Positions 1 to 64,000 of a stretch of DNA of 64,000 nt are shown here, in pieces. The notes beneath the pieces are model-generated. The model searched no databases and was not told the DNA's origin. It worked only from the letters and a program-made list of their open reading frames with translations. The translations under genes were made by a program, and so were the position numbers. The stretch is from Streptomyces albidoflavus (GTDB lineage: Bacteria; Actinomycetota; Actinomycetes; Streptomycetales; Streptomycetaceae): positions 135,618-199,617 of the forward strand of contig NZ_JOII01000017.1 in NCBI RefSeq assembly GCF_000719955.1, written 5' to 3'. Every line of letters begins with the position of its first letter. Position 1 is the stretch's first letter.

Positions 1-980
1 TCGGCGAGGCTGCCGAAGAGGACGGCGGCGGGGGCGAAGGCGAGCGTCCAGCCGAGCAGGGTGCCCCGCTGGAGCCGCCAGGCGAGCGCCCCGGGCGTAC
101 CGAGGCGGCCCTCGGGGGCGCCGGGGCGGGCGGCGAGGAAGCTGGCGCCCAGGTCGCGGCGGGCGGCGAGGGTGTGGGCGAGGGCGGCCAGGGCGAGGGT
201 GGCGGCGGCGAAGAGGGCCAGCACCCACCAGCGTTCGCCGGCGAACGGGCGGATGTTCTGCGCCCAGCCGAGCGGGGAGAGCCAGGTCAGCGGCGAGGAG
301 CCGTCGTCACGGGCGGCGTCGCCCGCCGCGCGCAGGACGAAGGCGGCGCCGAGCAGGGCGGCGCCCAGGCCCCGGGCGAGGCGGGCGCTCTCGGTGAGCT
401 GGGCGGCGGTGGCGGCGGCGGCCGCGAAGAGCAGGCCGGTGGCGCCGAGGGCGAGCCCGTGGGCGAGGGCCCCCCGCAGGCCCTCGCCGCCGAGCGCGGC
501 CGTGGCGACGAGAGCCACGGCGAGATTGGCGGTCACAGCGGTGAGCAGGGCTGCGGTGAGCGGGGCGCGGCGGCCCACCATGGCCGAGGAGACCATCTCC
601 TGACGGCCGCTCTCCTCCTCGTCCCGGGTGTGCCGGACGACCAGGAGCAGGCTCATCACGGCGGTGAGGACAGCGGCGACCACCCCGTACCGCCAGACGA
701 CCAGGGCCCCGAGGGAGTCGTCGAGCACCGGCCCGTACAGGGCGCGCAGGGAGCTGTTGCCGCTCATGCCGGCGGCGGCCTGGGCGCGTTCGGCGGCGGT
801 GGAGTAGAGGGCGGCGAGTCCAGGCGGGCCGGCGGCGAGCAGGCCGCCGATGCCCAGCACCCAGAGCGGGATCAGCACGCGGTCGCGGCGCAGGGCGAGC
901 CGGTAGAGGGCGCCGGTGCCGGCGAAGGGGCGGCCGCCGCCCGCCGGGCGGGCGGTGGCGGGGAGGGCGGCGGCGCTCAT
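1..980 (-). CDS. ABC exporter permease (3' part beyond window)
   Basis: This is the membrane subunit of an ABC exporter; the gene starts at an ATG whose first base is 980 and runs off the left edge, leaving about 326 residues visible. The product begins with a short cytoplasmic stretch ([19 protein letters not shown] leads into the first membrane segment) followed by several Ala/Leu/Val-rich hydrophobic segments, the layout of the roughly 530-residue actinobacterial two-half permeases. The start overlaps the stop of the upstream ATPase gene by four bases (ATGA), so the two are translationally coupled and should form one transporter. The substrate cannot be read from sequence; drugs or polyketides are typical for this family. 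Confidence 0.85.
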
Positions 981-1918
981 CGGGCCGCTCCTTCCGTAGC
1001 GGCGGGGCGTTCGGCCGAGCCGGCCGGTTCCTGCTGGTAGTGGCGGAGGAAGAGTTCCTCCAGGGTGGGCGGGGTGGCGGTGAGGGAGCGGACGCCCGCC
1101 GCGGTGAGGGCGCGCAGGACGGCGTCGAGCCCCTCGGGTTCGGCCGCGAGCCGCACCAGGTGGCCGTCGGTGTGGACGTCGTGGACGCCGGGGAGGCGGT
1201 CGAGGCCCTCCGGGAGCCGGGCGGGGTCGGTGAGTTCGGCGGTGAGGGCGGTACGGGCGAGATGGCGCAGGGAGGCGAGGGTTCCGGTCTCCACGGTGCG
1301 GCCGTCGCGGATGATCGAGACGCGGTCGCAGAGGGTCTCGACCTCGCTGAGGATGTGCGAGGAGAGCAGCACGGTACGGCCCCGGTCGCGGGCCTCGCGC
1401 ACGCAGGACTGGAAGACCTCCTCCATCAGCGGGTCGAGGCCGGAGGTGGGTTCGTCCAGGATCAGCAGCTCGGCGTCGGAGGCGAAGGCGGCGACCAGGG
1501 CGACCTTCTGCCGGTTGCCCTTGGAGTACGTACGGCCCTTCTTGGCCGGGTCGAGCTGGAAGCGGTCGAGGAGTTCGGCGCGGCGGGCCGGGTCGAGGGG
1601 GCCGCGCAGGCGGGCGTAGAGGTCGATGACCTCGCCGCCGGAGAGGTTGGGCCAGAGGGTGACGTCGCCGGGGACGTAGGCGAGGCGGCGGTGGAGCGGG
1701 ACGGCGTCGCGCCAGGGGTCACCACCGAGGAGGCGGACGGTGCCGCCGTCGGCGCGGAGCAGGCCGAGCAGGACGCGGATGGTGGTGGACTTGCCGGAGC
1801 CGTTGGGCCCGAGGAAGCCGTGCACCTCGCCGGCTTCGACCTCCAGGTCGAGTCCGTCGAGGGCGCGGGTACGGCCGAAGGTCTTCCGTAGCGCTAAGGC
1901 GGTGATGCTCGTCGTCAT
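977..1918 (-). CDS. ABC transporter ATP-binding protein
   Basis: The 313-residue protein is a complete nucleotide-binding domain of the DrrA/CcmA type that energises the adjacent permease. Visible motifs are Walker [10 protein letters not shown] (about residues 38-46), a Q-loop region, a degenerate signature YSKGNRQKV in place of LSGGQ, Walker [13 protein letters not shown] and the switch His in LLSSHILSE. The C-terminal 90 residues are the usual accessory domain. The ATG at 1918 has no Shine-Dalgarno sequence and sits only six bases from a perfect palindrome, so transcription probably starts very close to the start codon and is regulated there. It is coupled to the permease gene by an ATGA overlap. 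Confidence 0.93.
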
Positions 1919-1923
1919 GTTTC

Positions 1924-1954
1924 TGAACGTACGGTACGTTCACAAAATTGTGAA
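1924..1954. promoter_or_regulatory. two overlapping operator palindromes between ABC operon and regulator
   Basis: Positions 1924-1942 read TGAACGTACGGTACGTTCA, two 9-base arms around one base, a perfect palindrome. It overlaps a second inverted repeat, TTCACAA-AA-TTGTGAA, at 1939-1954. They lie in an AT-rich patch between the ATPase start (1918) and the divergent regulator start (2046). The inference is that the GbsR/MarR-like regulator binds here and controls both directions. I could not assign clear -10 and -35 boxes. Confidence 0.7.
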
Positions 1955-2045
1955 GATAAGGAAGCGTATAAAGTCGGGCCCGTGCCGGTGATCCGTCGGG
2001 CGGGGGCGGGCGGAGCGGTGAAGCGGAAGAGAGAGGGAGGGTCGC

Positions 2046-2600
2046 GTGCCCCAGGCGAACAGCGCGAGCGGTGCGGACGGGAACGAGAAGCGGAACGACG
2101 AGCCCGGCGAGGAGCAACTGTCGCTCTTCGTCGAGCGGTTCGCGGCCGACATGGTCGAGGCGGGGATGCCCCGGATGGCCGCGCGGGTCTTCGGCGCGCT
2201 GCTCTCCTCGCCCGAGGGCGTCATGACCTCCGCCCAGCTCTCCGAGCAGCTGCGGATCAGCCCGGCCGCCGTCTCGGGCGCCATCAGCTACCTCGTCAAC
2301 ATCACCCTGGTCCGCCGCGAACGCGAGCCCGGCTCCCGGCGCGACCGGTACCGCCTCCACCCCGACCAGTGGTACGAGGCACTGACCAGCCGGGACGCCC
2401 GCCTCATCCGCTGGTCGGACACCCTGCGGGACGGGATCGCGACGGTCGGGCCCGAGACCACGCCGGGCCGCCGGATGGCCGAGACGCTGGAGTTCTTCGA
2501 CTTCATGCGGAACGAGATGGAGCGCCTGCTCAGCCGCTGGCGCGCCCACCGCGAAGAGGTCTTCGGCCCCACCGGCCCCGGACCGGCCGACAACGGCTGA
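2046..2600 (+). CDS. GbsR/MarR-family transcriptional regulator
   Basis: This 184-residue protein carries a winged helix-turn-helix at about residues 45-105 (TSAQLSEQLRISPAAVSGAI is the recognition helix region, then the wing with RREREPGSRRDRYRL) and a C-terminal helical dimerisation part. It starts at a GTG with the purine-rich stretch GAGAGGGAGGG just upstream. It is transcribed divergently from the ABC exporter genes with two palindromes between them, the classic arrangement of a local repressor of an efflux system. The inducer is unknown. The N-terminal 20 residues are hydrophilic and low-complexity. Confidence 0.87.
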   Translation: MPQANSASGADGNEKRNDEPGEEQLSLFVERFAADMVEAGMPRMAARVFGALLSSPEGVMTSAQLSEQLRISPAAVSGAISYLVNITLVRREREPGSRRDRYRLHPDQWYEALTSRDARLIRWSDTLRDGIATVGPETTPGRRMAETLEFFDFMRNEMERLLSRWRAHREEVFGPTGPGPADNG

Positions 2601-2704
2601 CGCTCCCTCACCGGAAGCTGTGGCCAAACCCTTACGCAACCCGGCCCGCGCGGCCGGGCCGACGGGCATACTCGCCGCCGTGGGCCGCCCGGCCCTCCTC
2701 CGGC

Positions 2705-4483
2705 GTGCCCGGAGCCCCTGCCCGCGCGCCCCCCACCCGCGAGGCCGAGCCCCTCGCGAGGTGCGTCCTGACAGCCCGACAGACGACGGAGACCACGGCC
2801 GACGGCGCCACGGTCCCGATACCCGGGCCGGGACCCCGCCCGGCATCCCCCTGGGTCTGGCGCACCGGCGCCGCCCTCACCACCCTCGCCGCCCTCCAGC
2901 AACTCGCCCTGGCCTGCGGCGCCCCGCTCCCCGGCCGGCAGCCCTGGCCGCTGCTCCTGGCCGCCGCTCCCCTGCTCTGGTGGGGCCGTACCGGACTCCT
3001 GGCCGCCCTCGCCGCCCTGCCCGGCCCGCCGCCACGACTCCGCGCCCGCCTCACGGCGATCCCGCCCGCCGCCCTGGCCGCCGGAGTCCTCGGCCTCGCC
3101 GCGCTGCTCTGGGCCGCGCTCCAGGACCACGAGCCCTGGATCGGCCACGAGGAGTCGGTCTACGCCAACAAGGCCCGCTCCTGGACCGAAGGCGGCCCGC
3201 CCGCCGCCGGCTGGGGCGAGTACCGCCCGCCCGGACTGCCGCTGCTCGGCACCCTCGCCCTGCGCCTGCACGCCGACGTGGGCGCGCTGCGCGCGGTGAC
3301 CCTGCTGCTCGCCCTCGCCATGCTCACCGTGACCTACCTGGTGGCGGCCCGGTGGACCACCCCGCGCCGGGCCGTGCTGACCGTGCTGCTCGTCCTGTGC
3401 GGCCTCGGTTTCCTGCGGCGGCTCCCCGAGTTCCTCAACGACATCGGCAGCACCGGCCTCCTGCTGGTCGTGGTGTACCTGCTGACCCGCGCCCAGGAAC
3501 ACCCCGGCTCGCGCGCCCTGCTGGCCCTGCCGCCCTTCGTGCTGGCCGCCTTCTACCTGCGGTACGGGGTCGCCGGGAACCTCGCCGCCATCCTGCTGGC
3601 GGCGCTGACGGCGTACGGGGCGCGCGCCTGGCTTGCCCGGGGGCGGCAGCTGGCGGTGGCCGGGACGGTGATCCTCGCCGGGCTCGTCCCGCACTTCGTG
3701 CACGCGATCCAGGTCACCGGGTCGCCGCTGGGGCTGGTGTTCTGGGCCACCTCGCAGGCCGAGCGGCAGTTCGTCGGGGACGGGCTTCTCTACTACCTGG
3801 CGATCTTCCCGTACCGCCTCGCCGGGGACCTCGGCGGTGTGGTGATGGCGGCCGGGTTCGTCGCGGCGTACGCGGCGGTGCGGCGGCTGCGGCGCGCGGG
3901 TGAGCCCGGTCCCCAGACCCGGCGGTGGGCCTTCCTCGGGCTCACCTCCGTACTGGTCTTCGTGCTGCTCGGGGTGGCCACCGACGGCGAACCGCGCTTC
4001 GTCTACCTGCCGGTCGTCCTGCTGACCGTGCTCGGCGTGCAGGCGCTCGCCCGGGCCGCCGGGGAACAGCGGCGCCGGCTCCTCGCGGGGATCGGCGCGC
4101 TCGCCCTGCTGACCACCGCCGGCACCGCCCAGTCGGTGGCCCACGGCGCCATGCCCGGCCCGACCGGCCAGGCCCGCTCCACGGTCCCGGTGGCCCGCGC
4201 CCTCGCCGCCGACGGCACCCCCTGCCTGCTGGTCACCGGGTACGAACCGGAGAGCGGCTGGTACTCGGGGTGCGACGCGATGACGTACCGCCAGTACCGG
4301 GCCGCCGGTCCCCCGGCGCCGGGCACCCGGGTCTCCTTCGTCCGGTACGAGCGCGGGCGCCACCAGCCCGGTGACCCGGGGCTGGCGAAGCTGACGCGGG
4401 GCATGGAGCGGACGGTGCTCAGGCTTCCGGCGACCGGGGTGCTGGGTGAGGCGCACGTGGTGACCGTCCGGGTGCCGGACTGA
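2705..4483 (+). CDS. polytopic membrane glycosyltransferase-like protein (ArnT/PMT type), start uncertain
   Basis: The product is very hydrophobic, with around ten predicted membrane segments. Between the second and third hydrophobic stretches lies the acidic loop WIGHEESVYANKARSW, the position where GT-C glycosyltransferases place their catalytic Asp/Glu residues. The C-terminal 110 residues are soluble and end in VVTVRVPD. The likely role is transfer of a sugar from a polyprenyl-phosphate donor on the outer face of the membrane. The start is unclear: coding potential in this frame begins near 2770, the nearest in-frame GTG is at 2705 and has no Shine-Dalgarno sequence, and a CTG at 2768 follows GAGG. 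A hairpin terminator follows the stop. Confidence 0.75.
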   Translation: MPGAPARAPPTREAEPLARCVLTARQTTETTADGATVPIPGPGPRPASPWVWRTGAALTTLAALQQLALACGAPLPGRQPWPLLLAAAPLLWWGRTGLLAALAALPGPPPRLRARLTAIPPAALAAGVLGLAALLWAALQDHEPWIGHEESVYANKARSWTEGGPPAAGWGEYRPPGLPLLGTLALRLHADVGALRAVTLLLALAMLTVTYLVAARWTTPRRAVLTVLLVLCGLGFLRRLPEFLNDIGSTGLLLVVVYLLTRAQEHPGSRALLALPPFVLAAFYLRYGVAGNLAAILLAALTAYGARAWLARGRQLAVAGTVILAGLVPHFVHAIQVTGSPLGLVFWATSQAERQFVGDGLLYYLAIFPYRLAGDLGGVVMAAGFVAAYAAVRRLRRAGEPGPQTRRWAFLGLTSVLVFVLLGVATDGEPRFVYLPVVLLTVLGVQALARAAGEQRRRLLAGIGALALLTTAGTAQSVAHGAMPGPTGQARSTVPVARALAADGTPCLLVTGYEPESGWYSGCDAMTYRQYRAAGPPAPGTRVSFVRYERGRHQPGDPGLAKLTRGMERTVLRLPATGVLGEAHVVTVRVPD

Positions 4484-4500
4484 CCCCACACCACGCGGAA

Positions 4501-4530
4501 CGCCCCGCTCTCCCGGAGGAGGGCGGGGCG
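4501..4530. terminator. bidirectional hairpin terminator
   Basis: CGCCCCGC at 4501-4508 pairs perfectly with GCGGGGCG at 4523-4530 across a 14-base loop. It lies between two convergent genes (stops at 4483 and 4554), so it can serve both. There is no T-tract, as is common in Streptomyces. Confidence 0.7.
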
Positions 4531-4553
4531 TCGCGGACCGTGTCGCGCCTGGA

Positions 4554-5903
4554 TCAGGCGGCGGCGGGCGCTTCCTTGGCGTCCAGTTCGAAGCTGGTCG
4601 CGTTGTCGTACGCCGTGCGGTCGAGGATGTTCTCGCGCGCCGAGACGAGGACCGGGACGAGGGCCTGGCCGGCCACGTTGGTGGCGGTGCGGATCATGTC
4701 CAGGATCGGGTCGATGGCGAGGAGCAGGCCGACGCCCTCCATGGGCAGGCCCAGGGTGGAGAGGGTCAGGGTCAGCATGACCGTGGCGCCGGTGAGTCCG
4801 GCGGTGGCGGCGGAGCCGACGACCGAGACGAAGGCGATCAGCAGGTAGTCGGTGAGGCCGAGCTGGATGTCGAAGATCTGCGCGACGAAGATCGCGGCGA
4901 TCGCCGGGTAGATCGCGGCGCAGCCGTCCATCTTGGTGGTGGCACCGAAGGGCACCGCGAAGGAGGTGTACTCCTTCGGCACGCCGAGCCGCTCGGTGAC
5001 CTTCTGGGTGACCGGCATGGTGCCGACCGAGGAGCGGGAGACGAAGGCCAGCTGGATCGCGGGCCAGGCGCCCTTGAAGAACTGGACCGGGTTGAGCTTG
5101 GCGACGGTCGACAGCAGCAGCGGGTAGACGCCGAAGAGGACGATCGCGCAGCCGATGTAGATGTCGGCGGTGAAGGTCGCGTACTTGCCGATCAGGTCCC
5201 AGCCGTAGGTGGCGATGGCGCTGCCGATGAGGCCGACGGTGCCGATCGGGGCGAGGCGGATGACCCACCACAGGGCCTTCTGGAGCAGGCTCAGCACGGA
5301 CTCGCTGAGGGCGAGGATCGGCTGCGCCTTCTCACCGAGCTGGAGCGCGGCGATACCGGCGACGGCGGCCATGAAGACGATCTGCAGCACGTTCAGCTCG
5401 GTGAACGGCGTGATCACGTCGGTCGGGATGATCCCGGTGAGGAAGTCGATCCAGGAGCCGGTGTTCTCCGGCTTGGCGCCGTCCTTCGGGGTGAGGCCGG
5501 TGCCCGCGCCCGGGTTGGTGACCAGGCCGATGACGAGGCCGATGGCGACCGCGATCAGCGAGGTGATCATGAACCAGAGCAGCGTGCGGGAGGCGAGCCG
5601 GGCGGCGTTGTTCACCTTCCGCAGGTTGGTGATGGAGACCAGGATCGCGAAGAAGACGAGCGGGGCCACGGCCAGCTTCAGCAGGCCGATGAAGACGCCG
5701 CCGACCTGCTCCAGCGTGGTGACCAGCCAGTCGATCTGCTGGCTGCGGGCGAGCCAGCCGAGGAGCACACCGAGGACGAGGCCGCCGAGTATCTGCGCCC
5801 AGAAGGGGATCTTCGGTATGCGGGAGCCGGTACGGGGCTGCCCGGCCCCTCTGGCCTGGGCGTCCTCGGGGCTGGGCTCGGAGGCAGGGTTCTGCGCGGA
5901 CAC
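4554..5903 (-). CDS. dicarboxylate/amino acid:cation symporter (DAACS family)
   Basis: The 449-residue symporter is of the GltP/DctA/TcyP fold. Diagnostic stretches are the serine-rich re-entrant loop SRSSVGTMPVT, FAVPFGATTKMDGCAAIYP, and the C-terminal transport core ending LLLAIDPILDMIRTATNVAG. It would import an acidic amino acid, dicarboxylate or cystine with a cation. The chosen start is the GTG at 5901-5903, because GGAG lies seven bases upstream; a GTG six bases earlier is too close to it. A cysteine-containing leader peptide and a strong hairpin lie in the 340 bases upstream, which makes a TcyP-like cystine transporter a reasonable guess. Confidence 0.9.
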   Translation of the reverse strand: MSAQNPASEPSPEDAQARGAGQPRTGSRIPKIPFWAQILGGLVLGVLLGWLARSQQIDWLVTTLEQVGGVFIGLLKLAVAPLVFFAILVSITNLRKVNNAARLASRTLLWFMITSLIAVAIGLVIGLVTNPGAGTGLTPKDGAKPENTGSWIDFLTGIIPTDVITPFTELNVLQIVFMAAVAGIAALQLGEKAQPILALSESVLSLLQKALWWVIRLAPIGTVGLIGSAIATYGWDLIGKYATFTADIYIGCAIVLFGVYPLLLSTVAKLNPVQFFKGAWPAIQLAFVSRSSVGTMPVTQKVTERLGVPKEYTSFAVPFGATTKMDGCAAIYPAIAAIFVAQIFDIQLGLTDYLLIAFVSVVGSAATAGLTGATVMLTLTLSTLGLPMEGVGLLLAIDPILDMIRTATNVAGQALVPVLVSARENILDRTAYDNATSFELDAKEAPAAA

Positions 5904-5962
5904 GGACACACTCCGGTGGGATGCGGTGGGGGTGGGGGACGAAGGGCTGTGCCCGGGGCACG

Positions 5963-5994
5963 CGCTCCCGCGCGGTGCGAAGCGCGCGGGAGCG
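5963..5994 (-). promoter_or_regulatory. hairpin in the leader between uORF and symporter start
   Basis: CGCTCCCGCGC at 5963-5973 pairs perfectly with GCGCGGGAGCG at 5984-5994, an 11-bp GC stem with a 10-base loop. On the minus strand it lies about 130 bases after the leader-peptide stop and 60 bases before the symporter start. The position suits an attenuator or a translation-control element; its function is inferred. The rest of 5904-6124 holds no other gene that I can support. Confidence 0.5.
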
Positions 5995-6124
5995 GACGTA
6001 CGGGATGACCGTGCGGCCGGGCGTCGTGGGCGGTGCCGGTGGCTGAGAGCCCCGAAGGGCCGGGCCCGGGCGGCGGGGTTGAGCGGCGTGACGCGGTCGT
6101 GCGTCGGCCCCCGCCGGGCGGGTC

Positions 6125-6247
6125 TCAGGTGGTGCGGCAGAGCGCCGGACGGCGACACGCCGCCGAGACGCGGCGGCAGAGGTCGACGTGCAGACGCGCC
6201 ACGAGCGGGGTGCTCCTGGCCTGGCGGTGCGCGGCTGCGGTCATCAT
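6125..6247 (-). CDS. 40-residue leader peptide (RLHVDL type) upstream of the symporter
   Basis: A short gene starts with ATGATG and encodes 40 residues. The central part is LVARLHVDLCRRVSAAC and the tail is RRPALCRTT. The core R-L-H-V-D-L followed by S-A-x-C matches, from memory, the small 'putative leader peptide' family found in actinobacteria ahead of sulfur-metabolism and transport genes. It has three Cys codons (residues 24, 31 and 37). There is no Shine-Dalgarno sequence, and the predicted transcription start is a few bases before the ATG, so it may be leaderless. The symporter start lies 221 bases downstream. Ribosome stalling at Cys codons could report cysteine supply; that is inference. 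Confidence 0.75.
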   Translation of the reverse strand: MMTAAAHRQARSTPLVARLHVDLCRRVSAACRRPALCRTT

Positions 6248-6254
6248 GGCGGAT

Positions 6255-6284
6255 ACGTTAACACCGGTACTTTGGGAACATCAA
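6255..6284 (-). promoter_or_regulatory. predicted promoter of leader peptide-symporter unit
   Basis: On the minus strand TTGATG (6284-6279) and TAACGT (6260-6255) are separated by 18 bases, a good match to the vegetative sigma consensus in a locally AT-rich patch. The transcript would begin within about eight bases of the leader peptide ATG. Confidence 0.6.
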
Positions 6285-6357
6285 AGGACTTCTTTGGGGA
6301 GTGGGGAAAGCCTCACGCGCCCCCTGCCCGCGCCGCACGCTCCCCGGGCACGCGAAA

Positions 6358-6394
6358 GCCCCGGCGGCGGCCCGAAGGGCCGGCCTGCCGGGGC
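6358..6394 (-). terminator. hairpin terminator after the DUF4229 gene
   Basis: GCCCCGGC at 6358-6365 pairs with GCCGGGGC at 6387-6394. The loop itself can form a smaller GGCCC/GGGCC stem. It lies just downstream of the minus-strand gene ending at 6409. Confidence 0.6.
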
Positions 6395-6408
6395 CGGGAA
6401 GAGCGAGG

Positions 6409-6708
6409 TCAGCCGGACTTGCCCGCGGTGGCGGCCGCGTCGACGGCGGCGTCCTCCTGGCTGCGGTTGGCGTCGAGCCTGGCCTTGGTGCGGTCGACCT
6501 TGGCCACCACGTTCACCGAGGCCTGGTCGCGGTCCTTGCGGAGGGCGACGAAGCTGATGGGCGCCGAGATCACCATGGCCAGCAGGAGCATCCACAGGAC
6601 GTTGGAGCCGCCCACGCCCTTGGGCACGATCCCGAACTGGACCAGCAGTCCGACGACCACGAAGCAGGCGGCGAAGATCCCGAAGCGCTTCAGGGTGTAG
6701 CGGAGCAT
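6409..6708 (-). CDS. DUF4229 small membrane protein
   Basis: The 99-residue protein begins MLRYTLKRFGIFAAC. It has two membrane segments (about residues 8-28 and 34-56) separated by a short turn, then a charged tail with ALRKDRDQASVNVV and an Ala-rich end. This is the layout of the actinobacterial DUF4229 family, whose function is unknown. The ATG at 6708 was chosen because it precedes the first membrane segment directly; a longer upstream reading frame has no family resemblance. It is followed by a hairpin terminator and seems to be a single-gene unit. Confidence 0.75.
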   Translation of the reverse strand: MLRYTLKRFGIFAACFVVVGLLVQFGIVPKGVGGSNVLWMLLLAMVISAPISFVALRKDRDQASVNVVAKVDRTKARLDANRSQEDAAVDAAATAGKSG

Positions 6709-6843
6709 GAGGAATCCACTCTTCCGGTCAACAGGGCCCCACAGGGGCGGGCGCATCCAGTGAAACACGGGCCCCCGAGGCGGCCACCCGCAGGGGGCCG
6801 GTGTCCGGCATTCCAGGCATCCGCCGCCCGGCGCGGCCACGGC

Positions 6844-7365
6844 TCAGAGCGGCAGCAGCATGGTGATGTCGTCGCGGTCGTCGCCCGGTCCCACCCGGAT
6901 CATGCCCGGGACGCGGCCGACCTCCTGGTAGCCGCAGGAGGCGTAGAAGCGGTCGACGCCGGTGCCGCCGCGGCAGGTCAGCCGAATCGCCTCGATGCCG
7001 TCGAAGGAGCGCCCGGCCCGCTCGACGGCGTCCATCAGCTCACGTCCGCACCCCTGGCCCTGGAGGCGGGGGTGGACCATGACCGTGTACGCCCAGACCC
7101 AGTGGCGCTGGAGCCGGTGGGTGTTGCGGCCGAGGAAGGCGGTGGCGGCGACCCGGCCGTCCTCGTCCCGGCCGGCGACCAGGTGCATCTGGCGTGACTC
7201 CAGGGCGACGAGGTGTTTGAGGTAGTCGGGCCGGACGTCCTCGGTGGTGACGGGCGGGACGAAGCCGACGGCGCCACCGGCGTTGGAGACGTCGGTCCAC
7301 AGGCCGATGATCTGGTCGCGCAGCTCCGGGGTCTGCGGCGGGTCCACCGTGAACGTAAGGGTCAT
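6844..7365 (-). CDS. GNAT-family N-acetyltransferase
   Basis: This 173-residue acetyltransferase shows the acetyl-CoA binding loop VHPRLQGQGCGRELM (the Q/RxxGxG/A motif at about residues 100-114), preceded by the beta-strand WVWAYTVMVH and followed by AIRLTCRGGTGVDRFYASCGY. The substrate is unknown. It starts at the ATG at 7365 and stands alone between the DUF4229 gene and a strong terminator. The N-terminal half (DIGNAGG-type acceptor region with LKHLVALESRQ) does not point to a particular acceptor. Confidence 0.85.
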   Translation of the reverse strand: MTLTFTVDPPQTPELRDQIIGLWTDVSNAGGAVGFVPPVTTEDVRPDYLKHLVALESRQMHLVAGRDEDGRVAATAFLGRNTHRLQRHWVWAYTVMVHPRLQGQGCGRELMDAVERAGRSFDGIEAIRLTCRGGTGVDRFYASCGYQEVGRVPGMIRVGPGDDRDDITMLLPL

Positions 7366-7395
7366 GGGGCGATGCTAGCCATTACCAGGCAAGCG

Positions 7396-7430
7396 GAGAG
7401 GCCCCGTCCGCACTGCGGACGGGGCCTCTC
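7396..7430. terminator. strong hairpin terminator (16-bp perfect stem)
   Basis: GAGAGGCCCCGTCCGC at 7396-7411 and its exact complement at 7415-7430 enclose a three-base loop. It lies directly downstream of mqnE (stop at 7458, minus strand). Confidence 0.85.
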
Positions 7431-7457
7431 GGAGGAGCGGGAGCCGGCGGGGCGGAC

Positions 7458-8621
7458 TCAGACCCGCATCGGCTGCGGCTCGTCGCGGCGCCCCGCGTCG
7501 GGGCCGTCGTACTCACGGATGATCTCGTACCGGGTGTTCCGCTCGACGGGCCGGAACCCTGCGTCGCGGATCAGGTCGAGGAGGTCGTCGCGGGTCAGCT
7601 TGTTCGGCGTGCCGTAGTTGTCGGCGTCGTGGGTGATCTTGTACTCGACCACCGAGCCGTCCATGTCGTCGGCGCCGTGCTGGAGGGCGAGCTGGGCGGT
7701 CTGCACGCCGTGCATCACCCAGAAGACCTTGACGTGCGGGACGTTGTCGAAGAGCAGCCGGGAGACGGCGAAGGTCTTCAGCGCCTCGGCGCCGGTGGCC
7801 ATGGTGGTGCGGGCCTGGAGCTTGTTGCGGACCTTGCCGTCCTTCATGTCCACGAAGTCGTGCTGGTAGCGCAGCGGGATGAAGACCTGGAAGCCGCCGG
7901 TCTCGTCCTGCAGCTCACGCAGCCGCAGGACGTGGTCGACGCGGTGGCGGGGCTCCTCGATGTGGCCGTAGAGCATCGTCGCCGGGGTCTTCAGCCCCTT
8001 CTCGTGGGCGAGGCGGTGGATGCGCGACCAGTCCTCCCAGTGGGTGGCGTGGTCGACGATGTGCTGACGGACCTCCCAGTCGAAGATCTCCGCGCCACCG
8101 CCGGTCAGCGACTCCAGGCCGGCCTCGATCAGCTCGTCGAGGATCTCGGAGGCGGGCATGCCCGAGATGGTCTCGAAGTGGTGGATCTCGGTGGCGGTGA
8201 ACGCCTTCAGGGAGACCTGCGGCAGCGCCTCCTTGAGGGCGGAGAGCGAGCGCGGGTAGTACCGCCACGGCAGCGAGGGGTGCAGGCCGTTGACGATGTG
8301 CAGCTCGGTGAGGTTCTCGCCCTCCATCGCCTTGGCGAGCTTCACCGCCTCCTCGATCCGCATCGTGTACGCGTCCTTCTCGCCCGGCTTGCGCTGGAAC
8401 GAGCAGTAGGCGCACGAGGCGGTGCACACATTGGTCATATTGAGGTGGCGGTTGACGTTGAAGTGGACGACGTCGCCGTTCTTGCGCGTCCGCACCTCGT
8501 GGGCGAGGCCGCCGAGCCACGCCAGGTCGTCGCAGCCGTAGAGGGCGATGCCGTCCTCGCGGGTCAGCCGCTCACCGGCCCGGACCTTCTCCTCCAGCTC
8601 ACGCTTGAGCCCCGCGTCCAT
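7458..8621 (-). CDS. mqnE: aminofutalosine synthase, radical SAM
   Basis: This enzyme of the futalosine menaquinone pathway joins 3-[(1-carboxyvinyl)oxy]benzoate and adenosine into 6-amino-6-deoxyfutalosine. The 387-residue protein has the radical-SAM cluster motif CTASCAYC (Cys residues spaced 3 and 2), followed by SFQRKPGEKDAYTM, then TEIHHFETISG and TMLYGHIE, which fit the MqnE/MqnC group; length and overall similarity favour MqnE. It starts at the ATG at 8621. Other pathway genes (prenyltransferase, UbiD-type and UbiX-type proteins) lie 1-4 kb upstream on the same strand. MqnC is the alternative, considered less likely. Confidence 0.9.
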   Translation of the reverse strand: MDAGLKRELEEKVRAGERLTREDGIALYGCDDLAWLGGLAHEVRTRKNGDVVHFNVNRHLNMTNVCTASCAYCSFQRKPGEKDAYTMRIEEAVKLAKAMEGENLTELHIVNGLHPSLPWRYYPRSLSALKEALPQVSLKAFTATEIHHFETISGMPASEILDELIEAGLESLTGGGAEIFDWEVRQHIVDHATHWEDWSRIHRLAHEKGLKTPATMLYGHIEEPRHRVDHVLRLRELQDETGGFQVFIPLRYQHDFVDMKDGKVRNKLQARTTMATGAEALKTFAVSRLLFDNVPHVKVFWVMHGVQTAQLALQHGADDMDGSVVEYKITHDADNYGTPNKLTRDDLLDLIRDAGFRPVERNTRYEIIREYDGPDAGRRDEPQPMRV

Positions 8622-8691
8622 CCGGCTGCCTTCCTCTCGCCTGCGTCGCGGCCCCTCCCGTCGCCGGAGGAACCGGGTCGAGCCTACGCCT

Positions 8692-8728
8692 AGGGCCCCG
8701 ACGCACCGAAGCCGCCCGCCGGGGCCCT
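8692..8728 (-). terminator. hairpin terminator after the Lrp gene
   Basis: AGGGCCCCG (8692-8700) pairs with CGGGGCCCT (8720-8728), just past the stop of the minus-strand Lrp gene at 8742 and upstream of mqnE. Confidence 0.55.
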
Positions 8729-8741
8729 GCGAAGTGTCCCC

Positions 8742-9197
8742 TCACTCCTCCTCAGGCAGCTCCCCCACCCGGTTCTCCCACTTGGTGGAGAGGACGACGG
8801 TGGTGCGGGTGCGGGAGACGCCCCGGGTGCCGGAGAGGCGGCGGATGGTGCGCTCCAGGCCGTCGACGTTGCCGACGCGGACCTTGAGCATGTACGAGTC
8901 GTCGCCCGCGATGAACCAGCAGTCCTCGATCTCGTGCAGGTCGCGCAGGCGCTGGGCCACGTCCTCGTGGTCGGCGGCGTCCGAGAGGGAGATGCCGATG
9001 AGCGCGGTGACGCCGAGGCCGAGCGCCTCCGAGGCGACGGTGGCGCGGTAGCCGGTGATGACCCCGGCGGCCTCCAGCCGGTTGATGCGGTCCGTGACGC
9101 TCGGCCCGGAGAGCCCGACGAGCCGGCCCAGCTCGGCGTAGGAGGCCCGGCCGTTCTCCCGGAGCGCCTGAATGAGCTGCCTGTCCACCGCGTCCAT
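8742..9197 (-). CDS. Lrp/AsnC-family transcriptional regulator
   Basis: The 151-residue protein has an N-terminal helix-turn-helix (MDAVDRQLIQALRENGR, then AELGRLVGLSGPSVTDRINR) and a C-terminal RAM ligand-binding domain with the usual DDSYMLKVRV and a closing TTVVLSTKWE strand. It probably forms octameric or dimeric complexes and senses an amino acid. It starts at the ATG at 9197. A strong promoter with a short inverted repeat GTTC-TCGCG-GAAC (9222-9234) lies just upstream, which would allow autoregulation. It lies within the menaquinone gene group, but a link to that pathway is only positional. Confidence 0.92.
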   Translation of the reverse strand: MDAVDRQLIQALRENGRASYAELGRLVGLSGPSVTDRINRLEAAGVITGYRATVASEALGLGVTALIGISLSDAADHEDVAQRLRDLHEIEDCWFIAGDDSYMLKVRVGNVDGLERTIRRLSGTRGVSRTRTTVVLSTKWENRVGELPEEE

Positions 9198-9236
9198 ACC
9201 AGAAGCCTTCCATTGTTTAGCGTTCTCGCGGAACTA

Positions 9237-9265
9237 TGTATAGAATCAAAGGCGAGCGGGGTCAA
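9237..9265 (-). promoter_or_regulatory. sigma-70-type promoter for the Lrp gene
   Basis: On the minus strand TTGACC (9265-9260), a 17-base spacer and TATACA (9242-9237) form a near-consensus promoter, unusual in this GC-rich DNA. Transcription would start near 9230, over the GTTC/GAAC inverted repeat at 9222-9234. Confidence 0.75.
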
Positions 9266-9367
9266 GGTCCTGAGAATCTTTCCTGATCGGAGCGATTCGC
9301 CAACGACTGCCACCCGACCGCTCAGCCAGGGGAACGATCAAAGACGATCATCAGGAGTGACCACACC

Positions 9368-9505
9368 GTGTACACGATCGAGATGGCCTACGCGCACATG
9401 CGCTCCCTCCAGGAGCTGGCCAACCGTTCGCGTTCCGACCAGCCCGCAGCCGCCCACAAGGTCGACCGGACCCGGGGCCCGCGGCGCACCACGAAGAAGC
9501 GCTGA
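9368..9505 (+). CDS. conserved-looking 45-residue basic small protein
   Basis: A GTG start with AGGAG ten bases upstream opens a 45-residue gene whose product begins MYTIEMAYAHMRSLQELANR and ends in a basic tail (RGPRRTTKKR). The first 20 residues can form an amphipathic helix, and the second half is rich in Arg and Lys. Codon use has the expected Streptomyces third-position GC. It diverges from the Lrp gene and converges on the UbiX gene, and a hairpin follows it. I recognise no domain. RNA or DNA binding would fit the composition but is unproven. Confidence 0.65.
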   Translation: MYTIEMAYAHMRSLQELANRSRSDQPAAAHKVDRTRGPRRTTKKR

Positions 9506-9549
9506 CCGAGCGCGAACCAAGCGCTGACACCGAAGAACAGCGCTGAACA

Positions 9550-9570
9550 GGACGGGCCACGGGCCCGTCC
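9550..9570 (+). terminator. hairpin terminator after small basic gene
   Basis: GGACGGGCC (9550-9558), loop ACG and GGCCCGTCC (9562-9570) form a perfect 9-bp stem between the convergent small gene (stop 9505) and the UbiX gene (stop 9632). Confidence 0.6.
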
Positions 9571-9631
9571 ACGCACCGTCCCGGCGCGGCACCCGACAGG
9601 GTCCGCGCCGGTCGTCGTGGGCGGGCCGGTC

Positions 9632-10309
9632 TCACGCCGGACGCCCCCCGCCCAGCTCCCCGCGCCAGCGCCGGTACAGCCCGTGCCCGACCCCGGCCGC
9701 ATCCAGCACCCGCCCGGCGACGAAGTCGACCAGGTCCTGGATGTGGGTGGCGCCCGCGTAGAAGGCCGGGGAGGCGGGCAGGACGATCGCGCCGGCCTCG
9801 TCCAGCGCCACCAGCTGCTGGAGCGTGGCCCGGTTCAGCGGGGTCTCCCGCACCGTCACCACCAGCGGCCTGCGCTCCTTGAGGGTGACGCTCGCCGTCC
9901 GCTGGAGCAGGTCCTTGGAGAGCCCCAGCGCGATCCCGGCCACGCTCGCCGTCGAGGCGGGCACCACCAGCATCCCGCGCGCCGGGTACGAGCCGGAGGA
10001 GGGCCCGGCCGCCAGGTCCCCGGCGGGCCAGTACCGCACCCGCTCCCCCGCCAGCGCGTCGGCCACCTCGAAGGTGTGGGGCTTGCCGTCGGCGCCCCGG
10101 GCCAGCCAGGCCGCCAGGTCCTCGCGCCAGTGGGCGTCGCGGAAGGAGATGCCGGTCTCGTCCAGCAGGGTCAGCCGGGCGGCCCGGCTGACGACCAGGT
10201 CGACGTCCTCGCCGGCCGCCAGCAGGCCGCGCAGCACCGCCGCGGCGAACGGGGTGCCGGAGGCGCCCGAGACGCCGACGATCCAGGGGCGGCGCCGGTC
10301 GGCGGTCAT
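9632..10309 (-). CDS. UbiX-family flavin prenyltransferase
   Basis: This enzyme attaches a dimethylallyl group to FMN to make prenylated FMN, the cofactor of UbiD-type decarboxylases; a UbiD-type gene is two genes upstream. The 225-residue protein has the FMN-binding start VGVSGASGTPFA, the PASTASVAGIALGLSKDLL stretch and RRPLVVTVRETPLN. It starts at the ATG at 10309, 40 bases after the prenyltransferase gene, so the three genes form one unit ubiD-mqnP-ubiX. In S. coelicolor the corresponding gene is, from memory, SCO4492. Confidence 0.92.
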   Translation of the reverse strand: MTADRRRPWIVGVSGASGTPFAAAVLRGLLAAGEDVDLVVSRAARLTLLDETGISFRDAHWREDLAAWLARGADGKPHTFEVADALAGERVRYWPAGDLAAGPSSGSYPARGMLVVPASTASVAGIALGLSKDLLQRTASVTLKERRPLVVTVRETPLNRATLQQLVALDEAGAIVLPASPAFYAGATHIQDLVDFVAGRVLDAAGVGHGLYRRWRGELGGGRPA

Positions 10310-10349
10310 GGACGCCCTTCCTCTCGTGTACGGGTGACGGCGGCCGGGC

Positions 10350-11273
10350 TCAGCCGAGGCTCAGCCCGCGGACCAGCAGGTCGGCGAAGGCGAAGACGAA
10401 GAGGCTGATGCCGATGAAGCCGTTGGTGGTGAAGAAGGCCCGGTTGAGCCGGGACAGGTCGTGCGGCCGCACGATGGAGTGCTCGTAGACGAAGGCCGCG
10501 GCGACCACGACGAGGCCGGTCCAGAAGAGCACCCCGGCGTCGGTGAGCAGGCCGTACCAGACGAAGAGGCCGGTCACCACGGCGTGGCTGACGCGGGCGC
10601 CCCACAGGGCGGCCGGGATGCCGAAGCGGGCCGGGACCGACCTGACGCCGTGGGCGCGGTCGGCCGCCACGTCCTGGCAGGCGAAGATCAGGTCGAAGCC
10701 GCCGATCCAGACGCCCACCGCGAGCCCCAGCACCACGGCCTCCCACGACCAGGCCCCGGTGATGGCGAGCCAGGCGCCGACCGGGCCCATCGCCTGGGCG
10801 AGGCCGAGGATGGCGTGCGGGTAGTGGGTGAACCGCTTGCCGTACGGATAGACCACCATCGGCACCACGGCGACGGGGGCCAGCGCCAGGCAGAGCGGGT
10901 TGAGCGCGGCGGCCGCGGCCAGGAAGACGGCGAGGGCGACCAGCGCGCCGGTCCAGGCAGAGCGGACCGAGACGGCGCCGGTGACCAGTTCGCGGGTGGC
11001 GGTGCGCGGGTTCCGGGCGTCGATCTCGCGGTCGATGATCCGGTTGGCGGCCATCGCGAAGGTGCGCAGGCCCACCATGGCGATCGTGACGAGCAGCAGG
11101 TCGAGCCAGTGGACCCGGCCGTCCATCAGGAAGCCCGCGGTGAAGGCGGCGATGTAGGCGAAGGGCAGCGCGAAGACCGAGTGCTCGATCATCACCAGCC
11201 TGAGGAAGCTCTTGACCTTCCCCGACCGCACCGGTTCGGGCCCCACGGCCTCGGAGGCGGCGGAGGCGCTCAC
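10350..11273 (-). CDS. mqnP: menaquinone biosynthesis prenyltransferase (UbiA superfamily)
   Basis: This integral membrane enzyme transfers a polyprenyl chain to the aromatic intermediate of the futalosine pathway. The 307-residue protein has the first Asp-rich motif NRIIDREIDARN and the second DLIFACQDVAADR, with about nine hydrophobic segments, as in the UbiA fold. The start is a GTG at 11273 that overlaps the stop of the UbiD-type gene (GTGA). The location between UbiD-type and UbiX-type genes supports MqnP rather than another UbiA paralogue. Confidence 0.92.
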   Translation of the reverse strand: MSASAASEAVGPEPVRSGKVKSFLRLVMIEHSVFALPFAYIAAFTAGFLMDGRVHWLDLLLVTIAMVGLRTFAMAANRIIDREIDARNPRTATRELVTGAVSVRSAWTGALVALAVFLAAAAALNPLCLALAPVAVVPMVVYPYGKRFTHYPHAILGLAQAMGPVGAWLAITGAWSWEAVVLGLAVGVWIGGFDLIFACQDVAADRAHGVRSVPARFGIPAALWGARVSHAVVTGLFVWYGLLTDAGVLFWTGLVVVAAAFVYEHSIVRPHDLSRLNRAFFTTNGFIGISLFVFAFADLLVRGLSLG

Positions 11274-12721
11274 AGTCCGTACTCCTTCCACCGCTGGTCG
11301 ACGAGGGCGGCGGTGTCCGGGTCGGAGACGACCATCTCGGGCCAGCCGCCGTCGCGGGTGTACCCCTCCTCGGGCAGCTTCTTGGTCGCGTCGATCCCGG
11401 CCTTGCCGCCCCAGAACTGCTGGTACGAGGAGTGGTCGAGGTGGTCGACCGGGCCCTCCACGACGGTGAGGTCCCGGGCGTAGTCGGTGTTGCCCAGCGC
11501 CCGCCAGGCGACCTCGTGCAGGTCGTGGACGTCGCAGTCGGCGTCGACCACGATGATCAGCTTGGTCAGCGACATCATGTGCGCGCCCCAGATGGCGTGC
11601 ATGACCTTCTGCGCGTGCTTCGGGTACTTCTTGTCGATCGAGACGATCGCGCAGTTGTGGAAGCCGCCGGCCTCGGGCAGGTGGTAGTCGACGATGTCCG
11701 GGATGATGATCTTGAGCAGCGGCAGGAAGAACCGCTCGGTGGCGCGGCCCAGCGGCCCGTCCTCGGTCGGTGGACGGCCGACCACGATCGACTGGAGCAG
11801 CGGGCGGCGCCGCATCGTCACGCAGTCGATGGTCAGCGCGGGGAACGGTTCCTGCGGCGTGTAGAAGCCGGTGTGGTCGCCGAACGGGCCCTCGGGCAGC
11901 ATCTCGCCCGGCTCCAGCCAGCCCTCCAGGACCACCTCGGCCTGGGCCGGGACCTGGAGCGGGACCGTCTTGCAGTCGACCATCTCGACCCGCTTGCCCT
12001 GGAGGAACCCGGCGAACAGGTACTCGTCCATGTCCCCGGGGAGCGGCGCGGTGGAGGCGTAGGTGACGGCGGGCGGGCAGCCGAAGGCGATGGCGACCGG
12101 CAGCCGCTCCCCGCGCTGGGCGGCCAGCTGGTAGTGGTTGTGGCTGTTCTTGTGGATCTGCCAGTGCATGCCGATGGTGCGCTTGTCGTGGCGCTGGAGG
12201 CGGTAGAGCCCGAGGTTGCGCATGCCGTTGACGGGGCTCTTGGTGTGGGTCAGGCCCAGGTTGAAGAAGGAGCCGCCGTCCTCGGGCCAGGTGAAGAGGG
12301 CCGGGAGCCGGTCCAGGTCGACCTGGTCGCCCTGGAGCACGACCTCCTGGACGGGCGCGTCCTTCACCTTCTTCGGCGGGATGTGCGCGACCGAGCCGAG
12401 CTTGCCGAGGGCGTCCCGCATCCCCATGAAGCCCTGCGGCAGCTCCGGCTTGAGCAGCGAGCCGATCTTCTCGGTGATCTGGTCGAAGGACTTCAGCCCG
12501 AGCGACTTGAGCAGCCGCCGGTCGGTGCCGAAGACGTTCATCGCCAGCGGCATGTCCGAGCCCTTGACGTTCTCGAAGAGCAGCGCCGGGCCGCCGGCCT
12601 TGTTGACGCGGTCGACGATCTCCCCGATCTCCAGGTACGGATCGACTTCGGCCTTGATGCGCTTGAGGTCGCCATCGCGCTCCAGGGCGCGGAGGAGCGA
12701 GCGAAGATCGTCGTAAGCCAT
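11270..12721 (-). CDS. mqnL: menaquinone biosynthesis decarboxylase (UbiD family)
   Basis: This prenylated-FMN-dependent decarboxylase removes the ring carboxyl group during late futalosine-pathway menaquinone synthesis. The 483-residue product starts MAYDDLRSLLRALERDGDLK at the ATG at 12721; the frame stays open 69 bases further upstream, but without family resemblance. Typical UbiD stretches are GPALLFENVKGSD, EGPFGDHTGFYTP and FHNCAIVSIDKKYPKHAQKV. It is first in a three-gene unit with the prenyltransferase (4-base overlap) and the flavin prenyltransferase that supplies its cofactor. The symbol rests on context and family. Confidence 0.88.
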   Translation of the reverse strand: MAYDDLRSLLRALERDGDLKRIKAEVDPYLEIGEIVDRVNKAGGPALLFENVKGSDMPLAMNVFGTDRRLLKSLGLKSFDQITEKIGSLLKPELPQGFMGMRDALGKLGSVAHIPPKKVKDAPVQEVVLQGDQVDLDRLPALFTWPEDGGSFFNLGLTHTKSPVNGMRNLGLYRLQRHDKRTIGMHWQIHKNSHNHYQLAAQRGERLPVAIAFGCPPAVTYASTAPLPGDMDEYLFAGFLQGKRVEMVDCKTVPLQVPAQAEVVLEGWLEPGEMLPEGPFGDHTGFYTPQEPFPALTIDCVTMRRRPLLQSIVVGRPPTEDGPLGRATERFFLPLLKIIIPDIVDYHLPEAGGFHNCAIVSIDKKYPKHAQKVMHAIWGAHMMSLTKLIIVVDADCDVHDLHEVAWRALGNTDYARDLTVVEGPVDHLDHSSYQQFWGGKAGIDATKKLPEEGYTRDGGWPEMVVSDPDTAALVDQRWKEYGL

Positions 12722-12807
12722 GCCGTCCAGTATCCGGCACCGGCTAACCTTGGCCGGTAATGGGGCCCTGATCGGGTCTCCTACCGCCACACACAGGGGG
12801 ACGCCTC

Positions 12808-13221
12808 ATGCTCCGGGTGCTGATGATCCTTGTGCCTCTGGCACTGAGCATCTACGCGTTCATCGACTGCATCACCACCGACGAGAAGGACATCAAGCAC
12901 ATCCCGAAGCCCCTCTGGGCCATCCTCGTGCTGCTCTTCCCCCTGGTGGGCTCCATCTCCTGGCTGATCGTCGGCAAGGACCGCGCCACGGCGGGCCCCG
13001 GCCCGCTGGCCGGACGCCGCTCGGGCGGCGGCTGGGTCGCGCCGGACGACAACCCGGACTTCCTCAAGTCGCTGAAGGACGACGGGAAGGGCCCGGACGC
13101 CTCCGACGACACCGCCTTCCGGGAGAGCTGGGAGGAGGACCTGCGCCGCCGCGAGGAGGAGCTGAAGCGCCGCGAGTCCAAGGACGAGCCGCGTCCCAAG
13201 GACCCCGACGAGGAGAAGTAG
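12808..13221 (+). CDS. PLDc_N-domain small membrane protein
   Basis: The 137-residue protein has two membrane helices (about residues 2-22 and 36-56) containing the PLDc_N signature: [20 protein letters not shown] followed by a glycine and a basic residue. A cytoplasmic tail rich in Glu, Arg and Lys follows ([17 protein letters not shown] forms a short coiled coil). The family is the N-terminal membrane part of cardiolipin synthases, here without the catalytic domain; its role is unknown. The ATG at 12808 follows GGGGGA. It diverges from the UbiD-type gene with an 86-base gap. Confidence 0.82.
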
Positions 13222-13239
13222 GGGCCTGGTGTACGGGGC

Positions 13240-13758
13240 TCAGCCCGCGGCGTAGGCGTCGCGCAGCTGGCGCCAGCGGTCCAGGGTCCAGGTGGACCAG
13301 TCGGGGGCGCGGCCGTCGAGGGCCTCGCGCAGGTACTCGAAGTGCTGGTGCCAGCCGGCGAGGGCGTCCAGGCGCATCGCCGCGCCGCCCTTGAACTCGT
13401 TGGTGAAGCGCAGGGCGGTGGCGTCGGGCCCGGTGGGCTCCAGGTGGAAGCGGACCCGGCCGTGGTACGGCGCGACGGTGTACTCGGCGACCCGCCAGAC
13501 GTCCCAGGCGGTGACACGGCCGGTGACCACGGCGGCCTCCTCGGGGAGCCCGCCGCCGCTCAGGCAGCGCAGGGTGACGGCCCCGCCGAGCCGCGGCTCC
13601 AGCACCTCGGCGGCGGCCAGCCAGCCCGGCAGTCCCTCCGGCGTGGCGACCGCCTGCCAGACGCGGTCCACGGGGTGCGGCAGGGGCAGCAGGAAGCGGA
13701 GCGTCTGGTAGTGCCCCCAGGCGTGGCCCGCGCCGGGGCGGACGGTGCTGTCGGTCAT
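13240..13758 (-). CDS. SRPBCC/AHSA1-like protein
   Basis: The 172-residue protein fits the START/Bet v1-like SRPBCC fold: LRFLLPLPHPVDRVWQAVAT at the N-terminus, an ATPEGLPGWLA stretch, alternating beta-strands in the middle, and a C-terminal helix with GWHQHFEYLREALDGR. Such proteins bind small hydrophobic ligands or act as Aha1-like factors, and no specific role can be assigned. It starts at the ATG at 13758. It converges with the PLDc_N gene, leaving only 18 bases between the stops. Confidence 0.78.
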   Translation of the reverse strand: MTDSTVRPGAGHAWGHYQTLRFLLPLPHPVDRVWQAVATPEGLPGWLAAAEVLEPRLGGAVTLRCLSGGGLPEEAAVVTGRVTAWDVWRVAEYTVAPYHGRVRFHLEPTGPDATALRFTNEFKGGAAMRLDALAGWHQHFEYLREALDGRAPDWSTWTLDRWRQLRDAYAAG

Positions 13759-13860
13759 AGCCTCAAGGATCGGCCGCGACGTGCCGGGCCGCTCCCTGTG
13801 ACACGCGGCGGGACACGCAGGAGGGACCGGCCCCGTGTGCGGGCCGGCCCCTCCCGGGCG

Positions 13861-13895
13861 TGTCCGGTGTCCGGTGTCCGGTGTCCGGTGTCCGG
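13861..13895. repeat. tandem repeat, five copies of TGTCCGG
   Basis: Five exact copies of the heptamer TGTCCGG occupy 13861-13895 and abut the stop codon of the ccsB gene at 13896. A unit of seven bases allows length change by slippage without touching the coding sequence. Confidence 0.9.
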
Positions 13896-14981
13896 TCAGA
13901 CTCCGGCGTAGGAGTGCTTGCCGGTGACGAAGATGTTGACGCCGTAGTAGTTGAACAGCCAGCAGCCGAAGGCGATCAGCGCCAGGGCGGCGGCCTTGCG
14001 GCCCTTCCAGCCGGCGGTGGCGCGGGCGTGCAGGTAGCAGGCGTAGGCGACCCAGGTGATGAAGGACCAGACCTCCTTGGGGTCCCACCCCCAGTACCGG
14101 CCCCAGGCGTCGCCGGCCCAGATGGCGCCCGCGATGATGGTGAAGGTCCACAGCGGGAAGACGGCGGCGTTGACCCGGTAGGCGAACTTGTCCAGGGTCG
14201 AGGCGGCGGGCAGCCGCTCCATGATCGAGGAGCGCAGCGCGCTGGTCTTCTCGCCCCGGGCGACCTTGGCCTCGTAGAAGTCCTTCAGCAGGTAGCCGAG
14301 GGTGCCGACGGCGCCGAGGTAGAAGACGGCGCCGCAGAAGATGGCGGTGGAGACGTGGATCCACAGCCAGTACGAGTCGAGGGCGGGGGCCAGCTGGTCG
14401 CTGTCGGTGTAGAGGACCGTGGTGGCCAGGCCCAGGTCGAGCAGGACCGTGGTGACCAGGGGCAGGCCGACCCAGCGGACCTTCTTCTTGGCGAAGAGGA
14501 AGCCCAGGTACGTGCCGACGGCCACCGTGGTGAAGGTGATCGAGAACTCGTACATGTTGCCCCAGGGCGCGCGCTGCACCGACAGGGCGCGGGCGACGAC
14601 GCCGGCCGCCTCCAGGACGAAGGCGAGGACCGTCAGCGAGATCGCGATCCGGCCGTAGACGTCGCCCTGCGCGTCGTGGCCGGCGGCGCCGGGCCCGTCG
14701 GGGACGTCGCGGGTGCCGGCGGCCGAGCGGGTGACGACCTTGGGCCGGTCCAGGACGGCGGTCCCGCCGTCCTTCTGGCGGACGGTCACGGCGGGCGCGG
14801 CGGCCTTCTCGCCCTGCCCGCCGCTGAGCGCGGCGGCGGTGCGGCCGACCTTGCTGCGCCCGCCGAGCACCCACTCGGCGATGTGGGCGAAGAAGGCCAG
14901 GGTGTAGACGGCCATCGAGGAGTAGACCAGCCAGTTGCTGTACTGGGCCAGGTTCTCGTTGGCGGCGGCGGCGAGATTCAC
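13896..14981 (-). CDS. ccsB: cytochrome c biogenesis protein CcsB/ResC
   Basis: This is the membrane subunit of the system II cytochrome c synthase that handles heme outside the membrane. The 361-residue protein has about eight membrane segments and the heme-handling WWD motif in WGRYWGWDPKEVWSFITW. Flanking His residues lie in WLWIHVSTA and HSYAGV. A poorly conserved, charged loop of about 60 residues (44-105) separates the first segment from the core. The ATG at 14981 overlaps the resB stop (ATGA), so the two are coupled. It is the last gene of resA-ccdA-resB-ccsB. Confidence 0.95.
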   Translation of the reverse strand: MNLAAAANENLAQYSNWLVYSSMAVYTLAFFAHIAEWVLGGRSKVGRTAAALSGGQGEKAAAPAVTVRQKDGGTAVLDRPKVVTRSAAGTRDVPDGPGAAGHDAQGDVYGRIAISLTVLAFVLEAAGVVARALSVQRAPWGNMYEFSITFTTVAVGTYLGFLFAKKKVRWVGLPLVTTVLLDLGLATTVLYTDSDQLAPALDSYWLWIHVSTAIFCGAVFYLGAVGTLGYLLKDFYEAKVARGEKTSALRSSIMERLPAASTLDKFAYRVNAAVFPLWTFTIIAGAIWAGDAWGRYWGWDPKEVWSFITWVAYACYLHARATAGWKGRKAAALALIAFGCWLFNYYGVNIFVTGKHSYAGV

Positions 14982-16801
14982 TTCTCTGCCCCTTCGGAAG
15001 GTACGGCGTCGGGTTCGGCGGCGGTGGGCGCCCGGTCGTGGAGGTCCCCGGCCAGCTCGGCCAGTTCCTCGGGAAGCTTCGCGGATTCACTGCGGCCGAG
15101 TCCGGCCATCTCGACGACGGTCACGCCGTCGTCACCCCGCACGGCCCGGACCCACACCCGGCGCCGCTGGATGAACAGGGAGCCGGCCAGGCCCGCGATG
15201 GCCGCGACGGCTCCGGTGAGCGCCAGTCCGCTGCCGGGCTGGTGCGACACCTGGAAGCTGGCCCACTCCTCGATCTCCTTCTCGAAGGTGACCGAGCCCA
15301 TGCCGTCGGGCAGCTCCATGGTCTCGCCGGGCAGCATGCGCTGCTTGAGCAGCTCCCCGTTCTCGTCCTTGAACTCGGTCATCTTGCTGGTGTCGAGCTG
15401 GTAGACGTTCTGCGGCAGCCCGGAGTCCACCCCGAGGCTGCCGTGGTACGCGGAGAGCGCGAGCACGGGGAAGTCCAGCGCGGGGAACTGCGAGAACATC
15501 TCGCCCTTGCCCTCACCGGCGAAGGTCGGCACGAAGAACGCGTTGAAGCCCAGCTGGGTCTTCTCGCCGTCCTTGTCGCGGTAGCCGTCCAGGACCTTGA
15601 TGGCCCCGGTGGAGGTGAAGTTGGAGTCGATCGGCAGCAGCGGGACGGGGCCCTTGAAGGCGACCTCGCCGCGCCCGTCCCGGACGGTGACGACCGGGGC
15701 GTAGCCGTGGCTGATCAGGTAGACCTTGGAGCCGTCGATCTCCAGCGGCCGGTTGACCTCGATGGTCCGCTTCTTCGGCGCGGCGTCCGGCGACTCGGTG
15801 TAGGTGACGTCCGCCTCGAAGGTGCGCGGGGTGCCGCGCTGTGGCCCGGACGGCTCGTAGGTGCCGCTGAACTTGTCCAGGGTGAAGCTGAACGGCGGCA
15901 GGTCCTCGGTGTCGAAGAGGCTGCCGGGCTTGAAGTCGTCGAACTGCGTCAGCGTGTTGGAGAAGCCGTCGCCCTGCACGATGAGCTTGCCGCCCTCGTA
16001 CTTGTAGAGCTGGCCGATGCCGAAGGCCACCAGGATGATGATCAGCGACACATGGAAGATCAGGTTCCCCGCCTCGCGGAGGAAGCCCTTCTCGGCGGAG
16101 ACGGCGTCGCCGGCCCGGTCGGCCCGGAAGCGGCGCTTCTTCAGCAGCCCGAGCGCGGCCTGACGCACCTCTTCGGGATCGGCCTCGGTGCGCCAGGTCG
16201 CGTACGCCGGGAGCCGGTCCAGGCGGCGCGGGGCGCGCGGCGGGCGGCCGCGGAGCTGGCCGACGAACTGCCAGGTGCGCGGGACGATGCAGCCGATGAG
16301 GGAGACGAAGAGCAGGATGTAGATCGCGGAGAACCACACCGAGCTGTAGACGTTGAAGAGGCCGAGCTTGTCGTAGATCGGCGAGAGCGTCTCGTGGGCC
16401 TCGCGGAACTCCTCGACCTTCATCTCGTCGATGCCGGTCTGCGGGATGAGCGAGCCGGGGATCGCGCCGAAGGAGAGCAGGAAGAGCAGGATCAGCGCGA
16501 CCCGCATCGAGGTGAGCTGCCGCCAGAACCAGCGGGCCCAGCCGGCGCACTCGCGCCAGGTCCAGGCGAGCGCGCCGCCCAGGCCCGGCTTGCGGACACC
16601 GCCGAAGGAGCCCGGGACGGACTGCCCCTCCTCCGGCGCCTCCAGGGGGGTCGTGGAGAGCTGGGAGCCGGCCTCGCTCAGCTCGCGGTCGTCCGCGACG
16701 GCGGTGTCCGCCTTCGCCGGATCGGGGCTGTTCGTCACCAGGGTGCCTTCGCGCTTCTCTTCGGGGTCTTCGGCGGGCGGGGGTACGGGTCGGTCGGGCA
16801 C
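14978..16801 (-). CDS. resB: cytochrome c biogenesis protein ResB
   Basis: ResB partners CcsB in attaching heme to apocytochrome c. The 607-residue protein has three membrane segments near the N-terminus (around residues 75-95, 130-150 and 230-250), then a large extracytoplasmic domain (including DGFSNTLTQFDDFKPGSLF and HGYAPVVTVRDG), and a last membrane segment (LALTGAVAAIAGLAGSLF) before a cytoplasmic tail. The GTG at 16801 lies two bases after the ccdA stop, with AGGTGGGG inside the end of ccdA as its Shine-Dalgarno sequence. An internal GTG at the TNSPDP position is an alternative start. Confidence 0.93.
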   Translation of the reverse strand: MPDRPVPPPAEDPEEKREGTLVTNSPDPAKADTAVADDRELSEAGSQLSTTPLEAPEEGQSVPGSFGGVRKPGLGGALAWTWRECAGWARWFWRQLTSMRVALILLFLLSFGAIPGSLIPQTGIDEMKVEEFREAHETLSPIYDKLGLFNVYSSVWFSAIYILLFVSLIGCIVPRTWQFVGQLRGRPPRAPRRLDRLPAYATWRTEADPEEVRQAALGLLKKRRFRADRAGDAVSAEKGFLREAGNLIFHVSLIIILVAFGIGQLYKYEGGKLIVQGDGFSNTLTQFDDFKPGSLFDTEDLPPFSFTLDKFSGTYEPSGPQRGTPRTFEADVTYTESPDAAPKKRTIEVNRPLEIDGSKVYLISHGYAPVVTVRDGRGEVAFKGPVPLLPIDSNFTSTGAIKVLDGYRDKDGEKTQLGFNAFFVPTFAGEGKGEMFSQFPALDFPVLALSAYHGSLGVDSGLPQNVYQLDTSKMTEFKDENGELLKQRMLPGETMELPDGMGSVTFEKEIEEWASFQVSHQPGSGLALTGAVAAIAGLAGSLFIQRRRVWVRAVRGDDGVTVVEMAGLGRSESAKLPEELAELAGDLHDRAPTAAEPDAVPSEGAEK

Positions 16802-16803
16802 GG

Positions 16804-17595
16804 TCAGATCCCCACCTCGAAGCCGCTGGTCCACACCTGCATCTCCTGGACCAGGTGGTCCCAGGCGCCGGTGACCAGGAGCAGGCCGGTGGCGATCAGC
16901 ATGAGGCCGCCGATCCGCATCACCCAGGCATAGTGCTTCTTGACCCAGCCGAAGGCGCCGAGCGCCTTCCGGAAGGCCACGGCCGCCAGTATGAAGGGGA
17001 CGCCCAGGCCCAGGCAGTAGACCACCATCAGCAGCGCGCCGCGCCCGGCGGTGCCGTCGACGAGGGCGAGGTTGGTGACGGCGGCCAGGGTCGGGCCCAT
17101 GCACGGCGTCCAGCCGATGCCGAAGAGGACCCCGAGCATCGGCGCGCCCCACAGGCCCCGTCCGGGCCTGACGTGGAAGCGGAACTCCCGGCGGGTCAGC
17201 CAGGACATGCCGCCCATGAAGAAGAGGCCGAGCAGGATCGTCAGGCCGCCCAGCACGCGGGAGATGATCTCGCGGTGCTCCTGGAGGGTCATCCCGATGC
17301 CGCCGAAGAGGGCGCCGCCGGAGACGAAGACCACGGTGAAGCCGAGGACGAAGAGCGAGGCACCGAGCGCCATCCGGCCCCGGCGGGCCTCGCCGAGGTC
17401 GGTACCGCTGATGCCGGTGACGTAGGAGAGGTAGCCGGGGACGAGCGGCAGCACGCACGGCGAGAAGAACGAGACGAGCCCGGCGAGCAGCGCGATCGGC
17501 AGGGCCAGCAGGAGGGCGCCGCCCTGCACGGTCTCGTTGGGCGTGGCCGCGAGGAAGGCGGCGGCCTCGGTCACGGGCGTGGACACGGGGGTCAC
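16804..17595 (-). CDS. ccdA: thiol-disulfide interchange membrane protein CcdA
   Basis: CcdA carries reducing equivalents from cytoplasmic thioredoxin across the membrane to ResA, so that apocytochrome c cysteines can be kept reduced. The 263-residue protein has six membrane segments and the two redox Cys sites: FFSPCVLPLVPGYLSYV in the first segment and GWTPCMGPTL in the fourth. The start is a GTG at 17595 that overlaps the resA stop (GTGA); a GTG nine bases further in is the alternative. It stands between resA and resB in the same unit. Confidence 0.94.
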   Translation of the reverse strand: MTPVSTPVTEAAAFLAATPNETVQGGALLLALPIALLAGLVSFFSPCVLPLVPGYLSYVTGISGTDLGEARRGRMALGASLFVLGFTVVFVSGGALFGGIGMTLQEHREIISRVLGGLTILLGLFFMGGMSWLTRREFRFHVRPGRGLWGAPMLGVLFGIGWTPCMGPTLAAVTNLALVDGTAGRGALLMVVYCLGLGVPFILAAVAFRKALGAFGWVKKHYAWVMRIGGLMLIATGLLLVTGAWDHLVQEMQVWTSGFEVGI

Positions 17596-18218
17596 TTCTC
17601 CGCGAGGACCGGGTCGATCATCGCCCGCAGCTGCTTCTCGCTCACCGCCTGGAGGGTGCGGGCCGCGATCTTCCCGTCCCGGTCGATGACGACCGTGGAG
17701 GGGATGGCCTGCGGCGAGAGGCTGCCGCGCGGGAAGCGCAGGATCTGCTTGCCCTGCGGGTCGTACAGGCTCGGGTACCCGACCTCGTAGTCCTTCTCGA
17801 AGGCGAGGGCCGGGCCCTTGTTGGAGTCGCGGGTGTTGATGCCGACGAACTGGACGCCCTGGTCGGCGGTGTCCTTGGCGACCTTGACCAGGTTGGGGGC
17901 CTCGGCGCGGCAGGGGGCGCACCAGGAGCCCCAGACGTTGACGACGACGACCTTGCCCTTGTGGTCGGCGAGGTCGAAGGTGGCGCCGTCGAGGGTCTCG
18001 CCGCCGATGGCGGGGGCGTCCTTGCGCTCCCCCTTGTCGACCGTGGCGATGCCGTCCTTGCCCGCGACGTAGTTGGCGCCGGAGCCGCTCTGCGTGGTCC
18101 CGCCGTTCCCTTCACCGCAGGCCGTCAGCAGCAGGGCGGCGACGGCGGCCGACGCGGTCAGCGAGAGGCGCCGGGTGAGGACACGGCGAGAGCGGGGGGC
18201 ACGGCTGGCGGCACTCAT
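17592..18218 (-). CDS. resA: thiol-disulfide oxidoreductase lipoprotein (ResA/TlpA)
   Basis: This extracytoplasmic thioredoxin-fold protein reduces the CXXCH cysteines of apocytochrome c. The 208-residue product has a basic N-terminus, a hydrophobic core and a lipobox LLTAC (Cys at about residue 34), so it is membrane-anchored. The active site is WGSWCAPCRAEAPNL, and the TlpA-like insert and a cis-Pro region (QAIPSTVVIDRDGK) are present. It starts at the ATG at 18218 and is the first gene of resA-ccdA-resB-ccsB. Confidence 0.94.
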   Translation of the reverse strand: MSAASRAPRSRRVLTRRLSLTASAAVAALLLTACGEGNGGTTQSGSGANYVAGKDGIATVDKGERKDAPAIGGETLDGATFDLADHKGKVVVVNVWGSWCAPCRAEAPNLVKVAKDTADQGVQFVGINTRDSNKGPALAFEKDYEVGYPSLYDPQGKQILRFPRGSLSPQAIPSTVVIDRDGKIAARTLQAVSEKQLRAMIDPVLAEK

Positions 18219-18362
18219 GTGAAAAGTTTCCCATGCCGGTTCCGGGGATCTTGGGCACCCCCCTCTACGGGGTGGCCGCGAGGAGATCGCGCAGCTGGGG
18301 ACGGCCGGGCCACGGCGTCGGACGGACCCGGACGGCCCCGCTGCGGAATCGTTCCTTCTACG

Positions 18363-19691
18363 TCAGGTACCGGGCCCCTTGCGCCCCACGCCACCTGTGT
18401 CACCCGTACCGTCGGCGCCGCCGTCCGTGCCGTCCGCACTCCCCGTCCCGTCGGCCTTCAGGTACGCCTTCCAGCCGCCGGGCGGGGTCTCGCCGACGCC
18501 CAGGGCGCGGAGCTTGCCGAGCACCTCGGGCTTCTGCACGTCGAGCCAGTCGACGAGTTGCCGGAAGGAGACAAGCCGGACGTCCTTCTCCCCCGCCATC
18601 TGCTTCAGCGACTCCTCGACGGCGTCCATGTAGATGCCGCCGTTCCACTCCTCGAAGTGGTTGCCGATGAACAGGGGCGCGCGGTTCGACTCGTACGCCC
18701 GGCGGAACCCGGCCAGGTACGCGCCGGTCGCCTGCTCGCGCCAGGCCGGGTAGTTGCCGGGCGGGCCCTTGGTGGAGTTCTGGGACTGGTTGTACATGAA
18801 GTTGTAGTCCATCGAGAGCGTCTCGAAGGAGCGCCCCGGGAAGGGCACGGCCTGCAGGGGCAGGTCCCACAGCCCCTCGCGCTTGACCGGCCAGGTCTGC
18901 CGGCCGCCGGGCGAGGAGGCGTCGTACCGCCAGCCCAGTTCGCGGGCCTTCGGCAGCAGGTTGTTCTGGCCGAGCAGGCAGGGCGTGCGGCCGCCGACCA
19001 GTTCCTTGTCGTAGTCGAACGGCAGCGGGTCCTCGTCCTCCCACCCGGTGTGGGTGCGCCACTGCTGGACGTACGCCTTGGCCTGCTCGATCTCCGCGCC
19101 CCACTGGGCCGGGGTCCAGTTGGCCACCGAACCGGAGCCGCCGCAGAAGTGGCCGTTGAAGTGGGTGCCGATCTCGTGGCCGTCGAGCCAGGCGCGCCGG
19201 ACCCCCGCGAGGGTGTCCTTGATGTGCGCGTCGGTCAGGTACCCGATGTCGGAGGCGCCGACCGGGTTGTTCGGCGGGCTGTACAGCCGCTTCTTCGACT
19301 CCGGGAGGAGGTAGAGCCCCGAGAGGAAGAAGGTCATGTGGGCGTCGTGCTGCTCGGCCAGGTCCAGGAACCGGGTGAAGAGGCCGTTCCCCACCTCCCC
19401 CGCCCCGTCCCAGGAGAAGACCACGAACTGCGGCGGCTTCTCCCCGGGCTCCAGCGGCTTCGGCGCCTCGGGCTGGTGCGGCTGCTTCCCGGTGTACGAG
19501 GTCGAGCCGTCACCGATCAGTTCCGCCTCGGGCTTGTCGGGCTTTCCTCCGCCCTGCTCACCGTCGCCCGGATCTTCCCCCGATCCCGGGCCACCGCTGC
19601 CGGCGTTCCCCACCCCGCAGGCGGCCAGCAGGGGAGCGGCGGTCGCTCCCGCACCCAGCGCCAGCAGGTCCCGACGGGTGATTTGTCGCAT
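18363..19691 (-). CDS. Tat-exported lipoprotein, polysaccharide deacetylase-like
   Basis: The 442-residue product starts MRQITRRDLLALGAGATAAP with a twin-Arg motif and a lipobox LLAAC, so it is probably exported folded by Tat and lipidated. The mature part begins with a Gly/Asp-rich linker, then FVVFSWDGAGEVGNG (a variant of the NodB first motif) and GHEIGTHFNGHF (the HxxxH-like metal site). A second region (residues about 220-400) has no family I know. It could deacetylate a cell-wall or surface polysaccharide, but the partly altered motif leaves activity open. The ATG at 19691 has AAAGGGG five bases upstream. Confidence 0.75.
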   Translation of the reverse strand: MRQITRRDLLALGAGATAAPLLAACGVGNAGSGGPGSGEDPGDGEQGGGKPDKPEAELIGDGSTSYTGKQPHQPEAPKPLEPGEKPPQFVVFSWDGAGEVGNGLFTRFLDLAEQHDAHMTFFLSGLYLLPESKKRLYSPPNNPVGASDIGYLTDAHIKDTLAGVRRAWLDGHEIGTHFNGHFCGGSGSVANWTPAQWGAEIEQAKAYVQQWRTHTGWEDEDPLPFDYDKELVGGRTPCLLGQNNLLPKARELGWRYDASSPGGRQTWPVKREGLWDLPLQAVPFPGRSFETLSMDYNFMYNQSQNSTKGPPGNYPAWREQATGAYLAGFRRAYESNRAPLFIGNHFEEWNGGIYMDAVEESLKQMAGEKDVRLVSFRQLVDWLDVQKPEVLGKLRALGVGETPPGGWKAYLKADGTGSADGTDGGADGTGDTGGVGRKGPGT

Positions 19692-19825
19692 GATATCCCC
19701 TTTCCGCGCTGCCCCCATACAACGCCGACAAGGGGTTAGAGGCCGAGACCCACACACAGGTTCCCCACTCGACCACCCGTCTGCCAGACCTTCACGCCTC
19801 ACCCCAGGGGGTCACAAACGGTGAC

Positions 19826-20142
19826 GCCTCAGACGCCGGCGGGGCTCTGGCCTCAGACGCCGGCCGGGCTATTCGGCCTCAGGTGCCGGCCGGGCTGGGT
19901 GGGGTGGCCTCAAACGCCGGCCGGGCTGTCAATCAGCCCGGCCGGCGTTTGAGGCCAAGTAGCCCGGCCGGCGCTTGAGGCCACCAAGCCGGGCCGGCGT
20001 CTGAGGCCACTCAGCCGGGCCGGCGTTTGAGGCCATCGGTGACCGGTGCCGACGCCTCGCGGCACCGATCCGGGGCCCGAGTCCGGCACCATCCCAGCCC
20101 GGCCGGCGCTTGAGGCCACCGAGCCCGGCCGGCGCTTGAGGC
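19826..20142. repeat. cluster of about ten short repeats, opposite orientations
   Basis: The unit is close to CCCGGCCGGCGCTTGAGGCC. Four copies in the GGCCTCA...GGGCT orientation lie near 19826, 19849, 19875 and 19907, then six in the reverse orientation near 19935, 19961, 19987, 20012, 20097 and 20122. Variation is concentrated at GCGTTTGAG/GCGCTTGAG/GCGTCTGAG. The head-to-head order could fold into long hairpins. The same unit recurs at 30700, 30763 and 59160, always outside genes. The rest of 19692-20193 is only this array, a non-repeat stretch at 20034-20096 and the terminator at 20146. Confidence 0.9.
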
Positions 20143-20145
20143 CAC

Positions 20146-20178
20146 AAAAAAGGGGCCAGGCCCACCGGGCCTGACCCC
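20146..20178 (-). terminator. intrinsic terminator with T-tract after histidine phosphatase gene
   Basis: GGGGCCAGGCCC and GGGCCTGACCCC (one mismatch) form a stem with loop ACC. On the minus strand this is followed by six T residues (A residues at 20146-20151), a textbook rho-independent terminator and uncommon in this genus. It serves the gene ending at 20194. Confidence 0.85.
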
Positions 20179-20193
20179 CACAGAGAGAAACCC

Positions 20194-20838
20194 TCAGCGG
20201 CGCGGAAGCAGATGTTCGGGTACGAGGTCCCGGGCCGGCTCGGAGTAGCCGACGGAGACGATCCGGTCACCGCGGTAGGTGAACGAGGTCAGGGAGGCGA
20301 GCGAGCACTGCCGCCGCCGCGGATCGTGCCAGAGCCGCCGCCGCTCGACATAGCTCCGCACGGTCCAGATCGGCAGCTGATGACTGACGAGCACAGCCTC
20401 GTGCCCCCGGGCCGCGGCGGCAGCCGCGTCGAGCGCCTTGGTCATCCGCACGACCTGGTCGATGTACGGCTCCCCCCACGAGGGCCGGAACGGATTGGTC
20501 AGATGCCGCCAGTTGGCAGGCTTCCGCAGCGCCCCGTCCCCGACCCCGAACGTCTTCCCCTGGAAGACGTTCCCGGCCTCGATGAGCCGCGCGTCCGACC
20601 CCAGCTCCACCCCGTGCGCCTGTGCGACGGGCGTCGCGGTCTCCTGCGCCCGCTCCAGCGGGGAGGCGACGACATGGGTGATGTCCCGCCCCGCGAGATG
20701 CTCCGCCACCCGGTCGGCCATCTTCCGGCCCAGCTCGGAGAGGTGGTACCCGGGCAGCCGCCCGTACAGGATCCCCGAAGGGTTCTCCACCTCGCCGTGC
20801 CGCATCAGATGGACGACGGTGATCTCGTCGGCGCTCAT
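20194..20838 (-). CDS. histidine phosphatase family protein
   Basis: This branch 1 histidine phosphatase has 214 residues. It has the catalytic LMRHGEVENP motif at about residues 11-20 (His phosphorylated during turnover), a second Arg in ASPLERAQETA, and the second catalytic His in VLVSHQLPIW. The substrate is unknown; phosphoglycerate mutase-like and sugar phosphatase activities are known in the family. It starts at the ATG at 20838, 49 bases after hemL on the same strand, and probably shares its transcript, as the S. coelicolor neighbours do from memory. Confidence 0.9.
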   Translation of the reverse strand: MSADEITVVHLMRHGEVENPSGILYGRLPGYHLSELGRKMADRVAEHLAGRDITHVVASPLERAQETATPVAQAHGVELGSDARLIEAGNVFQGKTFGVGDGALRKPANWRHLTNPFRPSWGEPYIDQVVRMTKALDAAAAAARGHEAVLVSHQLPIWTVRSYVERRRLWHDPRRRQCSLASLTSFTYRGDRIVSVGYSEPARDLVPEHLLPRR

Positions 20839-20887
20839 CGCGTTCCCTTCCGCTTCGCTGCTCGTTGGCTGGTTCTCCGGCCCTGGC

Positions 20888-22204
20888 TCATGCCGTGGCC
20901 TCGGCCGCCGCGCGGGCCGCGGCCGGCAGGGCGGCGGCGATCCGCTCGACGGCGCGGTCGTCGTGCGCCGTCGAGACGAACCAGGACTCGAAGGAGGACG
21001 GGGGCAGGTAGACCCCCTGGGCCAGCATCGAGTGGAAGAACGCGGTGAAGCGGAAGCTTTCCTGCCGCTTCGCGTCGTCGTAGTCGCGGACCTCGTCGGC
21101 GGTGAAGAACACCGAGAACATATTGGAGGCGTTCTGCACCCGGTGCGCAACGCCCTCCTTGGCCAGCGCCGCCGAGACCAGCCCGCGCAGCTCGGCGGAG
21201 ACCGCGTCGATCGTGTCGTACGCGCCCTGGTCGAGCAGGCGGAACTGGGCGAGCCCGGCAGCGGTGGCGACCGGGTTCCCGGAGAGGGTGCCGGCCTGGT
21301 AGACGGGCCCGGCGGGGGCGAGCGAGGCCATCACGTCGGCGCGGCCGCCGAAGGCCGCCGCCGGGAAGCCGCCGCCCATGACCTTGCCGAAGGTCATCAG
21401 GTCGGGCCGGACGCCCTCGACGCCGTACCAGCCGGCCCGCGAGGTACGGAAACCGGTCATGACCTCGTCGGAGACGAAGAGCGCGCCGTTCTCGCGGCAG
21501 AGCCGGGCGAGTCCGGCGTTGAACCCCTCGCCGGGCGGGACGACGCCCATGTTGCCCGGGGCGGCCTCGGTGATGACGCACGCGATCTCGCCGGGGTGGG
21601 CGGCGAAGGCGGCGGCGACGGCGTCGAGGTCGTTGTAGGGCAGCACGATGGTGTCGCCGGCCTGGGCGCCGGTGACGCCGGGAGTGTCCGGGAGCGCGAA
21701 GGTGGCGAGCCCGGAGCCGGCCGCGGCGAGCAGCGCGTCGACGTGGCCGTGGTAGCACCCGGCGAACTTGATCACCTTGGCGCGGCCGGTGAAGCCCCGG
21801 GCGAGCCGGATCGCGGACATGGTCGCCTCGGTCCCGGAGGAGACCAGGCGGACCTGCTCGACCGGCTCGATCCGGGCGACGATCTCCTCGGCGAGCGCCA
21901 CCTCGCCCTCACCGGGCGTCCCGAAGGAGGTGCCGCGGGCCACGGCCTCCTGGACGGCGGCGACGACCTCGGGGTGGGCATGGCCGAGGATCATCGGCCC
22001 CCACGAGCAGACGAGGTCGACGTACTCCCGGCCGTCGGCGTCGGTGAGGTACGGACCCGTGCCGGACACCATGAACCGGGGCGTACCGCCCACCGCGCCG
22101 AAAGCGCGTACGGGAGAGTTCACGCCGCCGGGTGTCACGGAGGCCGCACGGTCGAAGAGCGTCTGCGAAACTGGGGCTTCGTACTGATAGGTCACACAAG
22201 CCAT
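20888..22204 (-). CDS. hemL: glutamate-1-semialdehyde 2,1-aminomutase
   Basis: HemL converts glutamate-1-semialdehyde to 5-aminolevulinate, the second step of the C5 heme pathway after HemA. The 438-residue PLP enzyme shows [14 protein letters not shown] at the N-terminus, the cofactor contact [28 protein letters not shown] with the PLP-binding Asp, and the Schiff-base Lys in [10 protein letters not shown]. It starts at the ATG at 22204. The other heme genes (hemA, hemC, hemD, hemB) are about 25 kb away in this window, so hemL is in a separate unit, followed by the histidine phosphatase. Confidence 0.96.
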
Positions 22205-22532
22205 GGTGTCAGAGCCTTCGAAGTTCCTGCGGACCGGTGTTCGGCGGACGTTTCGCTCCACGTCGGCGGGGGAGGCCAATGACACGATGATCGGGTTGCG
22301 CGGCGGGCTGTGCGGCGCGGAAAAGCACTCGGGTGGAGATATGCATCGCGGTGGCGGACTGGGCGAGGGGACCGGTGACCTCGGACCCCGGCGTGCCCGG
22401 AGGGGAAAGCACCGGCGCGACGCCGCATCTCGGGCTCAGGACCAGGCACCGGCACGCGGTGGCGTGGAGCCGGCGCGCGAGGGGACCGACCGGGGGGAGA
22501 CCGGGCAGAGCGAGATCAGGAGTGGGGGCCGG
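22205..22532. other. intergenic region upstream of hemL and a divergent gene
   Basis: These 328 bases separate hemL (minus) from the divergent gene at 22533. The plus-strand frame stays open through most of it, but the translated stretch is Arg/Gly-rich with no resemblance to the downstream protein, so I read it as non-coding. It should hold both promoters; I cannot assign them with confidence. Confidence 0.5.
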
Positions 22533-22970
22533 GTGGGGGTGACCTACAAGTACTTCGGCGCGCCGAACGGCGCCACGGCGGCCCGGGTGCCGCTCTCGAT
22601 GCGTCCCGAGGAACTGGGCGGCGACGAGCTGGGCATGGGCGGCATGTTCACCCGCATCAAGCCCGAGACGGTCTCGGCCATGGTCCTGACCGGCATCGAG
22701 GGCATACCGCTGCACCGCGTCCCGCCCCTCGAACTGGTCGTCCTCCACCCGGACTACGCGGTCGTCAAGCTCCCGATGACCGTGGTGGACCCCCTGCGGG
22801 GCATCGGCGAGGAATCGGTCGGCGCGGCGGCCTTCATCTGGTCCACCGTCCCCGACCGCGGCGGCCCGAGCGACGCCTTCAACGTCTACCAACTCCTCCA
22901 CGAATGGCAGGACTTCTCCCACCGGCTCCATGAGGCGGGGCATCAGCCCTACTGCCTGGTGTGGCCCTAG
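22533..22970 (+). CDS. conserved actinobacterial protein of unknown function
   Basis: I recognise no domain. The roughly 145-residue product is soluble and begins near VGVTYKYFGAPNGATAARVP; it contains LGMGGMFTRIKPETVSAM, GIPLHRVPPLELVVLHPDYA and ends QPYCLVWP. Balanced composition and full codon bias support a real gene. AGGAG at 22518-22522 lies ten bases before the GTG at 22533; a second GTG at 22539 is possible. It is divergent from hemL and is followed by 170 bases before the Spo0M gene, on the same strand. Confidence 0.7.
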   Translation: MGVTYKYFGAPNGATAARVPLSMRPEELGGDELGMGGMFTRIKPETVSAMVLTGIEGIPLHRVPPLELVVLHPDYAVVKLPMTVVDPLRGIGEESVGAAAFIWSTVPDRGGPSDAFNVYQLLHEWQDFSHRLHEAGHQPYCLVWP

Positions 22971-23141
22971 CCACGAGCCACCACCCCCTGGCCACGAGGG
23001 GCGTTTTCCAGCCGTATTCGGCTTCTCCGACCGGATGATGATGCATCGTCAGCGGTCTGGGCAGTTCTATGCTTCGACGGGACTGTAGAAGCAGTTTCCG
23101 CAGGCAGGACTGTACGCAGATCGTGAAGGAGAACGCCCGAC

Positions 23142-24170
23142 ATGGTGTTCAAACGGCTCCTCGGCTCGCTCGGTGTGGGCGGGCCCACCGTCGACACCGT
23201 CCTCGACGCCGCGCCCGGTTCCGGCAGCGCGGCCGTGCCCGGTGGCGCGCTGACCGGGCGGGTCCATCTCAAGGGCGGCGGCTCGGACTTCGACATCTCC
23301 GAGATCACCCTGGAGCTGATCGCCCGGGTCGAGGCCGAGACCGAGGAGGGCGAGCAGCACGGGACGGTCGCCTTCGAGCGGTACGTGGTCGGCGGCGGCT
23401 TCCGGCTGGCGGCCGAGACGGAACAGGTGGTGCCGTTCTCGGTGGTGCTGCCGTGGGAGACCCCGGTGAGCGAGCTGTACGGGCAGCCGCTCGGCATCGT
23501 GCTCGGGGTGCGGACCGAGCTGGCGGTGGCCGGCGCCAAGGACAAGGGCGACCTGGACCCGCTGGCGGTCGGCCCGCTCCCCGCCCAGGAGGCGATCCTG
23601 GAGGCGCTGGGCCAGCTGGGCTTCGGCTTCCGCTCGGCCGACCTGGAGTACGGCCGGATCGGCGGCACCGGCCAGCAGCTCCCCTTCTACCAGGAGATCG
23701 AGCTGTCCCCCGCGCCCCAGTACGCCCACGCGGTCAACGAGATCGAGGTGACCTTCCTCGCCCACCCCGGCGGCCTGGAGGTCGTCCTGGAGGCCGACAA
23801 GCGTGCCGGGATGTTCACCCCGGGCCACGACGCCCTGACCCGCTTCACCGTCTCCCACGAGGACGTGGCCTCGCGCGACTGGGCCGCCGAGGTCGACGGC
23901 TGGGTCCGCCAGCTGGTGGAGCACCGGGCGGCCTACGGCACGCACGCCTCGTACGGTCACCACGACCCGTACGCGGGCGGGCACCACGGGCATCACGACG
24001 GGCACCACGACGGCCACCGGTCCGGGCCCGGGATGGGGACGGCGATCGCCGCCGGTGCGGCGGGGCTGGCGGTCGGGGTCGCGGGCGGCCTGGTCGCGGC
24101 CGAGGTCGTCGACGAGGTCGGGGACTTCTTCGAGGGCGACGACGAGGACGACGGCGGCGACGAGGGCTGA
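23142..24170 (+). CDS. Spo0M-like sporulation-control protein with His-rich tail
   Basis: The 342-residue protein fits the Spo0M family: an arrestin-like beta-sandwich with GGALTGRVHLKGGGSDFDI, VPFSVVLPWETPVSELYGQ and a C-terminal EVVLEADKR region. Spo0M influences sporulation in Bacillus; its role in Streptomyces is not settled. The tail is unusual, with a stretch of alternating His, Gly and Asp (HHGHHDGHHDGH, about residues 284-295) and then a Gly/Ala segment and an acidic end (GDDEDDGGDEG) that could bind metal ions. The ATG at 23142 has AAGGAGAA upstream. Confidence 0.85.
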   Translation: MVFKRLLGSLGVGGPTVDTVLDAAPGSGSAAVPGGALTGRVHLKGGGSDFDISEITLELIARVEAETEEGEQHGTVAFERYVVGGGFRLAAETEQVVPFSVVLPWETPVSELYGQPLGIVLGVRTELAVAGAKDKGDLDPLAVGPLPAQEAILEALGQLGFGFRSADLEYGRIGGTGQQLPFYQEIELSPAPQYAHAVNEIEVTFLAHPGGLEVVLEADKRAGMFTPGHDALTRFTVSHEDVASRDWAAEVDGWVRQLVEHRAAYGTHASYGHHDPYAGGHHGHHDGHHDGHRSGPGMGTAIAAGAAGLAVGVAGGLVAAEVVDEVGDFFEGDDEDDGGDEG

Positions 24171-24297
24171 CCGCCGGGCGGGCCCGGTGGCCGGTCCTGG
24201 CAAGGGGCCCTGTCGCACGGGCGCCCGCCCTTTTACAGTGCTGTAGTACCGGTCGCCCCGAGCGGGTGCGGCTGCCCGAGGAACAGACAGGACACCC

Positions 24298-24582
24298 ATG
24301 CTCGGCATCAGCGAACTCGCCGTCATCCTGCTCGTGATCGTCGCCGTTCTCGCCGTGAAGCGGCTGCCGGACCTGGCCCGTTCCTCGGGCAAGGCGGCAC
24401 GCATCCTCAAGAGCGAGGCCAAAGCCATGAAGGAGGAGTCCCGCCAGGGCGTGGACGGCCAGGACCGTCCCGGCCAGGCGGTGTACTACGCCACCGAGCC
24501 GCTCCCCGAGCAGCAGCCCCGCCCGGCGGACGGGCAGCAGGGCCGGCCGGACCCACAGAACCCGGGCTCCCGCCCGGTCTGA
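24298..24582 (+). CDS. TatA/E-family twin-arginine translocase subunit
   Basis: The 94-residue protein has the TatA layout: a short N-terminus, one membrane helix (LAVILLVIVAVLAV, residues 7-20), the hinge KRLPDLARSSG and an amphipathic helix with basic residues (KAARILKSEAKAMKEE), then a hydrophilic Gln/Pro tail. It would take part in Tat translocation pores. It is not next to tatC or tatB, so it is probably an extra paralogue; from memory Streptomyces have a main tatA with tatC elsewhere. The promoter is probably in 24171-24297. A strong terminator follows. Confidence 0.85.
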   Translation: MLGISELAVILLVIVAVLAVKRLPDLARSSGKAARILKSEAKAMKEESRQGVDGQDRPGQAVYYATEPLPEQQPRPADGQQGRPDPQNPGSRPV

Positions 24583-24598
24583 CGTGACCTGACCCCGC

Positions 24599-24635
24599 AC
24601 ACGGCGGTGCCCCGGACCTCGGGGCACCGCCGTGT
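24599..24635. terminator. bidirectional hairpin terminator (16-bp stem)
   Basis: ACACGGCGGTGCCCCG (24599-24614) pairs exactly with CGGGGCACCGCCGTGT (24620-24635), with loop GACCT. It stands between the convergent tatA-like gene (stop 24582) and the FMN reductase gene (stop 24672). Confidence 0.85.
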
Positions 24636-24671
24636 CGCGTCGCCGTCACCGGCGTTCGGGCCTCACCCCGG

Positions 24672-25400
24672 TCACTCCTGGACGCGCAGGGCGGCCAGTT
24701 GCTCGGCGAAGGGGACGACCTCCTCCAGCGGGTCGGCGGCGGGGGCCGCGCGGCGTCCGCCGGTCCCGGCGAGCAGCGCGGCCAGTTCGGCGGCGGCCCG
24801 GTCGATGCGGCGGTTGAGCCCGTCGGTGTTGCCCCAGTCCTCGGAGGCCGCGTAGACGGCGGTGGGGACGACCACGGCCCGCAGGTAGGCGAAGAGCGGG
24901 CGCAGGGCGTGTTCGAGGGCGAGGGAGTGGCGGGCGGTGCCGCCGGTGGCGGCGATCAGCACCGGCTTGCCGGTCAGCGCCTCCTGGTCGAGCACGTCGA
25001 AGAACGACTTGAACAGACCGCTGTAGGAGGCGGTGAAGATCGGCGTGACGGCGATGACCGCGTCGGCGCCGGTGACCTGGTCGAGGGCGGCGGTGAGCTT
25101 CGGGCCGGGGAAGCCGGCGGTGAAGTTCTGCGCGATGTCGTTCGCCAGGTCGCGGAGTTCGACCGTGTCGACCCGGACCGGGACCTCGGCGGCCCCGAGG
25201 TCGCGGGCGACGGCCTCGCCGAGGCGGTCGGCGAGCAGCCGGGTCGAGGAGGGCACGCTCAGCCCGGCCGAGACCACCACGACCCGCAGGGGGCCGGAGG
25301 GGGAGACGGGCTCGTCGGCGCTGAAGCGCGGGTCGTCGGCCAGGTCGTCGGGGGCCTCGGCGGCGGGGCGCTCGCCGGACTGGAGGGGGAACTCGGTCAC
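24672..25400 (-). CDS. NAD(P)H-dependent FMN reductase
   Basis: This flavodoxin-fold reductase of 242 residues has the FMN phosphate-binding region LRVVVVSAGLSVPSSTRLLA after a 38-residue variable N-terminus, then TPIFTASYSGLFKSFFDVLD and AATGGTARHSLALEHALRP. It should supply reduced FMN to the LLM monooxygenase encoded just upstream; the GTG start overlaps that gene's stop by four bases (GTGA), so they are coupled. From memory, the pair matches the Corynebacterium CE1758/CE1759-type two-component systems, whose substrate is not known. Confidence 0.88.
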   Translation of the reverse strand: MTEFPLQSGERPAAEAPDDLADDPRFSADEPVSPSGPLRVVVVSAGLSVPSSTRLLADRLGEAVARDLGAAEVPVRVDTVELRDLANDIAQNFTAGFPGPKLTAALDQVTGADAVIAVTPIFTASYSGLFKSFFDVLDQEALTGKPVLIAATGGTARHSLALEHALRPLFAYLRAVVVPTAVYAASEDWGNTDGLNRRIDRAAAELAALLAGTGGRRAAPAADPLEEVVPFAEQLAALRVQE

Positions 25401-26500
25401 TTCGTCACCGCCTCGGAATCGGCGCTCTCCCGGGCGCGGGCGCGCAGGGAGGCGTGGGTGGGGGCGTCGGGGACACCGGCCGGGCGGTCCTTGGCGAACT
25501 CCTCGCGCAGGACCGGGACGACCTCCTCGCCGAGGATGTCGAGCTGCTCCAGGACCGTCTTGAGCGGGAGCCCGGCGTGGTCCATCAGGAAGAGCTGGCG
25601 CTGGTAGTCGCCGACGTCCTTACGGAAGCTGAGGGTCCGCTCGATCACCTGCTGGGGCGAGCCGACGGTCAGCGGGGTCTGGCTGGTGAACTCCTCCAGG
25701 CTCGGCCCGTGTCCGTAGACCGGCGCGTTGTCGAAGTACGGGCGGAACTCGCGGACCGCCTCCTGGGAGTTCTTCCGCATGAAGACCTGGCCGCCGAGGC
25801 CGACGATGGCCTGTTCGGGGGTCCCGTGGCCGTAGTGCGCGTACCGGTTGCGGTAGAGGCGGACCATGCGCTTGGTGTGCTCCATGGGCCAGAAGATGTT
25901 GTTGTGGAAGAAGCCGTCGCCGTAGTACGCAGCCTGTTCGGCGATCTCCGGGGAGCGGATCGAGCCGTGCCAGACGAACGGGGGGACGCCGTCGAGCGGG
26001 CGCGGGGTGGCGGTGAAGGACTGGAGCGGCGTGCGGAACTTGCCCTCCCAGTCGACCACGTCCTCGCGCCACAGCTTGTGCAGCAGGGCGTAGTTCTCGA
26101 TGGCCAGCGGGATGCCCTCGCGGATGTCCTTGCCGAACCAGGGGTAGACCGGGCCGGTGTTGCCGCGGCCGAGCATCAGGTCCACCCGGCCGTCCGCGAC
26201 GTGCTGGAGCATCGCGAAGTCCTCGGCGATCTTCACCGGGTCGTTGGTGGTGATGAGGGTGGTCGCGGTGGAGAGGATGAGGTTCTCGGTGCGGGCGGCG
26301 ACCCAGCCGAGCATGGTGGTGGGCGAGGAGGGGACGAACGGCGGGTTGTGGTGCTCGCCGGTGGCGAAGACGTCGAGGCCGACCTCTTCCGCCTTCTCCG
26401 CGATCCGCAGGATCGCCTTGATCCGCTCGGCCTCCGTCGGGGTCCGGCCGGTGGTGGGGTCCGGCGTGACGTCGCCGACGCTGAAGATCCCGAACTGCAT
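25397..26500 (-). CDS. LLM-class flavin-dependent monooxygenase
   Basis: The 367-residue luciferase-like TIM-barrel enzyme begins MQFGIFSVGDVTPDPTTGRT. It contains VGLDVFATGEHHNPPFVPSSP and MLQHVADGRVDLMLGRGN, typical of bacterial luciferase and alkanesulfonate-type monooxygenases. It uses reduced FMN delivered by the reductase encoded in the same unit. The chosen start is the ATG at 26500; the frame stays open to 26536 without an obvious better start. The substrate (sulfonate, alkane, aldehyde or xenobiotic) cannot be predicted. A small inverted repeat lies in the promoter region. Confidence 0.88.
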   Translation of the reverse strand: MQFGIFSVGDVTPDPTTGRTPTEAERIKAILRIAEKAEEVGLDVFATGEHHNPPFVPSSPTTMLGWVAARTENLILSTATTLITTNDPVKIAEDFAMLQHVADGRVDLMLGRGNTGPVYPWFGKDIREGIPLAIENYALLHKLWREDVVDWEGKFRTPLQSFTATPRPLDGVPPFVWHGSIRSPEIAEQAAYYGDGFFHNNIFWPMEHTKRMVRLYRNRYAHYGHGTPEQAIVGLGGQVFMRKNSQEAVREFRPYFDNAPVYGHGPSLEEFTSQTPLTVGSPQQVIERTLSFRKDVGDYQRQLFLMDHAGLPLKTVLEQLDILGEEVVPVLREEFAKDRPAGVPDAPTHASLRARARESADSEAVTK

Positions 26501-26523
26501 GGCTGGCTCACCTTCCGCAGGTT

Positions 26524-26537
26524 GTTGATTGTTCAAC
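26524..26537. promoter_or_regulatory. inverted repeat in the LLM monooxygenase promoter
   Basis: GTTGA-TTGT-TCAAC at 26524-26537 is a 5-bp inverted repeat in a locally AT-rich stretch 24 bases upstream of the monooxygenase start. A MarR- or TetR-type regulator site is possible; no regulator gene is adjacent. The rest of 26538-26786 shows no gene. Confidence 0.4.
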
Positions 26538-26786
26538 TATACCCACCCAACGGAACTCGGGGGTGAGCTATTCCCGGGCCGAAGGGGCTGCGCGAACGCG
26601 TACGAAGGGCGCCCAAAAACCCCATTCCCACCCAAAGTGACCTCGTACCAGTGTGCCAGGGTCACCCCTTCCTCACCTGGGGGCAGGGGCGCTCCGCTCC
26701 CGGCCACGGGAGGCGCTGTCAGTGGCGGCCGGTACGTTCGGCGGAGCGCGACGGCCGCGCGGGCGGACGGCGGGACCGGGGGCGGC

Positions 26787-27359
26787 ATGGAGCAAGCGGT
26801 TGCGGGTGGCGGTACGGGGAGCGGGGGCTCCGGGCGGTGGGAGGTCGGGCTCGTGCCCTGGTCCGAGGAGGACTTTCCCCTGCTGGTCGCGGGGAACTCC
26901 GAGGAGATGACGGCGCACCTCGGCGAACCGGAGAGTGCGGAGGCACTCGCCGCACGTCACCGCCGGTACCTGGCGCTCGACGAGGGAGGCGACGCGGGCG
27001 GCCGCATGTTCCGGATCACCGCCGCGCCCCCGGGGACCGCGCACCGGCCCGCCGGGGCCATCGGCTTCTGGCTCAGCGAGTGGCAGGGGCGGCAGGTCTG
27101 GGAGTCCGGATGGCACGTCCTTCCCGCCCTCCACGGCCACGGCATAGCCACCTCGGCCGCCCGGCTGGTCGCCGCCCGCGCCCAGGCCGCAGGCGGCCCC
27201 CGCACCCTGCACGCCTTCCCCTCCCCCACCCACGCGGCCTCCAACGGGGTCTGCCGCAAAGCCGGGTTCACCCTGGCCGGGGAGGCGAGGGTGGAGTACC
27301 CCAAGGGGACGTGGGTCGCGTGCAACGACTGGCGGATCGACCTGGACACCGACGGCTAG
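26787..27359 (+). CDS. GNAT-family N-acetyltransferase
   Basis: The 190-residue acetyltransferase resembles the RimJ/RimL-like group. Residues about 20-45 hold LVPWSEEDFPLLVAGNSEEM; the acetyl-CoA site is VLPALHGHGIATSAARLV, followed by the strand RTLHAFPSPTHAASNGVCRKAGF. The acceptor is unknown. The ATG at 26787 was chosen by codon use, as the upstream open frame has no family similarity. It is the first of two adjacent acetyltransferase genes. Confidence 0.8.
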   Translation: MEQAVAGGGTGSGGSGRWEVGLVPWSEEDFPLLVAGNSEEMTAHLGEPESAEALAARHRRYLALDEGGDAGGRMFRITAAPPGTAHRPAGAIGFWLSEWQGRQVWESGWHVLPALHGHGIATSAARLVAARAQAAGGPRTLHAFPSPTHAASNGVCRKAGFTLAGEARVEYPKGTWVACNDWRIDLDTDG

Positions 27360-27438
27360 ACCCCGCTTCGGCCGGGAGCCGGGCCGCAGGCCGGAACCAC
27401 CGCTCAGGCAGGCCGGGCGCAGCGCCTACCGTGCTGCC

Positions 27439-27870
27439 ATGAACATCATCGACCTGGCCCCCGGCGACCCCCGCCTCACCGCCGACGCCCTCCCCGTCCT
27501 CACCGAACTCCGCCCCCACCTCACCCCCCGCCTCCTGGAGGACGTCTACGCCACCGGCCACCCGCAGGGCCTCCGCTTCACCGCCCTCTACGACGTGGAG
27601 GGCCGCTGCGTGGCGGTCGCGGGGTGGCGGGTGATCGCCAACACCAGCGCCATCCGCAAGCTCTACGTCGACGACCTGGTCACCGCCGAGGCGGCCCGCT
27701 CCACCGGCGCCGGCCGGGAACTCGTCGCGTACCTGGAGGACCGGGCCCGTGAGCTGGACTGCCGCGTGCTCGACCTCGACTCGGGCACCCAGCGCACCGA
27801 CGCCCACCGCTTCTACCTGCGCGAGCGGTTCTCGATTCGCGCCTTCCACTTCGGCAAGCTGCTGCGCTGA
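27439..27870 (+). CDS. GNAT-family N-acetyltransferase
   Basis: The compact 143-residue GNAT protein starts at the ATG at 27439. The acetyl-CoA binding segment follows LYVDDLVTAEAARSTGAGRE (R-S-T-G-A-G-R in place of the usual RxxGxG), then LVAYLEDRARELDCRVLDLD and the typical HRFYLRERF near the end. The acceptor is unknown. It lies 79 bases after another acetyltransferase gene and 110 bases before the SDR gene, all on the plus strand. Confidence 0.85.
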   Translation: MNIIDLAPGDPRLTADALPVLTELRPHLTPRLLEDVYATGHPQGLRFTALYDVEGRCVAVAGWRVIANTSAIRKLYVDDLVTAEAARSTGAGRELVAYLEDRARELDCRVLDLDSGTQRTDAHRFYLRERFSIRAFHFGKLLR

Positions 27871-27980
27871 GGCCGCCTCGGGCGCGGACCCGGCGGGCGC
27901 GGTGCCTATGCTGGCGGATGGTTCCGGGGGTCGTCCGGCCCCGGGAGTCGTCCCGCCGACCTTCTCTGAGGAGCACCGTC

Positions 27981-28754
27981 ATGAGCGCCGCGCCCACCCC
28001 CGGCAACCGGATCGCCGTCGTCACCGGTGCGAGCAGCGGCATCGGCGCCGCCGGCGCGCGCAAGCTGGCCGAGGCCGGATACCGGGTGGTGCTCACCGCC
28101 CGCCGCAAGGACCGCATCGAGGCGCTCGCGGCCGAGCTGACCGAGGCGGGGCACAGCGTCACCGCGTACCCGCTGGACGTGACCGACCGGGCCGCCGTCG
28201 ACGAGTTCGCCACCGCCTTCCAGAAGATCGCGGTGCTGGTGAACAACGCGGGCGGCGCGCTCGGCGCCGACCCGGTCGCCTCCAGCTCCCCGGACGACTG
28301 GCGCCAGATGTACGAGACCAACGTCATCGGCACCCTCAACATCACCCAGGCCCTGCTGCCCGCCCTCACCGCGAGCGGCGACGGCACCGTGGTGGTCATC
28401 TCCTCCACGGCCGGGCTCGCCACCTACGAGGGCGGCGCCGGGTACGTCGCGGCCAAGCACGGCGAGCACGTCCTCGCCGAGACGCTGCGGCTGGAGATCG
28501 TCGGCACGCCGGTGCGGGTCATCGAGATCGCCCCGGGCATGGTGAAGACCGACGAGTTCGCCCTGACCCGCTTCCGGGGCGACACCGAGAAGGCCGCCAA
28601 GGTCTACGCGGGCGTCGCCGAGCCGCTGACCGCCGAGGACGTCGCCGACACCGTCGCCTGGGCGGTGACCCGCCCCAGCCACGTCAACGTCGACCTGCTG
28701 GTGCTCCGGCCCCGCGCGCAGGCGTCCAACACCAAGGTCCACCGGGAGCTGTGA
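27981..28754 (+). CDS. short-chain dehydrogenase/reductase
   Basis: The 257-residue classical SDR has the cofactor motif VVTGASSGIGAAGA (TGxxxGxG), the NNAGG motif in VLVNNAGGALG and the catalytic Ser/Tyr/Lys set with S in VVVISSTAG and YVAAK. The first-strand basic residues (ARRKDR) favour NADP. The substrate is unknown. The ATG at 27981 has GAGGAG upstream; a longer open frame from 27918 is not favoured. The following small membrane gene starts seven bases after the stop. Confidence 0.9.
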   Translation: MSAAPTPGNRIAVVTGASSGIGAAGARKLAEAGYRVVLTARRKDRIEALAAELTEAGHSVTAYPLDVTDRAAVDEFATAFQKIAVLVNNAGGALGADPVASSSPDDWRQMYETNVIGTLNITQALLPALTASGDGTVVVISSTAGLATYEGGAGYVAAKHGEHVLAETLRLEIVGTPVRVIEIAPGMVKTDEFALTRFRGDTEKAAKVYAGVAEPLTAEDVADTVAWAVTRPSHVNVDLLVLRPRAQASNTKVHREL

Positions 28755-28761
28755 TCCGCCC

Positions 28762-28971
28762 ATGACCGCCTCCGCCCCCGGCCCGGAAGCACCCGGGCCC
28801 GACCCGGCCCCCGGGCCGCCCGAACGTCCCGTCGCCACCCCGCAGGAGCGCCGCCGGCTGGCGGAGGAGACCCGCACCGAGAAGTACGTCTGGTGGTCGC
28901 TGGGCTACTTCTTCTTCGGCATCCACATCGTCGCCTTCGTGATGATCTACGCCGTCACGCACGCTCGCTGA
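28762..28971 (+). CDS. DUF6126-like small membrane protein
   Basis: The 69-residue protein has a Pro-rich N-terminus, a basic stretch (QERRRLAEETRTEK) and a single membrane segment (WWSLGYFFFGIHIVAFVMIY) near the C-terminus. From memory this matches the actinobacterial DUF6126 family of unknown function. It starts seven bases after the SDR gene. Its last 17 bases overlap the 3' end of the convergent SulP gene. Confidence 0.75.
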   Translation: MTASAPGPEAPGPDPAPGPPERPVATPQERRRLAEETRTEKYVWWSLGYFFFGIHIVAFVMIYAVTHAR

Positions 28972-30520
28972 GCCGCGCGTGCAGCTCGGCGCCCGCGCCG
29001 GTCAGCCCGGTCACCTCGGCGTCCTTGCCGCGCTGGGCGTACTTGGCCGCGATCGCGTCCAGCACGGCGACCGCCGAGGCGTCCCAGAGACGGGCCGCGC
29101 CGAGGTCCACCACGACCTTCTCCGGGTCCCCGGCGTAGTCGAAGCGGTCGGCGAGGCCGTTGGCGGAGGCGAAGAAGAGGTCGCCGGTGACCGCGTACCG
29201 CACGGTGGAGCCGTCCGGGGACCGGGTGACGGCCAGCTCGGCGCGGCCCGCGACCCGGCGGGCGAAGACCCCGAGCGCGGCCAGGCAGCCGACGATCACG
29301 CCGACGGCCAGGTTGTGGGTGGCGACGACGAAGACGACGGTGACCGCCATGACCGCGCTCTCGCCCACCGGCAGCCGGCGCAGGGTCGCCGGGGCGATCG
29401 AGCGCCAGTCGAAGGTGGTGAAGGAGACCATCACCATCACCGCGACCAGCGCCGCCATCGGGATCGCCGAGACGGCCGGGCCGAGGGTGAGGCAGAGCAG
29501 CAGCAGGAAGACCCCGGCGAGGAAGGTGGAGAGGCGGGTGCGGGCCCCGGCCGTCTTCACGTTGACCATGGTCTGGCCGATCATGGCGCAGCCGCCGAGG
29601 CCGCCGAAGAAGCCGGTGACGACGTTGGCGATGCCCTGCCCGACCGACTCGCGCCGCTTGTCGGAGGGGCTGTCGGTGAGATCGTCGACGAGCTGCGCGG
29701 TCAGCAGCGACTCCATCAGCCCCACCAGCGCCAGCGCGAGGGCGTACGGGGCGATCAGCGTCAGGGTGTCGAGGGTGAAGGGGACGTCCGGCAGGCCCGG
29801 GGTCGGCAGTGAGGTGGGCAGGGCGCCCCGGTCGCCGACGGTCGGCACGGCGAGGCCGGCGCCGACGGTGATCAGGGTGAGCACCACGATGGAGACGAGC
29901 GGCGCCGGCACCACGGTGGTCACCCTGGGGAAGACGACCATCAGCGCGATCCCGCCCACGATCAGCGGATAGACCGCCCAGGGCACGTGCTCCATCTCCG
30001 GGACCTGGGCCAGGAAGATCAGCACGGCGAGCGCGTTGACGAACCCGACCATGACCGCACGCGGCACGAACCGCATCAGCCGGGCCACGCCCAGCACCCC
30101 CAGCACGATCTGGATCACCCCGCCGAGGATCACGGCGGCGATCAGGTACCCGAGCCCGTGCTCCCGGTTGAGCGGCGCGATCACCAGCGCGACGGCCCCG
30201 GCGGCGGCCGAGATCATCGCGGGCCGCCCGCCGACCACGGAGATCACCACGGCCGTGGTGAACGAGGCGAACAGCCCCACGGCCGGCTCGACCCCCGCGA
30301 TCACCGAGAAACTGATGACCTCCGGAATCAGCGCCAGCGCCACCACCAGCCCCGCCAGCACCTCGGTCCACAACCGCCGCGGCGACATCCGGAACCGCCC
30401 CAGCAGCCCCCCGCCACCGGGCGGCGCCACGGGCACAGGGGCAACACGGGCAGGGGACAGCAGCGAAGCAGAGGAAAGAGCCAAGGGAACCGCGAGACCT
30501 GTCGTACTAAGGCGCACCAC
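28955..30520 (-). CDS. SulP-family anion transporter with STAS domain
   Basis: The 521-residue protein has a membrane core of about ten segments (EVLAGLVVALALIPEVISFS at the start, then the SulP stretch GGLGGCAMIGQTMVNVKTAG) and a C-terminal STAS domain (residues about 410-515, with GDLFFASANGLADRF and VVVDLGAARLWDASAVAVLD). It would move sulfate, bicarbonate or another oxyanion. The GTG at 30520 has no Shine-Dalgarno sequence; the ATG at 30388 (MSPRRLW) is a possible later start. The 3' end overlaps the convergent small gene by 17 bases. Confidence 0.88.
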   Translation of the reverse strand: MVRLSTTGLAVPLALSSASLLSPARVAPVPVAPPGGGGLLGRFRMSPRRLWTEVLAGLVVALALIPEVISFSVIAGVEPAVGLFASFTTAVVISVVGGRPAMISAAAGAVALVIAPLNREHGLGYLIAAVILGGVIQIVLGVLGVARLMRFVPRAVMVGFVNALAVLIFLAQVPEMEHVPWAVYPLIVGGIALMVVFPRVTTVVPAPLVSIVVLTLITVGAGLAVPTVGDRGALPTSLPTPGLPDVPFTLDTLTLIAPYALALALVGLMESLLTAQLVDDLTDSPSDKRRESVGQGIANVVTGFFGGLGGCAMIGQTMVNVKTAGARTRLSTFLAGVFLLLLCLTLGPAVSAIPMAALVAVMVMVSFTTFDWRSIAPATLRRLPVGESAVMAVTVVFVVATHNLAVGVIVGCLAALGVFARRVAGRAELAVTRSPDGSTVRYAVTGDLFFASANGLADRFDYAGDPEKVVVDLGAARLWDASAVAVLDAIAAKYAQRGKDAEVTGLTGAGAELHARLSERA

Positions 30521-30634
30521 ACAACCGGCACGCGACTACGGACCAGCACCCCGCACACACACGACCGGGCACCTCCCCGAGAGTACCGAGCAAACGCCAC
30601 CACTCATCCCGACGACCAGAATCAGCCCTTCAGG

Positions 30635-30784
30635 CAATGGACAGCCCAGCTGGCAATGGACAGCCCGGCAGGCAATGGACAGCCCGGCCGGCAATCGACA
30701 GCCCGGCCGGCGCTTGAGGCCATCTTGTACGCACGCGGACGCTCCGGACCCCAGCCAAATTCAGCCCGGCCGGCGCTTGAGGCC
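30635..30784. repeat. 19-base tandem repeats joined to the dispersed repeat
   Basis: Four tandem copies of CAATGGACAGCCCGGCCGG (with small changes) start at 30635, 30654, 30673 and 30692; the last runs straight into GCGCTTGAGGCC, making a full dispersed-repeat copy at 30700-30721. Another full copy lies at 30763-30784. The remaining parts of 30521-30856 show no gene, although several plus-strand frames stay open through the repeats. Confidence 0.85.
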
Positions 30785-30856
30785 ATCTCTGACCGCAAGG
30801 CCGGCCGGGCGCAGCCGGAACGACCAGCCCAGCCCAGTCCGGCCCAGCCGCAGGCG

Positions 30857-32050
30857 TCACCCCTTGACGCAGACGACCTGCTTGAGCTGAGCCACCACCT
30901 CGACCAGATCCCGCTGCTGGTCGATGACCTGCTCGATGGGCTTGTAGGCCCCCGGAATCTCATCCACGACCCCGGAGTCCTTCCGGCACTCCACACCCCG
31001 CGTCTGCTCGGCCAGATCCCGCAGGGAGAACCTCCGCTTGGCCGCGTTCCGGCTCATCCGCCGCCCGGCCCCGTGCGAGGCGGAGTTGAAGGAGGCCTCG
31101 TTCCCGAGCCCCTTCACGATGTACGACCCGGTCCCCATCGACCCGGGGATGATCCCGTAGTCCCCGCTGCCGGCCCGGATCGCTCCCTTCCGCGTGACGA
31201 GCAGGTCCATCCCGTCGTACCGCTCCTCACTCACGTAGTTGTGGTGGCAGGAGATCTCCGGCTCGAAGGCGACTCGCGCCTTCTTGAACTCGCGGGAGAC
31301 GACCTGCTTGAGCAGGTCCATCATCAGCGTCCGGTTGTACCTGGCGTACTCCTGCGCCCAGAACAGGTCGTTGCGGTACGCCGCCATCTGCGGGGTGTCC
31401 GCGACGAAGACGGCGAGGTCGCGGTCGACCAGGCCCTGGTTGTGCGGCAGGTCGCGGGCGACGCCGATGTGGTGGTCGGCGAGTTCCTTGCCGATGTTGC
31501 GCGAGCCGGAGTGCAGCATCAGCCAGACGTCGCCGTCGGTGTCGACGCAGACCTCGACGAAGTGGTTGCCGGAGCCGAGCGTGCCCATCTGGTGCGCGGC
31601 CCGCTCGCGCCGGAAGTGGACGGAGTCGGCGACGGTGTCGAAGCGGTCCCAGAAGGCGTCCCAGCGGTTGGTGCCGAAGCCGTGGGTACGGGTCGGGTCG
31701 ACGGGCCGCTCGTGCATCCCGCGCCCGACCGGGATGGCCTCCTCGATCCTGGAGCGCAGCCGGGAGAGGTCCCCGGGCAGGTCGCCCGCGGTGAGCGAGG
31801 TGCGCACCGCCGACATGCCGCAGCCGATGTCGACGCCGACGGCGGCCGGGCAGACCGCGTCGCGCATGGCGATCACCGAGCCGACGGTGGCGCCCTTGCC
31901 GTAGTGCACGTCGGGCATGACGGCGAGGCCCTTGATCCACGGCAGGGTGGCGACGTTCTGGAGCTGGCGCATCGCCGCCTCCTCGACCCCCGCCGGGTCG
32001 GCCCATATGCGGATGGGTACCCGCGCGCCCGGAATCTCCTGGTAAGCCAT
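30857..32050 (-). CDS. rtcB: RtcB-family RNA ligase
   Basis: RtcB joins RNA 3'-phosphate (or 2',3'-cyclic phosphate) to 5'-OH ends using GTP and Mn2+. The 397-residue protein has DVHYGKGATVGSV and VGVDIGCGM (metal site), LGSGNHFVEV, LHSGSRNIG, CHHNYV, GSMGTGSYIV, and the active-site His in SHGAGRRMSR, all in the expected order. It is shorter than E. coli RtcB (about 408 residues) but complete. It stands alone, with no archease or RtcA gene nearby, and starts at the ATG at 32050. Confidence 0.93.
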   Translation of the reverse strand: MAYQEIPGARVPIRIWADPAGVEEAAMRQLQNVATLPWIKGLAVMPDVHYGKGATVGSVIAMRDAVCPAAVGVDIGCGMSAVRTSLTAGDLPGDLSRLRSRIEEAIPVGRGMHERPVDPTRTHGFGTNRWDAFWDRFDTVADSVHFRRERAAHQMGTLGSGNHFVEVCVDTDGDVWLMLHSGSRNIGKELADHHIGVARDLPHNQGLVDRDLAVFVADTPQMAAYRNDLFWAQEYARYNRTLMMDLLKQVVSREFKKARVAFEPEISCHHNYVSEERYDGMDLLVTRKGAIRAGSGDYGIIPGSMGTGSYIVKGLGNEASFNSASHGAGRRMSRNAAKRRFSLRDLAEQTRGVECRKDSGVVDEIPGAYKPIEQVIDQQRDLVEVVAQLKQVVCVKG

Positions 32051-32196
32051 GGTTGTCTCGTTCCCCCGGTACGTCGGCCGCACGCTGCTCAGGGAGGGCG
32101 GGGCCGCTGGACGTCACGCGCGAATACCTGGCCAAATAACGGGAGCAACACCCGCATACAGGGCGGGCGACCGGCGACCCCGGCGGCGCGTGCGAT

Positions 32197-32207
32197 ACAC
32201 ATTGTGT
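32197..32207. promoter_or_regulatory. small palindrome upstream of DUF3558 lipoprotein genes
   Basis: ACACA-T-TGTGT at 32197-32207 is a perfect inverted repeat in the 235-base gap between rtcB and the first lipoprotein gene (start 32286). It may be an operator; I see no other clear element in this gap. Confidence 0.35.
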
Positions 32208-32285
32208 CCATCGGCCGCCGCAGCACGGCAACCGGATTTCCGGCGCGGCGCCGGGTGACGAAGCCGTACGAGAGGAGCCCCGACC

Positions 32286-33218
32286 GTGGCGCGTAAGGCG
32301 TATCCCCGCAGGGCACGGGTGACCGGCACACTGATGCTGCTGGTCGCCCTCGGCGCGGCGGGCTGCACCGGCGACCCGGCGGCCGAGGACTCCCCCGACG
32401 CCAAGCCGGCCGGCGGCCAGGCGACCACCGCCCAGGCCGAGCCCGGCAAGTACCAGACGCTGCCGCAGCCCTGCCGCGCGGTGGAGACCGGCACGCTCGA
32501 CGCGATGCTGCCGGGACTGGCCGAACTGGACCAGGAGCAGCGGCAGAAGGCGTACGAGGGGACCTCCTCGGTCACCTACGACTCGGACCGGCGCACCGGC
32601 TGCCGCTGGAAGGTGGACTCGGCGGACGCCGGGCACCTGCTGCGGATCGACTTCGAGCGGGTCGTCTCGTACTCGGCCTCGGTCAGCGACGACGCCCGCG
32701 CGCAGGCCGTCTACGGGGACCGGATGAAGGAGGCGGACCTGCCGCTGCCCTCCGACCCCCGTGAGGAGCAGCCGGAGCGCCGCGCCGACGACTCCGCCAA
32801 GGCCGACCGCGACGAGGCCCGCGCCACCGCCCCCGCCGACGACGAGGCGGGCCAGGGCGCCTCCCCCGAGACCTCGGAGAAGCCGGGCAAGGGCGAGGAG
32901 GAGAAGGGGAAGGGGACCGGGAAGAGCGAGGAGCCCGCCGACGAGACGGTGGACTCGTCCGCCCCGGCCGAGGGCCTGGAGCCCCGCCTCCTCCAGGAAC
33001 TGGCCGACGACGCCTTCATCGACGACCAGCTCACCACCTCCTCCTCCGGCTCCGGCCAGCGCACCGTGACTGTGGTGTTCCGCACGTCCAACGTGATCGT
33101 CACCGTGGAGTACGAGGCCCAGCCGAAGCAGGTCGCCGAGGTCCCCGACAGTGCGTCCATGCAGGAAAAGGCGCGTGAGTTGGCCGTCCTGCTGGCCGAG
33201 CGGCTGAGCGACGTGTGA
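32286..33218 (+). CDS. DUF3558 lipoprotein
   Basis: The 310-residue product has a signal peptide with the lipobox GAAGC (Cys at about residue 25), a Pro/Thr/Gln-rich linker, then the DUF3558 fold with paired cysteines (QPCRAVETGTLDAMLPG and RRTGCRWKVDS). An unusual insert of about 75 residues rich in Glu, Lys, Asp and Ala (residues about 155-230) precedes the last conserved strands (RTVTVVFRTSNVIVTVEYE). It is probably exposed on the outer membrane face. The GTG at 32286 follows AGGAG. A paralogue follows directly. Confidence 0.85.
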   Translation: MARKAYPRRARVTGTLMLLVALGAAGCTGDPAAEDSPDAKPAGGQATTAQAEPGKYQTLPQPCRAVETGTLDAMLPGLAELDQEQRQKAYEGTSSVTYDSDRRTGCRWKVDSADAGHLLRIDFERVVSYSASVSDDARAQAVYGDRMKEADLPLPSDPREEQPERRADDSAKADRDEARATAPADDEAGQGASPETSEKPGKGEEEKGKGTGKSEEPADETVDSSAPAEGLEPRLLQELADDAFIDDQLTTSSSGSGQRTVTVVFRTSNVIVTVEYEAQPKQVAEVPDSASMQEKARELAVLLAERLSDV

Positions 33219-33343
33219 CCCCGCGCGCCCCGGCGCGCACCTCCGGAGCGGGTGGGGCGCCCCGCCGCTTCGGCGTACGGTGACCCCTCGGACCATCCGA
33301 TCCGTCCGGTTCGGCCCGACCGCACGACTTGAGCGAAGGAACC

Positions 33344-34180
33344 ATGCACCGACCAGCACAGCGACTGACCCGCATACTCGCCTGCGCCGCCGTCCCGGTG
33401 ATGCTCGTGGCCGCCGGCTGCTCCTCGGACGACTCCTCCGGCGGCAAGGACGCGCAGCAGGACAAGCCCGCCTCCTCGTCCGCGGCCTCCGCACCGGCCG
33501 TGGAGAAGGCCGCGTACGCCACGCTCCCGGAGGCGTGCTCCACCCTCTCCAAGAAGACGCTGAAGGACCTGGTCCCCGACGCGGACAGCCTCAAGGGCAA
33601 GACCGGCAAGTCCGACGACACCGCCTCGCGCGCCACCTGCTCGTGGAACAGCCTCGACAACAAGGGCGTCGACGGCTCGCAGTTCCGCTGGCTGCACGTC
33701 TCCCTGATGCGGTTCGACTCGGACGAGGCGCTCGGCTCGGGCGCGAAGCGCGCCGAGAAGTACTACGCCAAGCAGATCGCCGACGCCAAGGCCACCGAGG
33801 ACGCCAAGAAGGTCGCCGCCGAGCCGGTCTCCGGCACGGGCGACGCCGCGACGGTGGTCTCCTACGAGCTGAAGAAGAAGGAAGGCACCTTCAAGCAGCA
33901 GTCGCTCGTGACCCGCGTCGAGAACGTCGTGGTGACCGTCGACTACAACGGCGCCGGCCTCGCCGGCCAGAGCTCCCCGAAGACCGAGGGCCTGGTCGAG
34001 GACGCCACCAAGGCCGGCAAGGAGGCCGTCGCGGCGGTCACCAAGGCCAACAGCTCCGACGCCAAGGGCTCCTCGGACGCCGACTCGGGCAAGGAGCCCG
34101 AGAAGGACGCGGACAAGAAGTCCACGAAGGAAGACGACGACGACAACGCCGGCCAGGGCGCGGCCCCCGGCAAGTCGTGA
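33344..34180 (+). CDS. DUF3558 lipoprotein (paralogue of the preceding gene)
   Basis: The 278-residue lipoprotein has the signal ILACAAVPVMLVAAGC, a Ser/Asp-rich linker, then LPEACSTLSKKTLKDLVPDA and RATCSWNSLDNKGVDGSQF with the family cysteines. The C-terminus is highly charged (Lys, Asp, Ser) with no hydrophobic anchor. The same architecture as the gene before it indicates duplication and divergence. GAAGGA precedes the ATG at 33344. The gap between the paralogues (33219-33343) may hold a separate promoter. Confidence 0.85.
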   Translation: MHRPAQRLTRILACAAVPVMLVAAGCSSDDSSGGKDAQQDKPASSSAASAPAVEKAAYATLPEACSTLSKKTLKDLVPDADSLKGKTGKSDDTASRATCSWNSLDNKGVDGSQFRWLHVSLMRFDSDEALGSGAKRAEKYYAKQIADAKATEDAKKVAAEPVSGTGDAATVVSYELKKKEGTFKQQSLVTRVENVVVTVDYNGAGLAGQSSPKTEGLVEDATKAGKEAVAAVTKANSSDAKGSSDADSGKEPEKDADKKSTKEDDDDNAGQGAAPGKS

Positions 34181-34204
34181 CGGACACCCTCTCGTTCCGC
34201 ACTC

Positions 34205-34236
34205 GGAGCCCGGCCACCTTCCGGTGGCCGGGCTCC
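34205..34236. terminator. bidirectional hairpin terminator (14-bp stem)
   Basis: GGAGCCCGGCCACC (34205-34218) pairs exactly with GGTGGCCGGGCTCC (34223-34236), loop TTCC. It lies between convergent genes with stops at 34180 and 34283. Confidence 0.8.
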
Positions 34237-34260
34237 GGTGCGTTCCGGGCACCTCCCCGC

Positions 34261-34300
34261 GTTTACGCCGAGCGTCGGTCGTTTACGCCGCGCGTCGGTC
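34261..34300. repeat. 20-base tandem duplication spanning the pssA stop codon
   Basis: GTTTACGCCGAGCGTCGGTC (34261-34280) is followed immediately by GTTTACGCCGCGCGTCGGTC (34281-34300), one mismatch. The second copy carries the TAA stop of the minus-strand pssA gene; the first copy carries a second TTA 20 bases further on. Confidence 0.9.
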
Positions 34301-35182
34301 GCGCCGGGCCTTGAGGCGGCGGCCGGTGGCGACCAGGGGGAGCAGGGCGGCGAGGGAGAGCTGGAGGGCGCAGCCGGTCACCAGCAGGCGTTCGGCGCCG
34401 GGGGCGCCGGCGGCCCAGGCGACGAGGCAGCCGATGTTGACGGCGGCCCAGACGACCGTGGCGACCGCCATCCGGCCCGTCGGCTTCGGGTACTCGACCC
34501 GGCTCACCATGAGCCAGGCGACGCCGACCACCAGGGCGAGGGTGAGGGCGAAGGGCAGTTCCAGCAGGACGACCGAGACGACGGTGAGCGCCGCGAAGGG
34601 GATCGGCATGCCCTCGAACATGCCGTCCCGCGAGGTGGTGACGGAGAAGCGGGCCAGCCGCAGCACCCCGGCCAGCAGCACGGCGACCGCGCCGACGACG
34701 GTCAGCCACAGGTGGGAGCCTTCGCCGACGAGCCCCCAGACCACGACGAAGTAGGCCGGCGCGAGACCGAAGCTGATCAGGTCCGAGAGGTTGTCCAGCT
34801 CCGCGCCCATGCCGGAGCTGCGGAACTTCCGCGCCACCAGCCCGTCGCACAGGTCGAAGAGGGAGGCCAGCAGGATCAGCATGACGGCGGTGGCCGCGCC
34901 CTGCCGGAGGGTGCCGTCGCCCGGACCGCCGGTCAGGTAGGGGACCAGCACGGCGGTGGTGATGAAGTACACCGAGGAGAACCCGCAGACCGCGTTCCCC
35001 AGGGTCAGTATGTCGGCGGCGGACAGCCTGGAGGGCGACGGCTGGCGCCCGCTCCTGCCCGGCGCCTCCCCCGGCACGTCCCCGCTCACGCCCTGGTCCA
35101 CGTCCCGGCCCGCGTTCCGGCGTGGCTCCTCGGGTGTGTCCTCGGCACGCAGCGCCGCCCTGTCCCTGTCGGTCGTGGTCAA
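34283..35182 (-). CDS. pssA: CDP-diacylglycerol-serine O-phosphatidyltransferase
   Basis: The 299-residue membrane enzyme makes phosphatidylserine from CDP-diacylglycerol and serine, the precursor of phosphatidylethanolamine. The CDP-alcohol phosphotransferase signature is intact: DGLVARKFRSSGMGAELDNL followed by SD (DGx2ARx8Gx3Dx3D). It has six to eight hydrophobic segments and a hydrophilic N-terminus of about 45 residues. The start is a TTG at 35182 with GGAGGAG eight bases upstream; the frame is open far beyond it. The psd gene, usually adjacent in Streptomyces from memory, is not seen next to it here. Confidence 0.87.
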   Translation of the reverse strand: MTTTDRDRAALRAEDTPEEPRRNAGRDVDQGVSGDVPGEAPGRSGRQPSPSRLSAADILTLGNAVCGFSSVYFITTAVLVPYLTGGPGDGTLRQGAATAVMLILLASLFDLCDGLVARKFRSSGMGAELDNLSDLISFGLAPAYFVVVWGLVGEGSHLWLTVVGAVAVLLAGVLRLARFSVTTSRDGMFEGMPIPFAALTVVSVVLLELPFALTLALVVGVAWLMVSRVEYPKPTGRMAVATVVWAAVNIGCLVAWAAGAPGAERLLVTGCALQLSLAALLPLVATGRRLKARRDRRAA

Positions 35183-35502
35183 GGCAGTCTCTCCTCCGCG
35201 CGTCCGTTCGCCGGCGGGCCACCGGTGGCGAGCATCATGCCAGCACGCGAACGGGGCCCTTGTCGTACCCCGGCACTGCCACGTCTTACCGGGAATCGGG
35301 ACGTGAACCACGGCCGCGCGTCGGCCACCCGCCGCGATCCGTCCCGTCCCGCCCCGTTCTGCGTATCCCGGACGCCCCTCCGGCGCCGGGCTCCCGCCCT
35401 GCCCCGGCACGGGGGTCCGCACACATGTGCCAGTCTGTTGGGCGCAACAGGACGCAACGGCAGGGCCCGACGGACCCGCAGGACGACGGAGAGGGAGCGC
35501 CA
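35183..35502. promoter_or_regulatory. divergent promoter region of pssA and DUF2637 gene
   Basis: These 320 bases contain an inverted repeat CTGTTG-GGCG-CAACAG at 35435-35450, which lies 50-70 bases before the DUF2637 start. I could not place -10 and -35 boxes, and no gene is supported. Confidence 0.4.
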
Positions 35503-36933
35503 GTGGCGGCGACAGAGCTGACACGGACTCACCGCATACTCATCGGGGTGGTCGTGGCCGGTGCGGTGGTCATCGCGGCCATCGGTTTCGCCGGTTCGTA
35601 CACGGCGGTGCGTGAACTCGCCCTGCAGAAGGGGTTCGGCACCTTCTCGTACTTCTTCCCGATCGGCATCGACGCGGGCATCTGCGTGCTGCTCGCCCTC
35701 GATCTGCTGCTGACCTGGATGCGCATCCCGTTCCCGATGCTGCGTCAGACGGCCTGGCTGCTCACCGCGGCCACCATCGCCTTCAACGGCGCCGCCGCCT
35801 GGCCCGACCCGCTCGGGGTCGGCATGCACGCGGTGATCCCGGTGCTCTTCGTCGTCGCGGTGGAGGCCGCCCGGCACGCCATCGGCCGGATCGCGGACAT
35901 CACCGCCGACAAGCACATGGAGGGCGTGCGGATCACCCGCTGGCTGCTCTCCCCGCTGCCGACCTTCCTGCTGTGGCGCCGGATGAAGCTGTGGGAGCTG
36001 CGCTCCTACGAGCAGGTCATCAAGCTGGAGCAGGAACGTCTCGTCTACCAGGCCCGCCTGCGCTCCCGCTTCGGCCGCGCCTGGCGCCGCAAGGCCCCGG
36101 TGGAGTCGCTGATGCCGCTGCGCCTGGCCCGGTACGGCGTCCCGCTCGCCGAGACGGCCCCGGCCGGCCTCGCCGCCGCCGGCATCGAACCGGCCCTGCT
36201 CCCGCCGGCCCCCGCACCCGCCCGCCAGGAACTGGAGCGCGCCGACCGGCCGGTCACGGAGACGGACCCGGCCCCCGCGCCCGCCACCTCCCTGGAGAAG
36301 CAGCCCGCGGACCGCCCCGCCGCCGAGGCGCCGCAGGAGCGGCAGGCGCCCCCGCCGGAGGGCAGCCCGTGGTTCGCCGGGCAGCAGGGCCCCGTGCAGT
36401 ACGAGGGCACGTACGACCCGCAGTACGAGCCGGACCCGCAGACCTTCGCCGAGTACCAGCGCTACCAGCGGTTCGCCGCGCACGAGGCCCAGGAGGCGCA
36501 GGCGGCGCGGAAGGCCGAGGTCCAGCAGGAGGCCGCCGAGGAGGAGCGGAGGGACGGCGTGCAGGTTCCGGCGGGCCCGGGTCGTACCCGTCCGCTCGGC
36601 GGGGCCCCGGCGATCCCGGCCCAGCGTGAGGGCGAGGAGCCCCAGGAGTCGCGGCCGGCGCCTCCGCAGGACGAGGCCCCGCAGGTCCCGGGCGGCGGCG
36701 CGATCGACGAGGAGACCTTCTTCGCGGCCTTCCGGCGGTACGTGGAGATCGACGGGAACTACCCGAACGCCCGCCGGTTCGGCCTGTACCTCCTCGACCA
36801 CCACCAGGTGGCCAACGAGTCGGGCGGCCCGCTCCCCGAGGCGGAGCTGCGGCCTTACCTGAACGAGTGCCGCCGCCGCTACGAGCAGGAGCAGGCCCAG
36901 GCCGCGCCCGAACCCGACTTCACCAGCGCCTGA
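35503..36933 (+). CDS. DUF2637 membrane protein with C-terminal domain
   Basis: The 476-residue product starts with four or five membrane segments ([20 protein letters not shown], then [20 protein letters not shown] and further ones to residue about 140) matching DUF2637, a domain known from Streptomyces plasmid-spread proteins and many chromosomal genes. A basic linker ([14 protein letters not shown]), a long Pro/Ala/Glu/Gln-rich disordered region (about 220-395) and a final compact domain (residues about 405-465, with [20 protein letters not shown]) follow. The function is unknown. The GTG at 35503 has GGGAG upstream. Confidence 0.8.
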
Positions 36934-36952
36934 CGGCCGGGTTCGCCCCGCA

Positions 36953-37002
36953 CACGGCGAAGGCCGCCTCCCCGGGTACAGGGGGAGGCGGCCTTCGCCG
37001 TG
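36953..37002. terminator. bidirectional hairpin terminator (21-bp perfect stem)
   Basis: Positions 36953-36973 pair without mismatch to 36982-37002 across an 8-base loop, one of the strongest hairpins in the window. It separates the convergent DUF2637 gene (stop 36933) and lysS (stop 37020). Confidence 0.9.
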
Positions 37003-37019
37003 CGTACGCCGTGGAGCGG

Positions 37020-38807
37020 TCAGGCGCCCAGCAGGCGGCGGACCCGGTCCTCGCCGACGGCGAGCAGCAGGGTGGGCAGGCGCGGGCCGGTGTCGCGGCC
37101 GACGAGGAGCTGGTAGAGCAGGGCGAAGAAGCTGCGCTGGGCCGCCTTCAGCTCGGGGGTCGGCTTGGCGTCGGCGGGGAAACCGGCCTGGATCTTCGGC
37201 ACGCCGTAGACCAGGGTGGTCAGCCCGTCGAGGGACCAGTGGCTGTCGAGGCCGTCGAGGAGGAGGCGCAGCGACTCGCGCGCCTCGTCGCCGAGGCCGG
37301 CCAGCGCCTCGGTGTCGGGCTCGGCGCGGACGACGGTGCGGGCCTCGGCGTCGACGTAGGTGTTGATCCACGCCTCGGCGCGGTCGAGCCGGGGGCGGAC
37401 CTCGTCCAGGCCGGTGATCGGGTGGGCCGGGTCCAGCTCGCTGAGGATGCGCAGGGTCTGGTCCTCGGCACCGGCGGTGATGTCGGCGACCGAGGCGAGC
37501 GTGCGGTACGGCAGCGGGCGCGGGGTGCGCGGCAGTTCACCGGCGGCGGTGGCGGCGGCGCGGCTGTGGGCGGCGGCGTCGGCGGGCAGCGCGGCGCCCT
37601 CGGCGACCTTGGCCTCCAGCTTGTCCCACTCGTCGTAGAGCCGCTGGATCTCCTGGTCGAAGGCGATCTTGAAGGACTGGTTGGGGCGGCGGCGGGCGTA
37701 GAGCCAGCGGAGGAGCTGGGGCTCCATGATCTTCAGGGCGTCGGCCGGGGTCGGCACACCGCCCTTGGAAGAGGACATCTTCGCCATGCCGGAGATGCCG
37801 ACGAAGGCGTACATCGGGCCGATCGGCCGGACGCCGTCGAAGATCTCCACGATCTGGCCGCCGACCTGGAAGGAGGAGCCGGGCGAGGAGTGGTCGACGC
37901 CGGAGGGCTCGAAGATCACGCCCTCGTAGGCCCAGCGCATCGGCCAGTCGACCTTCCAGACCAGCTTGCCGTGGTCGAAGGTGGAGAGCTTGACCGTCTC
38001 GGCGTGGCCGCAGGCGCAGGTGTAGGCCAGCTCCGTCGTCTCGTCGTCGTACGAGGTGACGGTGGTGAGGTCCTTGTTGCAGACGGTGCAGTACGGCTTG
38101 TACGGGTAGTAGCCGCCGCCCGCCGTCGTGCCGTCGTCCTCGGCGGCGGCGCCGGAGCCCTCGGCGGCCTCCAGCTCGGCCTCGTCCACCGGCTTCTGCG
38201 ACTTCTTGCCGGGGGCCTTCTTGGTGCGGTACTGGGCGAGGATCGCGTCGATGTCGCCGCGGTGGCGCATGGCGTGCAGGATCTGCTCGCGGTAGGCGCC
38301 CGAGGTGTACTGGGTGGTCTGGCTGATCCCGTCGTACTCCACGCCGAGCGCGTCCAGCGCCTCGGTCATGGCGGCCTTGAAGTGCTCGGCCCAGTTCGGG
38401 TAGGCCGAGCCGGCCGGGGCGGGGACGGCGGTGAGCGGCTTGCCGATGTGCTCGGCCCAGCTCTCGTCGATGCCCGCGACGCCGGCCGGAACCTTGCGGT
38501 ACCGGTCGTAGTCGTCCCAGGAGATGAGGTGGCGCACGGTGTGGCCGCGGCGGCGGACCTCGTCGGCGACCAGGTGCGGGGTCATGACCTCGCGGAGGTT
38601 GCCCAGGTGGATGGGGCCGGAAGGGGAGAGCCCGGAGGCGACGACGACGGTCAGGCCGTCCGTGCCGGGTGCCCCGTCCGCCGTGCCGTCGGCCTTTTTG
38701 GCACCGGCTCGTCGCTCCGCCTCGGCGATGACCTCGTCCGCGTAACGGGAGACCCAGTCGGCGGTCTCTGTGCTCTGAGCCACGATCGGCACGTCCTTCT
38801 TTCTCAT
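37020..38807 (-). CDS. lysS: lysyl-tRNA synthetase, class I
   Basis: This class I LysRS charges tRNA-Lys. The HIGH-equivalent region is [20 protein letters not shown], and the KMSKS equivalent lies in [15 protein letters not shown] zinc-binding set of Cys residues (YCTVCNKDL and YTCACGHAE) sits in the connective region. The protein is up to 595 residues; a short insert rich in Lys, Ala and Gly (about 40-50) is species-specific. The ATG at 38807 is the outermost candidate; GTGs at 38792 and 38783 (VAQSTET, with AAGGA upstream) are also plausible starts. It diverges from argS. Confidence 0.95.
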
Positions 38808-38888
38808 TCACCTTCGGTGGCCGCCCGGGACTTCGGTCGCGGCCCGCCACCATTGTCCCAGCTCGCCGCCCTACCACGAAAACCGCTT

Positions 38889-38917
38889 TTCACGGCGCTC
38901 GCGCCAGGTGGGATACT
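38889..38917 (+). promoter_or_regulatory. candidate argS promoter
   Basis: TTCACG (38889-38894), 17 bases and GATACT (38912-38917) resemble a sigma-70-type promoter 44 bases before the argS ATG. The match is moderate. Confidence 0.4.
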
Positions 38918-38960
38918 TGGCGCGACCATCAGCACCCCAAGGAGAACGGCACCCCACCCC

Positions 38961-40760
38961 ATGGCCTCGGTCACCTCGCTCACCGCCTCCGTCCACCAGC
39001 GTCTCGCGGACGCCCTCGCGGCTGCCCTGCCGGAGGCCGGCGCCGCCGACCCGCTGCTGCGACGTAGCGACCGGGCCGACTACCAGGCCAACGGCATCCT
39101 GGCCCTCGCCAAGAAGCTCAAGGGCAACCCGCGCGAGCTGGCCACCAAGGTCGTCGACGCCATCGGGGCGGACGAGGTGATCCAGGACATCGAGGTCTCC
39201 GGGCCCGGCTTCCTCAACCTCACCCTCTCCGACGCCGCCATCACCCGGAACCTCGCGGCCCGCGCCGCCGACCCGGCCCGCCTCGGCGTGCCGCTCGCCG
39301 AGGCGCCCGGCACCACGGTGATCGACTACGCCCAGCCGAACGTCGCCAAGGAGATGCACGTCGGCCACCTGCGCTCGGCCGTGATCGGCGACGCGGTGGT
39401 GCGGATGCTGGAGTTCACCGGCGAGCAGGTGGTCCGCCGCCACCACATCGGCGACTGGGGCACCCAGTTCGGCATGCTCATCCAGTACCTGATCGAGCAC
39501 CCGGGCGAGCTGGCCGCCACCGCCGAGAGTGCCGCCGTGGAGGCCGGGCAGGCCAGCGTGGAGGCCGGTGAGCAGGCCATGTCGAGCCTCAACCGGCTCT
39601 ACAAGGCGAGCCGCGCCCTCTTCGACTCCGACGAGGAGTTCAAGACCCGCGCCCGGCGCCGGGTGGTCGACCTCCAGGCGGGCGACCCGGAGACGCTGGC
39701 GATGTGGCAGCGGTTCGTGGACGAGTCGAAGGTCTACTTCTACTCCGTCTTCAACAAGCTCGACATGGAGATCCACGACGCCGACGTGGTCGGCGAGTCC
39801 GGCTACAACGCCATGCTCGCGGAGACCTGCCGCCTGCTGGAGGAGTCCGGCGTCGCGGTCCGCTCCGAGGGCGCGCTGTGCGTCTTCTTCGACGACGTGA
39901 AGGGCCCCGACGGCCAGCCCGTCCCGCTGATCGTCCAGAAGTCCGACGGCGGCTTCGGCTACGCCGCCACCGACCTCTCCGCCATCCGCGACCGCGTCTT
40001 CCAGCTCAAGGCCGACACCCTGCTCTACGTGGTGGACGCCCGGCAGTCGCTCCACTTCAAGATGGTCTTCGAGACGGCCCGGCGGGCCGGCTGGCTCGGC
40101 GAGGACGTCAAGGCCGTCCAGCTCGCCTTCGGCACCGTCCTCGGCAAGGACGGCAAGCCCTTCAAGACCCGTGAGGGCGAGACGGTCCGGCTGGTCGACC
40201 TGCTCGACGAGGCCGTGGAGCGCGCCACCGCCGTGGTCCGCGAGAAGGACGTCAAAGAGCAGCTCACCGAGGAGCAGATCGCCGAGCGCGGCGCCGAGGT
40301 GGGCATCGGCGCGGTCAAGTACGCCGACCTGTCGACCTCCGCCGCCCGCGACTACAAGTTCGACCTGGACCAGATGGTCTCGCTCAACGGCGACACCTCG
40401 GTCTACCTCCAGTACGCCTACGCCCGGATCCGGTCGATCCTGCGCCGGGCGGGCGAGGCCCGTCCCGTGGCCCACCCCGAGCTGGCGCTGGCCCCGGCCG
40501 AGCGGGCGCTCGGGCTGCACCTGGACCAGTTCGGCGAGATCGCCTCGGACGCCGCCGCCGAGTACGCCCCGCACAAGCTGGCCGCGTACCTCTACCAGAC
40601 GGCCTCGCTGTACACGACCTTCTACGACCAGTGCCACGTGCTCTCGGCCGACAACCCGCCGGAGCTCGTGGAGAACCGCCTCTTCCTCTGCGACCTCACC
40701 GGCCGCACCCTCCACCAGGGCATGGAACTGCTCGGCATCCGCACGCCCGAGCAGCTGTAG
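38961..40760 (+). CDS. argS: arginyl-tRNA synthetase
   Basis: ArgRS charges tRNA-Arg. The 599-residue product has the N-terminal ADD1 domain, then the HIGH motif in [16 protein letters not shown], the Arg-binding region ([14 protein letters not shown]), the anticodon-binding domain and the C-terminal end [20 protein letters not shown]. No KMSK is expected in many bacterial ArgRS; here [10 protein letters not shown] occupies that place. The ATG at 38961 was chosen for the start of family similarity, with GGAGAA upstream. The reading frame is open for two kilobases before it, which is chance on the opposite strand of lysS. Confidence 0.96.
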
Positions 40761-40779
40761 GACGGTCCGTACGACACGA

Positions 40780-40819
40780 GGAGGGGCCGGCCGGTACGCG
40801 CGTACCGGCCGGCCCCTCC
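40780..40819. terminator. 40-base perfect palindrome, terminator after argS
   Basis: Positions 40780-40819 form a perfect palindrome: GAGGGGCCGGCCGGTACGC (40781-40799) and its exact complement at 40800-40818, extended one pair on each side. It lies 20 bases after the argS stop and 17 before the convergent aminotransferase stop. As a terminator it would act in both directions. Confidence 0.85.
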
Positions 40820-40835
40820 GTCCGTTCCCGGAACC

Positions 40836-42047
40836 TCAGCCGGCCGCCGCCGCGAACCCCTTCTCCAGGCGTCTGAGCCCCTCGGCGATCTCGTCCGGGG
40901 TCTGCGTCACGAAGCAGAGCCGCAGCGTGCCGTGGTCGGGGCGGCCGGCGAAGAAGGGCGCGCCCGGCACGTACGCCACGTCGAAGCCGACCACGGTGCG
41001 CAGCAGGGCGGCGGTGTCGTGCCCCTCGGGCAGCCGCGCCCAGACGAACATGCCGCCCTGCGGGGTGGTCCACGTCGAACCGGCGGGCAGGGCGTCGGGC
41101 AGGCCCGCGAGGAGGGCGTCGCGGCGGGTGCCGTAGACGGCGGCGACGCGGGCGACGTGGGCGTCGAGGTCGTTGTCGGCGAGGTAGCGGGCGGCGGCCA
41201 GCTGGTTGAGGGTCGGGGTGTGCAGGTCGGTGCCCTCCTTGACCAGGGCGCAGGCGGCGCGCAGCGGGCGGGGCGCGCGCAGCCAGCCGAGCCGCAGCCC
41301 CGGCGCCATCACCTTGGAGAAGCTGCCGAGCAGCACGGTCCGGTCGGCCGCCTCGGGCAGCGAGGCGATCCACGGCAGCCGCTCCCCGGCGAACCGCAGC
41401 TCGCCGTACGGGTCGTCCTCGACGATCCACAGGCCGCGGCGGGCCGCGATCCGGGCGACCTCGCGGCGCCGGTCCGCGGTCATGGTGCGGCCGGTCGGGT
41501 TCTGGAAGGTCGGCACGGTGTAGAGGAACTTGGGGCGCTCGCGGACCACCAGCTCCTCCAGGGCGGCCGGGTCGATCCCCTCGTCGTCGCAGGCCACCGG
41601 CACGATCCGGGCCCCGGCGAAGGCGAAGACCTGGAGCGCGGCCAGGTAGCAGGGGCTCTCCACCAGCACGGTGTCACCGGGCTCGATCAGCGCCTGCGCG
41701 ACGAGGGACAGGCCCTGCTGCGAGCCGGTGGTGACCAGCACGTCGTCCGCCTCGGTGGCGAGGCCGCGCGCCGTCATCCGCCCGGCGAGCGCCCCGCGCA
41801 GCGCCGGCTCGCCCTCGGTCGTCGCGTACTGGAGCGCACGCGGCGCCTGCTCGGCCAGGACCGCCCGGAACGCCTCCGCGATCCCCTCGGCGTCGAACAG
41901 CTCCCGCGCCGGCAGCCCGCCCGCGAAGTTGATCACCTCGGGCCGCGCCGTCACCGCCAGGATGTCCCCGACCGGCGACCCCCCGCCGCCTACGGCCCGT
42001 CCCGCGAGCGGCGGCGTGGGAACGGTTGCGGCAGGGCTCAGCGACAT
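40836..42047 (-). CDS. PLP-dependent aminotransferase, class I/II
   Basis: This 403-residue fold type I aminotransferase has the cofactor contacts GSQQGLSLVAQALIEPGD and TVPTFQNPTGRTMT, the Asp of EDDPYGELRF and the Schiff-base Lys in LGSFSKVMAPGLRLGW. The nearest types are 2-aminoadipate and valine-pyruvate aminotransferases and MocR C-terminal domains; here the MocR HTH is absent. It starts at the ATG at 42047. Substrate not predicted. It converges on argS. Confidence 0.87.
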   Translation of the reverse strand: MSLSPAATVPTPPLAGRAVGGGGSPVGDILAVTARPEVINFAGGLPARELFDAEGIAEAFRAVLAEQAPRALQYATTEGEPALRGALAGRMTARGLATEADDVLVTTGSQQGLSLVAQALIEPGDTVLVESPCYLAALQVFAFAGARIVPVACDDEGIDPAALEELVVRERPKFLYTVPTFQNPTGRTMTADRRREVARIAARRGLWIVEDDPYGELRFAGERLPWIASLPEAADRTVLLGSFSKVMAPGLRLGWLRAPRPLRAACALVKEGTDLHTPTLNQLAAARYLADNDLDAHVARVAAVYGTRRDALLAGLPDALPAGSTWTTPQGGMFVWARLPEGHDTAALLRTVVGFDVAYVPGAPFFAGRPDHGTLRLCFVTQTPDEIAEGLRRLEKGFAAAAG

Positions 42048-42139
42048 GGGGCACTCCTCGTTCTGCGTACTCCGCCCGCGCCGGGGCGGCCTCCCCGCAC
42101 TCTAGGAGCCCGCCATGTGGACACCCGGCCGCCCCTGGC

Positions 42140-43462
42140 CTATCCGGGCTGGTGCTCGCTCCACTCCGAGGCGCCGGGCGGGTAGTCGTACGCCGGCCGC
42201 CCGGCCGACGCGCTGGTCCGGAACGGCCGCCCCCGGTCGTCCACCCGGAACACCCCCTGCCGCTCCCCGCTCGACCACTCCACCTCCAGGTACCAGCTGA
42301 CGTCCCGCCCGCCGGTGTGCGCCGTGACCCGGAACATCTCCGGATCGCTCTCACTGATCTTGTACGGGAACGGGCGCTGCCCCTCGGCCGCGCGGGCGGC
42401 GGGGCTGCCCTGGTCGAGGTCGACGTCGAAGGTGCGCAGCGCGACCCCGCCGCCGCAGCCGACCCCGGTCCCGTAGTCGGTCCAGGGCAGCGGCTCACCG
42501 GTACGCACCACCCGCACGTGCAGCGCCTGGAGCACGACCGTCTCGCTCCCCTTCCCCTGGAGCGTCACCTCCACCACCTGCTCGTCCGCCGACACCGCCC
42601 CCATCGCCGCCACCCACGCGGGCGCGTCCTGCTCGACGGGCGGCGGCCGCACCGCGTCGGGCTCCCGGTCCACCAGGTACCGCTGACTGCACTGGTTCTC
42701 CCAGGCGTGCGCACGCACGGAGGCGTGGAAGGGGACGCCGGTGGGCGCGGGGGCGGCGGGCTTGCCGTCCGCCGTACTCCCCGGGGAGGCGCCGGGGGTG
42801 CCCGAGGGGGACGGGGACGCGGACGGCTTCCCCGACGCCGAGCCGGACGGGCTCGGGCTCGGGGACTCGGCCGCCTCCGGCGAGGCCACGGGTCCGCGTG
42901 CGGCTCCGGCTGCCTGTCCGGCATCGGCCCCGGCACCGTCGTCGACGAGGCGGCCGACGAGCAGGGCCGCGGTGGCGGCCACGGCGATCACACCGGCGGT
43001 GGCGGCGAGGATGAGGCGCCGGCGCGGGCGAGGGCGCGGGCGGGGGGCAGACGGGCTGTCCGGGGTCTCGTGGGTCTCCTGGGTGTCCGGAGTCTCCGGG
43101 CTCTTCGGGGTGTCGTCGGCGTCCGGCGGGTCGGCAGGCGTACCGGGATCGGCTGCCGGGGCGGCGCCCCCTGCCGCGCCTCCGACGCCCTTGCCCCGCT
43201 GCTCCCGCGCCGCGTCGGCGAGGATCCACCGCCGGTGCACCTCCACCAGCTCCTCCGGCGTCGCCCGGCAGAGGCGGGCGAAGCGGTTGAGGGGCGCGAA
43301 GTCGGCCGGTACGGCGTCCCCGTTGCAGTACCGGTGGAGCGTCGAGGCCGACAGATGCAGCCGCTTGCCGAGCGCCCCGTAACTGAGCCCCGAACGCTCC
43401 TTGAGCGTGCTCAGCAGCGCGGCGAGCCGCTCCGCCTCCCCTGTGGAATCTGCGGTCCCCAC
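42140..43462 (-). CDS. membrane-anchored XRE-type HTH protein
   Basis: The 440-residue product starts with a helix-turn-helix (LSYGALGKRLHLSASTLHRY, about residues 26-45) and EELVEVHRRWILADA, then a Pro/Thr/Glu/Asp-rich linker, a basic stop (PRPRPRPRRR), one membrane helix (LILAATAGVIAVAATAALLV, about residues 160-180), a Pro/Ser-rich spacer and an extracytoplasmic domain with cysteines (ENQCSQRYLV, GVGCGGGVAL). Such inside-out proteins are common in Streptomyces; signalling across the membrane is a reasonable guess. The GTG at 43462 has GGGGA upstream. It is divergent from a DUF4232 lipoprotein gene. Confidence 0.8.
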   Translation of the reverse strand: MGTADSTGEAERLAALLSTLKERSGLSYGALGKRLHLSASTLHRYCNGDAVPADFAPLNRFARLCRATPEELVEVHRRWILADAAREQRGKGVGGAAGGAAPAADPGTPADPPDADDTPKSPETPDTQETHETPDSPSAPRPRPRPRRRLILAATAGVIAVAATAALLVGRLVDDGAGADAGQAAGAARGPVASPEAAESPSPSPSGSASGKPSASPSPSGTPGASPGSTADGKPAAPAPTGVPFHASVRAHAWENQCSQRYLVDREPDAVRPPPVEQDAPAWVAAMGAVSADEQVVEVTLQGKGSETVVLQALHVRVVRTGEPLPWTDYGTGVGCGGGVALRTFDVDLDQGSPAARAAEGQRPFPYKISESDPEMFRVTAHTGGRDVSWYLEVEWSSGERQGVFRVDDRGRPFRTSASAGRPAYDYPPGASEWSEHQPG

Positions 43463-43629
43463 CCGTTCCCCATCCCGTGATGCCGTTCCAGGGCACCCAC
43501 GTTCCCGCAGGTCAGACCCTGTTTCACCGTTCCAGCGTCCCGTTCCCCCGGATCTTGCTGGCGGCCGGGACGAAACGCGCCGCAAGCTTCGGTCATCCAA
43601 GCACGCCGCACCGCTGAAAGGACGTCACC

Positions 43630-44364
43630 ATGACCGCCACGCCCCGCTCCCGCCGCCTGCGCACCCTCGCCGCCGCCCTCGTCACCACCGCCGCCCTCTC
43701 CCTTACCGCCTGCCAGACCGGCACCGCCGACGCCACCGGAGTCGTCGACTCCACCCAGCCGCCGGCCCCGGGCACGGAGTCCACCGAGAAGCAGTCCCCC
43801 GCCACCGGGACCGACTCGGACACCGCCGGAGCCTCCAACGACTCCGGCGACTCCAAGGGCTCCGATAGCTCCGGCAACTCCGTCAACTCCGGTAGCTCCG
43901 GCAAGGAGGCCACCCAGGTCGCCGACCGCAAGACCGCCAAGAAGACCACCTCCTGCACCGCCAAGGGCACCAAGGTGACCGTCACCGACGCCCCCCGCCC
44001 GATCAACCACCTCCTGATCAAGGCCACCAACACCAGCGACACCACCTGCCACCTCTACTACGCCCCCTACCTCCGCTTCGACCAGGCCCAGTCCGCCGTC
44101 CCCTTCATCGAGGAGAGCAAGCCCCAGGCCGTCGTCACCCTCGAGCCCGGCGAGTCCGGCTACGCCGGCGTCCTCACCTCCACCCCCGACGGCTCCCACC
44201 CCTACGACGCCACTTCCCTGACCCTCTACTACGCCGCCCGCTCCGGCCAGGGCTCCACCGGCGCCCCGTCCCACCCCGCCCTCCCCTTCGACTCGGTCCG
44301 CATCGACAGCAGCAACGCCGTCACCTACTGGCAGACCTCGGCGGCGGACGCGCTGATGTGGTGA
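43630..44364 (+). CDS. DUF4232 lipoprotein
   Basis: The 244-residue lipoprotein has the signal LAAALVTTAALSLTAC, then a long Ser/Gly/Asn-rich spacer with imperfect repeats (SSGNSVNSGSSGKEA), then the DUF4232 domain (residues about 105-240) with conserved cysteines (SCTAKGTKVTVTDA, TTCHLYYAPYL) and EPGESGYAGVLTS. The domain's role is unknown, but it is common in Streptomyces exported proteins. GAAAGGACGTCACC precedes the ATG at 43630. It is divergent from the HTH-membrane gene with 167 bases between the starts. Confidence 0.87.
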   Translation: MTATPRSRRLRTLAAALVTTAALSLTACQTGTADATGVVDSTQPPAPGTESTEKQSPATGTDSDTAGASNDSGDSKGSDSSGNSVNSGSSGKEATQVADRKTAKKTTSCTAKGTKVTVTDAPRPINHLLIKATNTSDTTCHLYYAPYLRFDQAQSAVPFIEESKPQAVVTLEPGESGYAGVLTSTPDGSHPYDATSLTLYYAARSGQGSTGAPSHPALPFDSVRIDSSNAVTYWQTSAADALMW

Positions 44365-44388
44365 CCCCGGCCCCCGCAGCCACGCGAA

Positions 44389-44423
44389 CGGCCCCGGCCC
44401 CTGCGGAGGGGGAGCCGGGGCCG
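44389..44423. terminator. hairpin terminator
   Basis: CGGCCCCGGC (44389-44398) pairs exactly with GCCGGGGCCG (44414-44423); the loop can form a small CCC/GGG stem. It lies between the convergent DUF4232 gene (stop 44364) and a GNAT gene (stop 44492). Confidence 0.75.
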
Positions 44424-44491
44424 GCGCGCGGGACCGGCCCCTTCAGCCACCGGGCTGCACGTAGGCCACGGGCCACCGGACTCGGGCGGGA

Positions 44492-44980
44492 CTACGGGAG
44501 ATCCTTGCGCAGCAACGTGCACATCGTCTCGTAGCGGCGCAGCGTCCCGTCCGGAGCTTGCTCTTCCCACGAGTCGGGCTGGCGGTCGTACGCGACATAG
44601 CCCAGGCGCTCGTACAGCGCCCGGGCCCGGGGGTTGTTCTCCTCCACGCCGAGTTCGGCGTGGCGCAGACCGCGGTTCCTGATCCGAAGCTCCGCGGCCT
44701 GGACGAGGAAAGTGCCGATCCCGCACGACTGCAGGGCCGGCTGGACCGCCAGCTGCCACAGAGTGCCGACCCCCTCCTTCACCTGATAGTCCACGCCGCC
44801 CTTCGCGACGGGAATGTCCGTCGCGGGGCAGACCGCCAGGTAGTCGACCTCGCCGAGCCGAGCACGCTCCAACTGCCTCGCGACGCCGGCCAGGTGGTGT
44901 GCGGACCCCGCCCATCCGCACGACGCGAGGTCCGCGTGCAGCAGATCGCGCGCCGACAGCTTCAACACCACGTCGGTCAT
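44492..44980 (-). CDS. GNAT-family N-acetyltransferase
   Basis: The 162-residue acetyltransferase has the central strand LWQLAVQPALQSCGIGTFLV (acetyl-CoA loop QSCGIG, with Cys in place of the first Gly-flanking residue), AELGVEENNPRARALYERLGY and a Trp near the end. The acceptor is unknown. The ATG at 44980 (MTDVVLK) has GGAGG eight bases upstream; a longer frame to 45046 has no similarity. It is downstream of hemB on the other side of a short gap, with no clear functional link. Confidence 0.85.
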   Translation of the reverse strand: MTDVVLKLSARDLLHADLASCGWAGSAHHLAGVARQLERARLGEVDYLAVCPATDIPVAKGGVDYQVKEGVGTLWQLAVQPALQSCGIGTFLVQAAELRIRNRGLRHAELGVEENNPRARALYERLGYVAYDRQPDSWEEQAPDGTLRRYETMCTLLRKDLP

Positions 44981-45136
44981 CTTCACCGCCTCCGACCGGC
45001 CGGCATCCGCACCGGCCACCTGGAACGCAACACCGTTTCCCTCCACGCGCCGGGCAGGGCCCCGACGGGCTGCACAAGCGCCCCGGCCCCACCCGAAGGT
45101 GAGCGCCGGAGCCGCCCCGAGGTCAGCCGGTGTGGG

Positions 45137-46135
45137 TCACCCCAGCTTCCGCGCCACCTCGGTCGCCCAGTACGTCAGGATGATCTGCGCCCCGGCGCGC
45201 TTGATCCCCGTCAGCGACTCCAGAATCGCCGCGTCCCGGTCGATCCACCCCCGCTGCGCCGCGGCCTCGATCATCGAGTACTCCCCGCTGATCTGGTAGG
45301 CCGCGACCGGTACGTCGGAGGCTTCGGCGACCTTGCTGAGGATGTCGAGGTAGGGGCCGGCCGGCTTGACCATGACCATGTCGGCGCCCTCCTGGAGGTC
45401 GAGGGCGAGTTCGCGGAGGGCGTCGCGGGCGCCGGCGGCGTCCTGCTGGTAGGTCTTGCGGTCGCCCTGGAGGGAGGAGCCGACGGCCTCGCGGAAGGGG
45501 CCGTAGAAGGCCGAGGCGTACTTGACGGTGTAGGCGAGGATCGCGACGTCCTCGTGGCCGGTCTGGTCGAGGGCGTCGCGGATGACGCCGACCTGGCCGT
45601 CCATCATGCCGCTGGGGCCGACCACGTGGGCGCCGGCGTCCGCCTGGACCTGGGCCATCTCGGCGTACCGCTCCAGGGTGGCGTCGTTGTCGATGCGGCC
45701 GTCGGCGGTCAGGACGCCGCAGTGGCCGTGGTCGGTGAACTCGTCGAGGCAGAGGTCGGACATGACCAGCAGGTCGTCGCCGACCTCGGAGCGGACGTCG
45801 CGCAGCGCGAGCTGGAGGATGCCGTCGGGGTCGGTGCCGGCCGAGCCGACCGCGTCCTTCTTGGCGTCCTCGGGCACGCCGAAGAGCATGATGCCGGAGA
45901 CGCCGGCGGCGACGGCCTCAGCTGCGGCCTTGCGGAGGGTGTCGCGGGTGTGCTGGTAGACGCCGGGCATGGAGCCGATCTCGACCGGCTCGGAGATGTC
46001 CTCACGGACGAAGGCCGGCAGGACGAGGTCGGCCGGGTGGAGCCGGGTCTCGGCGACCATCCGGCGCATCACCGCGCTGCTCCGCAGCCTGCGGGGCCGG
46101 CTACCGGGGAACGATCCGTACGCACTCACGACCAC
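45137..46135 (-). CDS. hemB: delta-aminolevulinic acid dehydratase (porphobilinogen synthase)
   Basis: HemB condenses two 5-aminolevulinates into porphobilinogen. The 332-residue protein has [16 protein letters not shown], the metal region [25 protein letters not shown], and both active-site lysines ([13 protein letters not shown] and [12 protein letters not shown]). It lacks the Cys triplet of zinc-dependent enzymes, so it should be Mg-dependent, as is usual in actinobacteria. A GTG at 46135 has GGAG at a normal distance; GTGs at 46141 and 46129 are alternatives. The position after hemD fits the heme group, but a hairpin separates them. Confidence 0.95.
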
Positions 46136-46190
46136 AAACACCTACTCCGACGAACCGAGAACGGGACGGGCGCGCCGGGCGTGGAACGCG

Positions 46191-46224
46191 GGAGCGGGCC
46201 CACCCCAAAGGGTAGGCCCGCTCC
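46191..46224 (-). terminator. hairpin between hemD and hemB
   Basis: GGAGCGGGCC (46191-46200) and GGCCCGCTCC (46215-46224) form a 10-bp stem with CCC/GGG in the loop. It lies between hemD (stop 46252) and hemB, which may separate hemB from the rex-hemACD transcript or partly attenuate it. Confidence 0.65.
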
Positions 46225-46251
46225 GGTACGTCCTGGTTCAGCGCCCCCGCC

Positions 46252-47916
46252 TCACGAGGAGGAGGCGGCCCTGCGGCGCCGGGCGCCGGGGCGCCGCTCG
46301 CTGGGCCGGGCGACGCTCTCCCCGGCCTCCAGCGCTGCGGCCCTGCGCTCCGCGCCGAAGGAGGCGAGCGCCTCGGCCAGCTTGTGCACCGAGGGCTCGG
46401 GCGCCATCACGTCGACGCGCAGCCCGTGCTCCTCCGCCGTCTTGGCGGTGGCGGGCCCGATACAGGCGATGATCGTGACGTTGTGCGGCTTGCCCGCGAT
46501 GCCGACCAGGTTGCGGACGGTCGAGGACGAGGTGAACAGGACCGCGTCGAAGCCGCCGCCCTTGATCGCCTCGCGGGTGTCGGCCGGCGGCGGCGAGGCG
46601 CGCACCGTCCGGTAGGCGGTGACGTCGTCCACCTCCCAGCCCAGCTCGATCAGCCCGGCCACCAGGGTCTCGGTGGCGATGTCGGCGCGCGGCAGGAACA
46701 CCCGGTCGATCGGGTCGAAGACCGGGTCGTACGGCGGCCAGTCCTCCAGGAGCCCGGCCGCGGACTGCTCGCCCGAGGGGACGAGGTCGGGCTTGACGCC
46801 GAAGGCGATCAGCGCGGCCGCGGTCTGCTCGCCGACGGCGGCGACCTTGATGCCGGCGAAGGCCCGCGCGTCGAGCCCGTACTCCTCGAACTTCTCCCGG
46901 ACCGCCTTGACCGCGTTGACGCTGGTGAACGCGATCCACTCGTAGCGTCCGGTGACCAGGCCCTTGACAGCCCGTTCCATCTGCTGCGGGGTGCGCGGCG
47001 GCTCGACGGCGATGGTCGGCACCTCGTGCGGCACCGCGCCGTAGGAGCGCAGCTGGTCGGAGAGCGAGGCCGCCTGTTCCTTGGTGCGCGGCACCAGGAC
47101 CTTCCAGCCGAAGAGCGGCTTCGACTCGAACCAGGAGAGCTGGTCGCGGCGGGCCGGGGCGCAGTGCTCACCGACCACGGCTATGACCGGACGGCCGCCG
47201 TCGGGCGAGGGCAGCACCTTGGCCTGCTTGAGGACCTGCGCGACGGTGCCGAGCGTCGCCTCCCAGGTCCGCTGGCGGGTGGTGGTCCCGGCGACGGTGA
47301 GCGTCATCGGGGTGTCGGGCTTGCGCCCGGCCGCCACCAGTTCGCCCGCCGTGGCCGCCGCCTGGTCGAGGCTGGTGGAGACGACGACGGTTCCGTCGCT
47401 CGCGCCCAGCTCGGTCCAGCAGCGCTCGGTGGCGGTGCGCGCGTCCACGAACCGCACGTCGGCACCGGTCTCGTCGCGCAGCGGGATACCGGCGTACGCG
47501 GGGACGCCGACCGCCTCCGCGATGCCGGGGACCACCTCGAAGGTGACGCCCTCGGCGGCGCAGGCGAGCATCTCGCGGACGGCCTCGGAGTCGAGCCCCG
47601 GGTCGCCCTGGACGGCGCGCACGACCCGCTTTCCGGCCCGCGCGGCCCCCATGACAAGATTGGCGGCATCGCCGAATCGGCGGGCCTCCGCGGGGGTTGA
47701 CGCCTCGTCAGCGGACAGTTGCGGCATGTCCGCGCCCGCCCTGGCATGCGCCCTGACGACGTCGAGCACCTGCTCCTCCGCGACCAGGACGTCGGCCGCG
47801 GCCAGCGCCTCGACGGCGCGCAGAGTGAGAAGCCCCGGGTCGCCGGGACCGGCACCGAGGAAGGTGACGTGCCCATGGTCGGAGAACATTGAATTTACAG
47901 CGGTGGTGGGGCTCAA
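46252..47916 (-). CDS. hemD: bifunctional uroporphyrinogen-III C-methyltransferase/synthase
   Basis: The 554-residue fusion has an N-terminal SUMT (CobA-type) domain with FLGAGPGDPGLLTLRAVEAL and VVPGIAEAVGVPAYAGIPL, and a C-terminal HemD domain (from about residue 265, with LFGWKVLVPRTKEQAASLSD). It would cyclise hydroxymethylbilane to uroporphyrinogen III and methylate it towards siroheme and cobalamin. The start is a TTG at 47916 that overlaps the hemC stop by four bases; an ATG at 47889 is the alternative. The tail is Arg-rich. Confidence 0.93.
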   Translation of the reverse strand: MSPTTAVNSMFSDHGHVTFLGAGPGDPGLLTLRAVEALAAADVLVAEEQVLDVVRAHARAGADMPQLSADEASTPAEARRFGDAANLVMGAARAGKRVVRAVQGDPGLDSEAVREMLACAAEGVTFEVVPGIAEAVGVPAYAGIPLRDETGADVRFVDARTATERCWTELGASDGTVVVSTSLDQAAATAGELVAAGRKPDTPMTLTVAGTTTRQRTWEATLGTVAQVLKQAKVLPSPDGGRPVIAVVGEHCAPARRDQLSWFESKPLFGWKVLVPRTKEQAASLSDQLRSYGAVPHEVPTIAVEPPRTPQQMERAVKGLVTGRYEWIAFTSVNAVKAVREKFEEYGLDARAFAGIKVAAVGEQTAAALIAFGVKPDLVPSGEQSAAGLLEDWPPYDPVFDPIDRVFLPRADIATETLVAGLIELGWEVDDVTAYRTVRASPPPADTREAIKGGGFDAVLFTSSSTVRNLVGIAGKPHNVTIIACIGPATAKTAEEHGLRVDVMAPEPSVHKLAEALASFGAERRAAALEAGESVARPSERRPGARRRRAASSS

Positions 47917-48884
47917 AGTGCTCGCTCCCCCATCAGACCGGCCGCACCCTTGGCCAGCATCTCGGCAGCGAGTTCGGTGCCGAGCGCGGCCGCCTCGTCA
48001 TGCGTCGTGGGCACGGGACCGGTGGTGGACAGCTGCACCAGCGCGGAACCGTCGGGCGAACCGACGACTCCCCGCAGGCGCATTTCCTTGACAACCTGCC
48101 CGTCGGCCAGAAGGTCGGCCAGCGCACCCACAGGGGCGCTGCAACCGGCCTCCAGGGCAGCGAGCAGGGAACGCTCCGCGGTGACGGCGGCCCGGGTCGC
48201 CGGGTCGTCGAGCTCCGCGAGCACGGCGGCGAGCGGCAGCCCGTCGGCCTCATGGCCGGCGGCGCACTCGATCGCCAGGGCCCCCTGGCCGGGGGCGGGC
48301 AGAATCGTGTCGACCGAGAGGTACTCGGTCACCTCGTCGCTCCTGCCGACACGGTGCAGCCCGGCCGCGGCGAGAACCACCGCGTCCAGCTCACCGCTGC
48401 GGACGAAACCGATGCGGGTGTCGATGTTCCCCCGGATCGGCACGGTCTCGATCGCCATCCGGTGCCCGCGGGCGTACGCGTTGAGCTGCGCCATGCGCCG
48501 GGGCGAACCGGTGCCGACGCGCGCCCCCTCGGGCAGCTCCTCGAAGCGGAGCCCGTCGCGGGCGATCAGCACGTCGCGCGGGTCCTCGCGGGGCGGTACG
48601 GCGGCCAGGACGAGCTCGTCCGGCTGGGCCGTCGGCAGGTCCTTGAGCGAGTGCACCGCGAAGTCCACCTCCCCGCGCACCAGCGCCTCGCGCAGGGCGG
48701 CGACGAAGACGCCGGTGCCCCCGATCTGCGCCAGGTGCTCGCGGGAGGTGTCGCCGTACGTCGTGATCTCCACCAGCTCGACGGGCCGCCCCGTCAGCTG
48801 GTGGACGGCGTCGGCCACCTGTCCGGACTGGGCCATGGCGAGCTTGCTGCGCCTGGTCCCGAGTCGCAATGCCTTCTCGGTCAT
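47913..48884 (-). CDS. hemC: hydroxymethylbilane synthase (porphobilinogen deaminase)
   Basis: HemC polymerises four porphobilinogens into hydroxymethylbilane. The 323-residue enzyme begins TEKALRLGTRRSKLAMAQSG and has the conserved Asp and Arg in VHSLKDLPT and GARVGTGSPRRMAQL. The dipyrromethane cofactor is attached to the Cys in ALEAGCSAPVGAL (about residue 245). The ATG at 48884 overlaps the hemA stop (ATGA), and the hemC stop overlaps the hemD start, so hemA-hemC-hemD are translated as one coupled unit. Confidence 0.97.
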   Translation of the reverse strand: MTEKALRLGTRRSKLAMAQSGQVADAVHQLTGRPVELVEITTYGDTSREHLAQIGGTGVFVAALREALVRGEVDFAVHSLKDLPTAQPDELVLAAVPPREDPRDVLIARDGLRFEELPEGARVGTGSPRRMAQLNAYARGHRMAIETVPIRGNIDTRIGFVRSGELDAVVLAAAGLHRVGRSDEVTEYLSVDTILPAPGQGALAIECAAGHEADGLPLAAVLAELDDPATRAAVTAERSLLAALEAGCSAPVGALADLLADGQVVKEMRLRGVVGSPDGSALVQLSTTGPVPTTHDEAAALGTELAAEMLAKGAAGLMGERAL

Positions 48885-50287
48885 GACCGGTCTCGATTCA
48901 GGTCGTCCGTGGTGGTGCGGGCGGGCGCGGCGCTGTCGCCGCGCGCCCCGTGGTCGGCCCGGCTGACGGCCGCGACCGTCTGCGGGTCGAGGTCGAAGAG
49001 GGTCCGCAGGGCGTCGGCGTATCCGGCGCCCCCGGGCTCTCCGGCCAGTTGCTTGACCCGCACGGTCGGAGCGTGCAGGAGCTTGTCGACGACGCGGCGG
49101 ACGGCCTGCGTGATCTCCGCCTGCTCGCGTTCGCCGAGGTCGGGGAGGCGGCCGCGGAGCCGCCCCATCTCGCCGGCCACCACGTCGGCGGCCATGGTGC
49201 GCAGGGCGACCACGGTCGGCGTGATGTGGGCGGCGCGCTGGGCCGCGCCGAAGGCGGCGACCTCCTCGGAGACGAGGGTGCGGACCGCGTCCACGTCGGC
49301 GGCCATCGGGGCGTCGGCGGACGCCTCGGCGAGGGATTCGATGTCGACCAGGCGGGCGCCGGCGACGCGGTGCACGGCGGCGTCCACGTCGCGCGGCATC
49401 GCCAGGTCGAGCAGGGTCAGCGGGTCGCCGTCGGTGCGCCCGGCGACCGCGGCGGCGACCGCCTCGGCGGTGAGGACGAGGCCGGTGGCTCCGGTGCAGG
49501 AGACGGCGATGTCGGCGCGGGCCAGCTCGCCACTGACCGAGGCCATCGGCACGGCGCGGGCGGCGAAGCCCTCGGCGGCCGCGGCCCCGCCGGGCTGGGC
49601 GAGGATCTCGGCGAGCCGCTCGGCGCGCTCCAGGGTGCGGTTGGCGACCACGATCTCCTGGACCCCGGCGCGGGCCAGGGTGGCGGCGGCCAGCGAGGAC
49701 ATCGAGCCGGCGCCGATGATCAGCGCGCGCTTCTTGGCGGCCCAGTCGGCGACCTGCTCGCCCTGGGCCAGCTGCTCCAGGCCGAAGGTGACCAGGGACT
49801 GCCCGGCGCGGTCGATGCCGGTCTCGCTGTGGGCGCGCTTGCCGACCCGCAGGGACTGCTGGAACAGGTCGTTCAGCAGCCGCCCGGCGGTGTGCAGCCG
49901 CTGCGCGGTGGCGAGGGAGTCCTTGATCTGCCCGAGGATCTGCCCCTCCCCGACCACCATCGAGTCCAGCCCGCAGGCCACCGAGAACAGGTGGTGGACG
50001 GCGCGGTCCTCGTAGTGGACGTAGAGGTACGGCGTGAGTTCGTCGAGGCCGACCCCGCTGTGCCGGGCGAGCAGGGTGGAGACCTCGGCGACGCCGGCGT
50101 GGAACTTGTCCACGTCGGCGTAGAGCTCGATGCGGTTGCAGGTGGCGAGGACGGACGCCTCGGTGACGGGCTCGACGGCGAGCGCGTCCTGGAGGAGCTT
50201 GGCCTGGGCGTCGGCGCTCAGCGCGGCGCGTTCCAGGATGCTCACCGGCGCGCTGCGGTGGCTCAGCCCCACGACGAGAAGGCTCAT
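48881..50287 (-). CDS. hemA: glutamyl-tRNA reductase
   Basis: HemA reduces glutamyl-tRNA to glutamate-1-semialdehyde, the first committed step in heme synthesis here (the HemL substrate). The 468-residue protein starts MSLLVVGLSHRSAPVSILER, has the catalytic Cys in VLATCNRIELYA (about residue 50), MVVGEGQILGQIKDSLATAQ, the NADPH-binding IIGAGSMSSLAAATL and VANRTLERAERLAE, and a C-terminal dimerisation helix. The ATG at 50287 overlaps the rex stop (ATGA). The rex-linked operon places heme synthesis under redox control. Confidence 0.97.
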   Translation of the reverse strand: MSLLVVGLSHRSAPVSILERAALSADAQAKLLQDALAVEPVTEASVLATCNRIELYADVDKFHAGVAEVSTLLARHSGVGLDELTPYLYVHYEDRAVHHLFSVACGLDSMVVGEGQILGQIKDSLATAQRLHTAGRLLNDLFQQSLRVGKRAHSETGIDRAGQSLVTFGLEQLAQGEQVADWAAKKRALIIGAGSMSSLAAATLARAGVQEIVVANRTLERAERLAEILAQPGGAAAAEGFAARAVPMASVSGELARADIAVSCTGATGLVLTAEAVAAAVAGRTDGDPLTLLDLAMPRDVDAAVHRVAGARLVDIESLAEASADAPMAADVDAVRTLVSEEVAAFGAAQRAAHITPTVVALRTMAADVVAGEMGRLRGRLPDLGEREQAEITQAVRRVVDKLLHAPTVRVKQLAGEPGGAGYADALRTLFDLDPQTVAAVSRADHGARGDSAAPARTTTDDLNRDRS

Positions 50288-51039
50288 GCCGGCATCACGG
50301 CGGGAACGTCCCCGTCGGGTCCCTTGCGGGGAGTGGTGTGCGGGCCCGCGGGCAGATCGGCGGGCGCGGTGGCGTCCTCGCCGGCCTTGCGCTGCTCGTG
50401 GAAGGCGAGGATCTGCAGCTCGATGGAGAGGTCGACCTTGCGCACGTCGACGCCCTCGGGCACCGAGAGGACGGTCGGCGCGAAGTTCAGGATGGAGGTG
50501 ACCCCGGCCGCCACGAGCCGGTCGCAGACCTGCTGGGCGCCGCCGGCGGGGATGGTGATGACGCCGATGGAGACACCGTTCTCGGTGACGATCCGCTCCA
50601 GGTCGTCGGTGTGCGAGACGGGCATCCCCGCGACCGTGCGGCCGGTCAGCGCCGGGTCCTGGTCGAGCAGGGCGGCGACGCGGAAGCCGCGCGAGGCGAA
50701 GCCGCCGTAGTTGGCGAGGGCCGCGCCGAGGTTGCCGACGCCGACGATGACGACGGGCCAGTCCTGGGTCAGGCCGAGCTCGCGGGAGATCTGGTACACG
50801 AGGTACTCGACGTCGTAGCCGACCCCGCGCGTCCCGTAGGAGCCGAGGTACGAGAAGTCCTTGCGCAGCTTCGCCGAGTTGACGCCCGCCGCCGTCGCCA
50901 GCTCCTCGGAGGAGACCGTGGGGACGGAGCGCTCCGACAGCGCGGTGAGGGCTCGCAGGTAGAGCGGAAGCCTGGCGACCGTGGCCTCGGGAATTCCTCG
51001 GCTGCGGGTCGCCGGTCGGTGAGTTCGGCCAGTTGCCAC
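50284..51039 (-). CDS. rex: redox-sensing transcriptional repressor Rex
   Basis: Rex binds DNA when the NADH/NAD+ ratio is low and releases it when NADH rises. The 251-residue protein has an N-terminal winged helix (ATVARLPLYLRALTALSERS with VNSAKLRKDFSYLGSYGTRG, about residues 20-75) and a Rossmann NAD(H) domain (VVIVGVGNLGAALANYGGF) with a C-terminal domain-swapped helix. The GTG at 51039 has AGGAG four bases upstream. It is first in rex-hemA-hemC-hemD and has a Rex operator 75 bases upstream, so it should repress itself and the heme genes, as shown in S. coelicolor. Confidence 0.97.
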   Translation of the reverse strand: MATGRTHRPATRSRGIPEATVARLPLYLRALTALSERSVPTVSSEELATAAGVNSAKLRKDFSYLGSYGTRGVGYDVEYLVYQISRELGLTQDWPVVIVGVGNLGAALANYGGFASRGFRVAALLDQDPALTGRTVAGMPVSHTDDLERIVTENGVSIGVITIPAGGAQQVCDRLVAAGVTSILNFAPTVLSVPEGVDVRKVDLSIELQILAFHEQRKAGEDATAPADLPAGPHTTPRKGPDGDVPAVMPA

Positions 51040-51113
51040 GGTGCTCCTGCGGGTAGAGCGAGGCTGTGGGCGGCCGCGCCTGCGCAGACCGCCCCGTCCC
51101 GTGCAGGCTATGC

Positions 51114-51135
51114 CTTTGTGAACGCGTGCACAAAG
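51114..51135. promoter_or_regulatory. Rex operator (ROP) upstream of rex-hemACD
   Basis: CTTTGTG (51114-51120) and CACAAAG (51129-51135) are perfect inverted arms around AACGCGTG. The core TGTGAACGCGTGCACA differs at one position from the S. coelicolor ROP consensus TGTGAACGCGTTCACA (from memory). It lies 75 bases upstream of the rex start in the intergenic region and would overlap the promoter. Confidence 0.9.
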
Positions 51136-51343
51136 ATGGTGTCCTATTTGTCCACCCAAAGTGACCGGGGTCACGCGTACTTACCAGCCGGTCCGGGAAC
51201 CGTCCGGCCCGCCCCGCACGTCCCTGGAAAACCGCTCCGGACCTGCGGCTACGGAGCCGGGGAGCCGTTCACTGCGCCGTCACCGCCCGCTCGCCGGCCG
51301 CTTCCGGGGCCGAAACCCCCCGCCCGTACGAGCGCCCGCGCGC

Positions 51344-51616
51344 TCAGCTCAGCGCCTTGCGCAGCCGCTCGGGGCTGACCCGCCAGAAGTCGTGCTGCTC
51401 CCCGTCGACGAGCACCACCGGGATCTGCTCCCAGTAGGCGTCGTGGAGCGCCTGGTCCTGGAGGATGTCCTTCTCCTCCCACACCGCGCCGACCTCGGCG
51501 CAGACCGCCGCCACCACCTCGCGGGCGTCCTCGCAGAGATGGCACCCGGGCTTGCCCACCAGGGTGACGACCCGCTCGGCGGGAGCCTTCTTCGTACGAC
51601 GGAACACCGGACTCAT
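51344..51616 (-). CDS. glutaredoxin-like protein
   Basis: The 90-residue thioredoxin-fold protein has the redox motif in LVGKPGCHLCEDAREVV (CxxC at about residues 25-28), IPVVLVDGEQHDFWRVSPER and a C-terminal helix. It belongs to the DUF836/glutaredoxin-like actinobacterial group often next to rex-hem or HAD genes. The ATG at 51616 gives MSPVFRRTKK; an ATG nine bases upstream is possible. It is on the minus strand, upstream of rex, with 300 bases between them that hold the ROP. Confidence 0.85.
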   Translation of the reverse strand: MSPVFRRTKKAPAERVVTLVGKPGCHLCEDAREVVAAVCAEVGAVWEEKDILQDQALHDAYWEQIPVVLVDGEQHDFWRVSPERLRKALS

Positions 51617-51768
51617 ACCGCCCATTGTGGCCCCGCCCCCTCGGCGGCCCGCGCGCCGGGGGCCGCCGCACCGCCCGCGAGGGCCCGTCACACCGCCGAC
51701 CCGAAGTGTTCACGGCCGGGCACCCTCCGGGGTCCGGGCGCGCCCCGCGGACTGACTATGCTCTCGAC

Positions 51769-52779
51769 ATGCCCCTCCCCACGCCCGACGGCAAGTCCGG
51801 CCGGAACCCGCTGAGGATGCGCCTCTCCTGGGAATGGCTGACCCCCCGCAGACGCCCGGCCACCGCGCGCAGCGTGCTGGCGGGCGAGGCGAGCGCCGAG
51901 GCGGCCCGTAAGACCTCGCAGGCGCCGGAGGAGGCACTGGAGGCCGGGGCCACCGAGGTCACGCCCGCCGAGGAGAAGCCGGCCGAGCCGGAGTTCCCGG
52001 TCGCCGGGGACGAACGCGCCGCCGCCTTCTTCGACCTGGACAACACGGTGATGCAGGGCGCCTCCCTCTTCCACTTCGGCCGCGGCCTGTACAAGCGGAA
52101 GTTCTTCGAGCGCCGCGAACTGACCCGGTTCGCCTGGCAGCAGGCGTACTTCCGGATCGCGGGCACCGAGGACGCGGGGCACATCCAGGACGTCCGCGAG
52201 TCCGCCCTCTCCATCGTCAAGGGCCACCGCGTCGCCGAACTGATGTCGATCGGCGAGGAGATCTACGACGAGTACCTCGCCGGCCGCATCTGGTCCGGCA
52301 CCCGCGCCCTCGCCCAGGCCCACCTCGACGCCGGCCAGCGGGTCTGGCTGGTGACCGCGGCGCCGGTGGAGACCGCCACCATCATCGCCCGCAGGCTCGG
52401 CCTGACCGGGGCGCTCGGCACCGTCGCCGAGTCGGTCGGCGGGGTCTACACCGGCCGCCTGGTCGGCGAACCGCTGCACGGCCCCGCCAAGGCCGAGGCG
52501 GTCCGCGCGCTGGCCGCCGCCGAGGAGCTGGACCTCGACCGCTGCGCCGCGTACAGCGACTCGCACAACGACATCCCGATGCTCTCGCTGGTCGGCCACC
52601 CCTACGCCATCAACCCGGACACCAAGCTCCGCAAGCACGCCCGCGAGCACGACTGGCGGCTGCGCGACTACCGGACCGGGCGCAAGGCGGTCAAGATCGG
52701 CATCCCGGCGGCCGCCGGGGTCGGCGCGCTGGCCGGCGGCACCGCCGCCGCCGTCGCCATCCACCGCCGGCGCGCCTGA
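51769..52779 (+). CDS. HAD-family (IB) phosphatase with C-terminal membrane segment
   Basis: The 336-residue protein has a variable N-terminus of about 80 residues, then the HAD motif I AAFFDLDNTVMQGASLFHFG, motif II in WLVTAAPVE, a Lys in LHGPAKAEAVRAL and motif IV in AAYSDSHNDIPMLSLVGHPY. It fits the SerB-like HAD-IB group; the substrate may be a phospholipid or small phosphate ester. A final hydrophobic stretch (VKIGIPAAAGVGALAGGTAA) may anchor it. The ATG at 51769 lies 147 bases from the divergent glutaredoxin start. Confidence 0.88.
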   Translation: MPLPTPDGKSGRNPLRMRLSWEWLTPRRRPATARSVLAGEASAEAARKTSQAPEEALEAGATEVTPAEEKPAEPEFPVAGDERAAAFFDLDNTVMQGASLFHFGRGLYKRKFFERRELTRFAWQQAYFRIAGTEDAGHIQDVRESALSIVKGHRVAELMSIGEEIYDEYLAGRIWSGTRALAQAHLDAGQRVWLVTAAPVETATIIARRLGLTGALGTVAESVGGVYTGRLVGEPLHGPAKAEAVRALAAAEELDLDRCAAYSDSHNDIPMLSLVGHPYAINPDTKLRKHAREHDWRLRDYRTGRKAVKIGIPAAAGVGALAGGTAAAVAIHRRRA

Positions 52780-52794
52780 CCCGACGCACACGCG

Positions 52795-52826
52795 GGGCCG
52801 CCCTTCCGGCACTCCGGGGGCGGCCC
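52795..52826 (+). terminator. hairpin terminator after the HAD gene
   Basis: GGGCCGCCC (52795-52803) pairs with GGGCGGCCC (52818-52826) across a 14-base loop, 15 bases after the stop at 52779. Confidence 0.65.
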
Positions 52827-53005
52827 TTCGGCGTACGCGCCCCGGCCGTCGCGCCCCTCGCGCCACCGCGCGCCCCGGCCGGACCGACTACCCGACAAAA
52901 CGGCGTTCTTACCCCGCCGCGCCCCACGGCACGCACGTTCACCCCAGACGACCACAACACGTCCCCCACACGGCCGGAATTCGGACTCTTCCGATCAGCT
53001 GGCGA

Positions 53006-53081
53006 TCACTCTGTGCCAAGCGAACAGACCGATAAGGGCCACGGAACCGTCGCAATCGGTGATTTGAGCAACTCGGTGTAG
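53006..53081 (+). promoter_or_regulatory. two BldD-like boxes upstream of bldN
   Basis: TCACTCTGTGCCA at 53006-53018 matches the published BldD consensus TNACNC(A/T)GNGTNA except at one position. A second candidate, CAACTCGGTGTAG at 53069-53081, keeps the core ACNC-N-GNGT but misses three flanking positions. BldD repression of bldN is established in S. coelicolor. The region 52827-53195 (about 370 bases) holds no gene I can support besides these boxes. Confidence 0.65.
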
Positions 53082-53195
53082 CGCCGCCTGTACGAAGCGT
53101 TATTCTCCTCAGACGCAATTCCGGTGCCTCACACCGCCACATCGAGTGAACGGCGACGCACCGTACGTGATGGAAGCTCTGCCTCTGGGAGTCCC

Positions 53196-54002
53196 GTGTA
53201 CCCACACGTCGGGGTTGACGCCTCGGGCCTGGCTACGCTGCGCGCAACGGTCGTCGACCGCCTGCGCAGCTTCGTCCCCACCGTTTACGCCGTCCCCGCC
53301 CTCGCCGCCCCCGCGCTCCCCTCGCCCGGGTCCGCCGGTTCCGCCTACGCCCTCGCCGAAAGCGGCGCCGCCGTCGGCAGACGGGGCCGCACCGGCTCCG
53401 CCCGCCGCGCCGGCGGGGGCACCACCACGGCCCGCCGTCCCGCGGCCGACAGCGACAGCGCCCGCATGATGGAACTGGTCGAACGCGCCCAGGACGGGGA
53501 GGCCGAGGCGTTCGGGAAGCTGTACGACCAGTACAGCGACACCGTCTACCGCTACATCTACTACCGGGTGGGCGGAAAGGCCACCGCCGAGGACCTGACC
53601 AGCGAGACCTTCCTGCGCGCCCTGCGCCGGATCGGCACCTTCACCTGGCAGGGCCGCGACTTCGGCGCCTGGCTGGTCACCATCGCCCGCAACCTGGTCG
53701 CCGACCACTTCAAGTCGAGCCGCTTCCGCCTCGAAGTGACCACCGGCGAGATGCTCGACGCCAACGAGGTCGAACGCAGTCCCGAGGACTCGGTCCTGGA
53801 GTCCCTCTCCAACGCCGCCCTCCTCGACGCCGTCCGACGTCTCAACCCCCAGCAGCAGGAATGCGTCACGCTCCGATTTCTCCAGGGCCTGTCGGTCGCC
53901 GAGACCGCACGCGTCATGGGGAAGAACGAGGGCGCGATCAAAACGCTCCAGTACCGGGCGGTCCGCACCCTGGCCCGCCTGCTCCCGGACGACGCCCGCT
54001 GA
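53196..54002 (+). CDS. bldN: RNA polymerase ECF sigma factor BldN (pro-form)
   Basis: Sigma-BldN drives aerial-hyphae genes including chaplins and rodlins. The 268-residue product starts at a GTG (53196) with GGGAG four bases upstream, and reads YPHVGVDASGLATLRATVVD, closely like S. coelicolor BldN. About 88 residues precede the sigma core, the pro-sequence processed in S. coelicolor. Region 2 runs from ARMMELVERAQDGEAEAFGK through TFTWQGRDFGAWLVTIARN; region 4 has LNPQQQECVTLRFLQGLSVA and NEGAIKTLQYRAVRTLA. RsbN, its anti-sigma factor, is encoded next. BldD-like boxes lie upstream. Confidence 0.96.
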   Translation: MYPHVGVDASGLATLRATVVDRLRSFVPTVYAVPALAAPALPSPGSAGSAYALAESGAAVGRRGRTGSARRAGGGTTTARRPAADSDSARMMELVERAQDGEAEAFGKLYDQYSDTVYRYIYYRVGGKATAEDLTSETFLRALRRIGTFTWQGRDFGAWLVTIARNLVADHFKSSRFRLEVTTGEMLDANEVERSPEDSVLESLSNAALLDAVRRLNPQQQECVTLRFLQGLSVAETARVMGKNEGAIKTLQYRAVRTLARLLPDDAR

Positions 54003-54165
54003 CCGTCCCCGCACCACCCGTTCCCACCGCTGTCCCACCCGTACCGCCCGTCCCGCCCCTGTCCCCCGTACCGAGTTCGCCGTCCCGCCGACCGCCACGC
54101 ACCGTGCCCGTCAACTGGCCGTGCGTGGCTGTTCGCTGGGTTCAGCGGACCGATCGCGGCAGTTC

Positions 54166-54194
54166 CGTAACCAGGGGGGCGGGCCAGTCGTTGG
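54166..54194 (+). promoter_or_regulatory. candidate sigma-BldN-type promoter upstream of rsbN
   Basis: CGTAAC (54166-54171), 17 bases and CGTTGG (54189-54194) match the -35 (GTAAC) and -10 (CGTT) elements recalled for sigma-BldN. The start would be about 125 bases before the rsbN GTG. The remainder of the 54003-54324 gap is Pro-codon-rich on the plus strand but carries no coding signal. Confidence 0.65.
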
Positions 54195-54324
54195 GGGGAT
54201 TGCAGACTTCCCCCGGATGCGCTTCAGCAGCCCCGCCCTCACTCGATCGGGTGGACGCCGCCGCGGTGCGGAACTCCCGGATCGCGCGGGGAGTCGACCG
54301 TCATGACGAGAGGAGGTGCCGCCC

Positions 54325-55563
54325 GTGATCGCGAATGTATCGGCACACCGGCGGGCGAACGCCTTCGCCCAGGCCCTGGAGGAGCAGACGCCCCCGGGCC
54401 AGGCGGCCGAGGACCGGCCACCGGCGGCGTCCGGGGAGCAGCCCGGCGCGGCTCCCGCGGAGCGCGCCGAGGAGAGCAGGATGCTCTCCCTGGCAGCCGA
54501 GCTCGGCGAAGTGCCCAGACCCCAACTGGACCCCGAGGTGAGAACCGTCCAGCGCGCCCAGCTGGTCGCCGCGATGGAGGCGATGGCCGGCTCCGCACCG
54601 GACCCTTCGGTGCCCGAGCAGCGCTCCGGCCGGGGCGCGCACCGGGCCAGCCCCCTGCGGAAACTCCGCCCCCGTTCGCGCCTCACCAAGGGCCTCGCCG
54701 CGGGCGGCCTCACGGTGGGCGTCGCGGCGGGAGCCTTCGGCGGCGTGGCCGCGGCCAGCTCCGACGCCCTCCCCGGTGACTCGCTCTACGGGCTGAAGCG
54801 CGGCATGGAGGACATCAAGCTCGGCATGGCCGGTGACGCGGCCGACCGCGGCGGGATCTACCTCGACCACGCCTCGACCAGGCTGAGCGAGGCCCGCCGG
54901 CTGATGGAGCGCGGCCGCTCGGGCTCCCTGGACCACGAATCGCTCGCCGAGATCCGCCGCGCGCTGGGCGCCGTGCACCACGACGCCGGCCAGGGCCACC
55001 GCCTGCTCAGCGCCGCCTACCAGGAGGGCGGTTCGCTCCAGCCGATCCAGCAGCTCTCCTCCTTCTCCCAGTCGCACCGGGCCACCTGGACCTCGCTGCG
55101 CGACCAGCTCCCGCCCACCCTGTTCGACGTGAGCGACCAGGTGAGCGAGGTCTTCGACGCCATAGAGGAGGAGGTCGAGCCGCTCCGTTCGCTGCTGCCC
55201 GGCGCCCCCTCCCAGGACGACCGCCCGGGCGGCTCCCCCGCCCCCGGCTCCTCCCCGCCCGCGGGCACCGGCTCCGTGGCCCCCGGCGAACCGGACCCGT
55301 CCGGCTCGGCGGAGCGCGAGGGCGGCGGCCAGGGCGGCACCGGCGAGAAGGGCAGCCCGAAGCCGTCCGCCGACGACCAGCAGGACGACGGCCTCCTCGG
55401 CGGCTCGACCGGCGGCCTGCTCGACCCGCCCCGGACCGGCCAGGACTCCCCGGCCCCCTCCCAGGAGCAGCGCGAGCCCGGCACCGCACCGGACGTCACC
55501 CTCCCGCCCCTCCTCCCGGGCCTCCTCCCCGGCCTCGGCATCGACGCGGGCGACCGGGACTGA
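54325..55563 (+). CDS. rsbN: anti-sigma factor RsbN (single-span membrane protein)
   Basis: RsbN binds sigma-BldN at the membrane and keeps it inactive. The 412-residue protein has a cytoplasmic N-terminal sigma-binding part (residues 1-110, with RRANAFAQALEEQ), a basic stop (LRKLRPRSRLTK), a membrane helix (about 123-145) and an extracytoplasmic DUF5667 domain (GDSLYGLKRGMEDIKLGM, LDHASTRLSEARRLM) followed by a long Pro/Ser/Gly/Glu-rich tail. The GTG at 54325 has AGGAGG eight bases upstream; an in-frame GTG nine bases earlier is closer than needed. The place right after bldN and the match to S. coelicolor SCO3324 (from memory) support the symbol. Confidence 0.92.
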   Translation: MIANVSAHRRANAFAQALEEQTPPGQAAEDRPPAASGEQPGAAPAERAEESRMLSLAAELGEVPRPQLDPEVRTVQRAQLVAAMEAMAGSAPDPSVPEQRSGRGAHRASPLRKLRPRSRLTKGLAAGGLTVGVAAGAFGGVAAASSDALPGDSLYGLKRGMEDIKLGMAGDAADRGGIYLDHASTRLSEARRLMERGRSGSLDHESLAEIRRALGAVHHDAGQGHRLLSAAYQEGGSLQPIQQLSSFSQSHRATWTSLRDQLPPTLFDVSDQVSEVFDAIEEEVEPLRSLLPGAPSQDDRPGGSPAPGSSPPAGTGSVAPGEPDPSGSAEREGGGQGGTGEKGSPKPSADDQQDDGLLGGSTGGLLDPPRTGQDSPAPSQEQREPGTAPDVTLPPLLPGLLPGLGIDAGDRD

Positions 55564-55584
55564 CCAACCCGGCTCCCGTACGAA

Positions 55585-55620
55585 CCGGAGGGCCTCACCG
55601 TGCGCGGTGGGGCCCTCCGG
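55585..55620 (+). terminator. hairpin terminator after rsbN
   Basis: CCGGAGGGCC (55585-55594) pairs with GGCCCTCCGG (55611-55620), and the interior CACCG/CGGTG (55596-55600 with 55605-55609) extends the stem to loop TGCG. It lies 22 bases after the rsbN stop. Confidence 0.8.
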
Positions 55621-55660
55621 CCTGCGTGCCGCCCCGGCCCAGTGCCCTTACTCTCCTCGG

Positions 55661-56929
55661 ATGACCGACGCGCCGCCCACTTCCCCCTCTCCCCACCCCA
55701 CTGCCCCACCCACCGCCTTGACGGTCCGGGAGATCACCGAGGACGACCTCGACGGCTGGGGCCGCGCCTACAGCAAGGGCAACTTCGTCCCCTACCGGAC
55801 CGCCTCCCTGGAACGGCGCCGGGGCGTCTTCGAACCGGGCCGGTGGCTCGGCGCGTAGGAGGGTGGAGAGTGTGTGGGGACGTTCCGGGGGCTCGCGCTC
55901 GACCTGAGTGTGCCGGGCGGGGCCCTGCTCCCGGTCCTCGGTGTCAGCTCGCTCGCGGTGGTGCCCTCGCACCGGCGGCGGGGCATCCTCTCCGCGCTGA
56001 TGGCCCACGGGCTGCGCGCGGCGGTCGCCCGGGGCGAGGCGGCGGCGGTGCTGCACTCGGCCGAGTACCCGGTGTACGGCCGGTACGGCTTCGCGCCCGC
56101 CACCCGGCACGGCGGCTTCACCGTCGATGTCACGGCCTCGGGGGGCCTCCGCCCGGACCTGGACACCTCCGCCACCCTCCGCGAGGCCGCACCGGAGGAG
56201 GTACGCCGCTTCGGCCCGGCCCTGTTCGACGAGGCCCGCCGGGGTCGGGCGGGCGCGGTGAGCCGCCCGGGGTGGAGCTGGCGCCGGCGCACCGGGGCCG
56301 CGCTGCTGCCCGGGGAGGAGTGGGAGGCGCCGACCGTCCTCGTCCACCGGGACGGGGCGGGAGAGGTGCGCGGCCTCGTCGCGTACACGGTCGACGGGAA
56401 GTGGAGCGACCGGGTCCCCGACGCGACGCTGACCGTCACCGACCTCGTCGCCACCACCGCGCAGGCCCGCCGCGCGCTCTGGGCCCACCTGCTCTCCGTC
56501 GACTGGGTGCGCAGGATCGAGGTCCCGGACGCCGCGCCGGACGACCCGCTGCCGCTCCTCCTGCGGGACCCGCGCGCCGTCCGCCCGCTCCCCCACCCGG
56601 CCGACTGCCTCTGGCTGCGCCTGCTCGACCTGCCCGCCGCGCTGACCGCCCGCACCTACCCGCCCGGGCTGCGGCTGGCGCTGCGGGTCGCCGACCCGGC
56701 CGGTCACGTCGACGGGGTGTGGCTGCTGCGCACCGGCGCCGACGGCTCGGCCGAGGTCACCCCGGACGGCGGCCCGGCCGACCTGGCCCTGGACGCCGCC
56801 GCCCTCGCCGCGCTCCACCTCGGCGGCGAGCAGGCGAGCAGGCTGGTGGCGGCCGGGCTGGCCACCGAGCTGACCCCGGGAGCGGCCCGCCGCGCGGACA
56901 CCCTCTTCCGCACCACCGCCGAGCCGTGA
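55661..56929 (+). pseudogene. Eis-type GNAT N-acetyltransferase interrupted by one in-frame TAG
   Basis: The frame from the ATG at 55661 to the stop at 56929 would give 422 residues, the usual length of Eis-like acetyltransferases with an N-terminal GNAT domain and a C-terminal sterol-carrier-like domain. Codon 66 (55856-55858) is TAG, and the frame continues without shift: GRWLGA before it, EGGECVGTFRGLALD after. The acetyl-CoA site VVPSHRRRGILSALM is downstream of the stop. A Tyr codon (TAC) is the likely ancestral codon. So this is a pseudogene, a base-call error, or less likely an amber readthrough. The C-terminal part could still be translated from the GTG at 55874. Confidence 0.8.
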
Positions 56930-56977
56930 TGCCCCGACCACTTCTGAACGCGGACGGGGGTGGCGGCCCCGGGAACC

Positions 56978-57955
56978 TCAGAAGAAGACCGACCGCCGCT
57001 GCACCAGCAGCTTGTACAGCGTGTGCTGGATCTGTTCGCGCACCTGGTCGGTGAGGTTGAACATGAGCATCGGGTCCTCGGCGGCCTCCGTCGCGTACCC
57101 GTCGGTGGGGATCGGTTCGCCGAACTGGATGGTCCACTTGGTCGGCAGCGGCAGCGCGCCGAGCGGCCCGAGCCACGGGAAGGTCGGCGTCAGCGGGAAG
57201 TACGGCAGCCCCAGCACCCGCGCGAGGGTGCGGGCGTTGCCGACCATCGGGTAGATCTCCTCGGCGCCCACGATGGAGCAGGGCACGATGGGGACGCCCG
57301 CGCGCAGGGCCGTCGAGACGAAGCCGCCCCGCCCGAACCGCTGGAGCTTGTACCGCTCGCTGAACGGCTTGCCGATCCCCTTGAACCCCTCGGGCATCAC
57401 CCCGACGATCTCGCCCGCGCCCAGCAGCCGTTCGGCGTCCTCGGCGCAGGCCAGGGTGTGACCGGCCTTGCGGGCGACCTCGTTGACGACCGGCAGCCGG
57501 AAGACGAGGTCGGCGGCGAGCAGCCGCAGGTGGCGTTCGGCGGGGTGCCGGTCGTGGACGGCGACCTGGAGCATCAGCCCGTCCAGGGGCAGCGTCCCGG
57601 AGTGGTTGGCGACGATCAGGGCGCCGCCGTCGGCCGGGATGTTCTCGATCCCCTTCACCTCGACCCGGAAGTACTTCTCGTACACCGGGCGCAGCAGTGA
57701 CATCAGGACCTGGTCGGTGAGTTCCTCGTCGTACCCGAACTCGTCGACCTCGTACTCGCCGGTGAGGCGGCGCCGCAGGAAGGCGAGGCCGCCCGCGATC
57801 CGCCGCTCCCAGCCGCCGTCGTCCCGGGCGGGCCCGGGCTCCGGCCCGGCGGCCGGCTGCGGCGCTTCCGGCAGCGCGCGTACGGGGGCCGGGGTGCGGG
57901 GGCGGCGACGGCGCGGCCGGTCGTCGTCGAAGGGGATGACCTTGGCGTCCGCCAT
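56978..57955 (-). CDS. lysophospholipid acyltransferase (PlsC-type)
   Basis: The 325-residue protein has a disordered Pro/Arg-rich N-terminus (residues 1-50) and then the glycerophospholipid acyltransferase domain with NHSGTLPLDG (an H-x6-D variant of the HX4D motif), LPVVNEVARKAG, VMPEGFKGIGKPF and VPIVPCSIVGAEEIYP. It probably esterifies lysophosphatidic acid or another lysolipid. It starts at the ATG at 57955. The upstream epimerase gene ends 14 bases before it, so the two share a transcript. Confidence 0.88.
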   Translation of the reverse strand: MADAKVIPFDDDRPRRRRPRTPAPVRALPEAPQPAAGPEPGPARDDGGWERRIAGGLAFLRRRLTGEYEVDEFGYDEELTDQVLMSLLRPVYEKYFRVEVKGIENIPADGGALIVANHSGTLPLDGLMLQVAVHDRHPAERHLRLLAADLVFRLPVVNEVARKAGHTLACAEDAERLLGAGEIVGVMPEGFKGIGKPFSERYKLQRFGRGGFVSTALRAGVPIVPCSIVGAEEIYPMVGNARTLARVLGLPYFPLTPTFPWLGPLGALPLPTKWTIQFGEPIPTDGYATEAAEDPMLMFNLTDQVREQIQHTLYKLLVQRRSVFF

Positions 57956-57968
57956 GGTGCTCTGCTCC

Positions 57969-59030
57969 TTAGTCGGCGCTCGGTTCGGGGTACGCGGTGC
58001 TGGGTGCCCGTACGGTCTCGGCGACCCGGTCGACGGCGTGGGCGACGGCCTGCGGCGGGAGGAGTCCGCTGCCGCGGGCGCGGGCGAAGTCGGCGAAGGT
58101 CTGCGCGGTGGTCCAGGCGGGGTGGAAACCGAGGGTCTCGCGCATCTGCACGGTGGAGACGACCCGGCCGTGGGTGAGCAGCCGGATCTGTTCCCGGGAG
58201 AAGTCGGTGACGCCGACGGTCCGCAGCGCCGCCCCGACCCAGGTGACGGCCGGCAGCAGCACGGGCACGGTGGGGCTGCCGAGCCGCCGGGCGCACTGGG
58301 AGAGCAGGACCACGCCGTCCCCGGCGATGTTGAAGGTGCCGCTGTTGAGCGTCCCCCGGGCCGGTTCCCCGGCGGCGATGCGCAGCACGTCCAGGCAGTC
58401 CTCCTCGTGGACGAACTGGAGGCGCGGGTCGTAGCCGAGGACGGTCGGCAGCACCGGCAGCGAGAAGTACTCGGCGAGCGGGGTGTCCGCGCCGGGCCCG
58501 AGGATGTTGGCGAACCGCAGCACGCAGACGGCCACGTCCGGCCGCCGTCGCGCGAACCCGCGGACGTACCCCTCGACCTCGACGGCGTCCTTGGCGAAGC
58601 CGCCGCTGGGCAGCGCCTTGGCGGGGGTGGTCTCGGTGAAGACGGCCGGGTCGCGGGAGGCGGAACCGTAGACGTTGGTGGAGGACTTCACGACGAGCCG
58701 CCGCACACTGGGCGCCTTCTGGCAGGCCCCGAGCAGCTGGAGCGTCCCGATGACGTTGGCCTCCTTGACGGAGGACCGCCCGCCACCGCCGAGCGGCGTC
58801 CCGGACACGTCGAGATGGACCACGGTGTCGACGCGGTACTCCGCGAGCAGCCGCCCGATGGCCGGCCGCCCGATGTCGGCCTGCACGAACTCGGCGTCCC
58901 CGAGCTGATGCGCGGGCGCCACCGAGTCGACGGCCACCACCTTGTCGACCCCCTCCTCCCGCTGCACCCGGCGTACGAACCGCCCACTCAGCGGACGCGC
59001 GACCCCCGTAACGAGCACGACCCTGCCCAA
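57969..59030 (-). CDS. NAD-dependent epimerase/dehydratase family protein
   Basis: This extended SDR of 353 residues has a TGVARPLSGRFVR cofactor loop (a GxxxG variant of GxxGxxG), VDTVVHLDVSG, SSTNVYGSA for the catalytic Ser/Thr and a modified Tyr/Lys region, VLRFANILGPGADTPLAEYF. Substrate binding cannot be assigned; sugar nucleotides are typical. The start is a TTG at 59030 without a clear Shine-Dalgarno sequence. The acyltransferase gene follows after 13 bases, perhaps for one envelope-related pathway. Confidence 0.83.
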   Translation of the reverse strand: MGRVVLVTGVARPLSGRFVRRVQREEGVDKVVAVDSVAPAHQLGDAEFVQADIGRPAIGRLLAEYRVDTVVHLDVSGTPLGGGGRSSVKEANVIGTLQLLGACQKAPSVRRLVVKSSTNVYGSASRDPAVFTETTPAKALPSGGFAKDAVEVEGYVRGFARRRPDVAVCVLRFANILGPGADTPLAEYFSLPVLPTVLGYDPRLQFVHEEDCLDVLRIAAGEPARGTLNSGTFNIAGDGVVLLSQCARRLGSPTVPVLLPAVTWVGAALRTVGVTDFSREQIRLLTHGRVVSTVQMRETLGFHPAWTTAQTFADFARARGSGLLPPQAVAHAVDRVAETVRAPSTAYPEPSAD

Positions 59031-59159
59031 GTCAGCGCCTGCCTTCCCCAGTCAGCTGTGCCCCGGCAACCCTTGCCACCTCACGGTAACGGCTCGACAT
59101 TGCCCCACGATGACACCGTGCCGCCCAACCACCGCTCTCGGCCAGGCCGACCGAAATCG

Positions 59160-59180
59160 GCCCGGCCGGCGCTTGAGGCC
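59160..59180. repeat. single copy of the dispersed repeat
   Basis: The stretch ending CCCGGCCGGCGCTTGAGGCC at 59161-59180 is the same unit as the array near 20 kb. It lies 23 bases before the T-tract of the bS22 terminator, downstream of that gene. Confidence 0.85.
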
Positions 59181-59202
59181 ACCCCCGAGTGGCCCGGGCC
59201 AC

Positions 59203-59242
59203 AAAAAACGAGGTCCTCCCGCCAGCAGGCGGAAGGACCTCG
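59203..59242 (-). terminator. intrinsic terminator with T-tract after bS22 gene
   Basis: A 14-bp stem (59210-59223 with 59228-59241, one mismatch) with loop AGCA is followed on the minus strand by six T residues (A residues at 59203-59208). It is 21 bases after the stop at 59263. Confidence 0.88.
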
Positions 59243-59262
59243 TCAAGCACGCCGCTAGGCGC

Positions 59263-59361
59263 TTACTTCTTGTTGCGACGCTGCACACGCGTGCGCTTCA
59301 GCAGCTTGCGGTGCTTCTTCTTGGCCATCCGCTTACGCCGCTTCTTGATAACAGAGCCCAC
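59263..59361 (-). CDS. small ribosomal protein bS22 (AURKAIP1/COX24-domain)
   Basis: This 32-residue, extremely basic protein reads [19 protein letters not shown] and ends [10 protein letters not shown]. It matches the AURKAIP1/COX24-domain proteins that cryo-EM found as bS22 in the mycobacterial 30S subunit. It starts at a GTG (59361) with GAGGG five bases upstream. Twenty of its 32 residues are Arg, Lys or His, which fits rRNA binding. It is followed by a strong intrinsic terminator, as expected for a highly expressed gene. Confidence 0.9.
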
Positions 59362-59387
59362 GACTACCCTCGCTCACTTCTCGGACA

Positions 59388-59408
59388 ACCCCCGTTTTCA
59401 CCGGGGGT
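59388..59408 (-). promoter_or_regulatory. small hairpin upstream of bS22 gene
   Basis: ACCCCCG (59388-59394) pairs with CGGGGGT (59402-59408) across a 7-base loop. It lies 27 bases before the bS22 start on the minus strand and may be in its 5' untranslated region or a terminator for the HTH gene upstream (stop 59506). Confidence 0.4.
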
Positions 59409-59505
59409 CATTGGTGCGGGGCTGCATGGGCCCACACGACCTACGTCGGCTTAGCCTACCCGCCCCGCGCCTGAGCCCGTAATCGAGGTCCCGCGGACCC
59501 GGTCG

Positions 59506-59715
59506 TCAGGCCGTCTCCACCCCCACGTAGGAGTCGCGAAGGTACTCGTGAACCGCCTGTTCCGGGACGCGGAAGGACCTTCCGACCCGGATGGCGGGCA
59601 GATGACCGCTGTGCACCAGGCGGTACACGGTCATCTTGGACACGCGCATCACCGAGGCGACTTCCGCCACGGTCAGAAACTGGACCTCGTTGAGAGGCCG
59701 GTCAGCAGCAGCCAT
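59506..59715 (-). CDS. small MerR/excisionase-type HTH protein
   Basis: The 69-residue protein is almost only a DNA-binding domain: FLTVAEVASVMRVSKMTVYR, LVHSGHLPAIRVGRSFRVPE, then AVHEYLRDSYVG. This is the helix-turn-helix 17 (excisionase/BldC-like) fold. In Streptomyces such proteins near bldN are chromosomal regulators, and I see no phage context here. The ATG at 59715 has AGGTG upstream; a 33-base upstream extension is not favoured. It is followed by bS22 on the same strand. Confidence 0.88.
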   Translation of the reverse strand: MAAADRPLNEVQFLTVAEVASVMRVSKMTVYRLVHSGHLPAIRVGRSFRVPEQAVHEYLRDSYVGVETA

Positions 59716-59843
59716 GTCACACCTGAACCTTCCGCACATGACGGGCACCGGCTTCCCCTCCGGTGACTCCTCGTCTCTGTGCGCTCACTCCCCAATGTAG
59801 GGGCGGGTGATGCGAGTGGGGAAGAGGAGCCCCTGCCGGGTCC

Positions 59844-60695
59844 CTACGGTGACAGACACGCCCGATTGAGTACATAGCGCGTCAGCGGCTCGTAGCAGGC
59901 CGACCGCACTCCGTCATCGAGCGGCACCGCCACCGCCACCCGCCCCTCGGCCTCCCCGACGAAGGGCGCGGGGTCGTCGGTGTCGGCCGGCCCGATCGTC
60001 TCGAACCCCAGCTGACCTGCCCCGCAGGCCCAGCCGTGGTCCCCCACGACGAGCCCGGGCAGCGGCCCGCCGCCCTCCGCGGCCGCGCCGAGCACCACGC
60101 GTACGGGCAGCGGCGAATGACAGTGCGCGCCCGGCTCACAACCCGCCCCCGGGGCCGCTTGCGCTCTCACCAACGCGACGCCCTGTACGTAGTCGATCCG
60201 GTGCGTGCGTAGACCGAACCGGGTCGTTATGTCGACACTTCGGCCCTGCGCGGGAGTGAGGACGTGCCCTCCCGCCGCCGAGACGGCCCGCGACAGGGCG
60301 GCGTAGAAACCGAGGAGGCGGTGGGGGTGCCCGGTGCCGAAGAGGACGGGGCGCCGGTCGGCGACGGCCCGGCCGAGCCGTACGGCGAACCGGTCGAGGG
60401 CCAGCAGGGTCCGGTCCGGGTCGACGGTGTCGGCGCCCTCCCTCCGGCGCGGGTCGGCGGAGACCCCGCACCGCCACGCCATCAGCGCCAGCACGTCCCG
60501 CTCGCGCCAGACGCCGGCCGGATCGAGGCCGAGCAGCACGCGGGGGTCGCGGGCGGCGAAGAGGCGGTAGCTGCGCAGGCTCGCCTCCCGGGTGGTCGCC
60601 ACGGGCCCGGCGATCCCGCTGGCGAGCAGGTGCGCGCGCAGGGCCGCCCGGGAGGGCGACGGGGCCGGGGTGCGCGGGGTCGGCAGGAGGGACAC
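59844..60695 (-). CDS. conserved actinobacterial protein, unknown function (phosphatase-annotated family)
   Basis: The soluble product of about 283 residues begins near VSLLPTPRTPAPSPSRAAL and includes ARDPRVLLGLDPAGVWRERD, DRTLLALDRFAVRLGRAV, VLFGTGHPHRLLGFYAALSR and VVGDHGWACGAGQLGFETIG. I remember relatives labelled 'phosphatase', but I see no established phosphatase motif; GTGHPHR and GDHGW may be a metal or phosphate site. The GTG at 60695 is only a guess for the start (no Shine-Dalgarno sequence). It is downstream of the AcuC gene on the same strand. Confidence 0.65.
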   Translation of the reverse strand: MSLLPTPRTPAPSPSRAALRAHLLASGIAGPVATTREASLRSYRLFAARDPRVLLGLDPAGVWRERDVLALMAWRCGVSADPRRREGADTVDPDRTLLALDRFAVRLGRAVADRRPVLFGTGHPHRLLGFYAALSRAVSAAGGHVLTPAQGRSVDITTRFGLRTHRIDYVQGVALVRAQAAPGAGCEPGAHCHSPLPVRVVLGAAAEGGGPLPGLVVGDHGWACGAGQLGFETIGPADTDDPAPFVGEAEGRVAVAVPLDDGVRSACYEPLTRYVLNRACLSP

Positions 60696-60819
60696 GTACG
60701 CGATGCTGACGCACCGTGGAGCGTACGAGTCCGGTTCGCCGGAAATCCCCCCGGTCGGCCCAGCGTTCACGCGGCGGGCGAGCGCCCCCGCCGGAACACC
60801 CGGGCCGCGCCCCCGGTTT

Positions 60820-61992
60820 CTACGGCAGCAGCCCGCGCTGCGGGAACGCCGCCTTCCGGGTGGCCAGGACGGCCTGGTCGAGCCGGTCGGCGGGATCGTA
60901 ACCGCCCTGCCAGTCACGGTAGCTGACGGGCCAGCGGCCGTCGGTCATCCGCATCGGGCCGGGCTGGCGGGTGCGGGCGTAGACGAGCTGCTTCCACTCC
61001 TCCGGGATCATCGACTCCGGCGGGATGGGCTGCCCGGCGGCGACCGCGGCCAGGTGCGTCCAGGCGCGCGGGACGACGTCCACGACCGCGTACCCGCCGC
61101 CGCCGAGCGCCACCCAGCGGCCGTCGGCGTGGTCGTGTGCCAGGCCGTGGCAGGCGAGCTGCACGGCGCGCTGGGCGTCCAGGGAGATGGCGAAGTGTGC
61201 CAGCGGGTCCTCGAAGTGGGTGTCGGCACCGTGCTGGGTGACCAGCACCTGCGGCCGGAACTCCGCCAGCAGCTCGGGCACGACGGCGTGGAAGGCCCGC
61301 AGCCACCCGGCGTCGCCGGTCCCGGCCGGCAGCGGCAGGTTGACCGAGCTGCCCTCGGCGCCCGGCCCGCCGGTCTCCTCCGGCCAGCCGGTGTGCGGGA
61401 AGAGGGTGCGCGGGTGCTCGTGCAGCGAGACGGTGAGGACCCGCGGGTCCTCCCAGAAGGCCGCCTCGACGCCGTCGCCGTGGTGCACGTCGGTGTCGAC
61501 GTACGCGACGCGTTCGGCGCCTAGCTCCAGGAGCCGGGCGATGGCGAGGGCCGCGTCGTTGTAGACGCAGAAGCCGGAGGCGGCACCGGGCATCGCGTGG
61601 TGCAGGCCGCCGGAGAAGTTCACGGCGTGCTCAGCCTCCCCGCGCCACACCGCCTCGGCGGCGCCGACGGAGAGCCCGGCGATGGCCGCCGACACCTCGT
61701 GCATCCCGGCGAACGCCGGGTCGTCGTCGGTCCCGAGCCCGTACGACCCGTCCGCCGAGGCCGGATCGGCGGAGACGGCCTTGACCGCGTCCACGTAGTC
61801 CTGCCGGTGGACCAGCCGCAGCGTGGAGTCCCCGGCGGGCTTGGCCCCGGTGACCTTCAGCTGCCGGTCGACGCCGTACGCCGAGATCAGGCCCCGGGTC
61901 AGCGTGAGCCGCACCGGGTCCATCGGATGGCGAGGACCGAAGTCATAGCCGGTGACCGTCTCGTCCCACATCAGCTGCGCGCGCCCGCTCAT
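60820..61992 (-). CDS. acuC: acetoin utilization protein AcuC (histone deacetylase family)
   Basis: The 390-residue zinc amidohydrolase has FSGGLHHAMPGAASGFCVYN, the metal-binding YVDTDVHHGDGVEAAFW, SLHEHPRTLFPHTG and LVTQHGADTHFEDPLAH. It would remove acetyl groups from lysine; Bacillus AcuC deacetylates acetyl-CoA synthetase. The ATG at 61992 (MSGRAQLMWDE) was chosen for family similarity. The gene overlaps the end of the upstream MFS gene by 50 bases in another frame, so it is probably co-transcribed. Confidence 0.92.
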   Translation of the reverse strand: MSGRAQLMWDETVTGYDFGPRHPMDPVRLTLTRGLISAYGVDRQLKVTGAKPAGDSTLRLVHRQDYVDAVKAVSADPASADGSYGLGTDDDPAFAGMHEVSAAIAGLSVGAAEAVWRGEAEHAVNFSGGLHHAMPGAASGFCVYNDAALAIARLLELGAERVAYVDTDVHHGDGVEAAFWEDPRVLTVSLHEHPRTLFPHTGWPEETGGPGAEGSSVNLPLPAGTGDAGWLRAFHAVVPELLAEFRPQVLVTQHGADTHFEDPLAHFAISLDAQRAVQLACHGLAHDHADGRWVALGGGGYAVVDVVPRAWTHLAAVAAGQPIPPESMIPEEWKQLVYARTRQPGPMRMTDGRWPVSYRDWQGGYDPADRLDQAVLATRKAAFPQRGLLP

Positions 61993-63178
61993 GCCCGTCA
62001 CCGTACCGGCCGCCGGTTCCCTCGAACGAGCGGGCATACCCGACGGTCACCAGGACCAGCACCATCGGCACCAGCATGGCCCCCCGGTAGCTCCAGGCGT
62101 CGCCGATGACGCCGACCAGCGGGGAGCCCACGAGGAAGCCGACGTAGTTGAAGACGTTGAGCCGGGCCACCGCCGCGTCCGACCCGGCCGGCCCGCCCTT
62201 CTCGAACCCGATCCGCCCGGCCGCCGCGAAGGTCTGCGGCACCAGCACGCAGAGCCCGAGGCCCAGCAGGGTGAAACCGGCCATCCCCGCCGCGACTCCG
62301 GGCGCGCCCGCGACCAGCGCGAACCCGGCGGCGGCCAGCACCGCCCCGGCCCGCACCACGGCCGCCGCCCCGAACCGCCGCACCCCGAGGTCCCCGAGCG
62401 TCCGCCCGAGCAGGGTCATCACCATGTACACGTTGTAGGGGACGGTCGCCGTCTGCTCCGAACTCCCCAGCACGTCCTGGAGATACTTCGCGCTCCAGTT
62501 GGAGACCGTGGAGTCCCCGATGTACGCGAAGCTCATCACCAGGCAGAACGGCAACAGCACGGCGAACGCCACCCCGCGCCCGTTCCCCTTCCCGCCCGCC
62601 TCCACGGCGGGCCCGGCCGCCGCGTCCACGTACCAGCGGCTCCCCACCAGCGCGAGCGGCAGCAGCACCCCGACAACCGGCGCGTACGACACCCCGAGCG
62701 CCCACCCGCCGTGCGCCCCGAGCCACGCCAGCGAGGCCCCGGCTATCCCTCCGAGGCTGTACGCGGCGTGGAATCCGAGCATGATCGACCGCCCGTAGGC
62801 CCGCTGAAGGCTGACTCCGAGCATGTTCATCGAGGCGTCGAGCGCGCCCACCGCGAGACCGAAGACGGCCAGCGCGAGAGCGACCTGGATCATCCCCTGA
62901 CCGACCCCGACCGCCAGCAGCGCGAGGAGGACCACCGGCTGGGCCCACCGCAGGACGAGGCAGGGCGCCACCCGCCGGACGACCCGCTCGGTGACGACGC
63001 TCCCGACGCCGGCGAGGACCGGCACGGCGGCGAGGAAGGCGGGCAGCAGGGCGTCGGATATCCCGTACCGGTCCTGGATCGCCGGGATGCGGGTGACGAG
63101 CAGCGCGAACGCCACTCCCTGAACAAGAAAGCTGAACGCCAGGGCCGCCCGCCCCTGCCGCATACGCGTGTCGGTCAT
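61943..63178 (-). CDS. MFS transporter
   Basis: The 411-residue protein has about twelve membrane segments, starting ALAFSFLVQGVAFALLVTRI. The first loop is less conserved than the MFS GxxxDRxGRR, with VVTERVVRRVAP in its place. It resembles the YbjJ/FucP-like sugar or drug transporters (FGLAVGALDASMNMLG, GFHAAYSLGGIAGASLAWLG). The last 15 residues are hydrophilic and coincide with the AcuC start overlap. Substrate unknown. It starts at the ATG at 63178. Confidence 0.88.
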   Translation of the reverse strand: MTDTRMRQGRAALAFSFLVQGVAFALLVTRIPAIQDRYGISDALLPAFLAAVPVLAGVGSVVTERVVRRVAPCLVLRWAQPVVLLALLAVGVGQGMIQVALALAVFGLAVGALDASMNMLGVSLQRAYGRSIMLGFHAAYSLGGIAGASLAWLGAHGGWALGVSYAPVVGVLLPLALVGSRWYVDAAAGPAVEAGGKGNGRGVAFAVLLPFCLVMSFAYIGDSTVSNWSAKYLQDVLGSSEQTATVPYNVYMVMTLLGRTLGDLGVRRFGAAAVVRAGAVLAAAGFALVAGAPGVAAGMAGFTLLGLGLCVLVPQTFAAAGRIGFEKGGPAGSDAAVARLNVFNYVGFLVGSPLVGVIGDAWSYRGAMLVPMVLVLVTVGYARSFEGTGGRYGDGHERARAADVGRDGHRL

Positions 63179-63229
63179 GGCCGCAGAGCGTACGACCGCC
63201 CGCTACCCGCCGGTATCCCTTTGACCGGA

Positions 63230-63883
63230 TCAGGTGGAAGCCGTGACCAGCCGCGGCAACTCGGCCATGTCCGCGAAGAGTCCGGTGGCCCCCGCGAGCC
63301 GCTCGGGCGGCGTCATCGCGCTGAACCCATACACGTCCATCCCGGCCGCCCGCGCCGCCTCGACGCCGAGCGGACTGTCCTCGACCACGGCGCACCGCTC
63401 CGGCGCCACCCCCATCCGCTCGGCCGCCCGCAGGAAGAGGTCCGGCGCGGGCTTGCCCCGGCCGACGTCGTCCGCGCTGAAGACGTGCTCCTCGGGGAAC
63501 CACGCGTCAAGACCGGTCTTCCGGTGCCCGACCCGGATGCGCTCATGACTCCCGGACGAGGCCACGCAGTACGGCAGACCTGCGGCCCGCAGGTGCGCCA
63601 GCACCTCCACGACACCCCGCACGGGCTCCAGTTCCCGCCGGAACGCCTCGAAGACCCGCCCGTGGAACTCCTCGTCGAACTCCGCGGGAAGCCGCCGGCC
63701 CGACCGCTCCCGCACCAGGTCGTGGATACGGTGCACCGCCCCGCCCATGTAGTCCCGCAGCGAGTCCTCGTAGCTGGTGGGATGGCCCAGCTCCGTCAGG
63801 TAGCCGGCGAGGATGGTGTTGGAGAGGGGCTCGCTGTCAACGAGCACCCCGTCGTTGTCGAAGACGACCAGGTCGTAGCGCAT
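63230..63883 (-). CDS. HAD-family hydrolase (beta-phosphoglucomutase-like)
   Basis: The 217-residue protein has motif I LVVFDNDGVLVDSEPLS (an FDNDGVL variant of FDxDG), motif II in YCVASSGSHERIRVG, motif III Lys in GRGKPAPDLFLRAAERMG and motif IV ERCAVVEDSPLGVEAARAAG. It belongs to the subfamily I phosphatases/phosphoglucomutases. Substrate unknown. It starts at the ATG at 63883 and lies downstream of the rRNA operon terminator. Confidence 0.9.
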   Translation of the reverse strand: MRYDLVVFDNDGVLVDSEPLSNTILAGYLTELGHPTSYEDSLRDYMGGAVHRIHDLVRERSGRRLPAEFDEEFHGRVFEAFRRELEPVRGVVEVLAHLRAAGLPYCVASSGSHERIRVGHRKTGLDAWFPEEHVFSADDVGRGKPAPDLFLRAAERMGVAPERCAVVEDSPLGVEAARAAGMDVYGFSAMTPPERLAGATGLFADMAELPRLVTAST

Positions 63884-63916
63884 GGCATCGACCTTAATTC
63901 TCCTGAACGCAGAAAT

Positions 63917-63965
63917 GCCTCGGGCCCCGGAAACCTGTTTACACAAGGTTTCCAGGGCCCGAGGC
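63917..63965 (-). terminator. rRNA operon terminator hairpin
   Basis: Positions 63917-63936 pair with 63946-63965 (20 bp, one mismatch) with a 9-base loop, directly after the 5S rRNA 3' end on the minus strand. This is the expected rho-independent terminator of the rrn operon. Confidence 0.88.
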
Positions 63966-63973
63966 CAAAGAAA

Positions 63974-64000
63974 GTTCGGCGGCGTCCTACTCTCCCACAG
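63974..64000 (-). rRNA. 5S rRNA, 3' end only
   Basis: The minus strand of 63974-64000 reads CTGTGGGAGAGTAGGACGCC followed by GCCGAAC, which is the 3' end of Streptomyces 5S rRNA (the terminal stem complements its 5' end outside the window). The rest of the rRNA operon lies beyond the right edge. Confidence 0.9.

Follow-up and report, generated by a model that had tools for sequence, protein, structure and literature searches.

The window, by which we mean the whole 64,000-nt stretch of DNA that was analysed, carries a short leader open reading frame (ORF) ahead of a gene for a DAACS symporter, both on the minus strand. A DUF4229 gene lies upstream of the leader on the same strand (6409-6840). 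The features of the locus are as follows:

4554..5903, minus strand: DAACS (SDF, PF00375) symporter gene, Pfam SDF; GTG start at 5903, alternative start at 5909
5904..6124, minus strand: C-rich untranslated stretch of 221 nt in which the scans showed neither a terminator-like site nor an Rfam match
5911..5914, minus strand: Shine-Dalgarno sequence GGAG of the symporter
6125..6247, minus strand: leader ORF of 40 codons; ATG at 6247, second ATG at 6244, stop at 6125-6127
6155..6157, minus strand: cysteine codon TGT of residue 31, the proposed sensing codon
6176..6178, minus strand: cysteine codon TGC of residue 24
6255..6260, minus strand: -10 hexamer TAACGT, ending 7 nt before the ATG
6270..6286, minus strand: palindromic operator CTTTGATGTTCCCAAAG, its 5' half overlapping the -35 hexamer; it agrees in part with the genus consensus
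6279..6284, minus strand: -35-like hexamer TTGATG, by inspection
6292..6296, minus strand: third half-site CAAAG, 5 nt before the palindrome

The earlier note on this DNA had described a 40-codon ORF with an RLHVDL core and three cysteine codons, and exactly such an ORF is present at 6125-6247, on the minus strand. Read from 6247 to 6125, its product is MMTAAAHRQARSTPLVARLHVDLCRRVSAACRRPALCRTT, with cysteine codons at residues 24 (TGC), 31 (TGT) and 37 (TGC); the plus strand of this interval encodes nothing comparable. The distance of 221 bases given for the gap between the leader stop and the symporter GTG at 5903 was likewise correct, and becomes 215 with the alternative GTG at 5909. In the six frames of the window, the core together with the conserved cysteine (the narrow form of the pattern) occurs once. 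This form appeared in none of 60 simulated 64-kb sequences (first-order Markov), and a broader form had a mean of 0.08 occurrences per sequence. The earlier note held the gene to be too short for most annotation pipelines. Of six proteins found to bear the peptide, a single one carries the name "putative leader peptide"; four are annotated as "hypothetical protein", and the sixth is unnamed.

As orthologues we used the 80 best symporter loci from a scan of genome contigs, all of which are from Streptomyces. A position-based scan placed the core, in the form [RS][RL]H[VI]DL, no more than 700 nt upstream of the symporter in all 80 orthologues as well as in the window. Core and conserved cysteine were found together upstream of 79 of the 80, compared with 0 of 1,600 Markov-resampled upstream sequences; the broad core form occurred in 1 of these 1,600. 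L079 is the only orthologue without a cysteine at the conserved column, and at L087 and L100 the symporter match begins before the leader stop. Residue 24 is a cysteine in 81 of 81 Streptomyces symporter leaders, window included. When 150 genomes of the same genus were searched with the peptide, every genome gave some match at E<=1, paralogous leaders included, and each of the 30 best loci of this search (30 of 30) had the symporter no more than 600 nt past the leader core. The earlier note had suggested looking for the same peptide beside DAACS genes in relatives, and both searches found it there. Across the class, the symporter was present at E<=1e-80 in 49 of 197 genomes, including 9 of the 16 same-genus genomes of the sample, and 27 of the 30 best class-wide symporter loci have the leader (own genus 9/9; families f17 5/5, f19 11/11, f30 1/1, f37 1/2). 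The f37 case (L272) is doubtful since its stop abuts the symporter match, and at L271, L274 and L280 no leader was found within 600 nt of the symporter. Judged by these comparisons, the leader ORF is real and its conservation is more general than the earlier note claimed.

The window peptide matched the NCBIfam family NF042934 ("putative leader peptide") with 19.1 bits (E 0.00075), short of the cut-off of 27, over leader residues 15-31 and profile positions 3-19 of 19. On this score the peptide was not placed among the curated members. The leaders in genomes G009 and G027, both of which precede the symporter, exceed this cut-off with 32.8 and 31.3 bits. The match of the window peptide to NF042936 reached 17.6 bits against a cut-off of 45. 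With E<=1e-4 as the limit, 131 of the 197 genomes in the class sample had a member of the NF042934 family, as did 61 of its 90 genera. We compared 70 leaders: the best match of each of 30 other same-genus genomes, that of each of 30 class-sample genomes (10 families, with three genomes in the own genus), and 10 from this genome. The window leader fits the fixed-spacing core R-x-[HA]-[VI]-D-L-x-R-...-C, and the spacing was equal in 70 of the 70 leaders, the fixed spacing being part of the reading rule; in 60 of 60 fetched family matches, a cysteine stood at that place. The conserved residues were retained as R in 69, D in 70, L in 70, R in 69 and C in 70. The weight that had been given to three cysteine codons needs correction: only the TGT of residue 31 is common to the family, residue 24 has an equivalent cysteine in just 38 of the 70 leaders, and the conserved core does not extend to residue 37. 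By its core, the window leader is a close variant of this actinobacterial "cis_reg_atten" leader family.

The NF042934 matches of this genome were read in the correct strand and the next proteins were tested against profiles, with the following outcome:

L001: cysteine dioxygenase (Pfam match)
L002: sulfatase (profile match)
L003: SsuE FMN reductase (above its cut-off)
L004: sulfite/nitrite reductase domains (profile match)
L005: ABC permease (best NCBIfam match SsuC, sub-threshold)
L006: rhodanese (profile match)
L007: cysteine synthase (above the cysKM cut-off)
L008: family-5 (peptide-type) binding protein (profile match)
L009: the DAACS symporter of the window

The leader family had been described as an actinobacterial one tied to sulfur and cysteine genes, and its relatives in this genome do precede such genes. 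A weak NF042934 match in the same genome, L015 (peptide HLSRRLHVDLAYACSALC), has the TGT codon and no clear target. Poly-Cys or Cys-rich leaders of the RRAVDLCRVAGCCCCCC type were seen at L232, L233, L235, L236, L239 and L261; wherever a following frame could be read, it resembled a sulfurtransferase. The poly-Cys and single-Cys types are tied together by an R-x-A-V-D-L-C-R core and the TGT column, which are common to both.

The codon 8 positions past the leucine of VDL, which in the window leader encodes the cysteine of residue 31, reads TGT throughout the 70 family leaders compared (70 of 70). It is also TGT in all 80 symporter leaders with a cysteine there (79 of 79 without the window) and in 27 of 27 class-wide symporter leaders, sets that overlap in lineage and partly in loci and are not independent trials. 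The background ratio of TGT to TGC is 4:153 in the 80 symporter genes and 8:79 in coding-like frames of the window, and the other cysteine codons in 60 leaders from other genomes comprised 24 TGT and 86 TGC. The codons next to the TGT vary, as do the arginine, aspartate and leucine codons across the 70 leaders. Since the profile search reads protein alone, it did not select the codon. On the simplest reading of the invariant codon, translation at residue 31 would depend on UGU being decoded slowly, by wobble, through tRNA-Cys(GCA).

The leader had been said to follow a good promoter. A strict sigma-70 consensus scan found none and missed the -35-like hexamer, but TTGATG-18-TAACGT is present by inspection, and its -10 element belongs to a conserved TANNGT box. 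Among 81 promoters (the 80 orthologues and the window, with L111 not parsed), 80 show a TANNGT box whose distance from the following ATG or GTG is 7 nt in 70, 6 nt in 9 and 5 nt in 1. The start codon is ATG in 66 and GTG in 14, and is in frame in 79 of 80. In S. lividans, the available part of the source gives a mean of 6.3 nt from the -10 element to the 5' end and a share of 17% leaderless transcripts (PMC8079986). Because TANNGT stands 5-7 nt before the start codon, the leader mRNA is predicted, on the spacing reported in that excerpt, to be leaderless. At one locus, L143 (genome G018, around 1501-1560), the leader is missing while the operator and promoter are kept; here the symporter itself starts with an ATG at the leaderless position. 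As a natural leader deletion with an ATG at the leaderless place, this locus supports both the position of the promoter and leaderless starting.

The pattern CAAAG-N5-CTTTG-N7-CAAAG occurs at 6270-6296 with 0 mismatches. An exact CTTTG-N7-CAAAG lies before the -10 element in 76 of the 80 parsed leader promoters. In this 7.1-Mb genome the palindrome is found at two places, in the symporter leader promoter and upstream of cds1. A reversed control likewise occurs at two places; thus the single-genome count proves nothing, and the operator rests on comparison between genomes. There, CTTTGRG-N3-CYCAAAG was present in 80 of 101 same-genus genomes, usually once, whereas the reversed control turned up in 2 of 101. 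The copy in the window departs from this stricter consensus. Thirty sites were fetched, one per genome: 14 adjoin cds1, 15 adjoin the symporter and 1 lies in a recA-like frame. On reading its translation, this frame (L155, 759-3017, plus strand) has an apparent intein-like insertion. The cds1 protein of this genome scores 606.6 bits on the NCBIfam L-cysteine desulfhydrase Cds1 model, above the threshold of 600. At the 30 best cds1 loci, the exact site lies upstream of 14, and a site with at least 9 of 10 bases upstream of 17; by the latter rule, 13 of the 30 cds1 loci showed no palindrome upstream. With 2 mismatches allowed, a loosened triple half-site pattern matched this genome 4 times, at 3 places, and one of these has no explanation.

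The two kinds of site differ in their position relative to the promoter. At cds1, a TANNNT hexamer follows the operator by 37-38 nt wherever a site is present (17 of 17 loci); the operator would accordingly be centred near -58 relative to the predicted start. The symporter operator is centred near -31 and covers the -35 element. In promoter logic, a site centred near -58 is that of an activator and a site over the -35 element that of a repressor. From this geometry we infer that the cds1 operator would serve as an activator site and the symporter operator as a repressor site. The exact palindrome was found at 0 of 21 class-wide symporter loci outside the genus, so that the operator layer looks genus-specific. 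Relative to the open-licence literature, the invariant TGT of the leader family and the operator common to the symporter and cds1 are new here. The earlier note names neither of them, and is likewise silent on the strand and on the leaderless geometry. The open-licence literature on the NF042934 family was not found to mention a DAACS target, an operator shared with cds1 or the invariant TGT, and a paper on the S. coelicolor transcriptome (PMC4895711) does not mention leader peptides, attenuation, cysteine, or upstream or small ORFs.

As to the factor that might bind the operator, the S. coelicolor sulfur regulator NdgR was rejected, its motif, [GT]T[CT]CAC..GGAC in the available part of PMC4340878, not matching the site. 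A gene of the Lrp/AsnC family at 8742-9197 of the window (minus strand), near an apparent menaquinone cluster, is a neighbour of the locus and a candidate regulator. Reading the translations around cds1 in this genome brought no obvious neighbouring regulator to light; a DeoR-like frame lies tail-to-tail with cds1. In the cds1 upstream regions (L164-L193), a stretch resembling GTTTATGCAGGTG is found between the operator and the -10 element in the 17 site-bearing loci, and several palindrome-free cds1 loci keep a related GTTTGYGCAGGTGAG. This stretch suggests a second bound factor at cds1.

The symporter is a member of the SDF family (348.8 bits, gathering threshold 27.9). BLAST against its E. 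coli relatives gave 147 bits for TcyP, 164 for GltP and 155 for DctA, each 29-30% identical, and a tree with long branches left its position unresolved. The earlier note had suggested that the carrier is TcyP-like and takes up cystine; since the scores of TcyP, GltP and DctA are comparable, the first part is not shown by homology. It is conceivable that the symporter carries glutamate, aspartate or C4-dicarboxylates and that the leader merely links it to sulfur status. Its best NCBIfam scores, 206.7 bits for DctA and 177 for GltP (both far below cut-off), point in this direction, as do the best-scoring solved structure, which is an aspartate transporter, and the arginine kept in TM8, which in GltPh reads the side-chain carboxylate. 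We nevertheless find such a substrate rather unlikely, given that the operator is common to the symporter and an L-cysteine desulfhydrase, that a leader with a cysteine codon precedes the symporter at 27 of 30 class-wide loci, and that the substrate region itself resembles that of TcyP. The symporter has KMDGCAAIYPA in TM7 and DPILDMIRTATN in TM8, where E. coli TcyP has QNGCAGLYPA and EPLIDMGRTALN. The one-residue insertion in TM7 (GCA), followed by YPA, and the acidic-Pro pair in TM8 are thus common to the two proteins, and are absent from GltP, DctA, SstT and two paralogues. These paralogues, the two other PF00375 genes of this genome, share 46% identity with E. coli DctA; neither leader nor operator was seen in the stretch fetched around them. 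A TM7 pattern anchored on FGAT was matched in 78 of the 80 orthologues, all reading KMDGCA(A/S)(I/V)YP(A/S), and in 19 of the 30 class-wide symporters. The earlier assignment to cystine is supported indirectly, by the shared operator and the TcyP-like residues, not by a closer overall relation to TcyP. Because the identities are equal (29-30%) and the tree is unresolved, the assignment to cystine or cysteine rests mainly on regulation. Import of cystine or cysteine is, in our judgement, the most likely function.

How the leader would act on the symporter raises the question of whether the peptide or the RNA is the conserved element. In a classical codon-counting attenuator, cysteine codons and alternative RNA hairpins would matter and the peptide sequence would be incidental. 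Consistent with such a device, CCGCTG in the leader (Cys-Arg-Cys codons) and CAGCGG in the tail occur together at 44 of 81 loci, at a modal distance of 12 nt past the stop (neither at 25 loci, one alone at 12), and CAGCGG is found in 50 of 81 tails compared with 3.8 expected from shuffles. A weak signal came from the opening 45 nt of the tail, with which the leader pairs better than synonymous controls in 13 of 81 loci, the window among them (p 0.03 against synonymous recodings), and some leaders elsewhere are poly-Cys, as in RRAVDLCRVAGCCCCCC. Yet these pairings depend on lineage and are not generally above synonymous controls, the window has neither member of the CCGCTG/CAGCGG pair, and across 70 leaders in unrelated contexts the peptide retains R, D, L and R despite variation in their codons. 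Pairing with the tail at 45-90 nt exceeded synonymous controls in 0 of 39 cases. We consider a pure codon counter unlikely. Pairing of the leader with the Shine-Dalgarno sequence was rejected, since it did not exceed that of synonymously recoded leaders (median z -0.17; p<0.05 in 5 of 81). A conserved read-out structure was rejected too: the hairpins obtained by consensus folding of two clades (44 and 21 sequences) were lineage-specific and showed little covariation. The window gave no Rfam match at gathering thresholds. The tails are C-rich, with a median C-G skew of 0.16 compared with 0.03 upstream. Given this composition and the lack of a terminator-like site, the read-out may be Rho-dependent or translational.

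A chance ORF lying over conserved promoter and RNA elements would account for CCG CTC GTG and TCC being nearly fixed at the nucleotide level in Streptomyces. This account is hardly credible, as the start alternates between ATG and GTG (66/14) at nearly the same place, the ORF is conserved across the family, and the codons for H, V and D vary synonymously while the residues stay constant. In the Streptomyces symporter leaders these codons are CAC 47 and CAT 33, GTC 57 and GTG 22, and GAT 48 and GAC 32; by contrast, CTC, GTG and CTG towards the 5' end hardly vary, nor does TCC towards the 3' end. Thus, the leader is under amino-acid constraint together with some nucleotide constraint. Conservation at the amino-acid level would also be expected of a stable microprotein acting in trans, which we regard as very unlikely: the leaders lie in cis before the symporter or sulfur genes, their N- and C-terminal parts vary, and one locus without a leader still has the promoter.

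We favor, with a probability of about 0.6, the interpretation that 6125-6247 (minus strand) is a cysteine-responsive leaderless attenuator ORF that governs a cystine/cysteine-type symporter, with an additional operator layer in Streptomyces. The interpretation given in the earlier note is supported in part. Ours starts from what is read directly in the sequences, namely the conserved ORF, the promoter geometry, the invariant codon and the shared operator. From these we infer ribosome stalling, the direction of the response, the substrate, the regulator and the read-out. Translation of the leader would begin at the very start of its leaderless mRNA. Under a shortage of Cys-tRNA, the ribosome would slow at the invariant UGU of residue 31, and the conserved R-x-H-V-D-L-x-R residues of the nascent chain would probably assist. 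Such a stalled ribosome would alter the downstream RNA or its exposure to Rho, and expression of the DAACS symporter would increase. In Streptomyces, a second, transcriptional layer would be provided by a putative cysteine-linked regulator that binds CTTTGRG-N3-CYCAAAG. With abundant cysteine, one factor could shut import through the site overlapping the -35 element and turn on breakdown via cds1. The logic of the leader and that of the operator would agree provided that the factor is a repressor at the one site and an activator at the other.

This cysteine-responsive attenuator would give the transporter, which 49 of the 197 sampled class genomes encode, a likely substrate and mode of control, and predicts a small regulon of an importer and a cysteine desulfhydrase with a defined operator. 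It pins the leader family on one codon, so that "codon or nascent peptide?" becomes a one-base question. A wider and more tentative proposal, which we hold to be possible and somewhat doubtful, is a class-wide cysteine-sensing arrest peptide, as opposed to a plain codon counter, composed of R-x-[HA]-[VI]-D-L-x-R and one slow UGU 8 codons past the leucine, together with the opposite-sign operator pairing. If the arrest-peptide reading is true, decoding of a single codon would report the charging of Cys-tRNA for the whole sulfur regulon.

The window leader can be compared with several known systems. With NF042934 cis_reg_atten it shares the core and terminal cysteine, and it differs by a score below the cut-off. 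Mycobacterial polycysteine leaderless short ORFs were reportedly described by Canestrari et al. in 2020. In the parts of the sources available, these ORFs are leaderless, have cysteine codons close to their 3' end and are followed by cysteine genes (PMC9031893, PMC13236596, PMC4633059, PMC9094748). Like them (NF042936, Ms4527A), as far as those excerpts go, the window leader is predicted to be leaderless and presumed to sense cysteine. Unlike them, it has no run of contiguous cysteine codons, its cysteines being isolated at residues 24, 31 and 37, and it has a single shared TGT past the HVDL core and a symporter as target. According to the available text on S. lividans TK24, leuL, ilvL, trpL, metL and others are short and often leaderless, several lacking a clear terminator, and none of the 8 leaders listed there has an RxHVDL core or a DAACS target (PMC8079986). 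In the same excerpt, metL, called methionine-dependent and located before metNIQ, ends in RCMCRRMCAF with three cysteines (Table 4); it may be a cysteine sensor.

E. coli TcyP, also a DAACS symporter, is 30% identical to the window symporter and has in common with it GCA(A/G)-x-YPA in TM7 and the acidic-Pro pair in TM8. For control of an importer and a desulfidase by one cysteine-linked regulator, the portion of the source at hand describes a precedent in E. coli CyuR (cyuPA; PMC9040844). There, by the same partial source, cyuPA forms one operon activated by CyuR, whereas here the importer and desulfhydrase genes are apart (PMC9040844). Beyond the cyuPA/CyuR arrangement as that portion presents it, the Streptomyces operator overlaps the -35 box of the symporter, and a leader peptide is added.
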